Source: Gemmata massiliana (GTDB lineage Bacteria > Planctomycetota > Planctomycetia > Gemmatales > Gemmataceae). From it: a DNA stretch of 64,000 bases. Every line of letters begins with the position of its first letter. The stretch's first letter is position 1. The stretch lies in NCBI RefSeq assembly GCF_901538265.1, contig NZ_LR593886.1:3803738-3867737 (forward strand), given 5' to 3'. Both the position numbers and the translations under genes were made by a program. This document shows positions 1 to 64,000 of this stretch, one piece after another. Below the pieces are notes generated by a model. It was given only the letters and a program-made list of their open reading frames with translations. It did not search any database and was not told where the DNA came from.

Positions 1-256
1 CCTTTTGGAGCGCGTCGCGGCTGAAACCGAAGAACAACAGCGATACACCCGGTCGTCCGTCAGGCGTTTCGTTGGGGGAAAGTTCGCGTTCGATTCCGGC
101 TTCCGCGTCGCAACCGATGACGCTAGCGGCATACCCGGTCGCGGTTTGACCGGCGATGCGCGCCCACCCGATCGTTTCTGCCGTGACCAGCACGCGCGCG
201 GCCGTCATGGGGAATGCTTCGGCGAACGTGTCTTCAACGGCGACGGAGTTCAGCAT
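1..256 (-). CDS. ftr: Formylmethanofuran:tetrahydromethanopterin formyltransferase, N-terminal part (3' end outside the window)
   Basis: The first 85 residues are readable; the gene runs off the left edge. The enzyme moves a formyl group between methanofuran and tetrahydromethanopterin in the C1-transfer pathway, known in methanogens, methylotrophs and many planctomycetes. The start reads MLNSVAVEDTFAEAFPM, followed by an ATGYAASVIGCDAEAGIE segment and an ETPDGRPGV segment. These match the conserved N-terminal blocks of the Ftr family (remembered archaeal pattern: NGVEIEDTFAEAF, then SVI-C-AEAGI, then ETPDGRPGV). The ATG at 256 is chosen because it aligns with the family start; two TTG codons lie directly upstream in frame. 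In bacteria the pathway is used for formaldehyde oxidation; its role here is inferred from the family only. Confidence 0.85.
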   Translation of the reverse strand, partial: MLNSVAVEDTFAEAFPMTAARVLVTAETIGWARIAGQTATGYAASVIGCDAEAGIERELSPNETPDGRPGVSLLFFGFSRDALQK

Positions 257-952
257 CAACAAGGTGCAATGTCTCCGCAGTGGGGTAGTGAATCGTGTAT
301 TCGTTCGCGCCTGCTGGTGCAATCGGGAACACGTGAGTTAGCGGGTATTTTGATTGCACCGCTTCGTGATCGCAGCGGGCTCATAGGCAAAGTGGCAGAA
401 TCCGTACAAAATATTTGTATTCTTCTGTTCACTGCGATATGATTTGGTAGTTGTAGTGGACTAAATTATAGTTCATGGGCCGTTGTGGAGTTAGCCATTG
501 ACCAACTAGGCGGTTACGGCTCGACGGCAGTGGTTTGGGCCACAGAATGTTAGCAATTGTTATCCGTTTTGAAGGTGTAGGAGAAAGGGGAATGTTCCTG
601 AAGTGATTGTGGTGAAAAGAGTTGGCGCGTTTTAATCGCCGGGGCTTTATCCCGATCGGGAAACGTTAGCGGTTGTCAGTTCGGGTGGTAGATCGCAGCG
701 GGCGGGAACCGCGGTGTGCGTTCTGTTGAGAAATGGTCGCTGTTGGTATCAACGGGTTCGAGACACCTATTTTGGCACGCGGAGCCTGAGTTCCCTTGAC
801 TCAATTGGTAAAGGCTCTAACGTGAATGTAATAGATGAGATTCAGTCTCAACCTGCCGCCCCGCCGAGATTGCACCGCCACTGTTCGGGATGCGGCCCTG
901 CCGCTCACCTCTCGCGTGTCAAGCTTTCGGCCGCTAACACCCGGAGAGTTTC
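257..952. other. Intergenic region, 696 bp, divergent between ftr and the DUF1559 gene
   Basis: No convincing protein-coding frame is seen. The region must hold the promoters of ftr (leftward) and the DUF1559 gene (rightward), but no sigma-70 pair stands out. At about 550-567 lies an 18-base motif whose exact reverse complement follows the stop of the kinase gene at about 23366-23383. It is AT-richer than the flanking genes. Confidence 0.5.
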
Positions 953-1888
953 ATGCGCCGCACGCGCCGACGCGGTTTTACCCTCATTGAGTTGCTGGTC
1001 GTGATTGCGATCATCGCGATCCTCATTGGCTTGCTGTTGCCCGCGGTCCAGAAAGTGCGTGAAGCTGCGGCTCGGATGAAGTGTCAGAATAACCTCAAAC
1101 AACTGGGGCTTGCGTTCCACAACTTCGAGTCGGCTCAGGGCGGTTTCCCGTGCGGCAAGCAGAGCATCAACGGGGTGCTCAGTTACTGGGGTGTGCAACT
1201 CCTGCCGTACATCGAGCAAGACAACGTCCGCAGCCAGTACCGGTTCGACCAGAAGTACAACCACTCGACGAACAAGGGTGTGTTGGCGACGCCGATCAAG
1301 ATCACGGTGTGCCCGTCGGCCCCCGCGGACCGGTTCGGCCAGACGAACTCGGCCGACGAGAGCGGCGTGAAGTACCCGGCGGCTGCCTCCGATTACGGCG
1401 GTCACTACGGTCCGAGTAGCCTCTTCTATGTGACGCGAGCCAACGGGTCCGCGGGGAAGGGCTTCATCCCCGGAACCGCGCCCGCAAACACGGACGGGGT
1501 CATTGGGTCGGACACTAATCAGTACGTGCGGGTTACGGCCATCACCGATGGTACCTCGAACTCGATTGCGCTGGTTGAATCGGCCGGGCGCCCGCAGCTT
1601 TGGAAGGCCGGCAAGCTCGATTCCGCAACAACCCCGACGGCCGCGAACTGTGGATGGGCAGTGCCGAACATCTTCGTAATCAACGGTTTCGCCTCGAACG
1701 GAGTGGGGGACGGGAACTGCTTCGTGAATTGCAATAACAATAACGGTATCTACGCCTTCCACCCGGGTGCGGCGAACGTCCTGTTCGCGGACGGTTCCGT
1801 TCGGTCCATCAACCAGTCGATCCGGCCCGAGGTGATCGCTGCGCTTCTCACCCGCGAGGGTGGAGAAGTGATTTCAGGGGACTATTGA
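953..1888 (+). CDS. DUF1559 domain protein with type IV pilin-like N-terminus
   Basis: The protein has 311 residues. Residues 1-45 form a class III (prepilin) signal: basic RRTRRR, then GFTLIELLVV and a hydrophobic helix, with cleavage expected after the glycine before FTLIE. The rest is the DUF1559 globular domain, greatly expanded in planctomycetes. It ends with the typical FHPGAANVLFADGSV block (the H-x9-DG motif). Such proteins are thought to be pseudopilins of a type II secretion or pilus-like system; the individual role is unknown. A prepilin peptidase gene (16063-17244) in this window could process it. The start follows a GGAGAG ribosome site. Its stop overlaps the start codon of the peroxidase gene downstream, so the two are probably co-translated. 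Confidence 0.93.
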   Translation: MRRTRRRGFTLIELLVVIAIIAILIGLLLPAVQKVREAAARMKCQNNLKQLGLAFHNFESAQGGFPCGKQSINGVLSYWGVQLLPYIEQDNVRSQYRFDQKYNHSTNKGVLATPIKITVCPSAPADRFGQTNSADESGVKYPAAASDYGGHYGPSSLFYVTRANGSAGKGFIPGTAPANTDGVIGSDTNQYVRVTAITDGTSNSIALVESAGRPQLWKAGKLDSATTPTAANCGWAVPNIFVINGFASNGVGDGNCFVNCNNNNGIYAFHPGAANVLFADGSVRSINQSIRPEVIAALLTREGGEVISGDY

Positions 1889-3063
1889 TGCGCGTTGGTG
1901 TGGTTCTTGTCCTGCTTTCGGCCGGGGTCGTGCTTTGCCAAGACCCGGTCCCTACTCGGCTCCCACCTCGGCCGGAACCGACCGCGGAGCAGGCGAAGGC
2001 CCGCGCGACCGAACTCCGTGCTGCGTACTCCAAGCCGCCCGCGGAGTGGCCGAAGCCGGTGCTCGATCCCGGCGCCGAGCACCGGGAGTTAGGTTTGCTC
2101 CCGGCTCCGGTTCACCCGAAGGGCAATCCCCACACGAAGGAAAAGGAAGAACTCGGACGGGCACTATTCTTCGACGGACGGTTGTCAGGTACTCGGCAGG
2201 CCGCGTGCGCGAGTTGTCACGACCCGGACCTCGCATGGGCGGACGGGCGAACTACGTCTTTCGGTCACGACCGCAAACCGCTCAAACGAAACGCTCCGAC
2301 GATCACTAATGTGGCGTTTGGAACCGCGTACTTCTGGGACGGGCGGGCCGATTCGCTGGAATCCCAGGTGAAAGCGGTACTGGCGAACCCTGACGAGATG
2401 CGCGCGGACGAGAAGGCACTCGTCGGGCGCTTGGAAAAAGTCGCAGGGTACCCGGCTCTATTCGAGAAAGTGTTTGGAGAGAAGGTGATTACCCTGGATC
2501 GCGTGGCGCTGGCCGTCGCGTGCTTCGAGCGAACCGTGGTCGGCGGGCGCAGCCGGTTCGATGCGTTCCTCAAGGGGAAGAACGAGGTACTATCGGACTC
2601 CGAAGTTCGGGGGCTGCACCTGTTTCGGACCGACGCCCGGTGCCTGCACTGTCACAACGGCCCGACGCTATCGGACGGGAAGTTCCACAACGTCGGGCTG
2701 AGCTACTACGGTCGGGAGTTCGAGGATCTGGGCCGGTTTCGGGTGACGAAAGAGAAAGCGGACGTAGGTGCGTTCAAAACCCCGTCACTGCGCGACATCG
2801 GCCGAACGGCGCCGTACATGCACAACGGCCTTTTCGAGTTGGACGGCGTGCTGCGGATGTACAACGCGGGAATGCCCACCCTGCGCCGCACCGAAAAGCA
2901 CAAGGATGATGCGAACTTCCCAACCAAGTCGCCTTTTCTGAAGTCTCTGGGGCTAAACAAGCAAGACTTGGCTGACCTGGAAGCATTTTTGCGATCTCTG
3001 GACGAACCGACTCGTCGTGTGCGCCCCCCCGCGATCAGCTTACCGGAGACCGAGTCGAAGTGA
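1888..3063 (+). CDS. Di-heme cytochrome c peroxidase (CcpA/MauG family)
   Basis: The protein has 391 residues. A hydrophobic leader (MRVGVVLVLLSAGVVLC) indicates export; the cysteine is not in a standard lipobox. Two heme c sites are visible: CASCH near residues 107-111 and CLHCH near residue 250, the layout of di-heme peroxidases and MauG relatives. A late KTPSLRDIGRTAPYMHNG block is also typical of the family. These periplasmic enzymes reduce peroxide or oxidise protein substrates; the substrate here is unknown. The ATG at 1888 overlaps the TGA of the DUF1559 gene in a TGATG arrangement, and a TTG codon just upstream is less likely to be used. The overlap suggests translational coupling with a pseudopilin-like partner, which is an odd pairing. 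Confidence 0.9.
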   Translation: MRVGVVLVLLSAGVVLCQDPVPTRLPPRPEPTAEQAKARATELRAAYSKPPAEWPKPVLDPGAEHRELGLLPAPVHPKGNPHTKEKEELGRALFFDGRLSGTRQAACASCHDPDLAWADGRTTSFGHDRKPLKRNAPTITNVAFGTAYFWDGRADSLESQVKAVLANPDEMRADEKALVGRLEKVAGYPALFEKVFGEKVITLDRVALAVACFERTVVGGRSRFDAFLKGKNEVLSDSEVRGLHLFRTDARCLHCHNGPTLSDGKFHNVGLSYYGREFEDLGRFRVTKEKADVGAFKTPSLRDIGRTAPYMHNGLFELDGVLRMYNAGMPTLRRTEKHKDDANFPTKSPFLKSLGLNKQDLADLEAFLRSLDEPTRRVRPPAISLPETESK

Positions 3064-3181
3064 GTTCGTGCCTTCCGGGTGGCGCCGCGCAGTAAAGGTT
3101 CGATCGACCCTTCCCGCAGTGCGTCGCGCGCCGTATCTTGATAAATCTTGAAATATTCGCAACCGCTGGTGGAGTCGAAAC

Positions 3182-3427
3182 ATGGCCGAACGTATGTCGA
3201 CCCGCATCCGGTACGACCGGATTCGGGATAACAGCGCAATCTCTCGCACGGTTAACGGGCACCTCAAGCGGAAGGAACGCGCCAACCGCGACGCCCGCAT
3301 GAAGAAGCTCATCACGGGCGGCAAGTTCCCGTACACGCCGGCCGTTCAGAGCTGGCTCAGCGAACAACTTAACGTGCGGTTCTCGGAAGTGACCGAGGTC
3401 GCTGCGAAGGAAGTTGCTTCCAAGTAA
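3182..3427 (+). CDS. Small basic conserved-looking protein of unknown function
   Basis: This is an 81-residue protein rich in Arg and Lys (MAERMSTRIRYDRIRDNS..., with an LKRKERANRDARMKK stretch). No family is recognised. A GGAG ribosome site lies a few bases before the ATG, and codon use is like its neighbours, which supports real coding. The basic helix could bind nucleic acid, but that is a guess. It converges with the HNH gene, with only 3 bp between the stops. Confidence 0.65.
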   Translation: MAERMSTRIRYDRIRDNSAISRTVNGHLKRKERANRDARMKKLITGGKFPYTPAVQSWLSEQLNVRFSEVTEVAAKEVASK

Positions 3428-3430
3428 CTG

Positions 3431-3763
3431 TCAGTCACCGAGCCGTCCGGACGCGGCTCGCGCTTCTTCTTCGCTCGAATCAATCAGTCCGTACAGTTCC
3501 GCCGGTGCGAATCCCGGCGGAACCGGATCTCCACGGTGGAAAGCTTCCGCTTTCTCGTGGCAGGACTCACATAAACTGATGCCGTTTTCGGCCACATATC
3601 CGCCATTTGGCATTTCGTTGCGGTCCGTGATGTGATGGGCATCGAGTTCGTTTTCGGCCGATTCCGGACTCGAAACGAACCCGCACATTCGGCAAGTGAA
3701 AGCATCTCGCGCGAACACAGCGTTTCGGAACTTCTGCCGGATCTGCTTCTTCCGTTGTGACAT
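3431..3763 (-). CDS. HNH endonuclease domain protein
   Basis: The protein has 110 residues. It shows a compact HNH/zinc fold: FARDAFTCRMCG, then ELDAHHI, then NGISLCESCHEKAE. The two Cys pairs hold a structural zinc and the HH pair plus the downstream His form the nuclease core. HNH proteins of this size are found in restriction, mobile-element and stand-alone contexts; no restriction partner is seen here. The start is placed at MSQRKKQIRQ because upstream sequence in frame is low-complexity and unlike the family. Confidence 0.85.
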   Translation of the reverse strand: MSQRKKQIRQKFRNAVFARDAFTCRMCGFVSSPESAENELDAHHITDRNEMPNGGYVAENGISLCESCHEKAEAFHRGDPVPPGFAPAELYGLIDSSEEEARAASGRLGD

Positions 3764-3794
3764 AGTTGAGAGTACCGCTGTTGCGATTACTCTC

Positions 3795-4166
3795 CTATGA
3801 CCCGATATCAGCAGCGGGGTTCGCTTTGGCCCCGGGTTGGTGAAACCGGCAGAGGTAGAAGGTGCGTCGAAACACCGGCAGCCAACCGTAAGTTCTGTGC
3901 CACCCGCGACGTTGGTAAACAGCCGGGCGGTCGCATCGCTCGCACCGCTGAGCGGTTCCGTCGGGGAGCATGATCGCGGTGGCACGCTGTTGGGCGTCGT
4001 AGTCGGCGATTTGCACCCGAGTCACGCGGCGCCGGTCCAGTTCGCCTTCCATCAGGTCGAGCGCGGCGGGTTCCATTCCTTCGCGGTACACCGTTACGCG
4101 GTCGAGCAGTTCCTCTGTTGGGGCCGAGCGAATGTATTGGGCGATTTCTTTTAGTGGGAACCGCAT
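3795..4166 (-). CDS. Conserved hypothetical protein with a Cys-pair motif
   Basis: This 123-residue protein is not recognised. The N-terminal half (MRFPLKEIAQYIRSAPTEEL) looks helical. The C-terminal half has a CERC motif followed by a distant YLCRFH, which could bind a metal. The start at MRFPLK is chosen over an upstream GC-rich extension. It lies 31 bp upstream of the HNH gene on the same strand and may be co-transcribed with it. Confidence 0.6.
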   Translation of the reverse strand: MRFPLKEIAQYIRSAPTEELLDRVTVYREGMEPAALDLMEGELDRRRVTRVQIADYDAQQRATAIMLPDGTAQRCERCDRPAVYQRRGWHRTYGWLPVFRRTFYLCRFHQPGAKANPAADIGS

Positions 4167-4422
4167 TTCGTAACTCCGGCAGAATCGAGACGGCTTCGCG
4201 GGGCCGCGTCTAACCGCACGCACGAGGGAAGTTTGGGAACTCTGCTAGCGTGCCCAGCGTCTTAATTTGGTGGGGCGATAAGCCGGTCGAAAGTGGAAAT
4301 CGTTAGACCGACCCCACAGCACTGGTCTACACTACCAGAACGCACACCAAATACAGTTTACCAGCCCCGGACCGCGCCGGAGGCGGCTTTCACGACAGAC
4401 GAACCCTCAAAGGGGAATCCGG

Positions 4423-6318
4423 ATGATCCGCTCTCTGCTCCTTCTCGGCGTTCTCTGCGCCGCGGCCCAAACGTCGGCCGCAGTTGACGACCCGAAACCT
4501 GCCACTCCGACCGGCGTCACACCGCAGACGCAGAAAATCAACGAACTGATCGCGAAGAAGTGGGAAGAAGCGGGCATCAAGAAGCCGGCCGAACGGGCTA
4601 CCGACAACGAGTTCATGCGCCGGGTGTTCATCGACCTAGTCGGTCGCATCCCGACCGTCGAAGAGATCCAGGACTTCGAGCAGGACCGGGGGCCGAACAA
4701 GCGCGTGCGCCTTGTGCAGCGGTTGTTGCAAGAGCGGAAATACACCCCGAAGGTGAACGGCAAAGCCGTGACCGCGATCTCGGGGCTGTCGAAGTTCCCG
4801 ATCGATTATTCCGCGGCCTACGCCCGGAACTTCGCGGAAATCTGGTCCGTGTGGCTGCTCACTCGGAGCGGCGTGGACCCGATCTACCGCGAACAGCTCA
4901 TGATGTGGCTGGAAGACCAGCTCGATAACAACTCGGCGTACCGCGACTTCGTGACCGGACTCATCACCGCGACCGGCAAGAGCAACGAGAACGGCGCGGT
5001 CCACTTCGTGTTCCGGCACTTGGGCGACGCGATCCAGTCCGACATGAAGGGTCAGCGCGTCGATCTCGAAGAATTTGGCAAATACGACAACGTGCCAGTC
5101 ACCTCGCGCGTGACCAAGCTGTTCCTCGGTATCCAAACGCAGTGTACTCAGTGCCACGACCACCCGCAGGCGAAAGAGTGGCTGCAAGCCGACTTCTGGG
5201 GCGTGAACGCCTTCTTCCGTCAGACGGAGAAAGTGGGCCTTCAGAACAACATGCAGAAGAAGGCTATGCAGACACCGAACTTCGTCGAACTCCGCGAGAT
5301 GCCCAACTGGAACAAGAAGGGCATGGTGCTGTACGAGCGCCGCGACGGGCAGCGCCGGGCCAGCTACCCGGTGATGCTCAAGGATCTCGTGCAAGCCGAA
5401 AAGGGCGAGAAATCCGCGAAGAACCTCGTGTCGGCGTCCGCGGGCACCAAGACGCGGCGCCAGATCCTGGCCGATTGGGTGATTCAGCACGACAACTTCG
5501 AGAAGGCTTACGTGAACCGGTTATGGGGTCACTTGTTCGGGCGCGGACTCCAGAAAGACCCGACCGTTGACGACTTCAAGAGCGATAACGAAGTGGTTCA
5601 CCCGGAACTGCTCGCGTACCTCGGGGAGCAGTTCAAGAACTACAACCACGACACCAAGAAGTTGCTCGAATGGATCTGCACCAGCGACGTGTACCAACTG
5701 AGTCACGTCACCGGGAAAGAGAAAATCGGCGGTAAGTCACTTACGCACTCGGACTTCGACCCGTACTTCGCCCGGATGCCGCTGAAGGCGATGTCGCCGG
5801 AAGTGCTGTTCGATTCGCTCTCGCTGGCCACACGCGCGGAAGGTCGCCTCAAGGAAGCCGAATACAAGGCTCTGAAGCTGAGTTGGACCGGCAAGTTAGT
5901 CCGCAACTTCGGCGACGACGAGGGCAATGAACTGAGCTTCAATGGGACCGTCGTTCAAGCGCTCCTTCTGATGAACGGCAAGGATCTGAACGACCAGGTC
6001 GGCACTGCACGAGACAAGGGCGTGGTGGCCGACGTGGTGAAGAAGCATCGCGGCACCCCGAACAGCATCTACGGTGAACTGTTCATGATGACCGTGAGTC
6101 GCCACCCGTCGCGCGAAGAGATCGTGAAACTGGAGCAGGTCCGCAACGGACGGGCGACGATTAACCTCAGTGCTCCGGCCCCGAAGGGTACGACCACACC
6201 GAAGCCGTCCAGCGGTGGAGTCGCGGCGGTTCCGGGGGCGCTACCGGACGACGTAACCTTCTACCAGGACGTGTTCTGGGCGTTGCTTAACACGAATGAG
6301 TTCATGCTCAATCACTGA
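4423..6318 (+). CDS. Exported DUF1549 and DUF1553 domain protein
   Basis: The protein has 631 residues. It starts with a signal peptide (MIRSLLLLGVLCAAAQTSAA). Next comes the DUF1549 region (NEFMRRVFIDLVGRIPTVEE; a CTQCHDHP motif near residue 245) and then DUF1553 (RRQILADWVIQHDNFEKAYVNRLW; a late VLFDSLSLAT and a C-terminal LLNTNEFMLNH). These paired domains are planctomycete specialities, often next to DUF1501 genes and proposed to act in degradation of complex polymers. This one lacks the N-terminal cytochrome domain present in the paralogue at 54972-57167. An AGGGG ribosome site precedes the ATG. An intrinsic terminator follows. Confidence 0.9.
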   Translation: MIRSLLLLGVLCAAAQTSAAVDDPKPATPTGVTPQTQKINELIAKKWEEAGIKKPAERATDNEFMRRVFIDLVGRIPTVEEIQDFEQDRGPNKRVRLVQRLLQERKYTPKVNGKAVTAISGLSKFPIDYSAAYARNFAEIWSVWLLTRSGVDPIYREQLMMWLEDQLDNNSAYRDFVTGLITATGKSNENGAVHFVFRHLGDAIQSDMKGQRVDLEEFGKYDNVPVTSRVTKLFLGIQTQCTQCHDHPQAKEWLQADFWGVNAFFRQTEKVGLQNNMQKKAMQTPNFVELREMPNWNKKGMVLYERRDGQRRASYPVMLKDLVQAEKGEKSAKNLVSASAGTKTRRQILADWVIQHDNFEKAYVNRLWGHLFGRGLQKDPTVDDFKSDNEVVHPELLAYLGEQFKNYNHDTKKLLEWICTSDVYQLSHVTGKEKIGGKSLTHSDFDPYFARMPLKAMSPEVLFDSLSLATRAEGRLKEAEYKALKLSWTGKLVRNFGDDEGNELSFNGTVVQALLLMNGKDLNDQVGTARDKGVVADVVKKHRGTPNSIYGELFMMTVSRHPSREEIVKLEQVRNGRATINLSAPAPKGTTTPKPSSGGVAAVPGALPDDVTFYQDVFWALLNTNEFMLNH

Positions 6319-6345
6319 TCGGTTGGTGTCTACTGACGGAATGTC

Positions 6346-6386
6346 AAAGGCCCGTGGACTCGTGTCCGCGGGCCTTTGTGTTTTGA
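6346..6386. terminator. Intrinsic terminator between convergent genes
   Basis: A stem of about 14 bp (AAAGGCCCGTGGAC paired with GTCCGCGGGCCTTT, one G-T pair) with a very short loop is followed by GTGTTTTG. It lies just after the DUF1549/1553 stop and before the stop of the minus-strand gene at 6410, so it can serve both. Confidence 0.85.
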
Positions 6387-6409
6387 GTTCATTTCTCGTT
6401 GCTGGCAAC

Positions 6410-7648
6410 TTACCGCGACAGTTCTACGTTCGTTGCGACAATACACGTCCGTCTGAGACCGTAAGCTGTTGTCACAGAACCAGATATTTCGACAGACCGG
6501 CCGACGTAGTAAGACAGATCGACGCCGGTACCTTCTGCGACGAAAGCTTTTACTTCGCCGCCTTGAGGCGACTCGATCATATACAGGCGACCGTTGAGTC
6601 CACGGGGTGTCAGTGTGGAGTATTTAAGTACACCGCGCAGAGTCTCTCGCTCGTCCTTTGCGCCGGTCGTACCGGCCGTATTTACTGCCGGGGGAAGGGG
6701 TTCCGGCGTTCCCGGCCGGACGCCGCGGTCTTCTCGCGTGGTCGGCGGCTTCATGATGCTCGTCGGCGTCGCTGACGTACTCGTGGGTGTTCCGCGTGCC
6801 TCTCGCTCCTTCCTACGGAGCATGTGAACGCGACTGAAGCACTGGTTCACGATCTCGTTATCGCCGCCGGTGCGGTTCATTTCTTCCGCGAGTTGGAAGT
6901 ACAGGTCTTCCGCGTCCTTGATGCGGTTGTCGCGTTCGGCGGCTTCGGCCTTGATCCAGAGCGGGTGGTTCACCGCGGGCTTGCTCGCCGTTACACCGGC
7001 CGTCGGAGTGACCGCGGGGCTGGGAATGCTCGCGAGCGGACCGCCCGCGGGCGTTGCCGACGGACTGCCGCTGACCCCCGGTCCGATTGGCGTCGCGTGT
7101 TCGTTAACGCGGACGGTGTACTCGGCATTCACGGCCTTTTCGAGCCGCACGGCCGTTTTCGGAACGTACCGCACATCCCCGTGCGGCGGAAGTATCGGGT
7201 ACCAACCCTTTCCGGAGAAGGTTACTCTCTGCCCGATCACGACAAGTTCCGTGCCCGGTGGGAGCTTCACGCGGCGAATCTCAAGCGGTTGAGCCAGCCC
7301 CACTTTGCCCGTTGCAATAGTCACATCTGTGTCCGTTTCCACGAACACGTTGCGGGGAGCCGTGCGACTTTCTGGAGGTTGTTCCTGTTGCGGATCTTGG
7401 ATGAATTGGGCCTGCACCCAACTGATTGACCCTTGAGGGGCATTAATAGCGAGCCAGCCGCCTTCTTCTTTCTGGACTACTACCGGCGTGCCCTGACGCA
7501 GAACCCCGGTGTCCGGGAATCCGTCGCTCGGTCCGGCGCGCAACTTCACTTCGGGATCGGTGATGGTGCTGTTGTAGGCACCCTGTTGTGCGGTCGCGTG
7601 TGCTGCGGACAGGACGACTAACAGCCCGGCGAACGGGGCACGAAGCAT
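6410..7648 (-). CDS. Exported SH3-like domain protein
   Basis: The protein has 412 residues. A signal peptide (MLRAPFAGLLVVLSAAHATA) is followed by a bacterial SH3-like segment near residues 27-75 (VKLRAGPSDGFPDTGVLRQGTPVVV...WLAINAP). The family usually binds peptide or cell-wall ligands. A second beta-rich stretch is followed by a Pro/Thr-rich linker. Then comes a helical segment (IKDAEDLYFQLAEEMNR) and a C-terminal beta domain ending VTTAYGLRRTCIVATNVELSR. The start has a GGAGAAT ribosome site. The partner is unknown. Confidence 0.8.
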   Translation of the reverse strand: MLRAPFAGLLVVLSAAHATAQQGAYNSTITDPEVKLRAGPSDGFPDTGVLRQGTPVVVQKEEGGWLAINAPQGSISWVQAQFIQDPQQEQPPESRTAPRNVFVETDTDVTIATGKVGLAQPLEIRRVKLPPGTELVVIGQRVTFSGKGWYPILPPHGDVRYVPKTAVRLEKAVNAEYTVRVNEHATPIGPGVSGSPSATPAGGPLASIPSPAVTPTAGVTASKPAVNHPLWIKAEAAERDNRIKDAEDLYFQLAEEMNRTGGDNEIVNQCFSRVHMLRRKEREARGTPTSTSATPTSIMKPPTTREDRGVRPGTPEPLPPAVNTAGTTGAKDERETLRGVLKYSTLTPRGLNGRLYMIESPQGGEVKAFVAEGTGVDLSYYVGRSVEISGSVTTAYGLRRTCIVATNVELSR

Positions 7649-8299
7649 GGGGGATTCTCCGGGGCCGTTGGGGGATATTTTGAGAGTCACTTCACGCATA
7701 CCATCCCCCCCAAGAGGGTCAAGGTCGGTCGCGTTTGAACACGCGCGCGGCGAATAGAGCGGCTCGTGCAAGTCGGTTCGACCCGAGAGGAAGCCGGGAA
7801 CCTTCGCAGCCTTCCGCGCTCGCTGCGGCCGAGGGACTTTTCCTCAACGCGGTGTTCGTTGCCACCCGAATCGCCGGTCTGAGTAACATTTGCTAACGTT
7901 CTGGGCCGGTGTGGGTGGTGGCGAACGTCGTTCGCACAAATCACCTTGAAAAACGCGGTTTTGGGCGCTGTTCGTTCATTCGGATTAGCAGCGGATGCTA
8001 ACATTTGCTGAAAAATCACCCGGATTGGGGTGTTGGGGACTAACACCCCACACCAAATCCTTCACGTTTGCAACTCTCCCGTTCGGATTGCAGTAACCGG
8101 AGCGGGCTGAATCATATGTATATTATAGTGTACGAAAATTCAATTTGCAACTGAAATCGCCGTTTCCGTGGTGTAAAGGTGCCTTTGTATCGATGAACCT
8201 CGCTCGCTCGTTTCGGGTGCGAGGGAGGGGGCACCTGGGTTCGGCGCGAATCGCCGGTATCCTGACTCCAATCGTTCGTTCTCCTCTCACCGGTGTACC
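7649..8299. other. Intergenic region with hairpin, divergent SH3-protein/deoC promoters
   Basis: No believable gene is seen in 651 bp; a 119-residue minus-strand frame is rich in Arg and lacks protein character. A hairpin with an 8-bp stem (GGGGTGTT / AACACCCC, 8027-8049) has no T-tract. Two related TAACATTTGCT motifs lie near 7889 and 7999. An AT-rich stretch at about 8115-8150 is the best candidate for the deoC promoter region. Confidence 0.45.
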
Positions 8300-8986
8300 G
8301 TGACCAACCCGACTATTGCCGACCTCGCCCGGATGTTCGACCACTCGCTACTCCAACCGAACCTGACGGACGCCGACCTCGAACGTGGGTGCCTCCTGGC
8401 GCGCGAGTTGGGCGCCGCGTCGGTGTGCATTAAGCCCTACGCGGTGCGGCTCGCGGCGAAGCTCCTGGCGGGCAGCACGGTGCAGGCGAGCACGGTGATC
8501 GGCTTCCCGCACGGTGGGCACCTCACGGCGGTGAAGGTGTTCGAGGCGGAACGCGCGATGGACGACGGTGCGACCGAACTCGACATGGTGGTCAACGTTG
8601 GCAAAGTGCTGAGCGGCGAGTGGAACTTCGTGGCCGACGACATCGCGGCTGTGGTGCGCGCGGCCCACGCGCGCGTCGCGAAGGTGAAGGTGATTTTCGA
8701 GAACGCCTACCTCAAGGACGAGCACAAGCGAGCGTTGTGTCGCATTTGCGGCGACGTGCGCGCGGACTGGGTGAAGACCAGCACCGGCTACGCGGAAACG
8801 GGCGCAACGATCGAAGACTTAAAGCTGATGCGCGAGCACAGCCCGGCGTGGGTGCAGGTGAAGGCCGCTGGCGGGGTCCGCACGTTCGAGAAGCTGATGG
8901 AAGTGCGCGCGATCGGCGTGACCCGCGTGGGCGCCACCGCGACGAAGGCGATTCTCGACGATGCGAAGGCGAAACTGGGCGCGTGA
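8300..8986 (+). CDS. deoC: Deoxyribose-phosphate aldolase
   Basis: The protein has 228 residues, the normal length. It cleaves 2-deoxyribose-5-phosphate to acetaldehyde and glyceraldehyde-3-phosphate in deoxynucleoside catabolism (cytosol, TIM barrel). Family blocks are visible: FDHSLLQPNLTDADL, TVIGFPHGGH, ELDMVVNVG and VKVIFENAYL. The Schiff-base lysine is K159 in WVKTSTGY, and K188 is in VKAAGGVRT. The start is GTG, aligned with the family N-terminus. It is a single gene with no nucleoside phosphorylase next to it. It converges with the PEP-CTERM gene. Confidence 0.95.
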   Translation: MTNPTIADLARMFDHSLLQPNLTDADLERGCLLARELGAASVCIKPYAVRLAAKLLAGSTVQASTVIGFPHGGHLTAVKVFEAERAMDDGATELDMVVNVGKVLSGEWNFVADDIAAVVRAAHARVAKVKVIFENAYLKDEHKRALCRICGDVRADWVKTSTGYAETGATIEDLKLMREHSPAWVQVKAAGGVRTFEKLMEVRAIGVTRVGATATKAILDDAKAKLGA

Positions 8987-9036
8987 TGGGTGACTGGGGG
9001 GCTTTGCAGTTCGTTGAATTGAGGCTTACGTTTCTT

Positions 9037-9084
9037 GCGGTGGTAGCTCTGGCTCGCGGAAACACTGCGAAGAGCCACCACCGC
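9037..9084. terminator. Terminator-like hairpin between convergent deoC and PEP-CTERM genes
   Basis: Inverted arms of 14 bp (GCGGTGGTAGCTCT against AGAGCCACCACCGC, one mismatch) are separated by a 20-base loop. No strong T-tract is present, so it may act as an RNA-end stabiliser rather than a classical terminator. Confidence 0.5.
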
Positions 9085-9106
9085 ACCACTTACTGCGGTG
9101 AGCACG

Positions 9107-9838
9107 TTACGCGCTTTGGAGCGATTGCTTGGGCTTTCGTAACCGTCTCCAACCAAGCACGGAAACCGCGCCCGTTCCAAGTAACATCAGACTACTCGGT
9201 TCTGGCGTGGCAGTGACCGACTGACCCTCGACGGTGCCTTCCACGCGCAAGCCCAGAGGGGAGTCGGACCCGAGTTGGTTGTCCACTTCAAATCGGATCA
9301 CATTAAGCCCGCTGTGAAACTGACCGAGACCTACGCTTCCGAGATCGCGAAATGACTGGAACTCTTCTGCGAAACTGCCGTCTTGTGTGAACACGGCCGT
9401 GCCATTGATCCGCACCGCAACGAGTTTGTTGTCCGCGGCGTACCGAAGCCCGGCAATCTGAGCAGTGCCCGGGTCGAAGCCCGTGAGGTCCACAACGATG
9501 TCGAAGAAAAATACCCCGGCTCCAACGTCGACGCCCTCCAAACCCTTACCCGAGAGTACGAGCCAGCGCGATCCCGTCGAGGCACTGTCTGCTAGCCATG
9601 TACCCGGGAGCGGGGCTGTTCGAACGAGCGGAACTTCGCCGCTGTGCCCTCCGGTGCCACCCGACCCGATTACGTAATCATCGTCCGAGGTGCCATCGGA
9701 TAACAAGGTGTTGGTCGTGTTGTTGAACCCGGTACTGATGTTCTTAATGAAACCGGCCCGGGCATCGGACGCGGTTACCAAGTGAAATGTAAGGGCAAGC
9801 GTAGCCGAAATGATGAACGTTTGGGCGCTGCGAATCAC
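9107..9838 (-). CDS. PEP-CTERM sorted surface protein
   Basis: The protein has 243 residues. The N-terminal signal peptide (MIRSAQTFIISATLALTFHLVTASDARA) is followed by a beta-rich secreted domain. The C-terminus carries the PEP-CTERM sorting signal: TPEPSSLMLLGTGAVSVLGWRRLRK (a PEP motif, a hydrophobic helix, then basic residues). Such proteins are processed by an exosortase and end up outside the cell; no exosortase gene is in the window. The secreted domain has no recognised activity. Confidence 0.88.
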   Translation of the reverse strand: MIRSAQTFIISATLALTFHLVTASDARAGFIKNISTGFNNTTNTLLSDGTSDDDYVIGSGGTGGHSGEVPLVRTAPLPGTWLADSASTGSRWLVLSGKGLEGVDVGAGVFFFDIVVDLTGFDPGTAQIAGLRYAADNKLVAVRINGTAVFTQDGSFAEEFQSFRDLGSVGLGQFHSGLNVIRFEVDNQLGSDSPLGLRVEGTVEGQSVTATPEPSSLMLLGTGAVSVLGWRRLRKPKQSLQSA

Positions 9839-10246
9839 GTTTTACTCCTGAATAGCTGATTGGCTGAATCAATCGAGCCACAATACGTTACCGCTACTGT
9901 CTAATAATTGCTGCGCCAGTAGGTGTGAAATATCAAAAGTATTTAGCTGTGTTGTGCGAAGCCGTTTTTTGGCGTGGTGAGTATTTGCTTGTTACCAAAT
10001 CGTAGTCATTTGACACGCCGGCCGACAACTGGTTCGCTTCGGACGAATTGATTGGTGGTGAGTGAGGTGCTGGATGAGTATTGGACACGTTGAGCCAGAT
10101 CGAACTGTGCCGGCGCTTCAGAAGTTCGCGCCGTCCGTGCCATGATAATCGAATCGGCTATTCTCAGGTTGACGCCGGTCGGTGAAACGGCGATATTGTC
10201 AATCAATTTTCGCTGCGACAGATAAGATCTCACCCCGGCGTCGCCC
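9839..10246. other. Intergenic region, 408 bp, divergent
   Basis: It separates the PEP-CTERM gene (leftward) from the zinc-ribbon gene (rightward). It is AT-richer than the neighbouring genes near 9880-9980, as expected for promoters. No RNA gene or clear protein frame is seen. Confidence 0.45.
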
Positions 10247-10834
10247 ATGCCCCTCCTCGTCTTGTTTTGTCCGCACTGCCACACGCCTATTTCACTCGAC
10301 GTGGTCGCGGCCGGAGCAACGGTCTACTGTCCGTGTTGTTCACTCGCAACCGTTGTCCCCGCGATCAGTCAACCTCAGCAGCCGTTGCGGAGCCACCGGC
10401 CCCTACCCCTGCGAACCGAGCCGGGCATTGCTCGGGTTCCGGCGCAGGCCGCTACCACAGCGTTTCCGCCTCCGGTCGAGATTCAGTATGTTCCCGAACG
10501 CGAACCCGCAAGCCGCAGAGAAGTCGTGCGACCGCGCCAAGCACCGATCGAGATCGAATACGAGGCGGAACGCGAATCTGATCTCTGTCGTGACCATGAT
10601 GACGAAGGCGACTTCTACGATCCGCGGGTCGAACGGAACCGGAAACTGAGACGCGAAAAAGCCAAGAACAAGGCGATCTTTAAGACAGTCTTGTTCTTCA
10701 GCTTCCTCGTCGCGATTTTCGTGGTTATTGTCGCGACCAGAAATCACGTGCGAAGTATCGAAGAACAGAATCAAAAACAAACATCTCATCACAGCGAAAA
10801 ATCATCCGAGAAGCAAAAGTCGAAGTCACGATAA
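10247..10834 (+). CDS. Zinc-ribbon protein with one C-terminal membrane helix
   Basis: The protein has 195 residues. The N-terminal zinc ribbon (FCPHCHTPI...YCPCCS, residues 8-32) is followed by a disordered Pro/Arg/Glu-rich middle. One hydrophobic helix follows (FKTVLFFSFLVAIFVVIVAT, about residues 145-164), and then a basic/polar tail ending KSSEKQKSKSR. Ribbon-plus-helix proteins like this are common in planctomycetes and have no known function. A larger relative in the window is at 24847-26394. Confidence 0.72.
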   Translation: MPLLVLFCPHCHTPISLDVVAAGATVYCPCCSLATVVPAISQPQQPLRSHRPLPLRTEPGIARVPAQAATTAFPPPVEIQYVPEREPASRREVVRPRQAPIEIEYEAERESDLCRDHDDEGDFYDPRVERNRKLRREKAKNKAIFKTVLFFSFLVAIFVVIVATRNHVRSIEEQNQKQTSHHSEKSSEKQKSKSR

Positions 10835-10973
10835 CTGTCCCACTCCGAAAGCCACACCGCCATACCGACCGTCATCATTTGTTGCCCAGAGTGCTAGGCC
10901 CTATTTTGCGATACGGTTTTTGATCTCGTAGCCCTTCTGCTCCACCCTCGGCGGAATTCACCTGTGGGTGGGC

Positions 10974-11528
10974 TCACGGCCCACAGATGCGGTTCGTGGC
11001 TCCTTGCGCTTCCAGTGCCTCGAATTCTCCCTCCATCTCGTCGTAGTATTCCGACAACTGGACGTGTGCGTGGCGCCGGCGCCAGTCGTCGAACGAATCG
11101 AGTGCGCAGGGCGCGTCGAGGAGGGTATCACCGAGGCTCACGACGAGTCGATTGGGCCGGTGACGTGTCGGATCGAGGAGATTGAGAGCTTCGGAAACTC
11201 CGCGTGCTCGGCAACAGATGATGTAGGCCAGAGCAACGCTTCGCCCGCGCCCAGCTCGGCAACTTACGAGCAGTTTGTCTTTCCCTTTGGCGAATTCGAG
11301 TGCCTGTGCGATTTGGGATCTCGTGGGCGTCAGTTTGTTCGCACGGGGTTCTTCGATGTCATCAAATCGGAGGCAGAGGTGAGACACCGTGTGCTCTTGA
11401 ATAAAGTCGTTCGCTTCTTTACCGGAATCGAGCAACACGAGCGCGTGCCATTGTTTTGGCTCGCGCTCGAGCAGCAAACTCGCCGCCAAGTAGCCCGCGA
11501 TGCGTATCTCGGTGCCCGTCGGTTCCAT
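10974..11528 (-). CDS. Dual-specificity/tyrosine phosphatase-like protein
   Basis: The protein has 184 residues. The phosphatase loop CRAGRGRS fits the C-x5-R-S/T signature, with the nucleophilic Cys preceded by LLVS. An upstream SHLCLRFDDIEEPR block could supply the general-acid loop. A following AYIICCRARGVSEALNLL helix is typical of the family. The likely activity is dephosphorylation of a protein or small substrate in the cytosol. The start has an AAGGAG ribosome site. It lies 44 bp downstream of cinA on the same strand. Confidence 0.75.
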   Translation of the reverse strand: MEPTGTEIRIAGYLAASLLLEREPKQWHALVLLDSGKEANDFIQEHTVSHLCLRFDDIEEPRANKLTPTRSQIAQALEFAKGKDKLLVSCRAGRGRSVALAYIICCRARGVSEALNLLDPTRHRPNRLVVSLGDTLLDAPCALDSFDDWRRRHAHVQLSEYYDEMEGEFEALEAQGATNRICGP

Positions 11529-11572
11529 GCAATCTCCTTGGTTCGGCCGGTAATTGGGTCCGGCACGTGAGT

Positions 11573-12835
11573 TCAAGAACCGGTCGATGCGCCACTTGGT
11601 TTCATCAGTTCTAAGCGCACTGCGTTGAGGGCCAGCTTCGCGGTGCGGCTCATGATCTCGTAGCGCGTGCCGAGCCACCCCCAGCGGACAATCTCGCACC
11701 CGCCCGCGTGGGCCAAGCCCACGAACGCAGTACCCACGGGATTCTCTTCAGTCCCGCCGCCCGGACCCGCAAAGCCCGTTGTTGATACACCCAGGTCCGT
11801 ACCGAACTTCGCGCGAACGCCTTCCGCCATTGCTCGTGCGACGGGTTCGCTCACCGCGCCGTATTGCTCTAACAGGGCAGGGGGGACGCCGAGTTCACGA
11901 GCCTTCACTTCGTCCGTGTAGCTCACCACGCCACCGCGGAAGTAGTCACTTGCCCCGGACACCAGACAAACGCGGTGGGCCACCAGGCCGCCCGTAATGC
12001 TCTCCGCGGTCGCGAGCGTTTTGCGCTTCTCGTGGAGCAACCGCACCACCACGTCCTGAAGTTCTTCCTCCTCGGACCCGAAGACGAGTTCAGCCAGGCG
12101 CTCGCGGATCGTCACCTCGATCGGGACGATTTGGGCCTGGGCTTCTGCGAGGGTCGCGGCCCGCGCGAGAATGCGAAGTGAAATCACCGCGTCGCTCACG
12201 GTGATGCCCACTTCCGGGACGTGCCCGCGTCGCGTGAGGTCGAGCAACTTCGCCTCGACCGCCGATTCGCCCGTGCCGAACGTGTTGATCTTCCGCTGGA
12301 TGAACACGCCCCCGCCTATTCCCATTGCAAGGAGCCGCGGTTGCACCTGTTCCGCGTACATGCGGTACATTTCGGACGGAACGCCCGGCATGGCGATAAT
12401 GACGGCCTTACCGACCTGTGCCCAGATGCCCGGGGCCGTGCCGCACACGTTGAAGATCGGCTCCGCGCCCGCGGGGATGAGGGCTTGAACGTGGTTGCGG
12501 TCCGGCATCACGCGCCCGCGCTTCGCGAACATGTCCGCGATGTGGGCGAGCGATGCCGCGTGTTCCAGTAGTTCCACCCCCGCGACGGCCGCGATCACCT
12601 CGCGCGTGAGGTCGTCCTGGGTCGGCCCGAGTCCGCCGGTGCTGATGACGAGGTCCGCGCGCGCGGCCGCGATCTGGAAGCACGCGACGTTGTCGGCGAG
12701 ATCGTCGGCGACGGTGGTGTGGAACGCGACCGGGACGCCGATCTCCGCCAGGCGCCGACTCAGCCACTGTGAGTTGGTGTCGAGGTTCTGGCCGCTGGTG
12801 ATTTCACTACCGATGGAGATGATCTCGACCTTCAT
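11573..12835 (-). CDS. cinA: CinA family nicotinamide-nucleotide amidohydrolase
   Basis: The protein has 420 residues, the full two-domain length. The N-terminal MoCF-like domain shows [13 protein letters not shown] and [16 protein letters not shown]. The C-terminal amidase domain shows [14 protein letters not shown], an [16 protein letters not shown] segment and [14 protein letters not shown]. In the family the C-terminal domain deamidates nicotinamide mononucleotide in NAD recycling, and the N-terminal domain has ADP-ribose pyrophosphatase activity in some members. The start at MKVEII matches the family; the longer upstream frame is rejected. Confidence 0.93.
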
Positions 12836-12880
12836 ACGAAACTCCGCTAAGTGGGCTTGCCCGTAATCCGGTCCCACGGT

Positions 12881-15316
12881 ATGGCGAGCGGCACTATGAG
12901 AACAAACTATTGGCTCGTCACTGCTGCGGCTGTCGCCGTGGCCGCGCTAGTCGTGTACGCGCAGCTCCCGAATTTAAACGGGCCGCTGCCGAGCAGCACC
13001 GCGAGTGCGTCGCCCCAATCGGGCGACGAGGTTCCGCGGCTCGCACTGCCGCCGATCACCACTCCGCCCGACGAACCGCAGGTGGTGCCCGTTACGCCCG
13101 CGAAGGCGAGCGATTCGGCCGCGCCGCCCGTTCCGCCGATCCCGCCGGTTCCGGCTTCGTACTCGGAACCCGCATCGGGCCTGCCGCCGATCCCGCCGGG
13201 ACCGAGCGCTCCCGCGACCTCGCCGGTAATTCCGCCGATTCTGCCCGAGTTGCCGTCTGCCGGACCTGCGGTTCCGCCTCCGGCGCTCCCGAAGCCGGCC
13301 GACCTGCCGCTCGTTCCGTCGGCCCCGACCGCGCCGTCAGTTCCACCCAGCGTGCCCCCGTTGCCGGTGCCCTCAGTGGAGGTACCTTCGGCGCCGGTGG
13401 TGCCCCCGCTGCCGTCCACTCCTCCGGCTTTACCGCCCGTAATTCCGTCGGTGCCGGCTGCGGAACCAGCAGCCCCAGTACTTCCGCCCGTGCCTTCGGC
13501 ACCGCCCGCGCTGCCTCCCGCAACCACGACCCCGCCCGTCGTGCCGGTGCCGGCTTTGGACCTCCCGGCGCCGAGCCTTCCGCCCGCTACACCTGCCGCG
13601 CCACCCGCGATTCCGCCCGTGCCTTCGACCTCGACTTCGCCCGCGCTACCTCCTGCGACGGTGACTCCGCCGAGTCTGCCGGCTTCTGATCCGCTCGTGG
13701 TGCCGCCCGCGCCGAGCACTCCGCCGGCTTTTCCGCCTGTTCCGTCGCCAGCACCCACGGTTCCGCCGGCCGCACCGAAGAACACGACCCCGGCTCCGGT
13801 CGTTCCGGACCTGCCTGTGGTGTCCGAGAAGCCGATCGTGCCGTCGGTCCCTGCGACCCCGCCGGCCGCGCCGAAGACGTCCACCGAACCGCTGTCACTG
13901 ATTCCTACACCCGAGGTGTCGAACCCGGTGAAGCCCGCGAAGCCCACGGCTTCACCCGTTGTGCCGGTGCCGACTCAGCCGCTGGCGCCGGTTCCCGCTC
14001 CGGAGAAATCGACCGCGGGCGGAACTGCCGCGACCACGCAACCTGAGTTGACCGCGGTGAGCGGAAAGTTCGTGGTGCTCAAGGACGACAAGCTGATCGA
14101 GGGTACGGTGACGGTTCGCGGGGACGTCGTTATGGTGCGCGAGGGGGCGCTCAATCGATCGTTCACGCGGAGCCAGGTGCAATTCGTCGGCGAGACGAAA
14201 GACGACATTTACCAGTTCATGCTCGCGAAGGTGCCCGCGACGGACGCGAACGCCCGGCTGAAGGTGGCTCGGTGGTGCATGTTCAGCGGCATGCGTGAAC
14301 AAGCTCTCACGGAAGCCCGCGCGGTGCAGAAGCTCTACCCGAACAACTCGTCCGCCGCGTCGCTTACTGCGTCACTTGAACGGTCGCTCCAGCAGTTCCC
14401 GTCGGACGGCGCGCCGAAGATGACCGCGCCGCAAACGCCGACGCTCCCGACCGAACTCAACGCCCGGCCGACGATGCCGGTCGTGGAACCCGAAGCGGAC
14501 GTCGCGCCCGAGGCCGCGAACCTGTTCGCCACGCGGGTGCAGCCGTTCCTCGCGAACCAGTGCGTCGACTGCCACGCGGGGGATTACAAGGGGAAGTTCA
14601 AGCTGACCCGCGTCGCGCCGGGTGAAACGACTCAGCAACCCACGCGGGCGAACCTTCGTGCGGTCGCGGGTCAGTTGCGCAAGGACGATCCGGGTGCCAG
14701 CCCGCTGCTCGCGAAGGCGCTCACCGCGCACGGCGGCCAGAAGCAGCCGTCAGTCGCGTCGCGTCAGACGGTCATGTACCTCACGCTCGAAGCGTGGACC
14801 GCGCTGGCCATCGGGACGCCGGTCGCAGCGACGCCCGTGGTTCCGCCCGCTGTGGCGGCGCCCGTAACCCCGACGGCCCCGGTGGTTTCGCAACCGAAAG
14901 CTGATCCCGTGCTCCCGCCGGCGCCGCCGAGTTCGGATGCGCTCCCACGCCCGACGCCCGGTCTTCCGTCGGAGCCGGCACTGCCGCCGGTTTCCGGCCC
15001 CGTGCCGACGCTGCCTCCGGCGCCTTCGATCCCGCCTGCGACTGTGCCGGTTCCGACCGCCCCGCCGATCCCGGTCGCCGATCCGCTGGTTTCGCCGCCC
15101 GTAGTGCCGGTTCCGAAGCCGACGGTTCCGCCGATTCCGCCCGCGAGTGCTGGAGCCCCGGCTCCCCTCCCGCCTCTCCCGGGGGGGCCCGCGACGCCGG
15201 TTCAGCCGGCGAGTGGTTTCGGTACGACGGCTCCGCCGAAGCCCCCGGTAACCGGACCGACCGGAGGAGATGAGTTCGATCCGGCCGGCTTCAACCAGGG
15301 CGCACCGCGGAAATAA
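12881..15316 (+). CDS. Very proline-rich exported protein with a planctomycete cytochrome c-like segment
   Basis: The protein has about 811 residues. An N-terminal hydrophobic anchor ([20 protein letters not shown]) is followed by about 340 residues of Pro/Val/Ala/Ser repeats in which PPxPPVP-type units recur. A folded middle follows (about 385-500, with [19 protein letters not shown]). Then comes a cytochrome-like segment with one CVDCH heme site near residue 563, and a second Pro-rich tail. The Pro stretches should form stiff extended spacers, possibly crossing the envelope. The heme site suggests a surface redox or structural role. The start could also be the ATG at 12896. Confidence 0.78.
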
Positions 15317-15327
15317 TCTTGTGAATA

Positions 15328-15418
15328 GTCGAAGGTCATAAGGCCACAAGTCGTAAAGTCGAAGACCTCAATCCTGTGGGTCTTCGACTTTACGACTTGT
15401 GGCCTTATGACCTTCGAC
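15328..15418. repeat. 39-bp perfect inverted repeat, 13-base loop
   Basis: The left arm is 15328-15366 and the right arm is 15380-15418; all 39 positions pair. It lies between the stops of the proline-rich gene and hisH, so it can end transcription from both sides. The arm includes GTCGTAAAGTCGAAGAC. Degenerate pieces of the same words occur between hisC and hisB near 30213-30244, so it looks like a member of a dispersed palindromic family rather than a one-off terminator. Confidence 0.9.
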
Positions 15419-15424
15419 CGCGAC

Positions 15425-16045
15425 CTAAAGAGCGGCGAAGTTACGAAGCATCTGGAGCCCGACGCGCTGGCTCTTTTCCGGGTGGAACTGTGTGGCGAAG
15501 ATGTTGTCCTTCCACACCGCGGCACAGAACGGTGTGGGGTAGTCGGCTTCCGCGGAAATGATGTTTCCCGCGGCCGGGTTCGGGCGCGCGAGATACGAGT
15601 GGACGAAGTACACCGCGGGATCAGCCGGCAGCCCAGTAAACAAGGGGCACCCCGGGCGCGCGAGGCGCAGTGTGTTCCAGCCCATGTGCGGTACCTTTAA
15701 TCCCGGCACCGAGGGGAACCGCACCACGTCTCCAGAGAACACGCCCAGACCTTCGTGCGTGCCGTCTTCGTGACTGCGCGTGAACAGCATTTGCATGCCG
15801 AGGCAGATGCCCAGGAAGGGCCGGCCGGAGCTGATGTGTCGGCGCACGACGTCGTCGATTCCCGTTTCACGCAGTCGCGTGATCGCGTCGCGGAACGCCC
15901 CGACACCCGGCAGTACGATCTTTGCGGCATGTGCCAGGTGCTTCGGGTCGCTCGTGATGGTGGCGGAATGGCCCACTTGCTCGAACGCTTTTTGGACGCT
16001 CCGCAGGTTCGCCATTCCGTAGTCCACAATCACCGTTGCGCTCAC
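15425..16045 (-). CDS. hisH: Imidazole glycerol phosphate synthase, glutaminase subunit
   Basis: The protein has 206 residues. HisH hydrolyses glutamine and feeds ammonia to HisF in the fifth step of histidine synthesis. The glutaminase core is clear: PGVGAF, then GICLGMQ with the catalytic Cys, and QFHPEKS with the catalytic His and Glu near the end. The start codon is GTG with a GAGG ribosome site. hisF is not adjacent, and the other his genes here (hisD, hisC, hisB) are 14 kb away, so the pathway is scattered. Confidence 0.95.
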   Translation of the reverse strand: MSATVIVDYGMANLRSVQKAFEQVGHSATITSDPKHLAHAAKIVLPGVGAFRDAITRLRETGIDDVVRRHISSGRPFLGICLGMQMLFTRSHEDGTHEGLGVFSGDVVRFPSVPGLKVPHMGWNTLRLARPGCPLFTGLPADPAVYFVHSYLARPNPAAGNIISAEADYPTPFCAAVWKDNIFATQFHPEKSQRVGLQMLRNFAAL

Positions 16046-16062
16046 GTTAGCACCTCAAATGG

Positions 16063-17244
16063 TTATTTTGCCGCCACTGGTTGTTGCACTTCGACCGGCC
16101 GGCGCAGGAGCAGGGCCGCGGCAAGGATACCCACGCCCATCACGGCCCCCAGGAGCCCCAATGTAAAGGCATCGAAGAACGCGGACTGTAGCTGTGGCCC
16201 GAGCCACGGCCACGCGAACCACGTCACCACGACCCCGATCGCCAACCCGGGACCGAACGGCAGCTCCCGCGGGTTCTGATCGTCGGCTGTCGGAGTGACA
16301 GGAGTAGAGGCGGTCGAGTTCGGTACAGCGGGAGCGTTATTGGGGCGGAAGATCACTTCCAGCACTTTCAGCACGAGCGCGGCCACCGCACCAACGAACA
16401 GAGACAGCACCGGGATCTGCCAGCCGAGGAACGCCCCTGCCATCATGAGCAGGTCGGCGTCTCCGAGCCCGAGAGCTTCGCGCCCGAAGCCCGTCTCGAA
16501 TAGCCATTTTGTTATCCGAATCACGAGCGACCCGACTAGCGCGCCGATCACGCTGTTGAGCAACCCGAGTTTCCAGCTTCCCGGCGGGGCGAACGCGAAC
16601 GTCGGCCCCCAGAACGGCCACGGTTGCACGCCGGTGGGAATCTTCCCGATGTAGTCCGGGTGGTTCCACATCGTGATTTCGGGCGGGAGCGCGCTCACCA
16701 CAGTCGCCGCTTGCGGCCACGGCCAGGGCATCAGCGCGCCACCGATCACCCCCACCGCCATCGCTGTGTAAGTGATCGGGGTCGGGATGATCCGGTGTTC
16801 CGCGTCCACCGCGGCGGCGGCGATCAGCCCGCTGAGGAGAGCCGCGTGGTAGAGGAATAGTGCCCAGCACTGGGGCGGTGGAACGTTCGACGTGAGGTAG
16901 TCGTACTTGATCCCCGGAATCCCGTGGCAGTTGAACACCACTTCCGCGAGGAACAGCGCGAGGAACGCGACACCCGTGCCGATCTCGACCCATAAGTAGC
17001 GAGCAGAATACGGGGTGCCGCACTTGCGACACTTCCCGCGGAGCCGCAGGTACCCGAGGATGGGGACGTTATCGAACGCGCGGATCTTGGTGTAGCACGC
17101 GAAGCACCGCGACGAGGGCCAAATGAGGCTCTTCTCGTAGGGCAATCGCGCGACGACGACGTTGAGGAACGACCCGACGATCAGCCCGAAGGTGAAGATC
17201 GTGAGGCACCAGAAGACGATCGGCAGGTGGAACCACCATTCCAT
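16063..17244 (-). CDS. Prepilin peptidase (A24 family)
   Basis: The protein has 393 residues, longer than the usual 230-290. Hydrophobic helices span most of the length. The N-terminal domain has GSFLNVVVARLP and two Cys pairs (CFAC, CRKC) for zinc. The catalytic aspartates are in AVDAEHRIIP and GLGDADLLM (the GxGD motif). An extra cytoplasmic or periplasmic insert of about 80 residues lies between these two motifs, and the C-terminal tail adds two more helices. It cleaves and methylates type IV pilin-like signals, such as that of the DUF1559 protein in this window. It lies 17 bp upstream of hisH on the same strand. Confidence 0.9.
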   Translation of the reverse strand: MEWWFHLPIVFWCLTIFTFGLIVGSFLNVVVARLPYEKSLIWPSSRCFACYTKIRAFDNVPILGYLRLRGKCRKCGTPYSARYLWVEIGTGVAFLALFLAEVVFNCHGIPGIKYDYLTSNVPPPQCWALFLYHAALLSGLIAAAAVDAEHRIIPTPITYTAMAVGVIGGALMPWPWPQAATVVSALPPEITMWNHPDYIGKIPTGVQPWPFWGPTFAFAPPGSWKLGLLNSVIGALVGSLVIRITKWLFETGFGREALGLGDADLLMMAGAFLGWQIPVLSLFVGAVAALVLKVLEVIFRPNNAPAVPNSTASTPVTPTADDQNPRELPFGPGLAIGVVVTWFAWPWLGPQLQSAFFDAFTLGLLGAVMGVGILAAALLLRRPVEVQQPVAAK

Positions 17245-17442
17245 GACTTGAAGATCGCCCAGATGGTTTTGCGAGATTTTAGGGGGCACTCGCGTTTGGT
17301 GACACCGTCACGACACTATACCGAATGCGCCGGGCGCCGGCCAAGAATGATGCCGCGCAACGACCTGTGTTCCGGTTCGACCGGCCGCGGCACTGGCGCC
17401 GGTCGATTCGTGATGGATGTGAGGGTTTTGCGGCCGATCTAT

Positions 17443-18405
17443 TTACTCGCCTCGAATGCGGCTCTCCAGTTCCGTCACGACCGCGCGAAGGCGGGAGCAC
17501 TCGTTAGCCGCTTCGGTAAGTAGCTCGTTGCGTGCTTCGGCTTCTCGGGTGACGAAGTTGATCTCGGCGAGGCGCTCGTCACACGCCCGCTTCAACTGCT
17601 CGATCTCCGTGAGGCGCTCGTCGCACACGCCTTGCAACTCGCGCACGCGGGTCGTGAGGTCCGCGCACCGGAGCACGCGCGATTCTTCCGCGGACCCGGG
17701 TGGGTGCGCCGCGCTCGCGACTTCGGCCGGGGTTGCGTAACCGAGGTCGACGAGCAGCGGGCCGTGGAGCGTGTGGAACGCGCGGAGTAGGGCAGGTGTC
17801 CAAAACTCGTCCGGACGCCAGGTGCGATTCCCAGGGCCGAAAAACTCGGGCGCTCGGGCGCGAAGTTCGGATTGCGGGTTCACCCAGGGGCGAATCGGGC
17901 CTGTAACCCCGAGGAACTCCGCGATCCGGGTCAAGAGGGTTGTGTCGGCTTCAACGAGTTCCTCGAAGCGGAGCACGAGTGTTTCCCCGCGGCGCTGGGA
18001 CCACGCGCGGTAGTGACTCGTCCAGTCGCCGTACACGTGATCGCCGATCAGGAGCGCGTGCGGGGTGCTCGAGCCCGGGTGATAGGTGTCCTGGTACGCG
18101 GCGAAGCTCTTGAGCGCGAGGCGCCCGTCGCGGACAACGTAGATCGCTTTCTCGTCGTCGCGCGGCCACTGGTGCGTTTTCACGAGAACGAGGTCCGTAC
18201 CGTCCCGGGCGCGGAGGTAGAACTGCTCCGGATCTCCCGCGAAGAAATACGCGCCGTAGAACGCGCTGAATGCGTCCGGCCCCGCGCGCTCGGCCGCCAA
18301 GCTCGGCTCCAACCCCGCACAGGAGTTCAGATCGAAACAGGACTTTAACACTTGGCGGAGTAGCGTGTTTCCGGACCGTGGGTAGGATGCCAACCAAACA
18401 AGCAT
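17443..18405 (-). CDS. Sulfotransferase family protein with C-terminal coiled coil
   Basis: The protein has 320 residues. The N-terminal SYPRSGNTLLR is the phosphosulfate-binding loop of PAPS-dependent sulfotransferases. A further YVVRDGRLALKSF fits the 3'-phosphate-binding motif. The family moves sulfate from PAPS to alcohols or sugars. From about residue 250 the chain becomes a predicted coiled coil with a repeating CDERL-E-EQLKR pattern, unusual for this enzyme family. The ATG is taken as the start; an upstream GTG would add nine residues. The acceptor is unknown. Confidence 0.8.
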   Translation of the reverse strand: MLVWLASYPRSGNTLLRQVLKSCFDLNSCAGLEPSLAAERAGPDAFSAFYGAYFFAGDPEQFYLRARDGTDLVLVKTHQWPRDDEKAIYVVRDGRLALKSFAAYQDTYHPGSSTPHALLIGDHVYGDWTSHYRAWSQRRGETLVLRFEELVEADTTLLTRIAEFLGVTGPIRPWVNPQSELRARAPEFFGPGNRTWRPDEFWTPALLRAFHTLHGPLLVDLGYATPAEVASAAHPPGSAEESRVLRCADLTTRVRELQGVCDERLTEIEQLKRACDERLAEINFVTREAEARNELLTEAANECSRLRAVVTELESRIRGE

Positions 18406-18619
18406 GAGCCAACCTGTGTTCGCGGCGGGCACTTGCTTGATCGGCAGGATCGCTGAGCGACTTTGGTGAGAAGTGCCTGAGCGAATTTTGCCTAATTAAT
18501 GAGCGGGTTCTGCGCGCGTAGAATCGGTCCGGATCGCACGAATGTGCGGGTAGAGAGGCGCGAGCGACCCCGGCCGCTGTTCACGAGCGGTTCGAGCCGC
18601 GTGGTACAATTGGGTAGGT

Positions 18620-19162
18620 TTATTCTCTGGCCGACCAAGCTCGAAGAATGGCGTCTACAAGGCCTTCCGGTGACAGTGTGTCGCTCGCGACAGTGAAATG
18701 TGCCACGTCGCGGTAGAGCGGCGCGCGGGCCGCGATCAACGCGCGCACCTCGGCTTCGCCGCCGGTCGCAGTGAGGTTCGGTCTTCGCGCGGCGGTCGTT
18801 GGGTCCGTTCGCAGTCGGTCCCACACCGTTTCGGGCGCCGCGGTCAGCCACACCACGAACCCACTAGCTTTCAGCAGCGCACGGTTGGCTTCACGCAGAA
18901 TCGCGCCGCCGCCTGTCGAAATGACGCCCGCAGATTGCGCGCACAACTCCTTCAGGGCCGCGGACTCACGATCGCGGAACCCGGTTTCGCTCTCGGTCGC
19001 GAAAATCTCTTTGATCGACCGCCCCGCGCTTGCTTCGACGAGGTCGTCCGCGTCGGCAAACGGGCAGGCGAGGTGTTCCGCGAGCAGGCGCCCGACTGTT
19101 GTTTTCCCGGTGCAGCGGTAGCCGACGAGGATGATGTTCTGGGCCGTGTCGTTTCGTGACAA
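18620..19162 (-). CDS. aroK: Shikimate kinase
   Basis: The protein has 180 residues. It phosphorylates shikimate with ATP (aromatic amino-acid pathway). The Walker A site GYRCTGKTTVG lies near the start, followed by DADDLVEASAGRSI (the shikimate-binding Asp), then FRDRES, and ISTGGGAILR as the substrate-binding glycine motif. The start is TTG with an upstream GGAG; no ATG fits. It begins 7 bp after the stop of aroDE, so the two are one operon. Confidence 0.93.
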   Translation of the reverse strand: MSRNDTAQNIILVGYRCTGKTTVGRLLAEHLACPFADADDLVEASAGRSIKEIFATESETGFRDRESAALKELCAQSAGVISTGGGAILREANRALLKASGFVVWLTAAPETVWDRLRTDPTTAARRPNLTATGGEAEVRALIAARAPLYRDVAHFTVASDTLSPEGLVDAILRAWSARE

Positions 19163-19169
19163 GGGGACT

Positions 19170-20735
19170 CTACTCCTCGGTCTCTTCGGGGGGCGCGGGC
19201 TTTGGCTCGGTCTCCTCGTCGAAGGCCTTCGTGAGTGGGGAAAGTGCCTTGCGCATGATGAGCCGCATCACCTCGGTGTCGGGCGTCAGGTTGGTGAAGA
19301 GTTCGATCTGCCGGGCCGCCTGGCGCACGAACATGTCGACACCGGTGATCGTGTCGCACCCGCGCGCCCGGGCCTCGCGGATCAGGAGCGTCGTTTCCGG
19401 CGTGTAGATCGTGTCGAACACGATCGTGCCCGGTTTGAGGACGCTGAAGTGGCACGGCGACTCGTCCACGTTCGGGTGCATCCCGACGGGCGTGCAGTTG
19501 ATGAGCACGTCGAACGTGATGCTATGACGCGCGTGCCAGTCCACCGCCTTGCACTTCACGTCTTCGGCGAGCTTCTGGGCGCGCTCGTAGGTGCGCGCCG
19601 CGATAGTGATTTGGGCGCCTTCGCGGTGGAATGCGTAGGCGATGGACCGCGCGGCCCCGCCCGCACCGAGAATGAGGATCGAGAGCTGGCTCAGTTGCGT
19701 GCTCGGCCCCGTTTTCGCACGCTCCGCCAGGAACGCTTTGAGCGAATCGGCCGCCGCCGCGAAGTCGGTGTTGGCCGCGGAGAACTTCCCGTCGTCGCGC
19801 CGCACGAGCGTGTTGGCCGACCCGGTGACCTGCACGTTCGGTTCGCTCTCACGGGCGATGCTCGCTGCGGCTTCTTTGTGCGGGATCGTGACGCTGTACC
19901 CACGCAGCGGGATCTGGTCGTAAGACTCCAGGGCTTGTGGCAACTGCCCGCGCGGGACGCGGAACGGCAGGTACAGCGCGTTCACCCCGAGTTTCTTGTA
20001 CATGTGGTTGTGGAGCAGCGGGCTGAGGCTGTGCCCGACCGGGTCGCCGAGGACGCCGAAGACCTGCGTGTCCGCGTTCACGTTCTGGACCGGGTACGTG
20101 GTGCGGAACTCGTCGAAGCTCGGCAGCCCGGGAGCGATGCCGCGCTCCTTGTTGAACGCGGCGTAGATCCACGGGGCGCCGAACTTGAGTGCGAGGAACC
20201 GCGTCGGCTGCCCGATGTCGCCCATGCAGAACGCGACCGTCGGCTTCGGCGCGGTGCGCTGGAGCTGGAGCACGCGCCCCACGTCCTCCGGTGACTGGGC
20301 CGCGACCGCGAGCTTGTACACGTCCGCGTCCTGCTTCAGCATGTTCGCGTAGATCTCGTCCAGGTTCGCGGGGGTCTCCGTGGTATTGTGGTAGCTCACG
20401 ATCCGCTTTACCGGGCCGAACCGCGGGACCGAGTCGGCGATATCCGTTTCCAGGTCGACCCACTCGAACGCGCCGGAGACGATCGCCTGGCGCAGGATCA
20501 TCATCCGCTCGGGCTCGGTGCCCGGGAACCGGCCCCCGTCGGAGGGGCGGCGGAGCGTGGCGACCCAGGGGCACTGCTTGAGCGGCGCGAGGCGCTTGAA
20601 ATCGACTGCCTTGGCGAGGAAGTCGAGCCGCAGTTCGACGAACTTCGCGCCGCGCTTCACCGCTTCCTGAAGTTCGGCCACCACCATCTTGTGGCGCGTG
20701 CGGCCGATCACCACCAGCACCCGGTCCGACGACAT
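19170..20735 (-). CDS. aroDE: Bifunctional 3-dehydroquinate dehydratase / shikimate dehydrogenase
   Basis: The protein has 521 residues. It catalyses two successive shikimate-pathway steps in one chain, as in plants and some chlamydia/planctomycete lineages. Residues 1 to about 220 are a type I dehydratase: FVELRLDFL, catalytic His in SYHN, Schiff-base Lys in VYKLAVAAQ. Residues about 235-500 are shikimate dehydrogenase: GDPVGHSLSPLLHN, catalytic Lys in VTIPHK, NTLVRRDDGKFSAANTDF, and the NADP loop ILGAGGAARSIA. aroK follows directly, so dehydratase, dehydrogenase and kinase form one operon. A ribosome site GAGGG precedes the ATG. Confidence 0.95.
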   Translation of the reverse strand: MSSDRVLVVIGRTRHKMVVAELQEAVKRGAKFVELRLDFLAKAVDFKRLAPLKQCPWVATLRRPSDGGRFPGTEPERMMILRQAIVSGAFEWVDLETDIADSVPRFGPVKRIVSYHNTTETPANLDEIYANMLKQDADVYKLAVAAQSPEDVGRVLQLQRTAPKPTVAFCMGDIGQPTRFLALKFGAPWIYAAFNKERGIAPGLPSFDEFRTTYPVQNVNADTQVFGVLGDPVGHSLSPLLHNHMYKKLGVNALYLPFRVPRGQLPQALESYDQIPLRGYSVTIPHKEAAASIARESEPNVQVTGSANTLVRRDDGKFSAANTDFAAAADSLKAFLAERAKTGPSTQLSQLSILILGAGGAARSIAYAFHREGAQITIAARTYERAQKLAEDVKCKAVDWHARHSITFDVLINCTPVGMHPNVDESPCHFSVLKPGTIVFDTIYTPETTLLIREARARGCDTITGVDMFVRQAARQIELFTNLTPDTEVMRLIMRKALSPLTKAFDEETEPKPAPPEETEE

Positions 20736-20848
20736 AACGTTCCCTCATTCGGGGAATTCAAACGGGGCCACTACGAAGTTCAAAGTCCCACCCACCACAA
20801 TACACGCAACGCACTGAAGGGGTGAGGGCGAAGCGGCCGTAAAATGTG

Positions 20849-20874
20849 AAACCCAGGCTCATTGGCCTGGGTTT
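20849..20874 (-). terminator. Intrinsic terminator of rpmG
   Basis: A 10-bp stem (AAACCCAGGC / GCCTGGGTTT) with a 6-base loop lies 36 bp past the rpmG stop, in the leftward direction. A modest T content follows on the minus strand. Confidence 0.7.
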
Positions 20875-20909
20875 TCGCACTCGTTCGGATTGCTCCGGTT
20901 CCGGCCGCG

Positions 20910-21080
20910 TTACACCTTGCTGGCTTCCTTGTACATGACGTGCCGGCGCACGACCGGGTCGAACTTGCGGAGCGAGATGCGCTCCTTCGTGTTGTTGCGG
21001 TTCTTCTGCGTGAAGTAGCAGTGGTCGCTGGCTTCGCTCTTCAGCTTGATGGTGCTGCGGGCTTCTTTCGACTTCGCCAT
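20910..21080 (-). CDS. rpmG: 50S ribosomal protein L33
   Basis: The protein has 56 residues. It is recognised from TIKLKSEASDHCYFTQKNR, then NTKERISLRKFDPVVRRHVMYKE. It sits at the E-site side of the large ribosomal subunit. Only one Cys is present, so this is the zinc-free form. The start at MAKSKEARS is the family start; the upstream frame is not used. Confidence 0.95.
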   Translation of the reverse strand: MAKSKEARSTIKLKSEASDHCYFTQKNRNNTKERISLRKFDPVVRRHVMYKEASKV

Positions 21081-21420
21081 TGTCGGCTCTTCATTAAGGG
21101 GAGTTTGTGTGTAACCCGACCGCAATCGGGATAGACAGCCATAATAGCGGCTGAAAGGGGGATCGGGGAGGGGCGAGTTCGGGACCGCGATACCCGATCT
21201 CGCTGCTGTCCGCGCGCGGACTTACTCAACGCATGGGGCGTTTGTTGGTTCAGATTCACGACCGGATGAACTCTCGTAAGGCGCGAACCACATCGGGTCG
21301 TTTTCACTTCTCGGCTGAATTCGGGACTGGTTCTTTCAATTGTCTAGGCAAATTGGCCATTCTTCACGCGCACGCGAACTAAGGTCTCCATTGGTTGCAT
21401 TCTCGCGACAGGGTTCGCCC
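21081..21420. other. Intergenic region, 340 bp, divergent rpmG/kinase
   Basis: It must hold the promoters of rpmG (leftward) and of the kinase gene (rightward). No clear gene or RNA is seen. Confidence 0.45.
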
Positions 21421-23370
21421 ATGCCTCTTGTTTCCGCCCCCGACTGTGGTACGCACTCCGTGTACACCAAATCGGCCGGATACTCCCCGTTGCCCGGCTA
21501 CGTCCTGCTCGAACCGTTGGGTCGAGGCGGGTTCGGGGAGGTATGGAAGTGTGAAGCGCCCGGGGGGCTTCATAAGGCGATCAAGTTTGTTACAGGGGAC
21601 TCGGGCGATTCTCCCAGCGACGGCACGCAACTCCGGCAGGAACTCGAAGCATTTCAACAAGTTAAAGCGATCCGTCACCCGTTCCTTCTCTCCCTGGAAC
21701 GAGTCGAACTAGTCGGCGCCGAATTGGTCATGGTCATGGAGTTGGCCGACAAGCAACTCGGCGACCGATTCGAGGAGTGTCGAGGACAGGGACTGCCCGG
21801 GATTCCGCGTCAGGAGCTGCTGGGCTACCTGCGTGAGGCGGCCGAAGCACTCGACGTGATCGGCGCTAAGTACGGGCTCCAGCACCTCGACGTGAAGCCG
21901 GCCAACTTGTTTCTCACCGCCGGACACGTTCAGGTCGGCGACTACGGACTTGTTAGCAAGCTCGACGCGGGTAAGGGCCGCCAGGAAAATGGCGGACTCA
22001 CGCCGCGCTACGCGGCGCCGGAAGTTCTGTGCGGACAAGTACATACGCGATCCGATCAGTACAGCCTCGCACTCGTCTACCACGAACTCCTCACCGGTAC
22101 GTTCCCATTTAACGGGCGAAGTGTGCAGCAAATGATGCTGCAACATATGACCGCACCACCCGATCTGAATGGGTTGTCTCCGCCGGACCGCGTCGCAGTT
22201 GCGACCGCGCTGGCGAAGAAGCCCGATGAACGGTTCGCGTCGTGTGCGGACTTCATTAACGCCCTCTGTGGAGGAACGTCGCGCTCGGTCACAGCGCTCG
22301 CGGCCAGTTTGCTCACGCCCTCGCCACGCGGGTCGGGGCCAATCACAAACCCGCCTTCCAGTGCGCCGACACGCGGGGTCAGTGCCGCGAACGAACCGAC
22401 GCTGCGCAACGTGCCGCATTTTGTGACTCCTGCTGTTACTCCCGCACCGCAATCGGTTCCACCCAAGCGGGTCGCGTACACGCAACCTGCACCCGCAGCC
22501 GCGACGGTCGAGCGGGCGGCCCCGCGTGCGTCGCAAACCAAACCGGCCGGGGTGTGCCTCGAACAGATCCTCTCTGTGGTTCCGGTCGCCTGGTTGCAGG
22601 GGAAATTCGCTCAGGCGCCGGGACGCCCGCCGACACATTTGGTGAACACGGTACTCCGCGCGGCAGAGACCGAAGCGGGCATCAATTCGGCGATGGGTGC
22701 GGTAAACCGCGACAGTGACGGCACTTGGGGGTGCCGGTTCCTCAGTTCCATCGATCCGCGTGTGGCCCAAGTTAAGCTCGATCTCCTCTGGGAAGAGGGC
22801 GGAGTGACGATGGACTCGCGCACCGAAGGGCGCGTCGAGTTTCGCAAACTCACCCCGGTACCCGCACCCACCGGTTGGTTCAGCAGCAAGCCCAAAGCGC
22901 CGGATTCGGGGTTGCAGGTGATCGTGGAACTCCCGGACCCCGGTACTGGCACCGGCGAAGTGGTGGTGACCGGGACATTCTTCGGTAGCCCGCCGCCCGA
23001 GTTCGCGAAATCGGGCGAGAAGACGATCGTAAAGCTGATCGAGGGCATTCGGCGCACGCTCAATGACACTCAGGACCGCCGTAAGCATCCGCGGGTTCCT
23101 GCCACGTTCCCGCTTACGCTGTACCCGCTCCAGTCGGACGGGCGGGTGGAACCACCGATGAAGGGGTTCTGCCGCGACGTGTCCGCGGGCGGGATGGCGC
23201 TGTTCTGCGCCGCGGAGCCGACCACGAAGTACATGTTCGTGGAGTTCGAGGGGGTACCGGGAACCGCGGGGCTCGCGGTGCTGCTCCAGACCATCGCCTC
23301 GGAGTGGCAGCACGACGAGGTGCTGGTTACCGGTAAATATCGGCTCGAATTCGGCCCGACCGACGGATAA
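21421..23370 (+). CDS. Ser/Thr protein kinase with C-terminal PilZ domain
   Basis: The protein has 649 residues. The kinase domain covers about residues 28-290: glycine loop GRGGFGEVW, K55 in AIKFV, catalytic loop HLDVKPANL (His-Leu-Asp rather than the usual His-Arg-Asp, D157), metal site DYG (174-176) and TPRYAAPEVL. A low-complexity linker follows, then a folded middle (about 380-560). The end carries a PilZ signature: RRKHPRVP, then DVSAGGMAL, the R-x3-R and D/N-x-S-x-x-G motifs that bind cyclic di-GMP. The fusion would link phosphorylation to c-di-GMP; this is inferred. The ATG at 21421 is preferred over an upstream in-frame start. Confidence 0.88.
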   Translation: MPLVSAPDCGTHSVYTKSAGYSPLPGYVLLEPLGRGGFGEVWKCEAPGGLHKAIKFVTGDSGDSPSDGTQLRQELEAFQQVKAIRHPFLLSLERVELVGAELVMVMELADKQLGDRFEECRGQGLPGIPRQELLGYLREAAEALDVIGAKYGLQHLDVKPANLFLTAGHVQVGDYGLVSKLDAGKGRQENGGLTPRYAAPEVLCGQVHTRSDQYSLALVYHELLTGTFPFNGRSVQQMMLQHMTAPPDLNGLSPPDRVAVATALAKKPDERFASCADFINALCGGTSRSVTALAASLLTPSPRGSGPITNPPSSAPTRGVSAANEPTLRNVPHFVTPAVTPAPQSVPPKRVAYTQPAPAAATVERAAPRASQTKPAGVCLEQILSVVPVAWLQGKFAQAPGRPPTHLVNTVLRAAETEAGINSAMGAVNRDSDGTWGCRFLSSIDPRVAQVKLDLLWEEGGVTMDSRTEGRVEFRKLTPVPAPTGWFSSKPKAPDSGLQVIVELPDPGTGTGEVVVTGTFFGSPPPEFAKSGEKTIVKLIEGIRRTLNDTQDRRKHPRVPATFPLTLYPLQSDGRVEPPMKGFCRDVSAGGMALFCAAEPTTKYMFVEFEGVPGTAGLAVLLQTIASEWQHDEVLVTGKYRLEFGPTDG

Positions 23371-23553
23371 CAATTGCTAACATCTTCGCCCCGGCGCGTG
23401 GGGAACACTCGTTTTCGCCTACGAAACGCCAGTTTTCACGACCGCACGGTTAACATTCGACCCATATTCGAGGCCCGCACTACCGGAATCGGCGGTCTGT
23501 AACCGGATCAGATTGCCTATACGGATGTGTATTTTATCCCGGGACGTGTCCAG

Positions 23554-23596
23554 AAACAAAAGCGCCCCGGACGAGCTTTCGCCGGCTCGCCGGGGC
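23554..23596 (-). terminator. Strong intrinsic terminator of the tRNA-like RNA block
   Basis: Read on the minus strand, GCCCCGG and CGAGC pair with GCTCG and CCGGGGC (12 bp with a single bulged base). An 8-base loop separates the arms, and TTTTGTTT follows almost at once. It lies about 45 bases downstream of the second tRNA-like unit and is the natural end of the minus-strand non-coding transcript. Confidence 0.85.
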
Positions 23597-23639
23597 TTGG
23601 CCCTACAAGCTTGCGCTCGCGGGTGTGCCGTCTCAGGGA

Positions 23640-23784
23640 GTGTTCACAGTATCCGGTCGCCGGCCTTTAATCTCGTAACCAACCGCCTTACCGTTAGGCG
23701 ACCCCCGCGTAGGGTTGGGCGAAGCGCGGGGGAATGGAATCGAACCACTATGTGTTGGTTGGGGCCGTTCGTTCGATTGAACAC
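23640..23784 (-). ncRNA. Permuted tRNA-like RNA, unit 2 (3' half before 5' half)
   Basis: On the minus strand the order is: anticodon 3' strand CCAAC (23758-23754), 4-base variable loop, T-arm AGTGG-TTCGATT-CCATT (23749-23733), acceptor 3' strand CCCCCGC (23732-23726) and discriminator G. A 16-base spacer follows. Then come acceptor 5' strand GCGGGGG (23708-23702), a 4-bp D-arm GCCT/AGGC with loop AACGGTA, and anticodon 5' strand GTTGG (23683-23679). Acceptor (7 bp) and anticodon (5 bp) stems pair perfectly and spacing is that of a class I tRNA. The open anticodon ends continue into pairing flanks: GGCCG/CGGCC, and TGAACAC (23646-23640) with GTGTTCA (23784-23778). No CCA is encoded. If the loop were rejoined as TTACGAA the anticodon would be ACG. 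No normal-order partner halves exist. Confidence 0.72.
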
Positions 23785-23816
23785 CTCGGCACGGTACTGA
23801 ACCTGGCGTGACAACC

Positions 23817-23990
23817 TGAACCTGTGGGGCAGCAGTTCCGCCTCTACCGTTGGGCTACCCCTTCCGCGTTTGGGAGTGAAGGGGGTGGGAGTCGAACCCA
23901 CACTGTGTGCTGTCCCGATGAGCCGAAACCTGAATCTCAGCCTGCACGCCTGTGCGAAGAACATGATGCCGCGAACGGCGAAGAGGTTCA
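23817..23990 (-). ncRNA. Permuted tRNA-like RNA, unit 1 (3' half before 5' half)
   Basis: On the minus strand a T-arm GTGGG-TTCGACT-CCCAC (23901-23885) runs straight into acceptor 3' strand CCCCTTC (23884-23878) and discriminator A. A 12-base spacer follows. Then come acceptor 5' strand GAAGGGG (23864-23858), TA, and a D-arm with GCC/GGC and the loop AACGGTA seen also in unit 2. The acceptor stem is a perfect 7 bp. Farther out, TGCTG (23834-23830) pairs with CAGCA (23912-23908), extended by CCC/GGG, and AGGTTCA (23823-23817) can pair with TGAACCT (23990-23984). The anticodon region is not canonical and no anticodon can be assigned. A two-piece tmRNA-like fold is possible, but no tag peptide frame was recognised. 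Confidence 0.6.
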
Positions 23991-24006
23991 ACCCTTTCGC
24001 AGTTTT

Positions 24007-24657
24007 TTATGTCTTCTCGAGTAGAAGATCGATCACCCAGCAACCGCGGGAGTGTGCTCCACCTGGGCTGCGGCAGTGCCCCAGGACATCGGGGTGCGAG
24101 CACCCGGCGTCTTGCAGCGCGTCGGCGAGGATCGGCAATCGCTCGAAGGCGCGGTCGGCATAGATCGCTTCCCCGAGGTCGACGGCCGTAGTCGTCCGCC
24201 ACCGAGGATCGAGGGCGACCGGGCGGAACGGGTTGCCAACGACACAGCGGAGAAGGGGAGCTTGGGCCGCTGTAATCGAGCGGAAGTCGTCCCATCCCGT
24301 GGCGACGGCAAGGTCCATTATCGCACCCATTGCCGCTTGCAACCCGCCGGCCCCGATCAACTTCAGCGCGACGTTGTGGATCGCGTGGGCTTGGGCGTCG
24401 TCGCAAGGGAGGCTCATGATCGTGTCATAAAGCTCCTTTGTCTCGGCGCTGCTCGACTGCCCGTCAGCTACTTCAATAGCTCGCGCGCAGTACGGGTCGG
24501 TGAACAGTTCCTGCCGCTGACGACAGCAGGCGACCGCGAAAAGACGGAGTTTTCGGTCCAATGCCCGGTGCCGTGAGGGGGCTTCCTGCATCCATCCGTG
24601 CAACGGCATTAGCATGTGGTCGCTGTGCGGGCAGTCGTCCCACTCGCGGTCTGTCAT
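24007..24657 (-). CDS. Gemmata-type conserved protein of unknown function
   Basis: The protein has 216 residues. It has a DRKLRLFAVACCRQ block near residue 35 and a C-terminal block (NPFRPVALDPRWRTTTAVDL, then AFERLPILADALQDAGC and a final RGCWVIDLLL). These remembered blocks recur in many Gemmataceae proteins, sometimes next to SMI1/KNR4-like genes. No biochemical role is known to me. The tRNA-like RNA block begins immediately after its stop on the same strand and may be read from its promoter. Confidence 0.75.
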   Translation of the reverse strand: MTDREWDDCPHSDHMLMPLHGWMQEAPSRHRALDRKLRLFAVACCRQRQELFTDPYCARAIEVADGQSSSAETKELYDTIMSLPCDDAQAHAIHNVALKLIGAGGLQAAMGAIMDLAVATGWDDFRSITAAQAPLLRCVVGNPFRPVALDPRWRTTTAVDLGEAIYADRAFERLPILADALQDAGCSHPDVLGHCRSPGGAHSRGCWVIDLLLEKT

Positions 24658-24846
24658 CCTGTTGCTTCCGTGCTTGTGTCAGGTGTGTTGTCCCGAGTCT
24701 TGGGTTGAAACAAGACCCGCGCAAGACTGACATCAAGCGAAAGCCGTTGGCGACCGCTTGGTCAGATTTGCAAGGACTCACAGCGAATTCGATGAGCTTG
24801 CCGACTCCTCGGGACAGCGAGGCACGAACGGCTGCATCTTCCACAT

Positions 24847-26394
24847 TCAGTCCATTCCGCGGATGTCGCTCGCTTTGAAGTCCACACCGATCACCGCGGT
24901 CACGGGTACTTCCTTTCCCTTGTAGTCAATCAATCCGCGGCGCACCTGAACGCGCCACTGGAGCGCTTCGCGGGTAGATTCTGCGGCCTTGATGAGGTCC
25001 GGGTTCGCTTCGGTAAACACGATGTATTCCTGGCTGTGACGCGGTTCGAGGATCTTCGCGTCGTTACCCTGCTGAACCTCGATTTTCTTTTTGAAGCGAC
25101 CCGGAAGTGGCCATTCGATCTCCCCGCCGGCAAATACTTTATGGCCGATGACGAGCCGGGTGATCGGCTGGTCGTCTTTCGAGGCGCGCCGGAGGAACGC
25201 GGGGTCCATCGGGTAAATGGGCGTGTCGCTCGACAGGTTCTTGATGGCGATGGTCATTACCAGCGCGGTACCGGCGCGGAGCGTTTGTTTGTCTTTTTCG
25301 TCCGTGCCTTCGAGGATCATCTGGAGTGGACGCTTTTGGACCCGGACCGGTTCTACTTCCAACTGGCCGATGGTGATTTTGCCGCCCAACTGTGCGCGCT
25401 GAGCGGTGGGCAGTTCGCCGTCCACCGGGAAGTCCAGTTTGGTCACCTTCTTTCGGCTCACCGGATCGAATTCGCCGAACGTGTCCGGGATCGTCGAGAG
25501 CGGGTGGCCGGTTTCGGGCACCCCACGGGACTTGAAGAACAGCCCGTAGACCGCGAGCATCGTGACAACGAGTGCGTACCCGGCCAGAAGAACGAGAACG
25601 GTGCTCTTCGCGCGACTGCTGGCCGCAACCGGCGTGGGGCGCGATCGTTCGGCGCGGGCCGGCTTCTCCTCCCTGTCGGTCGGTGCCTCATCGAGTAGCG
25701 ACTTTTTGCTCGGGGCCGGTTCCGATGGCGCGGCACTGGGCGCGGGGAGTTCGGGCGCCTTGGGCGCCTTCACGAAAGGGAGGGGAAGGGGATCGGGCTC
25801 GAAACCCGTAAACGGGTTCGCCTCGTCCGGTCGGGGGCTGTCCGATGGGGGCGGGAGTGTGTCTTCGCGCTCGGGGTCCGGGTTCAGACTCGTCAGAGGA
25901 CTGGGTGGTTCGGGTTTCGGTTCTGGGACTGGTGGAGCCGAGAAGGCGCTCGCGTGGCGCCCGGGTTCCGGCCCCGTTACCAATGTCTGCGGAGCTGGGT
26001 CCGGTAGCGAATCGCTCGACTCCGGAAACAGTTTCAGCCCGGCCGAAGCGGTAGCACCGGGTTCGGGGGCCGGGTCGGATTCCGGTTCCGACGATTGTTG
26101 AGGTGACGGGAACAGGATCGGGCGCGTGGGTGTGTTAGCCGGTGAGATGAACACTTCGTCGTCGGACTCGTCCGATTCGCTCAGGATGCTGTCCGCACCT
26201 TCTTTTTGCGGGATGTTGAACGGGCGGATTTCGGGTTCGGGTGGCGGGGGAGCGGAGGGCGTCCCGGCCGCGGCCGGCGCGATCACGACCCGTTTGCAGT
26301 GCGGGCACCGGACCTGCCGGCCGAGCAACTCCGTGTGCACACCCATGCGGCGGGAACAGAACGGACAGGGGAACGTGACGGGTGGTGAGGCCAT
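24847..26394 (-). CDS. Zinc-ribbon membrane protein with Pro/Glu-rich linker
   Basis: The protein has 515 residues. The N-terminal zinc ribbon (FPCPFCSRRM...VRCPHCKRVV) is followed by about 220 residues of Pro/Glu/Ser-rich disordered linker. A single membrane helix follows (TVLVLLAGYALVVTMLAVYGLFF, about residues 265-287). The C-terminal domain (about 330-515) has KITIGQLEVEPV and a TALVMTIAIKNLS stretch, which resembles extracytoplasmic beta-sandwich (DUF4352-like) folds. The start at MASPPVTFPC has no strong ribosome site. The role is unknown; the topology suggests a cytoplasmic ribbon and an outer beta domain. Confidence 0.75.
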   Translation of the reverse strand: MASPPVTFPCPFCSRRMGVHTELLGRQVRCPHCKRVVIAPAAAGTPSAPPPPEPEIRPFNIPQKEGADSILSESDESDDEVFISPANTPTRPILFPSPQQSSEPESDPAPEPGATASAGLKLFPESSDSLPDPAPQTLVTGPEPGRHASAFSAPPVPEPKPEPPSPLTSLNPDPEREDTLPPPSDSPRPDEANPFTGFEPDPLPLPFVKAPKAPELPAPSAAPSEPAPSKKSLLDEAPTDREEKPARAERSRPTPVAASSRAKSTVLVLLAGYALVVTMLAVYGLFFKSRGVPETGHPLSTIPDTFGEFDPVSRKKVTKLDFPVDGELPTAQRAQLGGKITIGQLEVEPVRVQKRPLQMILEGTDEKDKQTLRAGTALVMTIAIKNLSSDTPIYPMDPAFLRRASKDDQPITRLVIGHKVFAGGEIEWPLPGRFKKKIEVQQGNDAKILEPRHSQEYIVFTEANPDLIKAAESTREALQWRVQVRRGLIDYKGKEVPVTAVIGVDFKASDIRGMD

Positions 26395-26549
26395 TGTGAT
26401 GATTCGGGTAGTAGTTGCGCCCATCCACCCAGTGAGCCGGGCGGGACAGGCGAATGGTACACTCGAACCGGTTTATAGGCAAACCCACCCGCGCCGCGGG
26501 CGCGTGCACCCTTTACGAAACGCCGAATGGGGCGTGGTGGGCGGTTCGT

Positions 26550-26846
26550 TTAAGTTTTGCGTGAGGTGGTGAACCCGAAATTATGAAATGCGATTGCCAG
26601 CTCGATCCCCGATGAGAACAAGAACCGGTGCTCAATGGTCCCAGTCGGGAGAATGTCCAGTTCGTCGTATCCAAGATCACCATACCCGTATGGACCACCC
26701 AGTCCAACTTTTGGGTCGGCTGTACTCTCGACCTGTTCGATGCCTGTGTATGTCAGAACGAACTGCTCATCTCCAGCGTAGTTGTCGAACACCAGTTGGG
26801 CGTCATGAAGTGGAGCGACTCGTGAACCGTAATCAGGTTCGCCCAA
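26550..26846 (-). CDS. Small acidic hypothetical protein, downstream partner of the DUF4145 gene
   Basis: The protein has 98 residues and is acidic and aromatic-rich (VFDNYAGDEQFVLTYTGIEQ; GYDELDILPTGTIEHRFLF). No family is recognised. The first codon is TTG, lying inside the end of the DUF4145 gene so that the two frames overlap by 14 bases. This suggests coupling. Base composition is lower in GC than the surrounding genes, which hints at an acquired pair. Confidence 0.5.
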   Translation of the reverse strand: MGEPDYGSRVAPLHDAQLVFDNYAGDEQFVLTYTGIEQVESTADPKVGLGGPYGYGDLGYDELDILPTGTIEHRFLFSSGIELAIAFHNFGFTTSRKT

Positions 26847-27591
26847 AAATTTCCCGGGAAACTACGGCTTCTTCGCGTCGCGTATTGTCAATACCATCTC
26901 GCTTGTCCTGCGGCATGCTGTTGTAAAGCGCGGCTACCTGTTTCGGGTGCGTGATGAGTTGCTCGACGATGAAGTTCAGCAGCCGGAACAAGAACATCAC
27001 CGTCGCTGGTTGGTCCTCTAATTTGACGAACCCGATGTGGACGGTCTGGTTTGAGAACACGCGGAGAGCGTCAGCTGCCTGTTGTTGAGTTCCAAGGGTT
27101 AGTTTCCTGTCCCTGACCAGTTCCGCAATCGCGTCGTTTGGCGACTTATTTGTGATGCCCAAATGGGGGAAGAGTTTTTCATAAGCCAGCCGCAGAAGCC
27201 CTCCAGCAGCTCGAGCTGACTTATCGAACACTTCACGCGCTTCCAAGTAATCCACTCTCACATCTTCCGGCATATCTGTAGTCGGCATTGGGGCCGACGA
27301 TGTGGTCGGATAAATCAGTTTTTCGTCTTTCCATACGCACCACTGTCGGCAGCACTCACACGCACTAAAAGTCACTCCGGTCGCATTCATAACCGCAAGT
27401 TGGCCTAGCTTAGGCTGGTTTGTTGGTATTTCTTGGCCCTGGGTGCGAAACCAGGTTTGGTGCGCTACGGCACCACATAAAGGGCATGGAAAAGAGTGTG
27501 ACATGAACGTGGCTACGCTTGCACGACCGCGACGGTGCCCTTGCGCTAGCAAGAGGGTTTCCGACGGGTCTACATCTCGGTTGTTATTCAT
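26833..27591 (-). CDS. DUF4145 domain protein
   Basis: The protein has 252 residues. The N-terminal part carries a zinc-ribbon (FPCPLCG...SACECC) near residues 34-80. The C-terminal part fits DUF4145: DVRVDYLEAREVFDKSARAAGGLLRLAYEKLF, then a KSPNDAIAELVRDRKL segment. DUF4145 occurs alone and fused to restriction subunits, and is often seen near defence genes. No defence partner is visible here beyond the small coupled frame downstream. The ATG at 27591 has an AGGAA ribosome site; an internal ATG at 27504 is an alternative. Confidence 0.75.
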   Translation of the reverse strand: MNNNRDVDPSETLLLAQGHRRGRASVATFMSHSFPCPLCGAVAHQTWFRTQGQEIPTNQPKLGQLAVMNATGVTFSACECCRQWCVWKDEKLIYPTTSSAPMPTTDMPEDVRVDYLEAREVFDKSARAAGGLLRLAYEKLFPHLGITNKSPNDAIAELVRDRKLTLGTQQQAADALRVFSNQTVHIGFVKLEDQPATVMFLFRLLNFIVEQLITHPKQVAALYNSMPQDKRDGIDNTRREEAVVSREIFGRT

Positions 27592-27795
27592 TGCCGTAAT
27601 TCCTAAATCGCTCGTGCCAACAATGAGACGATGTGTGCATTCGCACGGTTCGCGCTGGCGAATTGATTTTGCCTAATGAGATGATTTTACACGTGCATTT
27701 GTGTGGCCGGAAGACGAGCGTGTCCGCGGTAACCGGCACACTGACCCTTCAACACCGGAGGGGCGTCCCGTCGCTACCGTCACCTGGTTACCCCG

Positions 27796-29001
27796 CAGGG
27801 TTGGCGCACTATGAACCCGTGACGGCAGCCGCATTTACGTCTATATCGGGGTTGTTATGGAGGAACCCCGATGAGTATTCCGCTGCTGGCGGTGTTTGCG
27901 GATGTGCCAGACCCGCGCCGCGAAACGAAGAACAAGTTGCATGAGCTGGTGGATATCCTCACGTTGGCCACGTGTGCGGTGATCGCCGGGGCCGACGGGT
28001 GGGACCAGGTGGCCGCGTTCGGTCGGGCCAAGCAAACGTTGTTCGCCCCGTACCTGCGGTTGCCCCACGGGGTTCCGAGCCCGGACACGTTCGAGCGCGT
28101 GTTCGCCAAGCTGGACCCGGACGCGTTCGCGGACCGGTTCGGGCGCTGGATGGCAGCCGCATGCGAGAGTACCGGCCTGGTGCACGTGGCGATCGATGGT
28201 AAGAGCGCCCGGCGGTCCACCAAGAACACGTTCACCGGGTGCTTGCATCTGGTCGAGGCGTGGGCCGTGGAGAACCGGTTGATCCTGGGCCAGCGGTCCG
28301 TGCCCGAGGGCGGACACGAGATCACCACGGCCCCAGATCTGTTGGGCGCCCTGGATCTGACGGGCGCGGTGGTGACCGTCGACGCGGCCTTTTGCCAGAA
28401 GGAGTTGGTGTCCCAGATCCGCACCCAGGGCGGGCATTACGTGGTGTGCGTGAAGGGGAACCAGAAGGGGTTGCGCGGCGCGGTGGCGGAGGTGTTCGCG
28501 CGGGCCGGGGAGGACGCGTTCGCCGGGTGTGACATGGGGTCCGCGGTCGAGGACGGGCACGGGCGCGAGGAAGAGCGGTACGTGACGGTGGTTGAAGATC
28601 CGGAAGGGCTACCGAGCGGGTGGGCCGATGTTGGGGCCGTGGCCCTGGTGTGCCGGGAGCGGGTGGTGAACGGGAAGCCGAATGAGAGCACCGCCCATTA
28701 CTACCTCACCAGCTTGCGGATCGGGGCGGTCGAGCTGGCGGGGTACATCCGCAACCATTGGGGCATTGAGAACGGGCTCCATTGGTGTCTGGACATCGCG
28801 TTCCGGGAAGACGACAGCCGGGCTCGGGCCGGACACGCCGGGGCCAACCTGGGCATGATTCGCCGGGTTGCCCTGTCCCTGCTCCAGCGGGCGGACACCA
28901 AGGGCAGCATTCGTACTCGACGCATGAAGGCCGCCTGGGACGATCAATACCTGCTCAAAGTGCTTAAGATTCTGACGACTAAATGAAGTGCGCCGGCCCT
29001 G
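27796..29001 (+). mobile_element. ISAs1-family insertion sequence, copy 1 (1206 bp)
   Basis: Ends are imperfect inverted repeats: left CAGGGTTGGCGCACTA, right end complement CAGGGCCGGCGCACTT. A 10-bp target duplication GGTTACCCCG flanks it (27786-27795 and 29002-29011). It carries one transposase gene. It is the same length as copy 2 at 45115-46320 and nearly identical to it, so movement was recent. It sits in a stretch without intact genes. Confidence 0.95.
27871..28986 (+). CDS. ISAs1 family transposase
   Basis: The protein has 371 residues. It is a DDE transposase: N-terminal DPRRETKNKLHELVDILTLA, first Asp in VAIDGKSARRS, second in VVTVDAAFCQKE, and the Glu in the YIRNHWGIENGLHW block near the end. 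The frame is complete, so the element may be active. It differs from the copy 2 protein by one residue (Leu against Val in the DxLGALD segment). Confidence 0.96.
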   Translation: MSIPLLAVFADVPDPRRETKNKLHELVDILTLATCAVIAGADGWDQVAAFGRAKQTLFAPYLRLPHGVPSPDTFERVFAKLDPDAFADRFGRWMAAACESTGLVHVAIDGKSARRSTKNTFTGCLHLVEAWAVENRLILGQRSVPEGGHEITTAPDLLGALDLTGAVVTVDAAFCQKELVSQIRTQGGHYVVCVKGNQKGLRGAVAEVFARAGEDAFAGCDMGSAVEDGHGREEERYVTVVEDPEGLPSGWADVGAVALVCRERVVNGKPNESTAHYYLTSLRIGAVELAGYIRNHWGIENGLHWCLDIAFREDDSRARAGHAGANLGMIRRVALSLLQRADTKGSIRTRRMKAAWDDQYLLKVLKILTTK

Positions 29002-29011
29002 GGTTACCCCG

Positions 29012-29609
29012 TCAGCGCCGCCGCGCGCGGGTCGTCACACTGATGATCGGCTCGAACGCGACGTGACACACGTTCATCACACAGAATACGAAAGTCATTT
29101 TGTACACGGCGGTTAGCGGCGACACCACCTTGACCATCACCGCCGCGCTCCTCGCGCTGTTGCAGGTGGCATCCGAGGGCGAGTACCCGTAGTTGAGCTA
29201 CGGGCTCGGGTCGACCACATCGAAGATCGATGTGACCTGCCCCCACGACAGGGTGCCGTTCACGCTGTCGTTGTCCGGAACGGGCACGTTCAGCCGACGA
29301 CGGACGTGCCCTCGCTCAGCCCGCACGACGTGGGTGACGTGCTGAACTACTCCGGGGCGATGCCAACGACCGGTGACACGCTGGTATTTGGTGAGAGTCG
29401 GTGCCGAATAGTTTTCAAGTGTTTGTCGTAATCCGGGCGGGGATCGACTGTGTCGTCCGCTTGAATGCCGCCCCACCACGCCATCGTGAAGTACCGCATC
29501 GAGTTTCCACACCACTCACGAAGATGCCGCAGCGATTTGTTGTGCTTGCGGCTTACCTCGCAGTGTAGACGAAGATGCGTTTAGTTATGGCGCGCCATTA
29601 GGCGGGTGT
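29012..29609. other. Decayed or non-coding stretch beside IS copy 1
   Basis: No intact gene is seen in 598 bp. A short frame ending near 29193 (TAVSGDTTLTITAALLALLQ, then a stop) looks like the tail of a lost exported or surface protein, because its composition is protein-like but an upstream stop cuts it. The rest shows no RNA gene. With the 27592-27785 side, this makes a gene-poor patch of about 0.8 kb around the IS. Confidence 0.45.
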
Positions 29610-30197
29610 TTACAGGACGCCCTTCGTGGAGGGCACGCCACTCGCACGCGGGTCGGGTTCGACCGCGGCCCGCAGCGCGCGGGCGCACGCCTTGAAGATC
29701 GCTTCGACGATGTGGTGCGTGTTCCGCCCGTGGTGCAGCACGACGTGCAGGTTGAACAGCCCCGTCGAACTCGCCGCGCGCCAGAATTCCTCGGCCAGTT
29801 GCGACGAGAACGTGCCGAGCGTTTCGAGCGGTACGTCCGCGCGCCACACGAGGTACGGCCGGCCGCTCAGGTCGACCGCGGCCGTCGCCAGCGTGTCGTC
29901 CATCGGCAGCGTGCAGTCACCGAAGCGCCGGATGCCGGCCTTGTCGCCGAGCGCTTGCACGAGTGCCTTGCCGAAGCAAATGCCGACGTCCTCAACGGTG
30001 TGGTGGGCGTCGATGTGCGTATCGCCCTTGCACGTCACGGTGAGGTCGAACAGCCCGTGCTTCGCGATGTGCGTGAGCATGTGGTCGAAGAACCCGACGC
30101 CGGTCGCGAGCTTCGAGGCGCCGGTGCCGTCGAGGTTCAGCGTCAGGTCGATTTCCGTTTCGGCCGTTTTGCGTTCGATGCGTGCGGTGCGGGGCAT
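29610..30197 (-). CDS. hisB: Imidazoleglycerol-phosphate dehydratase
   Basis: The protein has 195 residues, the monofunctional form. It dehydrates imidazole glycerol phosphate in histidine synthesis and binds manganese through His-rich blocks. Visible are GVGFFDHMLTHIAKH, then DAHHTVEDVGICFG, an RPYLVW segment, and the second His block HHGRNTHHIVEAIFKA. The start at MPRTARIERK fits the family; a TTG upstream is an alternative. It follows hisC on the same strand after 47 bp. Confidence 0.96.
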   Translation of the reverse strand: MPRTARIERKTAETEIDLTLNLDGTGASKLATGVGFFDHMLTHIAKHGLFDLTVTCKGDTHIDAHHTVEDVGICFGKALVQALGDKAGIRRFGDCTLPMDDTLATAAVDLSGRPYLVWRADVPLETLGTFSSQLAEEFWRAASSTGLFNLHVVLHHGRNTHHIVEAIFKACARALRAAVEPDPRASGVPSTKGVL

Positions 30198-30244
30198 CTT
30201 CCGGGGTCTCAAGGCGTAAAGTCAGAAAGTCCCACGTCGAAGAG

Positions 30245-31309
30245 TCAGAGTATGGCTTTCAGCTCGCGGAGTAGGTTGTCGATTTCCGAGTCGGTGCCAA
30301 CAGAGACGCGCAGCCCGTCGTATGCGCCTTCGGGGGCGCCGAGCGGACCGGTTGGGTAGCTCATGTACCGCACCAGGATCTTTCGGCGCTTCAGTTCTTC
30401 GTAAATCGGCTTCACGGATCGGTCGGACCGCCGGCACCAAACGAAGTTCGAGTGACTCGGCGTCACGTCGAAGCCCTGTGCGGCGAGTTCTTGCGTCATG
30501 CGCGTGCGGGTGGCGATGATCTTCGCCCGCACTTCGCGGAAGTAGTCCTGGTCTTCGATCGCGGCGGTTGCGGCGGCGAGACTCAACACATCGCAGTTGT
30601 ACGAGTCCTTCACCTTCACCAGTTCGCGAACCAGTTCCGGCGCCGCGATCGCGAACCCGAACCGGATGCCCGCGAGCGAGTAGGACTTGCTCAGCGTCCG
30701 CGTGATGATGAGGTTCGGGGTGCTCGCGAGGAGTTCCAGTCCGCTCCAGGTTGTGAAGTCAGAATACGCTTCATCAAGGACCAGCGGCGTGGGCGCGAGA
30801 GTCTGCGCGAGCCGAACGATTGTCTCGGGATCGACGACCGTGCCCGAGGGGGAGTTTGGGTTCGGGAGGAACGTCAAGTCCGCGCCACGCGGCCAGGACT
30901 CGGCGAGCGCCCACGAGTCGGTGAACCGGTGCGCCTCGAACCGCGCGCCCTGAATTTCCGCGAGCGAGCGGTACAGGATGTAGCTCGGCGTCGCGGAGGC
31001 CATCAGCCCGTCTTCGGGGACGAAGGCGCGCGTGAGAATGGTGAGGATGTCGTCCGAGCCGTTCCCGATGAGGATGCTATCGGGGCTGACGTTCAGGACG
31101 CGGCCCGCGGCCCTGCGGAACGTGTCGCCGAGCGGCTGCGGGTACTTGCGGAGGCTGTTCGACGTCAGCGCCGCATGGATCGCCTCGAATACCCGCGGAC
31201 TCGGCGGGTACGGGTTCTCGTTCGTGTTGAGTTTGATGATGTCCGGGTCGTTGAGTTGCTCGCCCGGAACGTACCCGGCCATTGCGCGAATATTGGAGCG
31301 GACAGTCAT
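30245..31309 (-). CDS. hisC: Histidinol-phosphate aminotransferase
   Basis: The protein has 354 residues. It transaminates imidazole acetol phosphate with glutamate, using pyridoxal phosphate. The PLP lysine is in TRTLSKSYSLAGIRFGFAI. Other family blocks are LNTNENPYPPSP, GNGSDDILTIL, LPNPNSPSGT and LDEAYSDF. The ATG at 31309 is the family start; a long in-frame upstream extension is low-complexity and not used. It lies between hisD and hisB. Confidence 0.95.
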   Translation of the reverse strand: MTVRSNIRAMAGYVPGEQLNDPDIIKLNTNENPYPPSPRVFEAIHAALTSNSLRKYPQPLGDTFRRAAGRVLNVSPDSILIGNGSDDILTILTRAFVPEDGLMASATPSYILYRSLAEIQGARFEAHRFTDSWALAESWPRGADLTFLPNPNSPSGTVVDPETIVRLAQTLAPTPLVLDEAYSDFTTWSGLELLASTPNLIITRTLSKSYSLAGIRFGFAIAAPELVRELVKVKDSYNCDVLSLAAATAAIEDQDYFREVRAKIIATRTRMTQELAAQGFDVTPSHSNFVWCRRSDRSVKPIYEELKRRKILVRYMSYPTGPLGAPEGAYDGLRVSVGTDSEIDNLLRELKAIL

Positions 31310-31468
31310 AACAAACGGCCGGCGCGAGCCGGCTGGTGAGGCCCGCACGAGGCGGGGAATTGGTTCGTTAAGTGGGCTGCTTGGCCGACCGGAACTTCGG
31401 TCGGCGCCGCGAGCGTGAGGGTAGTGGAAGAGCGTCCCTCCGGCCGGTGTCAACCGGCCGTTCGCCCG

Positions 31469-32893
31469 TCACTTCTTCGCGGGAGCAACCGCCGGCACTT
31501 TGTCCGGTTTCGGCTTGGGGCGAGCCGCGGGGCCGTTGTCGTTGGCCCGCAGTTCGACGCTGGCCGCGTGTGCGGTCAAACCTTCTTTGTTCGCCAGGAA
31601 GATGACGTCGCTGGCGATGTCCTTCAACCCGTTGCGCGTGAACCGCAAGATGCTCGTGCGCTTCCGGAAGTCGTTGGTGTTCAGCCCGCTAGCGAACCGG
31701 GCGGTACCGCCCGTCGGGAGCACGTGTGACGGCCCGGCAGCGTAATCGCCCACTGCGACCGGGGTGAACGGCCCCAGGAACACGGCGCCGGCGCTTTCGA
31801 TGTCGTCGAGGATCGCGTCCGGGTCGCGCGTCTGAATGTGCAGGTGCTCGGGAGCAATCGCGTTCACGCAGTCGACGGCCGCAGCCTTGTTCGGGGCGAG
31901 AACGATCGCGCCGAAGCGTTCCAAACTGTCTTTGGCGAGATCCGCACGCGACAGTTTCGCGAGCCGCTTCGCGAGTGCGTCCTGGATCTCGTTCATGAGC
32001 GGCTCGTACCACGTCACCAGAACCGCAACTCCTGGCGAGTGTTCGGCTTGCGCGAGAAGGTCGAGTGCGACGTAGTCCGGGTGGGCGGAGTCATCCGCGA
32101 GAACCACGATCTCACTCGGTCCCGCGATGCAGTCGATCGCGACCTGGCCGAACACGTGCTTCTTGGCGAGCGCGACGTACTGGTTGCCCGGCCCGACGAT
32201 CATGTCGACCGGCTTCAGCCCTTCGACGCCATAAGCCATCGCCGCGATCGCCTGCGCACCGCCGAGCCGGTACACTTCGGTGATCCCGAGTTCGTGGCAC
32301 GTCGCGAGCATTTCGCGGTTGTACGCGCCGGTCGCGTTCGGGGGCATGCACACGATGATCTGCTCGCACCCCGCGACCTGCGCCGGGCACACGGTCATGA
32401 GCAGCGTGGACGGGTACGCCGCGGCCCCACCCGGGCAGTACACTCCGACGCGATTGAGCGCCCGGTACCGGACCTGGAGTTCGTGCTTGCCCGAAACGGG
32501 CATGACGGCGTCGCGCTGGAGCAATCCCGACTGGAATTGCATCACGTTGTAGCGGATTTGCCGGATGACTTCGAGGAAGTCGTCACCGACGTTCGCGTGG
32601 GCCTCGGCGAGTTCCGCGGGCTTGACGCGGAGCTGGTCGGGCTTCAGCTTTATGCCGTCGAAGAGTTCAGTGTAGTTGAGAGCCGCGGCGAGTCCCTTTT
32701 CGCGCACGTCGTTACAGATCCGCTCGACCGCACGAGCCGGCGGAAGCGCCTCACCAAAAACGGCCTGTGTTTTCTTCTTGCTGGCGGCCGAGACGACCTC
32801 GGTATCGGTGCGGAACTGGTCGCGAAGTTTGGCGATCTGAGCCGCGGCATTATTGGCTGTGAGATCGATCCGCCGCAGCTTAAGAGCGGGCAT
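31469..32893 (-). CDS. hisD: Histidinol dehydrogenase
   Basis: The protein has 474 residues, longer than the usual 430 because of a Pro/Lys tail (RPKPKPDKVPAVAPAKK). It oxidises histidinol to histidine in two NAD-dependent steps with a zinc ion. Family blocks include NRVGVYCPGGAAAYPSTLLM, GGAQAIAAMAYGVE, VGPGNQYVALAKK, CIAGPSEIVVLAD, then APEHLHIQT and GPSHVLPTGGTARF. It heads the hisD-hisC-hisB order on the minus strand, with a 159-bp gap to hisC. Confidence 0.96.
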   Translation of the reverse strand: MPALKLRRIDLTANNAAAQIAKLRDQFRTDTEVVSAASKKKTQAVFGEALPPARAVERICNDVREKGLAAALNYTELFDGIKLKPDQLRVKPAELAEAHANVGDDFLEVIRQIRYNVMQFQSGLLQRDAVMPVSGKHELQVRYRALNRVGVYCPGGAAAYPSTLLMTVCPAQVAGCEQIIVCMPPNATGAYNREMLATCHELGITEVYRLGGAQAIAAMAYGVEGLKPVDMIVGPGNQYVALAKKHVFGQVAIDCIAGPSEIVVLADDSAHPDYVALDLLAQAEHSPGVAVLVTWYEPLMNEIQDALAKRLAKLSRADLAKDSLERFGAIVLAPNKAAAVDCVNAIAPEHLHIQTRDPDAILDDIESAGAVFLGPFTPVAVGDYAAGPSHVLPTGGTARFASGLNTNDFRKRTSILRFTRNGLKDIASDVIFLANKEGLTAHAASVELRANDNGPAARPKPKPDKVPAVAPAKK

Positions 32894-33505
32894 CTGGTGA
32901 ACCTCACGGGGTGGCGCGGGAGGGACGCTCCCCGTCTGAGCGGAACTTCACAACACTACTAACCCGCACGAACGACGCGGCGGGTAAATCTTTCCTTCGT
33001 TATACGGCTATTGGGCTTATGTTACAAGGAACGGCCCCGGTTCGCACCCGGAGAGTGAATGTAAATTGTGCCGAGAATGCGGTTTGTGATGAATTTCCGA
33101 ATCTACTCAGGCGTGAGCTGAATCAATTAAAAATTAAAATGACAACTGTAGTATTTTCATAGACGCCGGCGATTGTTCGTGAGACAATGCCCCAACATTA
33201 AGGTTCCGAGTGGGCTGGGGTAGTACCCGTGAACCGGTTCCTTAACCCAACCGTAGCACCAGAAGAGTGACACCATTGGGGACATGACCGCGCCGGAGTG
33301 GGCGCGAGCAGAAAAACACCAATCGTCCTCAGTTCACAGCGTGCGTCAATCCGCACAGTTTTCCAGGGCGGGCCGGGAAAAACGCTGAAAGCGCATCGAA
33401 ACGCTTGCGTTTCGTCCCGATCGCGAGTCTACTGATGCTCGCCTATCCGGATCGCCCGCTCGACAACACGGACCGTCGCTCGCATCTCAGCCGCGGAGGC
33501 GGCAA
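32894..33505. other. Intergenic region, 612 bp, divergent hisD/phosphatase
   Basis: No gene is seen. An AT-rich part (about 33080-33165) probably holds a promoter. A long weak inverted repeat opens with TTAAGG near 33198 and closes with CCTTAA near 33245. A GGAGGCGG ribosome site lies just before the next gene. Confidence 0.45.
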
Positions 33506-34804
33506 ATGACCGTGGCACCCGATTTCTTCGATACCGAACCGCGCAACTGGCGTGCTCGTTTAGCCGTCAGTGTCGAGGTGATGCGCGAACTCAGCCGGTC
33601 CACCGACCCGCAGGAGATGTACGCGGTCTTCACGCGGCGTATCTCGCAACTGTTTCCCCTGAGTCGGCACCTCACCATCGCGCGACGCGGCTTGCACGAC
33701 CCCGAGTATCGCGTTGTGCGATACAGCATGTGGAAAGAGTCCGTCAATCCGTGGAAGGAGTCGCACCGGCTCCCGGTTCACCACGGGGGGATTTTCGCGC
33801 AACTGCTCTACGGAGATCAACCTCGCGTCATCGATAATCTGAACATCGAGCCCGACGACCCCGCGGCCGAATACCTCGCGGGTCAGCGATCGCTGCTCGC
33901 GATCCCGCACTTCGAGCACGGCGTCGCGTCGAGTATGGTCGTCATCACCCGAGACGACACCGCAACGTTCCCGCGCGAGCGCGTCGCCGACCTTGTGCTA
34001 CTCAGCAACCTGTTTGCCCGCGCGACTCAAACGGTCGTGCTGTCGCAAGCGGTGAAGGAAGCGTTCGACGGCCTCGATTACGAACTCCGCTCGATCGCGG
34101 AGATTCAAAAGTCGCTGCTTCCGGCCGAGAAGCCGAAGGTGCCGAATCTGGACGTCGCAGTCCACTACCAGACCGCGAAGCGGGCGGGCGGAGATTACTA
34201 CGACTTCTTCCCGCTCCCGAACGACCGGCTCGGGGTGCTGATCGCGGACGCGAGCGGGCACGGGGCGCCGGCCGCGGTGCTGATGGCCGTGGCCCACAGC
34301 ATCGCGCACACGCGGCCCGAACCCCCGCAAAGTCCGGGCGAGTTCCTCACGTACATGAACGCCCACCTGACTCGGCGCTACACCCGGCCGACGGGGAGTT
34401 TCATGACCGCGTTCTACGCGGTGTTCGACCCGACGAACGGCACACTCAGCTACGCCAGCGCCGGCCACAACCCGCCTCGATTGCTCCGCTGTGCCGACGG
34501 GTTCAAACTCGCGCTGAACCGCGCGCAGAAGCTCCCGCTCGGGATCAAGCCGGACGAAGTATACCTGGAGCAAACGCTTCCGCTCCTGCCGGGTGACCAA
34601 GTGGTGCTGTTCACCGACGGGGTGATCGAAGCCGTGAACACCGAGGGCGACGTGTTCGGCTCCGCTCGCATCGACGAAGAACTGGAAACGTGCCTCCCGA
34701 GTGCCGGTGCGCTACTCCGGGCGATCCTCGCATCGCACTCCCTCTTCACCGCAGGGACCACTGCGGCAGACGACCGAACCCTCGTCGTCGTGAAACGCAC
34801 GTAG
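33506..34804 (+). CDS. SpoIIE/RsbU-type PP2C phosphatase with N-terminal GAF-like domain
   Basis: The protein has 432 residues. Residues about 25-185 look like a GAF-type sensor. A helical linker (LRSIAEIQKSLLP) leads to the RsbU phosphatase: GGDYYDFFPLPNDRLGVLIADASGHGAPAAVLMA with metal-binding Asp residues, then SFMTAFYAVFDPTNGTLSYASAGHNPP and VVLFTDGVIEA. Such phosphatases dephosphorylate anti-sigma antagonists in partner-switch signalling. No anti-sigma gene is adjacent. The ligand of the sensor is unknown. Confidence 0.9.
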   Translation: MTVAPDFFDTEPRNWRARLAVSVEVMRELSRSTDPQEMYAVFTRRISQLFPLSRHLTIARRGLHDPEYRVVRYSMWKESVNPWKESHRLPVHHGGIFAQLLYGDQPRVIDNLNIEPDDPAAEYLAGQRSLLAIPHFEHGVASSMVVITRDDTATFPRERVADLVLLSNLFARATQTVVLSQAVKEAFDGLDYELRSIAEIQKSLLPAEKPKVPNLDVAVHYQTAKRAGGDYYDFFPLPNDRLGVLIADASGHGAPAAVLMAVAHSIAHTRPEPPQSPGEFLTYMNAHLTRRYTRPTGSFMTAFYAVFDPTNGTLSYASAGHNPPRLLRCADGFKLALNRAQKLPLGIKPDEVYLEQTLPLLPGDQVVLFTDGVIEAVNTEGDVFGSARIDEELETCLPSAGALLRAILASHSLFTAGTTAADDRTLVVVKRT

Positions 34805-35064
34805 TAACACGGCCGTTCCGTCGAGTCCCCGCCTTTGTCTTGTGGGTGGGGCGTCGCGCCACTGGCGCCTCCCGTTGGGAGGAATTTCCGGCTCTCTTAC
34901 CCTCGCACTCGCGGCAACAAAAGCCACCACCTCCCGGGGCGCCCACCCGTTGACACTCTCCTGAACACGCCGTAGTTGCACCTCGAAGGCACATCGGGGA
35001 TGATACCTCTCTCAAACAAAACACTGGTTCGGTTGTTGAAGACAACCACAACACTGGAGCGCCC

Positions 35065-35325
35065 ATGTCGAGCGATGATGACTCGGAAGGGGAGGTAACG
35101 CTCGCCCAGGGGCTGAAATACGGGCTGGGCTTGATCGCCATTGGGGTTGGGGTGTTCCTGGTGCTGACCATGATCGAGGGGTCCAGCCGGGGCGGGCGGG
35201 TCCACTGGCTGATCGCACTCCTCTACTACATCGGCGGGAAGTGGACGGCCGCCGGCCTCTTTTGGCTGGGCGGTGTCGTGTTCTTGGGGCTTGGGATTCG
35301 CGCGCAACTTCGGGACCGAGAGTGA
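35065..35325 (+). CDS. Small membrane protein, two predicted helices
   Basis: The protein has 86 residues. An acidic N-terminus (MSSDDDSEGE) precedes two hydrophobic helices: LKYGLGLIAIGVGVFLVLTM (about 18-37) and GLFWLGGVVFLGLGI (about 64-78). No family is recognised. It is a single gene; the region upstream (34805-35064) shows no other gene. Confidence 0.6.
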   Translation: MSSDDDSEGEVTLAQGLKYGLGLIAIGVGVFLVLTMIEGSSRGGRVHWLIALLYYIGGKWTAAGLFWLGGVVFLGLGIRAQLRDRE

Positions 35326-35601
35326 GGTGCCGTTGCGCGGGCGACTTTGGGGCCAAGGCCGCGAAACAAATACTGCTCTGGCAGCTCGTGCCGAACCCTT
35401 GCGACCGGTTGCGGACGAGGACACCGAGGCGCCGAACCCGGCACTCTACGGGCCCCACATAGCGCGGCGCCCGTTACCATTTGGCTCACTCCACGGGATG
35501 TGGGAGGTTTAAGAGCAGGGTTCGACGAGCCGCCCCGGTTCGCTTACAATCCGCGTGTCAGGCCCGCCTGTTCCTTTCCCGCACGCGGAGTTCCCCCAGT
35601 C

Positions 35602-36510
35602 ATGAAGAAGTTCACGCTCTTATTCGCCATCGCGACCCTCGTCGCGTTCGGCCCGGTCGCACGCGCCACGGCCGAAGACACGAAAAAAGCAACGGGCAAC
35701 AAGCGATTACTGCTCGTCACGCACTGCGGCGGGTTCCCGCACAGTTCGGTCTTTACCGCTGAGGAAGTGCTGAAGGCAATCGGCCCGAAGAACGGGTTCG
35801 ACGTGACGTGCTACCGGTTCACCGAAGACCCGGACCAGATCGTGAAGGACAAGGGCGTCGAGCGCACCGCGCTGGAAGCGTACAGCGACAAGTTCCGCGG
35901 CGCGACCAAGCAGCCGGTGGGCAAGGAGCACTGCGGGCGCATTAACAAGGAAACGCTGAAGAACTTCGACGTGGTGCTGTTCTTCACCACCGGGAACCCG
36001 GTCAACAAGCAGGAACTCGCGGATCTGCGCGAGTGGGTCAAGGCGGGCGGCGCGCTGGCAGGCACGCACTGTGCCACTGACACGCTGTACGGCGAGTCGG
36101 TCTACGGCGACCTGATCGGCGCGTACTTCCAGGGGCACCCGCCGGGGCTGCAGAAGATCAAGGTGAAGGTCGAGGACGCGAAGCACCCGGCCGCGGCCGG
36201 CTTCAAGGACGGGATGGACTACCAGGACGAGATGTACATCTTCAAGCCCGCCCCGTACTCGCGCGAGAAGCTGCACATCATCTTCAGCATCGAGGCAGAC
36301 TCGTTCAACCCGGGTAAGAACCTCGTCCGCCCGGACAACGATTACGCGATCTCGTGGTGCCGCGAGGAGGGGAAGGGCAAAGTGTTCTACACGTCGTTCG
36401 GGCACGACCCGAAGGTGTGGAAGGACGAAAAGTTCCAGCAGCACCTGTTCGGCGGGCTGAAGTGGTCGACCGGTGAGCTGAAGGGCGACGCCACGCCCAG
36501 CAAGAAGTAG
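35602..36510 (+). CDS. Exported ThuA-like domain protein
   Basis: The protein has 302 residues. A signal peptide (MKKFTLLFAIATLVAFGPVARATA) is followed by a ThuA-type class I glutamine amidotransferase-like fold: LLLVTHCGGFPHSSVFTAEEVL, FDVVLFFTTGNPVN, GALAGTHCATDTLY, and late ISWCREEGKGKVFYTSFGHD. ThuA proteins are linked to trehalose or sugar utilisation and are very common in planctomycetes, often next to dehydrogenases. Here it is solitary. The catalytic activity of the family is not settled. Confidence 0.87.
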   Translation: MKKFTLLFAIATLVAFGPVARATAEDTKKATGNKRLLLVTHCGGFPHSSVFTAEEVLKAIGPKNGFDVTCYRFTEDPDQIVKDKGVERTALEAYSDKFRGATKQPVGKEHCGRINKETLKNFDVVLFFTTGNPVNKQELADLREWVKAGGALAGTHCATDTLYGESVYGDLIGAYFQGHPPGLQKIKVKVEDAKHPAAAGFKDGMDYQDEMYIFKPAPYSREKLHIIFSIEADSFNPGKNLVRPDNDYAISWCREEGKGKVFYTSFGHDPKVWKDEKFQQHLFGGLKWSTGELKGDATPSKK

Positions 36511-36522
36511 TAGAACTGGCGC

Positions 36523-36593
36523 CCACCCGCTCGTTGACACTCGCGGTTCGCCAAAGGACTTCGGGCGAACCGCGAGTGTCAACGAGCGGGTGG
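36523..36593. repeat. 30-bp perfect inverted repeat, 11-base loop
   Basis: The left arm is 36523-36552 and the right arm is 36564-36593; all positions pair. It lies 12 bp after the ThuA stop and may end its transcript, although there is no T-tract. Part of the arm (CACCCGTTGACACTC-like) recurs near 34945-34960 in a shorter form, so it belongs to a repeat family. Confidence 0.88.
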
Positions 36594-36639
36594 AGGTTCG
36601 CGACTGGGAGACCTAAGCAGCCTCGTACCAACTCCCCGT

Positions 36640-36722
36640 CTTCTTCTAAAAAGGTAGAGGGCGCCGAGCGCCAATGGCCTTTCTCCCCTTCCTTCTTAGG
36701 GAAGGGGTTGGGGGTTAGGTTC
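36640..36722. repeat. Intergenic copy of a dispersed palindromic repeat
   Basis: A segment with CTTCCTTCTTAGGGAAGGGG followed by TTGGGGGTTAGG matches, in reverse orientation, the element inserted inside the DcuC-like gene at 40378-40430. Here it is outside a gene, between the ThuA and AcpH genes. Confidence 0.75.
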
Positions 36723-36747
36723 TTCCCTCACATCCCGGACGGACCCG

Positions 36748-37353
36748 TTGAACTTCCTCGCACACTTGCACCTCGCGGACGGTGACCCCGGTGACATGGC
36801 CGGGGGCGTCGCGGCCGACTTCGTTCGGAACCCCGACCTACCGAGTCTCACGCCCGATGTGCTCCGCGGCGTCATGCTGCACCGGCTCATCGACGGGTTC
36901 ACGGACCGGCACCCACTCACGCTCCGCAGTATCAGCCGGGTGTCGCGCGAGTTCGGGTGGTTCGGCGGCATCCTGATCGACATCTACTACGACCACATCC
37001 TGGCGCGCGAGTGGACCCGTTATAGCACGGAAACACTCCCGTCCTTCGCCGCGCGGAGTTACCGCGTGCTGGAAGACCATTTGGTCGGTCTGCCCGAGGA
37101 CGCGAGCGATTTCATGCGCCGGTTCGTGGACGAGGACCGGCTCAACCGGTACGCCACCCTCGACGGCATTGAGGACACACTCGCTCGGGTCTCGAAGGTG
37201 ATCGCGCACCGCATCCCGCACCGAGCGATGTGGCTCCCGGACGCGATGCCGCTCCTCATCTCGCGCGACGCCGACCTCGCGACCGATTTCCACGGCTTCT
37301 ATCCGGAACTCATGGCGTTCGCGACCGAGCACAAGACCAACCGACCGAAGTGA
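36748..37353 (+). CDS. acpH: Acyl carrier protein phosphodiesterase-like protein (DUF479)
   Basis: The protein has 201 residues, normal for AcpH. It should remove the 4'-phosphopantetheine arm from acyl carrier protein. Family blocks: MNFLAHLHLA, GDMAGGVAADFVR, GVMLHRLIDGFTDRHP, SREFGWFGGILIDIYYDHILA with the metal-binding His/Asp residues. The start codon is TTG, fixed by alignment with the family N-terminus; the ribosome site is weak. Confidence 0.88.
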   Translation: MNFLAHLHLADGDPGDMAGGVAADFVRNPDLPSLTPDVLRGVMLHRLIDGFTDRHPLTLRSISRVSREFGWFGGILIDIYYDHILAREWTRYSTETLPSFAARSYRVLEDHLVGLPEDASDFMRRFVDEDRLNRYATLDGIEDTLARVSKVIAHRIPHRAMWLPDAMPLLISRDADLATDFHGFYPELMAFATEHKTNRPK

Positions 37354-37513
37354 CCACCTATTGGCGAACGGCCGGTGTAAGCCGGCTGGTGTGCGCGATT
37401 CCCTGGGCCAGCCATGTTCCGGGCGAGTCTCCCGAGCGACTGTCGGGACGAGTGCGGGCGTGGTACGCTCAACGTGTTCAGCAACGTGGCGTACCACTCA
37501 ATGGAAAGAACAC

Positions 37514-38449
37514 GTGATCGAATTCGTTCGCCCATCCGGGCTTATTCCCGTCTTTCTTGCACTTGCTCTTTTACCCAACGCCACGCTCGCCCAGGAATCT
37601 GCTCCAAATGCGGGACCGTCTCCGCTGGAGGCGATTGCTCGCGCGTACCAAATCGAAGTCACATCCAATCCCGTGTTCCCGGTGCGCGCCAGTTACGGCA
37701 CCATTGACGGAAAAAGTGCGGACCGCGGGGCCGTGGAACGCTACACATCGCTGTTCGTCGCGGAATTCGCCCTCTATCCGCGCGAGCTAATTCAGCGGGC
37801 GAAGCTCAAGCGCGTCGTGCTGTGTGCCGAGCTGTCGTTTGCCGGTCAACGGCGGAACGCGATCCCGGACTTCGAGCACGACACGCTGTACTTCGATGTC
37901 GAGCGCGGCGCCAGTAACCGAACCTACCTGCGGAAGGTGATTCACCACGAATTCTTCCACATCATTGATTTGCGCGACGACGGCCAACTCTACGCGGACA
38001 AAGAGTGGGCCGCGCTGAACCCGCGTGCGTTCAAGTACGGGAGCGGCGGTGCGAACGCTCAGGGCGTGTCCAACACGTCCATGCTGACGGACGCAGTACC
38101 CGGGTTCTTGAACCACTACTCCACGACCGGTGTGGAGGAGGACAAGGCCGAGGTGTTCGCCAACCTGATCGTCGATTCCGCTTACATCGAGAAGCGAATC
38201 AAAACAGACGCCGTGCTCGATGCCAAGGTCGAGCGCATGAAGGCGCTGATGAAGCGCTTCTGCCCGAGCGTCGACGAACAGTTCTGGGACGCGGCGAAAA
38301 AAATCGATCGCAGTGACCGGCCGCGTGCTAACGGAACCGGGGCGCAAATTGTGGAGCTGCGGCCCGAATGCCTCTGTCCGCCGATGTGCGCCACACATCG
38401 GTGGCGCCTCTTCCCGCACTCCCATCGTTCGCGGTTTGGGTTCCGATAA
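37514..38449 (+). CDS. Exported zinc metallopeptidase-like protein
   Basis: The protein has 311 residues. The start is GTG with GGAAAG upstream. A signal peptide (LIPVFLALALLPNATLA) is followed by a domain with HHEFFHIID, the HExxH-type zinc motif, near residue 153. A downstream EEDKAEVFANLI could give the third ligand. Similar putative peptidases are exported by planctomycetes; the substrate is not known. The last 30 residues (CLCPPMCATHRWRLF...) look unlike the rest and may come from repeat DNA beyond the original stop. A 33-bp inverted repeat follows directly. Confidence 0.75.
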   Translation: MIEFVRPSGLIPVFLALALLPNATLAQESAPNAGPSPLEAIARAYQIEVTSNPVFPVRASYGTIDGKSADRGAVERYTSLFVAEFALYPRELIQRAKLKRVVLCAELSFAGQRRNAIPDFEHDTLYFDVERGASNRTYLRKVIHHEFFHIIDLRDDGQLYADKEWAALNPRAFKYGSGGANAQGVSNTSMLTDAVPGFLNHYSTTGVEEDKAEVFANLIVDSAYIEKRIKTDAVLDAKVERMKALMKRFCPSVDEQFWDAAKKIDRSDRPRANGTGAQIVELRPECLCPPMCATHRWRLFPHSHRSRFGFR

Positions 38450-38462
38450 TCGAGCTGGTGAC

Positions 38463-38548
38463 TTGTTTTCTGTAGCCGGCCTCGCAGAGGCCGGGTAGCC
38501 ACACGCACATGACATCCCGGCCTCTGCGAGGCCGGCTACAGAAAACAA
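38463..38548. repeat. 33-bp perfect inverted repeat, 20-base loop
   Basis: The left arm is 38463-38495 and the right arm is 38516-38548; all 33 positions pair. The arm contains CTGTAGCCGGCCTCGCAGAG. The arms begin 13 bp after the metallopeptidase stop. The arm is itself partly palindromic (GGCCTC..GAGGCC), typical of mobile palindromic units. Confidence 0.9.
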
Positions 38549-38629
38549 TCAAACCAAAACCGAGGGAGCGGCTCAGGTGTGTCCTTCCGTTTACACTACC
38601 TGAGGCTGCGTTGAGGGCGGAGCACGAAA

Positions 38630-38854
38630 TCAAGCCCCGAACGGACTTGATTCGTAAAGAAAGCTGATCGATCTTGCAAGATCACTGGCATCCGTGGAAT
38701 TCGAGTCCGTGTTACGAAAAGCGTGACACGAATTCATCTCCGATGTCGATTGGTTCTTCAGACGCGATAGAGAACCAATCGCACTCAGCTCGGAGATCTC
38801 AGCCGTGGTCAAATCGCCCCGTCCGTTCGCCCACTCGTCGATCGGCACTTGCAA
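38630..38854 (-). CDS. Possible small hypothetical protein
   Basis: The frame has 74 residues (MQVPIDEWANGRGDLTTAEIS...). Composition is plausible for a protein but it is short, solitary and has no recognised family. It may be a gene remnant. Confidence 0.3.
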   Translation of the reverse strand: MQVPIDEWANGRGDLTTAEISELSAIGSLSRLKNQSTSEMNSCHAFRNTDSNSTDASDLARSISFLYESSPFGA

Positions 38855-39252
38855 CAGCGAGAAGAGTGAGGTTCGGACCGCGGACGCCTGGTTCAGTTGG
38901 TGGGCCTGGTGGCATGCTCACGATACCTGTGCTCTGGTGGCACACCACGTCGAGCGGTGATACGGAAGAGTATCGAGTGCCGTCTTAAAGCCGTGAAGTG
39001 GCCGGAGTTGATTTCTCACGATTGTTAGATGCACTTGCAACAGTCACACGCCCGAGATTACGTCCGGGACCGCGGTCGGACATATCGTTCCAACGACATC
39101 ATCTGTTAGCCGATCTGTTCTGAAGCACTCCGAACGCGGTCCTCACGGACCGTGAATTGGATGTGCGTATCGGGATGGATCGATCCTGCAATTGCCAGCT
39201 TGATACGCGAATTGGCGTAGCGTGCGGTAACATCGAAACCGTACCGCGACAC
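38855..39252. other. Intergenic region, about 400 bp
   Basis: No gene or RNA is seen. AT content rises near 39000-39110, and nothing else stands out. Confidence 0.4.
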
Positions 39253-39549
39253 TTACGGCTCTTCATCCGCTCCCGCCTGCCGCGAGGTGGGCGTCGCCTC
39301 GACATCTTTTCGGGTGCGCGCGACGGGTGTGGAGGGCAAAGCGGCGAGTCCGGGTTCCGGTTGGGGACGAACGACGGGTGTCGTGTTCGCCACGGGGGTA
39401 TTTGCTGGTAGCGCCGTTTGTATCGAAATTTGCTGCTGTGCCTGGGTTTCTGGTACGCCCGATTGTACGGGCGGCTTTGCCAGGAACACGGACGCCCCGA
39501 CGACTCCGAGAACGCCGACCAGCATGCCGAATTTGGCGTCATTTGTCAT
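39253..39549 (-). CDS. Small single-helix protein, Pro/Thr-rich
   Basis: The protein has 98 residues. An N-terminal membrane helix or uncleaved signal (GMLVGVLGVVGASVFLA) is followed by a disordered Pro/Thr/Gln tail. The ATG has a GAGG ribosome site. The frame extends upstream but the extension is not protein-like. The function is unknown. Confidence 0.55.
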   Translation of the reverse strand: MTNDAKFGMLVGVLGVVGASVFLAKPPVQSGVPETQAQQQISIQTALPANTPVANTTPVVRPQPEPGLAALPSTPVARTRKDVEATPTSRQAGADEEP

Positions 39550-39722
39550 CGGGAGTGCCTCGTGAACTGATGGTTCACTTGAACTATTCCAAACAATCCC
39601 GCGCGCGGAAGGTTGACTTGAACACTTTTTGAGGAAACGCTCATCCATCTGCCGCGCTGTGCCGCGTATCGCGCGCGGTCCGCATTGGCGGTACAACTTG
39701 ACGTGAGCGCGTGGAGCGGTGC

Positions 39723-41201
39723 ATGGAATTCGCGGGGGCCGTGGCGCTACTGGTTGTTGGCGTGGCCATTGTGCTGGTGGTGAAGGGGTGGGACGTGCGC
39801 CTCGTGCTGCTCGCGGCGGCACTCGTGATCGCGACGGTCGCAGAGGTCACGATCACAACAAAACCCAGCAGTACGGGCGGACCTGTCGCGCGCGTGCTGC
39901 AAACGTTCCTGGCGACGTTCTCGAACGAGAAGTTCGTCGTCCCCATTTGCACCGCGATGGGGTTTGCCCACGTGCTCAAACACACCGGCTGCGAGCGGCA
40001 TCTCGTGTTGCTGCTGGTACACCCGCTGCGGTACGTGCGCGGGCTGATGGTACCGGGCGTGATCGTGGTCGGGTTCCTGGTGAACATTCCGCTCGTGAGT
40101 CAGACCAGTACCGCGGTGTGCCTCGGTGCGGTCGTGGTGCCTCTCATGCGCGCCGCGGGGTACTCGATGGCGACCATCGGCGCGTGCCTGCTACTCGGCG
40201 CATCGGTCGGTGGGGAGTTACTGAATCCCGGTGCGCCGGAGCTGCTCACCGTCGCGAACCTGACCAATGTGCCGACGATCGTGCAGACGCAGCGGTACCT
40301 CCCGGCGCTGGTGTTCACGCAGCTCGCGATTTCGACTGCCGTCATTTGGCTGATGAGCGTATGGTGGGAGCGGAAGGAACCTAACCCCCTAACCCCCTTC
40401 CCTAAGAAGGAAGGGGGAGCAGAACCAAACGCACAGACAAGCGCGCCCCAAGCGTCCGTCTTAAGCCCCTCTCCGTTTAGGGGAGGGGTTGGGGAGGGGT
40501 TACAGCCTCCCCCCGAGCGCATCAACGTGCTGAAAGCGCTCGTGCCGCTGGTTCCGCTCGCGCTGCTGTTCGCGTCCGCGATGCCGGCGCCCTACAACCT
40601 GTTCGAGATCCCGGATGCGTGGGTGGTACCGAAGAAGGCGGATGGCTCGCGCGACCCCGCGTACAACAGCCGGCTTATTGGGTTTGCGATGCTGATCGGG
40701 GTGCTGGTCGCGGCTGCGGTCACGCCCAACAAGGCGCGCGACTGCGTGAAGGAGTTCTTCTCTGGGGCTGGGTACGGGTTCGCTAACATCGTCAGCCTCA
40801 TTGTCATCGCCAACTGCTTTGGGGAGGCCATCAAAGCCGCGGGGCTGGCGGAGGCTCTCGGCACGCTCATCAAGAGCGCACCCGGGTTGATGCAACCGCT
40901 GGCCGCGCTCGTGCCGCTCGTATTCGCGGCGATTTGCGGCTCCGGGATGGCGAGCACGCAGAGCCTTTACGGGTTCTTCCACGGCCCCGCGGAGGCGCTC
41001 GGGCTCGACCCGGTCGCGGTCGGCGCGATGGTGTCGCTCGGGAGCGCGGCGGGGCGCACGATGTCGCCGGTTGCGGCCGTCGTGTTGATGTGCGCGACCC
41101 TCACGGGGACGAACCCGTTCACGCTGGTGAAGCGGGTGGCCGTACCGCTCCTCGTCGGAATCGCAATTGTGGTTCTGCTCCGGCTCGCGGGCGTCCTGTG
41201 A
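39723..41201 (+). CDS. DcuC-like C4-dicarboxylate carrier with an in-frame repeat insertion
   Basis: The protein has 492 residues. Many membrane helices (VALLVVGVAIVLVV at the start; VPGVIVVGFLVNIPLVSQTSTAVCLGAVVVPLM; IGACLLLGASVGGELLNPGAPEL) match the DcuC/YfcC carrier family, which exchanges or exports dicarboxylates such as succinate or fumarate. A polar stretch of about 45 residues (around 220-265: NPLTPFPKKEGG...LSPSPFRGGVGEGL) is foreign: its DNA is a dispersed palindromic repeat. It sits in a predicted loop, so transport may survive. The ATG at 39723 has GGAG six bases upstream; an in-frame GTG at 39711 is less likely. Confidence 0.87.
   Translation: MEFAGAVALLVVGVAIVLVVKGWDVRLVLLAAALVIATVAEVTITTKPSSTGGPVARVLQTFLATFSNEKFVVPICTAMGFAHVLKHTGCERHLVLLLVHPLRYVRGLMVPGVIVVGFLVNIPLVSQTSTAVCLGAVVVPLMRAAGYSMATIGACLLLGASVGGELLNPGAPELLTVANLTNVPTIVQTQRYLPALVFTQLAISTAVIWLMSVWWERKEPNPLTPFPKKEGGAEPNAQTSAPQASVLSPSPFRGGVGEGLQPPPERINVLKALVPLVPLALLFASAMPAPYNLFEIPDAWVVPKKADGSRDPAYNSRLIGFAMLIGVLVAAAVTPNKARDCVKEFFSGAGYGFANIVSLIVIANCFGEAIKAAGLAEALGTLIKSAPGLMQPLAALVPLVFAAICGSGMASTQSLYGFFHGPAEALGLDPVAVGAMVSLGSAAGRTMSPVAAVVLMCATLTGTNPFTLVKRVAVPLLVGIAIVVLLRLAGVL
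40378..40500. repeat. Palindromic repeat element inserted in frame in the DcuC-like gene
   Basis: The DNA contains two imperfect palindromes: one around CCCTTCCCTAAGAAGGAAGGG, and one around CCCCTCTCCGTTTAGGGGAGG. The first matches, in reverse, the intergenic element at about 36675-36722. Its length keeps the reading frame open. Confidence 0.85.
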
Positions 41202-41244
41202 GCGGACGTGACCAACGACGCGCCCGTCCCGTATACCCGACCTC

Positions 41245-44200
41245 ATGGACTTCGCGACCGCACGCCGGGATTCTCTGGTCCGCTACCTGCGCCGACACAT
41301 CAGCGGCGAGGTGCGGTTCGATGACACGTCACGCGGACTGTATTCCACCGACGCGAGCCACTATCAGGTCCGGCCGCTCGGGGTCGTGCTGCCGAAAACC
41401 GTCGACGATCTCACGAGCACGGTGCAGATCGCGTCCGATCTGAACGTACCGATCACCGCGCGCGGCGGCGGCACGAGTCTGTCCGGGCAGAGCATCGGCT
41501 CAGGTATCGTGATCGACTGCTCGAAGTACCTGAACGCAGTCGGCGAAGTGGACGTCACCAATCGCCGCGTGCGCGTGCAGCCGGGGGTGGTGCTCGACCA
41601 CCTGAACCGCGCACTCGCTCCACACGGTCTGATGTTCGGGCCGGACGTGGCGACCGCGAGTCGGGCCACACTCGGCGGCATGATCGGGAATAACTCCGCC
41701 GGCGCGCGGTCGATCGTGTACCGGCAAACGGTCGATCACGTCCACTCGCTCATCGCTGTGCTGTCCGACGGCACGCGGACCGAGTTCGGCCCGCTCACGG
41801 CACTGGAGTACGAGCGCAAGCTCGAACTGCGGACGCGCGAGGGCGAAGCGTACCGCACCGTCGATTCCACTGTGCGGCAGGCCGCGAGCGACATCCTCGC
41901 ACGCACGCCGAAGATCGTCCGCAAGGTGAGCGGGTACAACCTCGCGGCTCTGGTCGAGCGTACCCCGGTTGGGCTGGTGGAGCGAACCCCGGCCGCAAGG
42001 CCGGGGGTACCCCTCAGCCCCAGCGGATACCCCGGCCCTGGCGGACCGGGTTCACCTCACTCACTCGTCCCGCTCCTCGTGGGGAGTGAAGGAACGCTCG
42101 CCGTCACTGCGGAAGTCGAACTCGCCCTCGTTCCGCGACTGAAGCACCGTGGGCTGCTCGTTCCGCAATTCGCGTCGCTGGGGGCGGCCCTGGACGCGCT
42201 GCAGGCGTGCCTCGAACTCGAACCGTCCGCCGTCGAACTGATGGACCGGATGCTGATCGACCTTGCGCGCACTCAGCGGTCGCTCAAGAACACGATGGCC
42301 GCGGTGCGCGGGCGCCCCGAAGCGCTCCTGATGGTCGAGTTCAGTTCCGACGACCCCGCCGAGGTGTCGTACCGCGTTCACGAACTCGATCGGCGCCTCG
42401 CCGGTTGCATGGGGCTGACCGCCAGTGTCCCGGCGCTCGACGCGGCCACGCGCGACCCGCTCTGGGCGCTGCGGAGTTCTGCGGTGCCGCTTCTGTATGG
42501 GATGCCGGGCGACGCGAAGCCGGTCACGTTCTGTGAGGACGCCGCGGTCGCCCCCGAGCGCCTCCCCGAGTTTGCCGCTCGCTTTCGCGAAATCTTCCAC
42601 AAGCACGGTACCGATGGTGCCTTCTACGGGCATGCGAGTGTGGGGTGCTTGCACATTCGGCCCGTACTGAACCTCCACGAGGAGGCCGGCGTCGCGACCA
42701 TGCGGAAGATCATGGAGGACGTGACCGACCTCGTGCTGGAGTTCAACGGCAGCTTGAGCGGCGAGCACGGCGACGGGCTGGTGCGCAGCGAGTGGAACCG
42801 CAAGATGTTCGGGCCGGCCGTGTACGAGGCGTTCCGACAGGTGAAGCGCGGGTTCGATCCGGGCAACGTGCTGAACCCGGGCAAGATCGTGGACGCCCCC
42901 GCGATGGAAGACAACATGCGCGTGCCCCCGGGCCGCATGCCCGCGTCCGACCCGCCGACCGTGCTCGATTTCTCGAAACAGGGCGGGTTTTTCCGCAGCA
43001 TCGAGCTGTGCAACGGTGCGGGCGTGTGCCGCAAAACGCAGGGCGGCGCGATGTGCCCGTCGTACCGCGCCACGAAGGACGAACAGGACACGACCCGCGC
43101 CCGTGCGAACGCACTGCGTCTGACGCTCACGAACGAAGCACCGCAAAAGAGCCGACACGCCCCGATCGCTCAGCGGTGGATCTCGGACGTCATGGACCTG
43201 TGCCTCTCGTGTAAGGCGTGTAAGGCCGAGTGCCCGAGTAATGTGGATGTTGCGAAACTGAAGGCCGAGTTCCTCCAGGCTTTTTATGCGCGCCGTGCCC
43301 GACCGCTCGGGCACCTGTTCGTGAAGCACATCCACCGCTTGAGTCCGCTGGCGGCGCGGTTCGCCGGGATGAACAACTGGTTCGCGCGGCGTTCGTGGGC
43401 GCGGCGCGCGATGGAGAACCTCGCCGGCATCGACCGCCGGCGCAGCCTCCCGGAATGGCACCGCGACCACTTCCGCAAGTGGTTCTACCAAACGCGGAAT
43501 TCGGAACGCGGAACGCGGAACGGCAAACAAGAGGGCGAAAGTTCGTCGATTTCCGTTCCGAACTCAGTTGTGCTGCTCGACGACTGCTTCACCACGTTCC
43601 AGGAGCCGAACATTGGGCGCGCTGCGGTGACGCTTCTGGAACGAGCTGGGTTCACGGTGGAACTCGCGGGGATCTGCTGCGGACGGGCGATGCTCTCGAA
43701 GGGCTTCCTCACAGACGCAAGGAAACTCGCCCGTGATGGCATCGCGAAACTGGATCACTTCGCGGCGCAGGGGATTCCCATCCTGGGATTGGAGCCGAGC
43801 TGTGTCCTCTCGCTGTCCGACGAATGGCCGGAACTGGTGCCCGGACCGGCGGCGAAGCGCGTCGCGGAGGCCGCGGATATGGCCGACGGGTGGCTCGCGC
43901 GCCAGGTGAGCGACCACGGACTGGCCCTGGATATCGCCCCGCTCGCGGGCAAGGCGCTTCTGCACCCGCACTGCCACCAGAAGGCGCTGGTTGGGTCGAA
44001 GGGCACCCAAGACGCTCTCCGCCTCGTGCGCGGGCTGGATGTGACCGTTCTTGACGCGGGCTGTTGCGGAATGGCCGGTGCGTTCGGTTACGAGAAACAG
44101 CACTACGACGTGAGCGTGAAGATCGCGAATCTTGAACTGGTCCCCGCCGTCACCGCGGACCCGGGTGCGACCGTGATCGCGACCGGAACCTCGTGCCGCC

Positions 44201-44271
44201 ACCAGATCCGCGACCTCACCGGCCGCGTCGCGCGCCACCCGCTCGAACTGCTCGCGGGTGAGTTGAGTTAA
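41245..44271 (+). CDS. FAD-linked oxidase fused to an Fe-S/heterodisulfide-type C-terminal domain
   Basis: The protein has 1008 residues. Residues 1 to about 560 are the FAD-binding/lactate-glycolate oxidase half (PITARGGGTSLSGQSIGSG; DVATASRATLGGMIGNNSAG; LLVGSEGTLAVTAEVEL; GEHGDGLVRSEWNRKMFG). About 590-690 is a ferredoxin part (ELCNGAGVCRK, then LCLSCKACKAECPSNVDV). The end (about 765-1000) is a CCG-domain region (LLDDCFTTF; AGICCGRAMLS; HPHCHQKALVG; DAGCCGMAGAFGY). Such proteins act as D-2-hydroxyacid dehydrogenases (YdiJ type). Two stretches, about 235-272 and about 750-772, are in-frame repeat insertions not expected in the family. Confidence 0.9.
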   Translation: MDFATARRDSLVRYLRRHISGEVRFDDTSRGLYSTDASHYQVRPLGVVLPKTVDDLTSTVQIASDLNVPITARGGGTSLSGQSIGSGIVIDCSKYLNAVGEVDVTNRRVRVQPGVVLDHLNRALAPHGLMFGPDVATASRATLGGMIGNNSAGARSIVYRQTVDHVHSLIAVLSDGTRTEFGPLTALEYERKLELRTREGEAYRTVDSTVRQAASDILARTPKIVRKVSGYNLAALVERTPVGLVERTPAARPGVPLSPSGYPGPGGPGSPHSLVPLLVGSEGTLAVTAEVELALVPRLKHRGLLVPQFASLGAALDALQACLELEPSAVELMDRMLIDLARTQRSLKNTMAAVRGRPEALLMVEFSSDDPAEVSYRVHELDRRLAGCMGLTASVPALDAATRDPLWALRSSAVPLLYGMPGDAKPVTFCEDAAVAPERLPEFAARFREIFHKHGTDGAFYGHASVGCLHIRPVLNLHEEAGVATMRKIMEDVTDLVLEFNGSLSGEHGDGLVRSEWNRKMFGPAVYEAFRQVKRGFDPGNVLNPGKIVDAPAMEDNMRVPPGRMPASDPPTVLDFSKQGGFFRSIELCNGAGVCRKTQGGAMCPSYRATKDEQDTTRARANALRLTLTNEAPQKSRHAPIAQRWISDVMDLCLSCKACKAECPSNVDVAKLKAEFLQAFYARRARPLGHLFVKHIHRLSPLAARFAGMNNWFARRSWARRAMENLAGIDRRRSLPEWHRDHFRKWFYQTRNSERGTRNGKQEGESSSISVPNSVVLLDDCFTTFQEPNIGRAAVTLLERAGFTVELAGICCGRAMLSKGFLTDARKLARDGIAKLDHFAAQGIPILGLEPSCVLSLSDEWPELVPGPAAKRVAEAADMADGWLARQVSDHGLALDIAPLAGKALLHPHCHQKALVGSKGTQDALRLVRGLDVTVLDAGCCGMAGAFGYEKQHYDVSVKIANLELVPAVTADPGATVIATGTSCRHQIRDLTGRVARHPLELLAGELS
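41955..42058. repeat. In-frame palindromic insertion in the FAD oxidase gene (site 1)
   Basis: A GC-rich palindrome (CCCCGGCCGCAAGGCCGGGG core) codes ERTPAARPGVPLSPSGYP-type residues between SGYNLAALVE and LVPLLVGSEG. In the remembered family these blocks are close together, so the insert explains the extra residues. Confidence 0.75.
43491..43555. repeat. In-frame direct-repeat insertion in the FAD oxidase gene (site 2)
   Basis: Tandem units of GGAACGC (GGAATTCGGAACGC, GGAACGC, GGAACGG) code RNSERGTRNGKQEGE between the Fe-S helix region and the VVLLDDCFT block. The insert is in frame and polar. Confidence 0.65.
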
Positions 44272-44698
44272 TAATGGCTGTTCTAGAACTTGTTTACGTT
44301 GTTTAGATGGCGGGCGTTGGGTTGCTATCCGAATTTAGATCGCATTCCAGAATGCGAGTTGTGGCCGAGGTGTTCGACCATTTGTTGTGGAAAGGCCTCA
44401 CTTCGACCTATCGGGTCGTGGATCAGTAGTCGGAGTATGGAACTCAGAGTCGGTGCATCAAAACCTCTCCAGAATCGCAGGAGGCTCGCGGAGATTTAGG
44501 AGGGTTTTTCAAAAAAACTACCGAATGGGCATGACAGGGATTGCTTGGAAAACCAGTCCTTTCAGCAGATTTTATACACCCGCCCTGGTATGGAACTAGC
44601 GAATCGACTTTGGCACATACATACCGGCCTTGTGATATCGATTTTCTACGTTACGATTTTTGTATGGTGTTGTATCCAACATTCGTAACGGAGATTCT
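44272..44698. other. Low-GC intergenic stretch, 427 bp
   Basis: The stretch is clearly AT-richer than the genes on its left, with an oligo-T/oligo-A pair near 44505-44520. No gene is recognised. It begins a low-GC patch of about 0.8 kb that includes the zinc-ribbon frame and the IS-split gene. Confidence 0.45.
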
Positions 44699-44866
44699 GT
44701 GGACGAACTCACTTGCCCAAACTGCTCGGAACTTCTTTCTACCCGTCAACTCGTGTTTGCTTCAACTTGCACTGAATCCTGCCCTCGTTGCCGGTTTGTG
44801 ATTCGGAGCGGTGATGGGTTACGAGAACGCACAAGTTCTCGTAACGGAAGACGTAGCCGGTATTGA
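44699..44866 (+). CDS. Possible small zinc-ribbon protein
   Basis: The frame has 55 residues from a GTG with GGAGA upstream. It shows LTCPNCSELL and, 20 residues later, CPRCRF, spaced like a zinc ribbon. It overlaps the start of the next gene by 53 bases. It could be a coupled partner of the IS-split gene. Confidence 0.4.
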   Translation: MDELTCPNCSELLSTRQLVFASTCTESCPRCRFVIRSGDGLRERTSSRNGRRSRY

Positions 44867-45114
44867 TACATGGCTCGTGGAGGAGTGTGCCCCATTGCGA
44901 CAAACGTGTCAGCCGGTTCGTGATCAGGAGGCATCTGGCGTGTACCGATGGGAGATCGTGGGTAGCCTTCTCACCAACTACCCGAATGGCTGGTTCATTG
45001 AGGCACGCTACGAAACCCGCATGCCGAATATCCTTTCTGTTCGGGTGGTAGCCGTGGAAAATGAGCAACTGCCTGATGATGTGATTCAGAGATTTAGGAT
45101 GGTACTCCAAGATC

Positions 45115-46320
45115 CAGGGTTGGCGCACTATGAACCCGTGACGGCAGCCGCATTTACGTCTATATCGGGGTTGTTATGGAGGAACCCCGATGAGTATTCC
45201 GCTGCTGGCGGTGTTTGCGGATGTGCCAGACCCGCGCCGCGAAACGAAGAACAAGTTGCATGAGCTGGTGGATATCCTCACGTTGGCCACGTGTGCGGTG
45301 ATCGCCGGGGCCGACGGGTGGGACCAGGTGGCCGCGTTCGGTCGGGCCAAGCAAACGTTGTTCGCCCCGTACCTGCGGTTGCCCCACGGGGTTCCGAGCC
45401 CGGACACGTTCGAGCGCGTGTTCGCCAAGCTGGACCCGGACGCGTTCGCGGACCGGTTCGGGCGCTGGATGGCAGCCGCATGCGAGAGTACCGGCCTGGT
45501 GCACGTGGCGATCGATGGTAAGAGCGCCCGGCGGTCCACCAAGAACACGTTCACCGGGTGCTTGCATCTGGTCGAGGCGTGGGCCGTGGAGAACCGGTTG
45601 ATCCTGGGCCAGCGGTCCGTGCCCGAGGGCGGACACGAGATCACCACGGCCCCAGATGTGTTGGGCGCCCTGGATCTGACGGGCGCGGTGGTGACCGTCG
45701 ACGCGGCCTTTTGCCAGAAGGAGTTGGTGTCCCAGATCCGCACCCAGGGCGGGCATTACGTGGTGTGCGTGAAGGGGAACCAGAAGGGGTTGCGCGGCGC
45801 GGTGGCGGAGGTGTTCGCGCGGGCCGGGGAGGACGCGTTCGCCGGGTGTGACATGGGGTCCGCGGTCGAGGACGGGCACGGGCGCGAGGAAGAGCGGTAC
45901 GTGACGGTGGTTGAAGATCCGGAAGGGCTACCGAGCGGGTGGGCCGATGTTGGGGCCGTGGCCCTGGTGTGCCGGGAGCGGGTGGTGAACGGGAAGCCGA
46001 ATGAGAGCACCGCCCATTACTACCTCACCAGCTTGCGGATCGGGGCGGTCGAGCTGGCGGGGTACATCCGCAACCATTGGGGCATTGAGAACGGGCTCCA
46101 TTGGTGTCTGGACATCGCGTTCCGGGAAGACGACAGCCGGGCTCGGGCCGGACACGCCGGGGCCAACCTGGGCATGATTCGCCGGGTTGCCCTGTCCCTG
46201 CTCCAGCGGGCGGACACCAAGGGCAGCATTCGTACTCGACGCATGAAGGCCGCCTGGGACGATCAATACCTGCTCAAAGTGCTTAAGATTCTGACGACTA
46301 AATGAAGTGCGCCGGCCCTG
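45115..46320 (+). mobile_element. ISAs1-family insertion sequence, copy 2 (1206 bp)
   Basis: It has the same terminal repeats as copy 1. Target duplication CTCCAAGATC (10 bp) is at 45105-45114 and 46321-46330. By eye only one base differs from copy 1 in the coding part (C to G, giving Val for Leu). The 10-bp duplications at both sites differ in sequence, so both are independent insertions, not a tandem or segmental copy. Confidence 0.95.
45190..46305 (+). CDS. ISAs1 family transposase
   Basis: The protein has 371 residues, intact, with the same DDE motifs as copy 1 (AIDGKSARR; TVDAAFCQKE; HWGIENGLHW). It is expected to be functional. It is transcribed in the same direction as the gene it interrupts. 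Confidence 0.96.
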   Translation: MSIPLLAVFADVPDPRRETKNKLHELVDILTLATCAVIAGADGWDQVAAFGRAKQTLFAPYLRLPHGVPSPDTFERVFAKLDPDAFADRFGRWMAAACESTGLVHVAIDGKSARRSTKNTFTGCLHLVEAWAVENRLILGQRSVPEGGHEITTAPDVLGALDLTGAVVTVDAAFCQKELVSQIRTQGGHYVVCVKGNQKGLRGAVAEVFARAGEDAFAGCDMGSAVEDGHGREEERYVTVVEDPEGLPSGWADVGAVALVCRERVVNGKPNESTAHYYLTSLRIGAVELAGYIRNHWGIENGLHWCLDIAFREDDSRARAGHAGANLGMIRRVALSLLQRADTKGSIRTRRMKAAWDDQYLLKVLKILTTK

Positions 46321-46687
46321 CTCCAAGATCACGGATTTCAACTACACGGTTCCAGCAGGCTGATTGGAGTAGGTGTAGGTGCGTGCTGCGAGTTACGGTG
46401 GGGCGCAGAGCAGTATTTGAGCGTCAGTCGACTTGTTCCCGGGCTGTTCCGACCGGTTGTCGCACGCCTGTTAGTTGCTATGCGAGACGCAATGGTTACG
46501 CGGCAGCGCCAGCCGTGAGCATTGGTTAGTTGGTATGACAACAGTTGCCGGCTACCGCAATGCTCGAACTCAGCAGACCGTTTTGGCCGACCTGTTCGGT
46601 CAGTAATGGGCCTAGGTACACGCGCTGTTTCAGTTCTCCTTCGGACATGATTGCCCTCACACGCCTGGACGCGCTTACGATCGGTTG

Positions 46688-47629
46688 TTACACCTCTGAC
46701 TCCGGACGAATCCCGTCCTTCAGCGGGTCGCTCTCGTCGACGAGCAGCGTCGCTTCGGCCGTGAGGTACGCGGTCCCCGTAATGCTCGGGACAACCACGT
46801 CGGGTTCGCCGGTCGGTTCCACGGTCCCCTCGAACACGCTCCCGGTGATGCTCTCCTGGCGCCACACGTCGCCCGGGCGCAGTTTGCCGTCGGCGAACAG
46901 GCACGCGAGCTTCGCGCTCGTGCCGGTCCCGCACGGCGAGCGGTCGTAGGCTTTCCCGGGGCATAGCACGAAGTTCCGCGAATGGTTGGTCGGATCGACC
47001 GCGGCCCCGAACAATTCCACGTGATCGACCGGTTCGCTGACCGTCGCGTTCACGGCCTGACGGACGCGCCACGACACGTCCGTGAGCCGGTCGACGTTGC
47101 GGACCGTCAATTCTTCGCGGTGTTCTTTCACCAGGAAGAACCAGTTCCCACCCCACGCGACGTCGCCCATTACGCGCCCCAAACCCTCGACGTCGACGGG
47201 CACGTTGGTGTGGCGCCGGTAGCTCGGCACGTTCCGCACGGTGGCGCGGTGCGGGTCGCGGAGTACGACCGTGACCACGCCGACGGGCGTCTCGATTCGG
47301 TGCTCGCCCGGCTTCATCCGACCCATGTGGGCGAGCGTCACCGCGAGTCCGATGGTGCCGTGCCCGCACATCCCCAGGATGCCGACGTTGTTGAAGAAAA
47401 TGACGCCGGCCGTGTTCGCCGGGTCGTGCGGCTCGCACAGTAACGCGCCGACCAGCACGTCCGAGCCGCGCGGCTCGTTCACCACGCACGAGCGGAACGT
47501 GTCGAAGCGCTCCTGGAACACCTTCGCGCGCGCGGCGAGTGGTCCCGGGCCAAGATCGGGGGTACCCCCAACCACGACGCGCGTCGGTTCCCCGCCGGTG
47601 TGCGAATCAATGACCTGAATTCGACGCAT
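46688..47629 (-). CDS. 4-hydroxyproline 2-epimerase (proline racemase family)
   Basis: The protein has 313 residues. It interconverts trans-4-hydroxy-L-proline and cis-4-hydroxy-D-proline. Both catalytic cysteines are present: C88 in NNVGILGMCGHGT and C233 in DRSPCGTGTSAK. Two Cys mark an epimerase rather than the Thr-bearing dehydratase subgroup. The start motif IDSHTGGEPTRVV is typical. A DapA-family gene lies 345 bp downstream on the same strand, which fits hydroxyproline breakdown, although substrate preference (proline or hydroxyproline) is not proved. Confidence 0.9.
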   Translation of the reverse strand: MRRIQVIDSHTGGEPTRVVVGGTPDLGPGPLAARAKVFQERFDTFRSCVVNEPRGSDVLVGALLCEPHDPANTAGVIFFNNVGILGMCGHGTIGLAVTLAHMGRMKPGEHRIETPVGVVTVVLRDPHRATVRNVPSYRRHTNVPVDVEGLGRVMGDVAWGGNWFFLVKEHREELTVRNVDRLTDVSWRVRQAVNATVSEPVDHVELFGAAVDPTNHSRNFVLCPGKAYDRSPCGTGTSAKLACLFADGKLRPGDVWRQESITGSVFEGTVEPTGEPDVVVPSITGTAYLTAEATLLVDESDPLKDGIRPESEV

Positions 47630-47668
47630 AATGAGGGGTCCGATAGCTGCCGCGGATCAGAACTAAAA

Positions 47669-47911
47669 AGACGGAATGGTCACAAAAAGGCACAAAGGGC
47701 ACAAAAAAGAACAGAAGGCAGAGGTCAGAAAACAGAGAGGACAGAACGTAAAAGCCAGATGTCAGTAGCATCTACTTCCGCTGACCACTCCCGCTCCTGT
47801 GCGTAAAGGTACCGTGATCTCTGTTTTCTGATCTCTATCCTCTGTCTTCTGAACTCTGTTTTCTGTTCTCTCTTTTTGTGCCCTTTGTGCCTCTTTGTGG
47901 CCATTCCGTCT
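47669..47911. repeat. Long imperfect inverted repeat (arms about 70 bp)
   Basis: The left arm begins AGACGGAATGG (47669), followed by CACAAAAAGGCACAAAGGGC. The right arm ends with the complement, closing CCATTCCGTCT at 47911. The arms are A/G-rich and C/T-rich with several mismatches and small gaps, and about 100 bases lie between them. The words GGCACAAAGGGCACAAA are typical of dispersed repeats in this bacterial group. It lies between the epimerase and DapA genes. Confidence 0.75.
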
Positions 47912-47974
47912 TCTGTATTACATCCGTGTTTTCTGTGTTCATCCGTGGCTGGGTTTATTGTTTGGTGTCGGGCT

Positions 47975-48874
47975 TCACTTCTTCGTCGGGCGCGTGGTGA
48001 TGGCGCTGCGGATGAGCTTCAGCACGTGTTCGCGCTCGGCCCCGACGATCGGCAACCGCGGTGCGCGGCACAGTTCGGTACCGTACCCGCACTCGGCCGC
48101 CGCCAGCTTGATGTACTGTACCAGTTTGACGTGCGTATCCAGGTGTAGGAGCGGCGTGTACCAGCGGTACACGTCGAGCGCTTCCTTCCACTTACCGGCT
48201 TGGGCGTAGTCCCACAGCAGCCGGTTTTCCGCGGGGAAGGCGTTCACCAACCCGCTCACCCAACCGACCGCGCCGAGGATCATGCACTCGACCACGAGGT
48301 CGTCGACCCCGGCGAAGATCACGTACCGGTCTTTCGTGAGGTTGATGATGTCGGTGATGCGCCGCGGGTTGTCGCTCGATTCCTTGATGCACGCGAACTT
48401 CGGCTCGTCGGCCATTTCGACGAACATCTCGGGCGTGATGTCCACCTTGTACGCGGGCGGGTTGTTGTAAACCATGATCGGCAGGTCGCTGGCCTTCGCC
48501 ACGGCACGGAAGTGGGTGATCGTCTCGCGCTCGTCGCTCTTGTACACCATCGGTGGCAGGACCATCAGCCCGTCCGCACCGAGGCGCGCGGCGTCCGCCG
48601 CCCACCGGCATGCGCCCGTGGTGGTGTACTCGGCGACCCCCGTGAGCACCGGCACGCGCTTGCCGATGTGCGCGACCGTCGCCTTCAGCAGCTCCTTCTT
48701 CTCGGCGGGATCGAGCGTAGTGTTCTCGCCCACGCTGCCCATCATCACCAGACCGTGAACCCCGGCTGCGAGCATCGCGTCGACGTGCGCCAGCGTGCCC
48801 GGGATGTTGAGCGATTGGTCCGCATGGAACTGCGTGCAGACGGCGGGGAACACCCCTTGCCAGTTCACTTTCAT
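47975..48874 (-). CDS. Dihydrodipicolinate synthase/N-acetylneuraminate lyase family protein
   Basis: The protein has 299 residues. It is a TIM-barrel aldolase. The Schiff-base lysine is K164 in FACIKESSD and the catalytic tyrosine Y136 in IMVYNNPP. The GSVGENTTLD substrate loop replaces the usual GTTGE(S/A). Beside an epimerase, the likely role is 1-pyrroline-4-hydroxy-2-carboxylate deaminase in hydroxyproline catabolism, giving 2-oxoglutarate semialdehyde. Lysine synthesis (DapA) is the alternative. An AGGAG site precedes the ATG. Confidence 0.85.
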   Translation of the reverse strand: MKVNWQGVFPAVCTQFHADQSLNIPGTLAHVDAMLAAGVHGLVMMGSVGENTTLDPAEKKELLKATVAHIGKRVPVLTGVAEYTTTGACRWAADAARLGADGLMVLPPMVYKSDERETITHFRAVAKASDLPIMVYNNPPAYKVDITPEMFVEMADEPKFACIKESSDNPRRITDIINLTKDRYVIFAGVDDLVVECMILGAVGWVSGLVNAFPAENRLLWDYAQAGKWKEALDVYRWYTPLLHLDTHVKLVQYIKLAAAECGYGTELCRAPRLPIVGAEREHVLKLIRSAITTRPTKK

Positions 48875-49005
48875 CGCCGATCTCCTCGTGCCGGTTTGAG
48901 ATTAGTGATTGAAGATTTTAGATTTGCGGCCGACGAATAACAGATCGGTGATTGATTTGAGCCTCAATCGGAACTCAGAAATCCCCAATCTCGAATCCCA
49001 CCGGC

Positions 49006-51210
49006 TCACTTTTGCACGGGCGCGTACACGACGCGGAACCCGACGAAGTCGAGCCGCGCGGGCTGGCGCTGGCCGTCGCGTGCGGCGGAGCGCGTCGCCG
49101 CGGCCGGGTCGCGGAACGAGCCGCCCCGGACCACGCGCTTGTCGCCGTCGGTCGGGCCGGTGGGGTTGTCGCGTGCGGCGTCCTTGTAAGCGTCCGGGCG
49201 GTACCAATCGCCGCACCACTCCGCGACGTTGCCGTGCATGTCGTAGAGGCCGAACTTGTTCGGTTCGGTTTTGCCCACTTCCTGCGGGAACCGGATCAGC
49301 TTGAGGGGATCGCCACCTGTACCCAGCGGATCTTCCTCAATCGCGCGGAACACGGCTTGGGTGGAGAACGTTACTTTCTCCCCGAACGCGAACGGCGAAT
49401 CGGTCCCGGCGCGGGCGGTATACTCCCACTCGGCCTCGGTGGGCAATCGGTACGCCCAGTTCTTGCGCGCCCAGGGCTTCTCTTTTTCCAGGCCGGTCAA
49501 CTTCTGGCAGAAATCGTTCGCTTCGCTCCAGGTCACGGAGTCGGCCGGGAGCGATTCCGTGCGGTGCGCGATCTTCGCGGATTTCGATTCGTGCCGGCCC
49601 ATCACCCTCGCGAACTGTGTGTTAGTGACTTCCGTGGCAGACATGAAGAACGGCCCGCGGATCGCGACCTCGCGCACCGGCCCCTCGCGCCCGTCCGCGG
49701 GCCGGCCGGGTTCCGTGTCCGGCGACCCCATTTGGAACGTCCCGCCCTCGATGCGGACCATCTTCATTTCGACCGTGTTTGTGAACGGTTCGAGTGGAGG
49801 TGGTTCGGGTTTCAAGAAGAGTTGGTAGCCCGCGAACCCGAGCACCCCGACCACGAACAGCGCGCCGAGCACGACGAGCACAGGACCGACCGGAAACCCG
49901 CCCTCCGCGCGCCGGCGGATCGGGTCGTCCGCGTTGCTCCGAGGCGGCAGTTTGAATACCTGATTGCTCGGTGCCGGTTCCGGTGGAGGGAGCGGGATCG
50001 TTTGGGGAGTGTATACCGGTGCCGGGTACCCGGGCGGTGGTTGGTACGCCGGTTGGGGTGGGTACGAAATCGTGTGGGGTTGAGGGGTAACATACGCGCC
50101 CAAGTGGGCCGGTACGGGCGCAACGGTTGGGACCGTGTAGTACCCGGAACCGGGGAGCGATCCCCCGGGTGCGGGCGCGGGGCAAAATGGCTGTAGCGCG
50201 AGCGCCAGTTGGAGCGGCGTTTGGGGCCGTTCCTCGGGCGGTTTCGCCATGCACCAGAGGATGATCTGTTCGAGTTGCGGGGGGGCGTCCGGGCGGCTGA
50301 GCAACAGGCGCGGGGGCGGCTCGGTGCAGTGCTTGAGGAGTTTCTCGGTCGGCGTCAGACCATCAAACGGGGCTTTGCCGGTCAGGGCGTAGTACAGCGT
50401 CCCGCCCAGCGCGTAAATGTCCGCGCGGATGTCGACGGCCATCGGGTTACGCGCTTGCTCCGGTGCGAGGAAGTCCGGTGTACCGATCACGAACCCTTCT
50501 TGCGTGATACGGTGCGCGTCCTCTCCGCCGGGCTGCTCCATGAGTCGAGCTAACCCCAGGTCCACCAGTTTCACGGTTCCGCCGGTGCGGGGAACAATGA
50601 TGTTCGAGGGCTTGATGTCGCGGTGGACTAATCCACGCTCGAAGGCGTGTTCGAGCCCGAGCGCGGCTTGCCGGATGACGTCGCACGCTTCCGGGACGCT
50701 CAGCGCGCCGCGGTCGCGCACGATCTTCGTGAGGTCGGTGCCGTCGATTAGCTCCATCACGTAGAAGTGATTCCCGCCCACCTCCTCGGCGTCGTACACC
50801 TTGACCACGTTCGGGTGGTCCATTGCCGAAAGTGCCTGGATCTCCTGGTAGAACCGCCCCTGCACGAGTCCCTGGCCGAGTTTCTCCTTGCGGATCACCT
50901 TGAGGGCCACCGTGCGGCCCATGCGTGCGTCCTGCACCCGGTACACGCGCCCCATTCCGCCCTCGCCCAGAATGTCGAGCAGGACGTAGCGACTGGCGAT
51001 CTTGAGAGTCGCGGCGCGACCTTTCGCAATTTCGCGGATTTGGTAGGGTGTGAGCCAGGATCGTCGATGGAGTTCCTTGGCGACGCCCTGAACGTCCGGC
51101 TTCGTGTACGCGATCCAACCCCACAGCTCCCGGAGCTGGTCTTCGGTCAGCAGCCTGCTGGCTTGCAGGTGCTGGTAGAAGGTGGCCGTCGCGTCGGCGG
51201 CGCTGCTCAT
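49006..51210 (-). CDS. Ser/Thr protein kinase with C-terminal formylglycine-generating-enzyme-like domain
   Basis: The protein has 734 residues. A helical N-terminal region (1-70) is followed by a kinase (about 75-340): GEGGMGRVY, K104 in VALKVI, HRDIKPSN (D198), DLGLARL. A Pro/Tyr-rich linker and one membrane helix (VLVVLGALFVVGVLGFAGYQLFL, about 445-467) lead to an extracytoplasmic FGE/SUMF1-like domain (about 478-734): VRIEGGTFQMGSPD, WSEANDFCQKL, YRLPTEAEWEYTARAG and RGGSFRDP...GFRVVY. Such domains either modify sulfatases or serve as ligand binders; the catalytic cysteines were not found with certainty. It suggests a receptor kinase. Confidence 0.9.
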   Translation of the reverse strand: MSSAADATATFYQHLQASRLLTEDQLRELWGWIAYTKPDVQGVAKELHRRSWLTPYQIREIAKGRAATLKIASRYVLLDILGEGGMGRVYRVQDARMGRTVALKVIRKEKLGQGLVQGRFYQEIQALSAMDHPNVVKVYDAEEVGGNHFYVMELIDGTDLTKIVRDRGALSVPEACDVIRQAALGLEHAFERGLVHRDIKPSNIIVPRTGGTVKLVDLGLARLMEQPGGEDAHRITQEGFVIGTPDFLAPEQARNPMAVDIRADIYALGGTLYYALTGKAPFDGLTPTEKLLKHCTEPPPRLLLSRPDAPPQLEQIILWCMAKPPEERPQTPLQLALALQPFCPAPAPGGSLPGSGYYTVPTVAPVPAHLGAYVTPQPHTISYPPQPAYQPPPGYPAPVYTPQTIPLPPPEPAPSNQVFKLPPRSNADDPIRRRAEGGFPVGPVLVVLGALFVVGVLGFAGYQLFLKPEPPPLEPFTNTVEMKMVRIEGGTFQMGSPDTEPGRPADGREGPVREVAIRGPFFMSATEVTNTQFARVMGRHESKSAKIAHRTESLPADSVTWSEANDFCQKLTGLEKEKPWARKNWAYRLPTEAEWEYTARAGTDSPFAFGEKVTFSTQAVFRAIEEDPLGTGGDPLKLIRFPQEVGKTEPNKFGLYDMHGNVAEWCGDWYRPDAYKDAARDNPTGPTDGDKRVVRGGSFRDPAAATRSAARDGQRQPARLDFVGFRVVYAPVQK

Positions 51211-51374
51211 CGGATGGTCACCGGGGCTGCCAGTTGTGTTGTGGCCCTTCTAGTTGTACCAAACGCACCCGGTGTTGAAACCCCGGGTTCCTTGATTGGA
51301 ATCACCCTCGCGGGCACCGGGAAATGGCCGGGTTTTCCGGTATGTTAGCCGGTACCGAGAACGGAGCCGCAATC

Positions 51375-52418
51375 ATGCCGAAGATCACCGTCAACGACGA
51401 ACCGAAAACCTTTCCCGATCCCCTCACCGTCGCGGACCTGCTCGCCCACCTCGGCAAGGACGCGAAGAAGCTCGCGGTCGAAGTGAACCGCGTGGTGGTG
51501 ACGCGCGGGGAGCAACCCGTCCGCGCGCTCCGCGAAGGCGACGCGGTGGAGATCGTCACACTCGTCGGGGGCGGCGAGGGCACGGACGAACCGCCGCTCG
51601 ACAAACCGCTGAAGGTCGGGAAGTTCGTCTTCGCGTCGCGCCTGTTTACCGGCACCGGGAAGTACACGTCGTACCCGCTCATGCGGCAGTGCATGGAAGC
51701 GAGCGGGTGCAACGTGACCACCGTCGCGGTGCGCCGCGAGCGCCTGATCGACAAGGACGGCAAGAGCATCCTGGACTTCCTCGATCTAAAGAAGCTCACG
51801 ATCCTGCCGAACACGGCCGGGTGCTTCAGCGCGGACGACGCGGTCCGTCACGCCCGGCTCGCGCGCGAGTTGCTCACGAACCTGGAGAACCCCGGTGCGG
51901 ACTGGGTGAAACTGGAGTGCCTCGCGGACAAGCGGACGCTGCTACCGGACCCGGTCGACACGCTGAAGGCGACCGAGCAACTGGTGAAGGACGGGTTCAC
52001 GGTGCTGGTCTACACGAGCGACGACCCGGTGCTCGCGAAGCGCCTGAAGGAAGCGGGGGCGGCGAGCGTGATGCCGGCCGGCAGCCCGATCGGGAGCGGG
52101 CAGGGGATTCTAAACCCGAACAACATCCGCATCTGTTTAGAGTATCTGAAGGAGAACGACCCGGACTACCCGGTGATCGTGGATGCGGGCGTGGGCACCG
52201 CGAGTGACGTGAGCGCCGCGATGGAACTGGGCTGCGACGGGGTGCTGCTGAACACCGCGATCGCCAGCGCGCGCGACCCGCTGCGTATGGCGTGGGCAAT
52301 GCGCTACGCGACCGAGGCCGGGCGCCTCGCGCACCTGGCCGGGCGCATCCCGAAGCGCCTCTACGCTAACGCGAGCAGCCCGACCGAGGGTATGATTGCG
52401 AGTAGTGGAAGTAAGTAG
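51375..52418 (+). CDS. thiG: ThiS-ThiG fusion: sulfur carrier and thiazole synthase
   Basis: The protein has 347 residues. Residues 1-67 are a ThiS carrier ([20 protein letters not shown]...[10 protein letters not shown]...[12 protein letters not shown]) whose GG lies inside the chain. The ThiG barrel follows from about residue 80 ([31 protein letters not shown] with the Schiff-base Lys, [47 protein letters not shown]). ThiG makes the thiazole of thiamine from DXP. The fused ThiS cannot present a free C-terminal GG unless it is cut, so either it is processed or another carrier serves. The start at MPKITV matches ThiS. Confidence 0.93.
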
Positions 52419-52436
52419 GGGAAGGGGAGGGCCGCC

Positions 52437-53033
52437 ATGAGTACCGCCGAAGTGCTGACTCCGTTGCCGAAGTTGGTACGCGACGCCTTCGAGGACCGCG
52501 ACCACTACGAGATCGTTGACGGCGCAAATGTGGAGTTGTCGCCCATGAGTGTCGACTCACAAGTTCTGGCTTCGCGCTTGCTCCGCCACGTGAGCAACTT
52601 CGGGGTCGCTCACGATCTCGGTGAAGCTTACGCCGAAGTTCTGTTCAAGTTGCCTCTTAAGAAGGACCGGAACCGCAGACCGGACGTAGCGTTCGTGTCA
52701 TACGCGCGGTGGCCGAAGTACCAGCTAATGCCGGACACGAACGCTTGGGACGTGTTGCCGGACCTGTGCGTCGAAGTGGTCAGCCCGAACGACACGGGGG
52801 ACGAGATCGAAACCAAAGTGGACGAATACCTACAGGCCGGCGCGACCCTGGTGTGGGTCGTCTACCCGCGCCAGGAGCGGTTCTACGTCTACGAGTCCGC
52901 GAGCCGGGTGCGCCGGTTGACGCGCGCCGATACGCTCGACGGTGGTCCCGTGCTACCCGGGTTCGCGCTGGCGCTGTCCGAACTCTTTTTGCAGCCACCG
53001 CCTCCTCCGGCCGGTGCGCCGGTGCAACCATAA
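52437..53033 (+). CDS. Uma2 family (DUF820) putative endonuclease
   Basis: The protein has 198 residues. The PD-(D/E)xK-like fold shows YEIVDGANVELSP, RRPDVAFVS with the Asp, and LCVEVVSPNDTGDEIETKVDEYLQAGATLVWVV with the E-x-K motif. The family is expanded in cyanobacteria and planctomycetes; nuclease activity is predicted, not proved. It starts 18 bp after the thiSG stop. Confidence 0.88.
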   Translation: MSTAEVLTPLPKLVRDAFEDRDHYEIVDGANVELSPMSVDSQVLASRLLRHVSNFGVAHDLGEAYAEVLFKLPLKKDRNRRPDVAFVSYARWPKYQLMPDTNAWDVLPDLCVEVVSPNDTGDEIETKVDEYLQAGATLVWVVYPRQERFYVYESASRVRRLTRADTLDGGPVLPGFALALSELFLQPPPPPAGAPVQP

Positions 53034-53516
53034 GCGAGTTGGAAACAGAAATCCGGCGATTGTGACTCGTCATCACACACCTCGCTGATGACGACGAGTT
53101 CGAGCTGAGCTTCGCCCAACTCGCTGCATACGGCTTCGAGCCGTCATGAGGTCATATTCTCATGTCCGACGACGTGCCTATTCCTCCAAAACTCCGGATG
53201 TACATCCTGGTCCGCGAATCGGTGCCGGTCGGGTTCGCGGTACTTGCCGCGGCGCACGCCTCGCTTGCGGCGTACCTACAGTTCGTGGACACGCCCGAAG
53301 TGAAGGAGTGGCTGGCCGGGCCGTTTTACAAGGCGGTGTGTCGCGTCAGTGACGCAGAGTTCGAGAAGGCGAAAGAGGCACCGGAGCACGTCGTAGTTAC
53401 CGAATCGGCGCTCGACGGGCAGGAGGTCGCGATTGCCTTCAAGCCCGAACCGAGTACCCGAAGGCGTTTCGGTTCTTCAAACTCTATAAGTGATTCGTGG
53501 CAGGTTGGTGTCGAGA

Positions 53517-54953
<1,437 letters not shown>

Positions 54954-54971
54954 GTGTCGTCGGTCCCGTAT

Positions 54972-57167
54972 TCACTCCCGCGTGATGAACTCGTCCAAAT
55001 TCATCAGCACGCGGGCGACGGTCGCCCATGCGGTTTTGGGGTCGGTTTTGCGCTTCGCGTCGAGGTACGTTTGCACGCGGGCGGCTTCCGCGGTTGTTGG
55101 TTCGCGCGAGAAACACACGCGGAACGCGAACGCGATGCGCCCCGGGTCGTCGGTCGGGCCTTCCGATTCGATGCGCGTGCCGAGCGCGGTGGCGAACTCC
55201 ACGAACACCGGGTCGTTAGCGAGGTGCAGCGCTTGCAGCGGCGTGTTGCTGCGGTTCCGCTTCGTGCAAGCGACTTGAGCGTCCGCCGCGTCGAACGTGG
55301 TGAGCAGCGGGTGCTGTGACTGCCGCCAGATGTACGTGTACATGCCGCGGCGGTAGCGGTCCGGTCCGGTACTTTCGACCCACGGGTGGTTGCTCTGCGT
55401 GAACGCGAACACTTCCTTTGGCTGCGGCGGGTAGACGCCCGGTCCGCCGAGCTTCGGGTTGAGTGTTCCGCTCGCGGAGAGCGACACGTCGCGGATGGTT
55501 TCGGCCTCCAACCGCAACCGTGACTGGCGAGCGAGGAGCAGGTTGCGCGGGTCGCGTTCGGTGACGTCCTTGCGCATCGCAGACGATTGCTTGTAAGTCT
55601 CCGACGTAACGACGAGCTTGTGGAATTTCTTCAACCCCCACCCGCTTTCGCGGAACTCCACCGCGAGCCAGTCGAGGAGTTCCGGGTGCGTCGGGAAATT
55701 GCCTTGTAGCCCGAAGTCGTTCTCCGTTTCGACCAGCCCGCGCCCGAAGAACTTTTGCCACTCCCGGTTGACCGTCACGCGGGCCGTGAGCGGGTTCTCT
55801 GCACTCACGAGCCACTTCGCGAGATCGAGCCGCGTGAGGCGCTTGGTCGGAGCGACCACACTGATCGCGCTGGGGTACGAAGGCTGGACCTCGTCGCCCT
55901 TGCGGAGAAAGTCCCCGCGAACCTGCACGAATGTCTGGCGCGGTTTCGCACGTTCGCGCATCACGAGCGTTGTGGGGGCCTGGCTTTGTACTTTCTTGAG
56001 TTCCGCAATCAGTTTCTTCGCGTCTTCGTCTGCGCCCGCGAGCCGTGCGGCGGCCAACTTCGTCTGCACGTCCGCGATCCGCTTTTCCAGATCGGGCGGG
56101 CCGCCGAGCGGGAGCGTCGGTTCGTCGCAGGAGTCGAAGAATGCGTACAGACGGTAGTAGTCCTTTTGCGAAACGGGATCGTACTTGTGGTCGTGACACT
56201 GCGCGCACCCGGCCGTAAGTCCGAGCCATACTGCGGCGGTCGTGTTCGCGCGGTCGACCGTGCGCTCGACGCGGAACTGCTCCGGGTCGGTGCCGCCCTC
56301 TTCGTTGAACGCCGTATTGCGGTGGAACCCGGTTGCAACCTTCTGTTGGGTCGTCGCGTTGGGGAGCAGATCCCCTGCGAGTTGTTCGATTGTGAACTGA
56401 TTGAAGGGCATGTCCGCGTTCAGGGCGCCGATTACCCAGTCGCGGTAGGCCCAGATTTGCCGCGGGCCGTCGATCGTGTAGCCGTTACTGTCCGCGTAGC
56501 GCGCGAGGTCGAGCCAGTGCCGTGCCTGGCGCTCGCCGTAGTGCGGAGACGCGAGCAGTCGGTCGACGACCTTCTCGTAAGCCTGCGGGGATTCGTCCTT
56601 GAGGAAGTCGTCCGCCTCTTTCGGCGTGGGTAACAGGCCAATGAGGTCGAGCGTCACGCGGCGAATCAGCGTCGCTTTATCCGCTCGCGGCGACGGTGTT
56701 AGCCCCTCTTTCTCCAGTCGAGCGTGAATGAAAGCGTCGATCGGGTGCTTCGCGCTTGGTAATGCCGTGCGCTTGGGTGCTACGAACGACCAGTGGGGCG
56801 TGTACTCTGCGCCCTGGTCGATCCACGCTTTGAGTTTCGCGATCTGCTCCGGTGAAAGGCGCTCACCGACGCCCACCGGTGGCATGCGCCCGTTCTCATC
56901 GTCCGCGAGCAACACGCGCACGAGTAGTTCGCTGTCCGCGTGCTTGCCGGGAGTGATCGTGCCCTTCTTGACGGCTGCGTCGCGCTCGTCGAGGCGGAGC
57001 TTGCCCTTCTGCACGGCCGGGCCGTGGCACTTGAAGCAACTGTTCGAGAGGATCGGGCGGATGTCGCGCGCGAAATCGACCTTCTCCGCGGGTGGCGCGG
57101 CAACAACACCCGGTGAAGTGAGTGCGAGGAACGCAAGAGTCGGGAACAGAGCACGAGTCAACGGCAT
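54972..57167 (-). CDS. Planctomycete cytochrome c + DUF1549 + DUF1553 exported protein
   Basis: The protein has 731 residues. A signal peptide (MPLTRALFPTLAFLALTSPGVVA) is followed by a cytochrome c domain with CFKCH (44-48). DUF1549 follows (LDLIGLLPTPKEADDFL, YGERQARHWLDLARYADSNGY, and CAQCHDHKYDPVSQKDYY). DUF1553 follows at about 455-720 (LTRLDLAKWLVSAENPLTARVTVNREWQKFFGRGLVETENDFG). It is the first gene of a two-gene operon with the DUF1501 gene. The heme suggests extracytoplasmic electron transfer. Confidence 0.95.
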   Translation of the reverse strand: MPLTRALFPTLAFLALTSPGVVAAPPAEKVDFARDIRPILSNSCFKCHGPAVQKGKLRLDERDAAVKKGTITPGKHADSELLVRVLLADDENGRMPPVGVGERLSPEQIAKLKAWIDQGAEYTPHWSFVAPKRTALPSAKHPIDAFIHARLEKEGLTPSPRADKATLIRRVTLDLIGLLPTPKEADDFLKDESPQAYEKVVDRLLASPHYGERQARHWLDLARYADSNGYTIDGPRQIWAYRDWVIGALNADMPFNQFTIEQLAGDLLPNATTQQKVATGFHRNTAFNEEGGTDPEQFRVERTVDRANTTAAVWLGLTAGCAQCHDHKYDPVSQKDYYRLYAFFDSCDEPTLPLGGPPDLEKRIADVQTKLAAARLAGADEDAKKLIAELKKVQSQAPTTLVMRERAKPRQTFVQVRGDFLRKGDEVQPSYPSAISVVAPTKRLTRLDLAKWLVSAENPLTARVTVNREWQKFFGRGLVETENDFGLQGNFPTHPELLDWLAVEFRESGWGLKKFHKLVVTSETYKQSSAMRKDVTERDPRNLLLARQSRLRLEAETIRDVSLSASGTLNPKLGGPGVYPPQPKEVFAFTQSNHPWVESTGPDRYRRGMYTYIWRQSQHPLLTTFDAADAQVACTKRNRSNTPLQALHLANDPVFVEFATALGTRIESEGPTDDPGRIAFAFRVCFSREPTTAEAARVQTYLDAKRKTDPKTAWATVARVLMNLDEFITRE

Positions 57168-57309
57168 GACGGCTCCGGTGGCAGCCCGAAGCGGGAGAGC
57201 TTCCGAGGTGTTGTGATTGTCGCCGATTTAGGAGGTGAGGGCAAGCAAAAGGCGACACTCGTTTGAACGCGAGCGGGGAAGGCGCCCGCTCGCGCCACGG
57301 AGAACGAAC

Positions 57310-58185
57310 TTACGGCGCTCGCGGTACGAACGTCTCGTCGAGGGTCGGTCGGCTCTCGGCCGCGCGCTGGAGCCGTTCTTGCTCCCGAACGGCCTTGTCT
57401 TCCGGGGTCGATTTCAGGAGCTGTGCGCCGGGGATGAGATCGGTCGCGTTGCGGAACACGTCCGCGGTCGTATGGCCCACGTCGTTGATCCGGTCCGCGA
57501 TGGCCCCGCACGTGGACTTCGTGCCCTCTTTGAACCGCTGCATTCCCTCCGGGATGCCGGTGCGCTGGACGAAGCTCCGGGTCTCGGCTTTGGTGGCCGC
57601 GATCTTCTTGTGCGCAGTTTCGCCCGCGTTGGTGGACTGCGAGTACCGCACGCGCGGGTTCCCACAGTGGCCGAATACCAGCGTCACCGATTGCGGGCCG
57701 AAGTCGTAGCGGATCGTGTCGTTCGTGTACGTTACGCGGGGTGCCCCCGGGGGCAGCATCACCGGAACGTACACGCGCTCCAGCGTTTTGGGGTGGTTGG
57801 CGGACACGATGACGGGACCGCCGGTGAGCATCGGCCCTTGGAACGTGCGGTTCCCGGTGTAGTAGAACTTGTGAACGAGTACCGTCGGCGGGACGTCGAT
57901 CTGTTGTTGAGGCGCGGACGCGGGGAGCACCGCACACGTCGGGTTTGACCCGGGTGGTACGAACGCAGCCGTTCGGACCGTGGGCTTTCCGGTCGGGTCC
58001 ACGTTGGGGTCGAGGATCTCGATTTCCTGGGTCGGTGGGACCGGCGCCGAGGCCGCGCGCAGGGCTTCACCGGGGCGACGCGTTTTCACACTGGTGGCGT
58101 CGGTCTGAGTCGCGCACCCCGATACGGTCGCGACGAACAGGACCGCCGCTCCCCTCCACCCGTATCCGCGCCCGTGCGTCCGCAT
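57310..58185 (-). CDS. Putative lipoprotein
   Basis: The protein has 291 residues. The signal ends in a lipobox VSGCAT. The middle has a beta-rich block (VHKFYYTGNRTFQGPMLTGGPVIVSANHP) and the end is helical and charged. No family is recognised. It may be grouped with the two exported proteins upstream on the same strand (58268 and 59063). Confidence 0.7.
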   Translation of the reverse strand: MRTHGRGYGWRGAAVLFVATVSGCATQTDATSVKTRRPGEALRAASAPVPPTQEIEILDPNVDPTGKPTVRTAAFVPPGSNPTCAVLPASAPQQQIDVPPTVLVHKFYYTGNRTFQGPMLTGGPVIVSANHPKTLERVYVPVMLPPGAPRVTYTNDTIRYDFGPQSVTLVFGHCGNPRVRYSQSTNAGETAHKKIAATKAETRSFVQRTGIPEGMQRFKEGTKSTCGAIADRINDVGHTTADVFRNATDLIPGAQLLKSTPEDKAVREQERLQRAAESRPTLDETFVPRAP

Positions 58186-58267
58186 GGCCGCTCCTTCGGC
58201 TCGTCGGACCCGCGGATGTCTGGTGGTTGTCGGTCAACCATCAGACCGTTCCGGCACGGTCCGGCGC

Positions 58268-58924
58268 TTACTTGTACGTGAACTCGACCTCGATCCGGTC
58301 GACTAGCGGGAAATACTTCGCCACTGCCGCCGCGTTGCCAGTGAACGTTTTGCTCGCCGGTTCGCCCCGCTGAACCACGAACTCCATCGGCGGGAACTCT
58401 ACCACCACCGGCGCCCCGGGGAACAGGTTCGGCCGGGCCTGATTGATCGGCGCGGCGGCGTACCCTCGAACCTTCACAATGAACGTGTTCCGCTTCAACT
58501 GCGTCGTCTGGAGCGGCACGTTCAGGCGCTCGCCCGGCATCAGCGGCGAGCGGATGTCGTCCCCCGGTTGCGGGTTCTGGTCCGCCCGGAAGCTGATCTG
58601 GAACTCGCCGTTCTCGTGGAACGCCACCGCGACCCGCGACAGGAAACAGTGGTCCACTTGCATCCGCGCCTGAACCAGTTGGTACGCCTGCGTCGCCAGC
58701 CGCGCCGGTTGACCCGGGGCGGGGGCCGGTGTCACGTTCACCTTTTCCAAGCTGACCGCGGTTGCCGTCGGTGCCGGGCGCACTTCGGCCGGGCGGTAGT
58801 CGTACCCGGGTATCCCGGGCAGTGGTTTCGGCTTCGCTACGTGTCGCGGGAACTCCGCGAATCCGCCTGACGCGGTTGCCCCCAGAGCGACACACGCGAC
58901 CGTTTTGAGTGTCCGCCACTTCAT
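58268..58924 (-). CDS. Exported protein of unknown function
   Basis: The protein has 218 residues. A signal peptide (MKWRTLKTVACVALGATASGGFA) leads to a Pro-rich linker and a beta-rich domain (HCFLSRVAVAFHENGEFQISFRADQNPQPGD; RNTFIVKVRGYAAAP; FPLVDRIEVEFTYK). The upstream Arg-rich frame extension is rejected. It lies between the lipoprotein and the large exported protein on the same strand. Confidence 0.7.
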   Translation of the reverse strand: MKWRTLKTVACVALGATASGGFAEFPRHVAKPKPLPGIPGYDYRPAEVRPAPTATAVSLEKVNVTPAPAPGQPARLATQAYQLVQARMQVDHCFLSRVAVAFHENGEFQISFRADQNPQPGDDIRSPLMPGERLNVPLQTTQLKRNTFIVKVRGYAAAPINQARPNLFPGAPVVVEFPPMEFVVQRGEPASKTFTGNAAAVAKYFPLVDRIEVEFTYK

Positions 58925-59062
58925 GGCTCGCCGCCTCCGTTGCCGGGTTCCGTCCCGTTCGGCAACTTCGTCATCCGCACAGGGGCGCGCCCGGTCCAAT
59001 CTCCGTGTTCGTGCGCTGAAGAGCACCTGAAGGCGACAGTCACGCGAGATTCCCTACGGTCA

Positions 59063-62000
59063 TTACTTCCCTCCCGTTGGCGGCGGGCTGAGTGCCGGCA
59101 CCGTGGGTTGAGGTATTGGGCGGACCGGTGCGAGCGGCGTTTGCGGACTCGCGGGCGGTTGACTCATTACCGGTGGCCCTGTGGTGATGATCGGCGGTTG
59201 GCTCGTCCCGGGCAGTTCCGTCGGGCGCGTTGAGGGCGTCGTCGGGTGCGTGGGCGTGATCGGCACCGGTTTCCCGACACCCACCGGTCCGTACCCGGGG
59301 ACGAACGTTCCCGACGATCCCGGGGGCATTTTGACCGGCGTCGGAACACGCGGCCCGGTGACTCCCGTCGCGCCCGGGTACGGGACGCCGGGGGGCGGTT
59401 GCGGGATCGTGTACGGCGGATCGAATGCGGGAGGGCCGTAGGGCGTGTTCGGGTTGTAGGGCTTGGGCCGTCCCTCCGGTGAGAACCCGGGCGCGAACTG
59501 CGTTTCCGGGAACTTGATCGTGGGGTCGTAGCCCTCACGCAGAATCCCGTCGTGGAGCCGCAGTCCCACGCCCGTGGAGCCGTTCGGATGGCGCCACGGG
59601 AGCGTCATCTGCGAGCGGTAGTAATCGTACCGGCGCTCGCCGTAGGGGGTCCGGACGGCGTCGTCCACGCGGGTGGCCGCGATGTCGTAGAGGCGCTGTT
59701 CGACGTCGAGGCGCCGGTACCGCGCCGCGAACTCGGCCATCCGGTCGGCGAGCGGGTCCAGGTCCGCGATCGCGGGGGCGTACCGCAGACCCATCAGGTC
59801 GAACAGCGTCGGGAAGATCGTAGCCTGCGAGTAGATCAGGTTCTGCTGGAGCGACGAACTGGCGCTCGGCAATGGGCGGAACAGGATGCCGACGCCGGGG
59901 AGATCCTGAAGAAACTGCACGCCTCGACCGGTGCGCGCGACCTTGAGCGCCACCATGTACTTGCTCACCTCGCGCAGCTCGAAGTTACCGAGCTGCACGT
60001 CCGTGTGAATCAGGTGGCGCTTCACGCGGCCCAAGTGCTTCTCGTCGGCCCGGACCGGTTCGCGCACGTCGGTCGTGTAGAGATAGTCGAACTTGAACAC
60101 CACCGCCTGCCCGTCGGGGCTGAGAACGGGCCGGATCTCATACCCGGTGCCGGTCTCGAACTTGTAAATCGCCGGGTCCGGGATCAGCCCGTCCAGTGCG
60201 GTCCCGAACTGCTTCTGGCCCGGTCCCGCTTGGGCCATGATCCGCTCGTCGGGCGTGGTCGTTAGCCCGGGGAGCACGCTTCGGATCGCTGCCAGATCTC
60301 CACCACCGCCCTGGACCATCGAAACCGGGTTACCACTGTAGAGCTTGGCCAGCGCGAGGAACGACGGGTCGTTCATCAGCGCGCCGTACTCATCGAACAG
60401 CGCTTTGGCGGACCGGAATCCTTCGGTGATGGCGATATCGCGCTTGGGCAGGTCGAATTCATACGACGCGGCCGGCGACACCTTGCCGAGCGCCCGGTTG
60501 TTGGTCAGCACGGAGGTCGTTTCGATTTGAGCCAGCGTCACGTCCCAGAACCGGCTTGCTTCACGCGCCCGGCGGAACGACGGCAGGTAGTACTGCGTGT
60601 TGAAGTCGTCGTCGAGCGCGGTGGTCACGCTCTTGAGGTAGTTGTCCACATTCGCGGTGCGCGCCCGCATCCCTTCGAGGATCTCGACGTACTTGTCCTC
60701 CATCTCGTCGACGAGCAGGTCGAGCAACTTCTTCTCGTCGAGCGGGCGCCGGGCGTCGCGTGCGCTCTTGAGCGCGGCGGCGTACTGCCCGGCCGTGCCT
60801 TCGAGTCCCCGGAACGTAGGGTCGGCCTCTTTGAAAATGGCCTCGGCCGCCGTGCGGAACTCGCCCCCCTGGCGCAACCGGTTGAGAACTTCCTCGCGGA
60901 AGATCCGGTACCGGGCGGCGGCTTCGAGCGGGTTCGCGTTATCGCCCTGGAGCTGCCCTCGGATCGTGTCCAGGTTCTTCTGAACGGCCGCCGCTTCGGT
61001 CCGGAGGAGGTTCAGTAATTCGTCCAGACCTTTCTTCAGATCAGAGTATTCTTCGTCACAGAGCTCACCCGTGGTCGCGGCCTTCTTGATCAGTTTGATG
61101 GTGTCCGAGTACCGCTTGTAGGCGTCGGGATCGATGTAATAAAACTGGTTGAGCAGATCCCCCGTTTGGTCCAGTAGGTCCCGGAGGTTCCTGCTTGTGA
61201 ATTGCCACGAGCGCGGTTCGCCCTTGCTTTTGTCGCCCATCGATTTGGGCGCGGTGTACTGTCTTTGCCCGATCACGACGTTTTGGTTCTGCTCTTTCGC
61301 GAACACCTGAGACACGACCCCGATTTCGGTAGTCGCTTTTTCGAGCAGCACCTGGAACCCGTTCAGTGAGCTCTGGCTCTGCGCGCTCGCGAGATTGAGC
61401 TGCTCCTGGAGGGCGCGCAGAACCTTCTTCGCGTCGTCCTCCATCTGCTTCGCCTTGCGCAGCTCGTCGAGGTAGTTCGTGCCGACGCGCTCCTCCAACA
61501 GCGAGCGCTCCATCACGCGCTGGCGCAGTTGCATCTCGGTAATCATCTGCGCTTTGAAGATCTGCGCGAGGCGGATGAACTCGCGCTGGAGCGGGTTGAG
61601 CGTGTCGGTGCCGGTCACGTGGGCGTTGAAGAAGCCGACCAGCGACTCGAACGGCGAGTTGCTCGCTAGAAGATACTCCTTCTTGTCCTTGCAAGCGTCG
61701 CAGTGCTTCGGCGTCGCGATCCCGATCATGTAGTACCGGGCTTCCGCTTGGGGCAGGTCGCGCTGAACGGTCGCCAGGAACTCCTGAATGATTTCCATGC
61801 GCACTTCGTTCTTCGCGAGCGCCATGAGAAAGAGCGCCGAGGACAGGCTCGTGCTGTCCATCGAGTTGAGCGCGAGGAGCTTGTTGCCGGTCTTGAGGAA
61901 CTCCGAGTCGAGTTGCGTCAGCTCGTCGGTGAAGTCCTTCCCGAAGAACGCATACAGGTACTTTTGGTCGCGGTCCCATTGAGTCCAGCCAGGGGCCAGC

Positions 62001-64000
62001 GTCTCGGCGGCTTCCGCGGCCTTGCGCGCGGCGACCGATGTGACCGCGTTGCGGAGCATCTGGCTCGATTGGGCCGTGAGGAACCGCGAGTGGTCCAGGT
62101 ACCGCTGGATGTTGGCGACCACCTTGTCCATACGGTCGCCGCGCTCGCCGTTCACTTGGAGCGTGTGGACGCTCACGCGGACCTGCCCCACCGGGGCATC
62201 GATCTGGTTCAACATCGTGCGGATGACGTTCAGCCCCTTGATCGGCCCGCGGAGCTGGATCAGCCCCTCGCCGATCACCGAGACCGAGACGCGCATCACC
62301 GGATCGTCGGAGTCCGGGCGCCCGGGCGCGTAGGTGTCCGGGTCCGCGGTGGACGCCGATACTTCGACGCGGAACTGGTTCTCGCGCAGGCGCCGTTCCT
62401 CGAACTCCTTGACCATCCACGCTTCAACGGCCTTGGCTTCCATTTCCCGCTTCGCGGCGACGTTCCCCTGCGCGCGAGCAATATCGGCCGGCCCCTGCCG
62501 GTCGATAGAATCCGCGGAAATCAAGGCGCGCTCGATCGTTTCGGCTTCGGCCTGGAGCCCCGCGATCTCACCCGGGGGGCGCCCCATGCGCTTCGCTTCG
62601 TCGATTTCGATCCGCTTCTGGATCAAACTCCGCCTGGCCTGCTCTGCGGTCCCGCGCGCGCCGGCGACGCGGTTCTGGAGGTTGTTCAGTTCCGCCTCCG
62701 CCGCGCGCGCGTCCTGCGCGGCCTTGACCGAGAGGAACTCCAGGCGCTTGCGCTCGTCCTCGGCTTTGTTGGCGTCGTCGCGGGTTCGGTTAGCGGCACG
62801 ACGGCGGACGTCTACGTCCGCCGCGTTGTACGACTTCACCGATCGGTTAATAAGTTGTGCGACCCGGTGCGCGTCGCGGTAGTAGTACAGCCGCGCGACC
62901 CGGGACTCGACCCGGTCCGACGGGTTGAATCCCTCGTCGTAAACGGGTGGTTTGAGGTAGATGCGAAAGTCCACCGGCGGACCGGTTTGGAGCGTCGTGC
63001 CGGGCGTGTCGACCGGAGCGGCCTTGTCTGTCGCGGCCTGGGTCGAAACGGTGGCCTCAAACGCATTGCCCCCGTCCTGAACCTCCGTGGATTCCGGGAG
63101 CGCGTTCCCGAACACGTCGGTGATCTTGTTCTTCAGGATCGCGACCGTGTACGTGCCGGGCAGGATCGCGCCGACGTTGAGGGTGACGCTGTTGGTCAGC
63201 TTGTCGTAAGCCGGCGTGCCGATCGGCAGGTTCCCGCGCTGGGCCTTGTTCTCGTTGTGAGACACCTTGAATGTGTCGGCCTTGAAGTTGGAATCGATCG
63301 GGTTCTTGCTGCTGAAGCGGATGACGATCTTTTCGGTCCCGATCCCGTTCGACTGGCCGAACCCCGGTTGCGCGTTCACGCTCTCAACCGTCGGTGGGGT
63401 GGTGGCCACCATCAGTTTGATTTGAGCGGGCGTACCGACGAACGACCCGCGAACGGCCGCGACGCGGATTACGTGGTCCCGCCCGTTCCCCACATCGATC
63501 TTCTGGAACGTAACTTTCCCGTCCCCGCCCGGCGCCGGGACGACGCTGATCCCCGGGAAGATCGCGGCGTTGTCGACGTATGCGACCAGCACTTGCGCGT
63601 TCTGGGGCGGTGTCACTTTCAGGTCGAATTTCGTCCCGTTCGAGTAGTACGCGGGCAATCCCGGAGTGGAGAAGTCGCTCGCGGGAGTAACTGTTTTACC
63701 CTCGGCCGACACGGGCACGTCGAGGGCCGGCGGGTCGAGCGTTTCGGGAACGAAGTTGAACCGGAGCGGGAGCGGGTTCGTGAAATACAGGCGGGCGTTG
63801 GTGTACTCCACCCGCATGAACAGCTTGGCTTTGGTGAGATCGTTGAGGACCGGGAGTCGCACGCGGGCGTCCCATGCACCAGAGGCGTTGCGGCCGATGT
63901 CCCCGTCCACCTCGGTCGCGACCCCGCCCTCGGGCTGGAGCACGAACCGCAGGGTCGCTGCTCCCTTCACCTGACCGAACAGGCGCAAGTACGGCTCGTA
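59063..64000 (-). CDS. Very large exported or surface protein, N-terminus outside the window
   Basis: At least 1645 residues are visible; the frame is open at the right edge. The first 300 visible residues look like beta-sandwich (Ig-like) repeats (LYFTNPLPLRFNFVPETL; RFSSKNPIDSNFKADTFKV). A long helical/coiled-coil region follows (RRRAANRTRDDANKAEDERKRLEFLSVKAAQDARAAEAELNNLQNR). Many further helices and a CDACKDKKEY motif follow. The tail (about 150 residues) is Pro/Gly/Thr-rich. No known family was recognised. It may form a surface or periplasmic scaffold. Confidence 0.8.
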   Translation of the reverse strand, partial: YEPYLRLFGQVKGAATLRFVLQPEGGVATEVDGDIGRNASGAWDARVRLPVLNDLTKAKLFMRVEYTNARLYFTNPLPLRFNFVPETLDPPALDVPVSAEGKTVTPASDFSTPGLPAYYSNGTKFDLKVTPPQNAQVLVAYVDNAAIFPGISVVPAPGGDGKVTFQKIDVGNGRDHVIRVAAVRGSFVGTPAQIKLMVATTPPTVESVNAQPGFGQSNGIGTEKIVIRFSSKNPIDSNFKADTFKVSHNENKAQRGNLPIGTPAYDKLTNSVTLNVGAILPGTYTVAILKNKITDVFGNALPESTEVQDGGNAFEATVSTQAATDKAAPVDTPGTTLQTGPPVDFRIYLKPPVYDEGFNPSDRVESRVARLYYYRDAHRVAQLINRSVKSYNAADVDVRRRAANRTRDDANKAEDERKRLEFLSVKAAQDARAAEAELNNLQNRVAGARGTAEQARRSLIQKRIEIDEAKRMGRPPGEIAGLQAEAETIERALISADSIDRQGPADIARAQGNVAAKREMEAKAVEAWMVKEFEERRLRENQFRVEVSASTADPDTYAPGRPDSDDPVMRVSVSVIGEGLIQLRGPIKGLNVIRTMLNQIDAPVGQVRVSVHTLQVNGERGDRMDKVVANIQRYLDHSRFLTAQSSQMLRNAVTSVAARKAAEAAETLAPGWTQWDRDQKYLYAFFGKDFTDELTQLDSEFLKTGNKLLALNSMDSTSLSSALFLMALAKNEVRMEIIQEFLATVQRDLPQAEARYYMIGIATPKHCDACKDKKEYLLASNSPFESLVGFFNAHVTGTDTLNPLQREFIRLAQIFKAQMITEMQLRQRVMERSLLEERVGTNYLDELRKAKQMEDDAKKVLRALQEQLNLASAQSQSSLNGFQVLLEKATTEIGVVSQVFAKEQNQNVVIGQRQYTAPKSMGDKSKGEPRSWQFTSRNLRDLLDQTGDLLNQFYYIDPDAYKRYSDTIKLIKKAATTGELCDEEYSDLKKGLDELLNLLRTEAAAVQKNLDTIRGQLQGDNANPLEAAARYRIFREEVLNRLRQGGEFRTAAEAIFKEADPTFRGLEGTAGQYAAALKSARDARRPLDEKKLLDLLVDEMEDKYVEILEGMRARTANVDNYLKSVTTALDDDFNTQYYLPSFRRAREASRFWDVTLAQIETTSVLTNNRALGKVSPAASYEFDLPKRDIAITEGFRSAKALFDEYGALMNDPSFLALAKLYSGNPVSMVQGGGGDLAAIRSVLPGLTTTPDERIMAQAGPGQKQFGTALDGLIPDPAIYKFETGTGYEIRPVLSPDGQAVVFKFDYLYTTDVREPVRADEKHLGRVKRHLIHTDVQLGNFELREVSKYMVALKVARTGRGVQFLQDLPGVGILFRPLPSASSSLQQNLIYSQATIFPTLFDLMGLRYAPAIADLDPLADRMAEFAARYRRLDVEQRLYDIAATRVDDAVRTPYGERRYDYYRSQMTLPWRHPNGSTGVGLRLHDGILREGYDPTIKFPETQFAPGFSPEGRPKPYNPNTPYGPPAFDPPYTIPQPPPGVPYPGATGVTGPRVPTPVKMPPGSSGTFVPGYGPVGVGKPVPITPTHPTTPSTRPTELPGTSQPPIITTGPPVMSQPPASPQTPLAPVRPIPQPTVPALSPPPTGGK

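Follow-up and report, generated by a model that had tools for sequence, protein, structure and literature searches.

Permuted tRNA-like modules on the minus strand

The analyzed stretch of DNA (the window) comprises 64,000 nucleotides of the genome G000 and carries on its minus strand, from 23625 to 23955, two modules whose T-arm and 3′ acceptor strand are located ahead of the 5′ acceptor strand and the D-arm. With its promoter-like and terminator-like motifs, the block spans about 23555-23991, and the RNA itself corresponds to C1:3827362-3827692 of the genome. The stems were re-read directly from the sequence, and the arrangement given in the initial annotation proved correct, including the perfect acceptor stems GAAGGGG/CCCCTTC of unit 1 and GCGGGGG/CCCCCGC of unit 2, the bases equivalent to tRNA position 73 (A23877 and G23725) and position 1 (G23864 and G23708), and the 4-nt variable region ACAT, the 4-bp D-stem GCCT/AGGC and the pairing of GTTGG with CCAAC within the closing stem of unit 2. 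For the detection of further sites, both strands of the window were scanned for a T-arm, 7/7 acceptor pairs, a D-stem and GG in the D-loop in the permuted order. Exactly two sites were obtained, unit 1 and unit 2, and none was found in 40 dinucleotide shuffles of the window.

In unit 1, GAAGGGG (23864-23858) is followed by TA and the D-arm GCCCAACGGTAGAGGC, while the D-arm of unit 2 reads GCCT-AACGGTA-AGGC. In both modules, a loop bridges the acceptor ends, and neither module contains an anticodon loop; the ends of the closing stems run into long covarying basal stems. The third acceptor pair is A-T in unit 1 and G-C in unit 2, and an alanine-type G3-U70 pair is present in neither. For unit 2, the minimum free energy fold of the single sequence is the same as the fold derived from covariation. 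The individual features are summarized in Table 1.

Table 1. Features of the RNA locus and their positions in the window.
Feature	Position	Strand	Basis or remark
Upstream gene, 525 aa	24847..26424	(-)	borders the RNA in several relatives too
-35-like TTGAAC, putative promoter	23986..23991	(-)	positional conservation
-10-like CATCAT	23963..23968	(-)	conservation in relatives
Unit 1: basal stem GGCGTG/CACGCC and permuted tRNA-like module	23805..23955	(-)	covariance model R2, 168.2 bits
Unit 1 T-arm GTGGG-TTCGACT-CCCAC	23885..23901	(-)	sequence; compensatory UA to CG, GC to AU
Unit 1 3′ acceptor strand CCCCTTC	23878..23884	(-)	7/7 pairs with 23858-23864
Unit 1 acceptor loop	23865..23877	(-)	A73-like base, then CT
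Unit 1 5′ acceptor strand GAAGGGG, U8-like T and D-arm	23840..23864	(-)	sequence, covariation
Linker between unit 1 and unit 2	23793..23804	(-)	12 nt; within the genus 12-13 nt
Unit 2: basal stem GTGCCG/CGGCAC, 3′ bulge CTCCCTGAGA, closing stem, permuted tRNA-like module	23625..23792	(-)	covariance model R1, 193.6 bits
Unit 2 closing helix, 5′ strand ACCAAC	23754..23759	(-)	pairs with GTTGGT 23683-23678
Unit 2 T-arm AGTGG-TTCGATT-CCATT	23733..23749	(-)	sequence, covariation
Unit 2 3′ acceptor strand CCCCCGC	23726..23732	(-)	7/7 pairs with 23702-23708
Unit 2 acceptor loop, 17 nt	23709..23725	(-)	begins with G73-like G, then CT
Unit 2 5′ acceptor strand GCGGGGG, D-arm and 3′ strand GTTGGT of closing (anticodon-stem-like) helix	23678..23708	(-)	
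Terminator-like hairpin GCCCCGG..CCGGGGC with TTTTGTTT	23555..23596	(-)	positional conservation

Immediately 5′ of the RNA, the motif TTGAACC-(16-17 nt)-CATCAT was found in most of the 21 copies described below; a few copies have a different -10-like word in the position of CATCAT. Downstream of unit 2, relatives carry a GC hairpin and a T-rich stretch at the corresponding place. A generic scan for sigma-70 promoters and terminators listed neither motif of the RNA, and the promoter-like and terminator-like calls therefore rest on positional conservation across relatives, from which we also infer transcription, with a start expected near 23955. Of the strong intrinsic terminator proposed initially, the conserved GC hairpin with TTTTGTTT thus stands, but it was not recognized by the generic scan. 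Between the RNA and the conserved upstream gene, a 216-aa frame (window 24007-24657) is present only in G000 and G009 among the loci read. Farther away, at window 27871-28986, lies a 371-aa open frame, which we take to resemble an ISAs1-type transposase.

Conservation and covariation in Gemmataceae

By DNA search, 13 of 19 genus genomes contain the block, while three further ones gave only short matches elsewhere, either tRNA-like or other. Using the covariance model R1, full-length unit 2 was found in 21 of 95 Gemmataceae genomes, which belong to several genera and eight of which lie outside the genus, and with model R2 unit 1 was located upstream of unit 2 in 20 of these 21 loci. In the model-fitted alignments, 97.8% of the cells of unit 2 are paired and 27 of its 44 pairs are changed on both sides; the respective values for unit 1 are 98.3% and 8 of 29, and for both units none of 500 shuffles reached the count. 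MAFFT alignments of the genus copies, made with no structure fitting, still gave double changes at 15/44 pairs in unit 2 and 5/29 in unit 1. The same layout and compensatory changes in the acceptor stems, proposed initially as a check of the reading, were thereby both found in other Gemmataceae: double changes occur at 4/7 pairs of the unit 1 acceptor stem, at 6/8 pairs of the unit 2 acceptor (helix 7) and at 6/6 pairs of the unit 2 closing helix (helix 5). The 3′ bulge CTCCCTGAGA of unit 2 is near-invariant within the genus. Homologue lengths differ by non-multiples of three, which argues against a coding function. Taken together, it is close to certain that the block is a genuine structured RNA.

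Nearly all copies retain the 7-bp acceptor stems, U8, GG in the D-loop and the TTCRA T-loops, of which the latter two are typical of substrates of tRNA-modifying enzymes; in G062 (L145), the T-loop of unit 1 is lost. At the place resembling position 73, unit 1 has A and unit 2 in most cases G; the next two bases are CT or TT. Acceptor loops usually comprise 10-21 nt; five relatives have a loop enlarged to about 60-100 nt, and it is the acceptor loop in each case (90-101 nt for unit 1 in four relatives and 63 nt for unit 2 in one). The corresponding inserts of ~45-90 nt, some of them inverted-repeat-like, are situated exactly within the loop (unit 1 of L044, L048, L050 and L139; unit 2 of L046).

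When model R1 was applied to 102 genomes of the order with stricter filters, no strong match was obtained beyond Gemmataceae, and a gapped DNA pattern searched in about 85,000 species gave model-confirmed matches only in records grouping with Gemmataceae genomes. Matches in Methanoculleus and in viruses were ordinary tRNAs, other odd matches did not fit the covariance model, and a second viral pattern gave no match.

Probable relationship to YrlA and occurrence of Ro60-type genes

YrlA is a bacterial Y RNA with a tRNA-like domain mimicking the D, T and acceptor arms of tRNA (PMC8394870); its basal stem binds Rsr/Ro60 and its tRNA-like domain binds PNPase (PMC8394870, PMC6181284). Y RNAs in general are regarded as partners of Ro60-type proteins (reviews, e.g., PMC8394870). 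In the Rfam consensus of YrlA (RF02553; Salmonella, Mycobacterium and others), a basal stem encloses the T-arm, the acceptor hairpin and the D-arm, and this order of arms inside a stem formed from the two ends of the RNA, together with the mimicry of tRNA arms, was also found here. Permuted tRNA mimics were already known in bacteria as YrlA. The Rfam model aligns to unit 1 end to end (positions 1-114; 24.5 bits, E 0.0083) and scores 30.8 bits on L011, 29.5 on L013, 29.4 on L010, 24.6 on L003 and 24.0 on L002, and 28.5 and 28.0 bits on the further homologues L123 and L125. The block and its homologues (24-31 bits) remain below the Rfam gathering score of 69 bits, as do the TROVE-adjacent RNAs of Gemmataceae with 33-68 bits. 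The RNA is likely related to YrlA; since it misses both the cut-off and the neighborhood of Ro60, it was filed as a YrlA-like variant and not as a strict member. In contrast to YrlA, two units are combined in a single conserved RNA, the acceptor loops comprise 10-21 nt and up to about 100 nt in some relatives, the basal stem of unit 2 has the distinctive CTCCCTGAGA bulge unlike the YrlA consensus, and the gene lies away from Ro60 and also occurs where no Ro60-type gene was detected. New here are the combination of two modules in a conserved RNA that is not encoded next to Ro60, its persistence in 8 of 21 carriers in which no Ro60-type gene was detected, acceptor loops that are open and tolerate inserts, and the position of a CCA-adding-enzyme gene immediately downstream in 8 of 21 genomes. 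Literature searches combining permuted tRNA with planctomycetes or Gemmata with Ro60 yielded no entry.

In G000, no Ro60/Rsr gene is located beside the RNA; the TROVE genes detected lie at C1:4096497 and 4978910, the nearest about 0.27 Mb away. Among the 21 carriers of the RNA, eight possess a TROVE gene and 13 a TROVE or vWA protein. Co-occurrence of the RNA with Ro60-type genes is above expectation (Fisher p 0.004 for TROVE and 0.0009 for TROVE or vWA), in a test that ignores phylogeny and genome size. Searches for TROVE and vWA proteins detected neither in the other eight carriers (G001, G004, G006, G010, G018, G063, G064 and G072), of which seven are at least 93% complete, where the RNA must therefore be able to function with some other partner as well. 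The RNAs of these genomes are not degenerate, as exemplified by G001 with 192.8 bits.

YrlA-like modules were also found next to Ro60-type genes. At TROVE loci, they occur in pairs in L028 (68.1 and 38.9 bits) and L035 (49.4 and 32.7 bits) and as single matches in L036 and L037. The basal-stem head UGCAGG is common to unit 1 (GGCG-UGCAGG) and the TROVE-adjacent Y RNAs of the genus (GGUGG-UGCAGG), which is only suggestive of binding of the basal stem by Ro60/Rsr. In L053 (G000:C1:4090000-4104000), L056 and L058, YrlA-like modules precede the TROVE genes, and further short stems there repeat the motif GGTGCAGGTCCGGGTTACTT; these stems seem to be Y RNAs that lack a tRNA module.

In the genome of the window, a HEAT+vWA protein is additionally preceded by four modules in tandem (L157, G000:C1:7196497-7198092). 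Arrays of up to four modules before this 541-aa protein were also seen in L155, L156, L158, L160-L165 and L168 as well as in L147 and L148, and one array module, which has a long variable arm, resembles a leucine-type tRNA. The HEAT+vWA protein gave no Pfam match above the cut-off and no PDB sequence match of note, while a profile comparison gave a probability of 96% against one TROVE group and only 3% against the other. A divergent Ro60 is a plausible but unproven assignment. Permuted tRNA-like modules are thus widespread in Gemmataceae and go unnoticed in standard tRNA and Rfam annotation.

Proposed function and alternative explanations

The locus is probably best explained by one noncoding RNA of about 390-400 nt with two tandem YrlA-like units, serving as a scaffold or gate in RNA handling. 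Each unit consists of a long basal stem, formed by pairing between the two ends of the unit, on which a tRNA mimic sits as a cap; the arms of the mimic are permuted, as the place of the anticodon loop is taken by the basal stem. By analogy to YrlA and the Y RNA of D. radiodurans, the basal stem may be held by a Ro60-type ring protein where such a protein is present, and the tRNA mimics may dock on proteins recognizing the elbow and the acceptor stem of tRNA, e.g., PNPase or tRNA-modifying enzymes; thereby, the RNA would act as a scaffold or gate for RNA handling. In the RYPER complex of Deinococcus radiodurans (Rsr, Y RNA and PNPase), the Y RNA stem binds the ring protein and the tRNA-like part binds PNPase (PMC6181284, PMC4726728). 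The likeness to RYPER concerns the proposed working mode; the partners of the present RNA are putative, and in some carriers a Ro60-type gene was not detected. A conserved tandem Y-RNA-like gene in genomes without detected Ro60 makes a job of the tRNA mimic itself testable, and the insert-tolerant acceptor loops and the neighboring cca gene described below indicate specific enzymes as candidates.

An RNA derived from a Y RNA could also function independently of Ro60 as a tRNA mimic. RNase P and 3′ processing enzymes would cleave its acceptor loops and thereby create genuine acceptor ends, to which CCA may be added, and the RNA would serve the enzymes of tRNA processing as decoy, carrier or sensor. 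The tRNA-like elements kept in nearly all copies, the position-73-like base followed by CT or TT, the eight carriers without any detected Ro60-type gene and the adjacency to cca in 8/21 genomes would agree with such processing, as would the insert-tolerant acceptor loops compared with the tetraloops GCAA, TTCG or GAAA in several TROVE-adjacent copies. However, CCA is not encoded, and open acceptor loops also occur in Y RNAs beside Ro60-type genes (L028, L157), so that an open loop alone is no sign of Ro60 independence. We consider this explanation rather unlikely. For its more specific form, a Ro60-independent two-module mimic with acceptor loops processed like pre-tRNA ends and a functional tie to tRNA 3′-end metabolism through the CCA-adding enzyme, whose gene is adjacent in several genomes, the chances appear somewhat lower still.

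The gene adjoining the RNA in these 8/21 genomes (G001, G002, G004, G008, G012, G013, G018 and G063) encodes a member of the CCA-adding enzyme/poly(A) polymerase family (PF01743). It lies directly downstream, and the adjacency was seen in two genera. The loci with cca directly 3′ of the terminator of the RNA are L042, L044, L047, L049, L050, L141, L046 and L041. This raises the possibility of a leader RNA or attenuator of cca, in which the tRNA mimics would control terminator read-through from the RNA promoter into the cca mRNA. In G001, G002, G004, G008, G013 and G063, the cca ATG follows the T-run of the terminator by roughly 7-14 nt, which leaves little room for a separate promoter, and a TTGAAC promoter-like motif similar to that of the RNA precedes cca in the RNA-less genus species G011 and G017 (L083, L080), a pattern that would fit gain or loss of the RNA between its promoter and cca. 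On the other hand, G018 has a separate promoter-like motif between RNA and cca, and 13 of the 21 carriers, including the genome of the window, have cca elsewhere and the RNA is still conserved. The basic function is therefore not cis regulation of cca, and attenuation as the general explanation is improbable, while a cis role on cca is possible in some species.

Permuted or two-piece tRNA or tmRNA genes acting in translation, suggested by the near-canonical T-, D- and acceptor arms, are very improbable. In algae and archaea, circularly permuted tRNA genes have the 3′ half ahead of the 5′ half, the two being separated at the acceptor end by an intervening sequence; the present RNA has the same order with sequence between the halves at the acceptor end, but a basal stem in place of the anticodon arm. 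With two-piece tmRNA it has the permuted order of the tRNA-like domain in common, but it lacks the alanine-type G3-U70 pair, and the genome contains an ordinary one-piece tmRNA besides (C1:7686318-7686726, 142.8 bits). At the block, neither ARAGORN nor Rfam at gathering thresholds detected a tRNA or tmRNA in normal order. After rotation, ARAGORN called a tRNA in 19 of 19 rotatable units, a result biased by the artificial anticodon loop and CCA added to them. The initial annotation thus holds in that a planctomycete carries a tandem pair of permuted tRNA-like modules, but permuted or two-piece genes of the algal, archaeal or tmRNA kind are not supported, given the missing anticodon loop, the YrlA-like basal stems and the normal tmRNA elsewhere; the supposed tmRNA-like pairing extensions are in fact covarying Y-RNA basal stems, and the layout was already known from YrlA.

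Functionless scrambled tRNA remnants, a reading to which the short tRNA-like T-arm matches in ordinary tRNA arrays of relatives might point, have a negligible probability, being refuted by the covariation in 21 genomes, the fixed unit order, the conserved terminator-like hairpin and the single match in the own genome, which holds no second copy from which the block could be scrambled. Many weak Rfam miRNA matches below the cut-offs were taken as chance hairpins.
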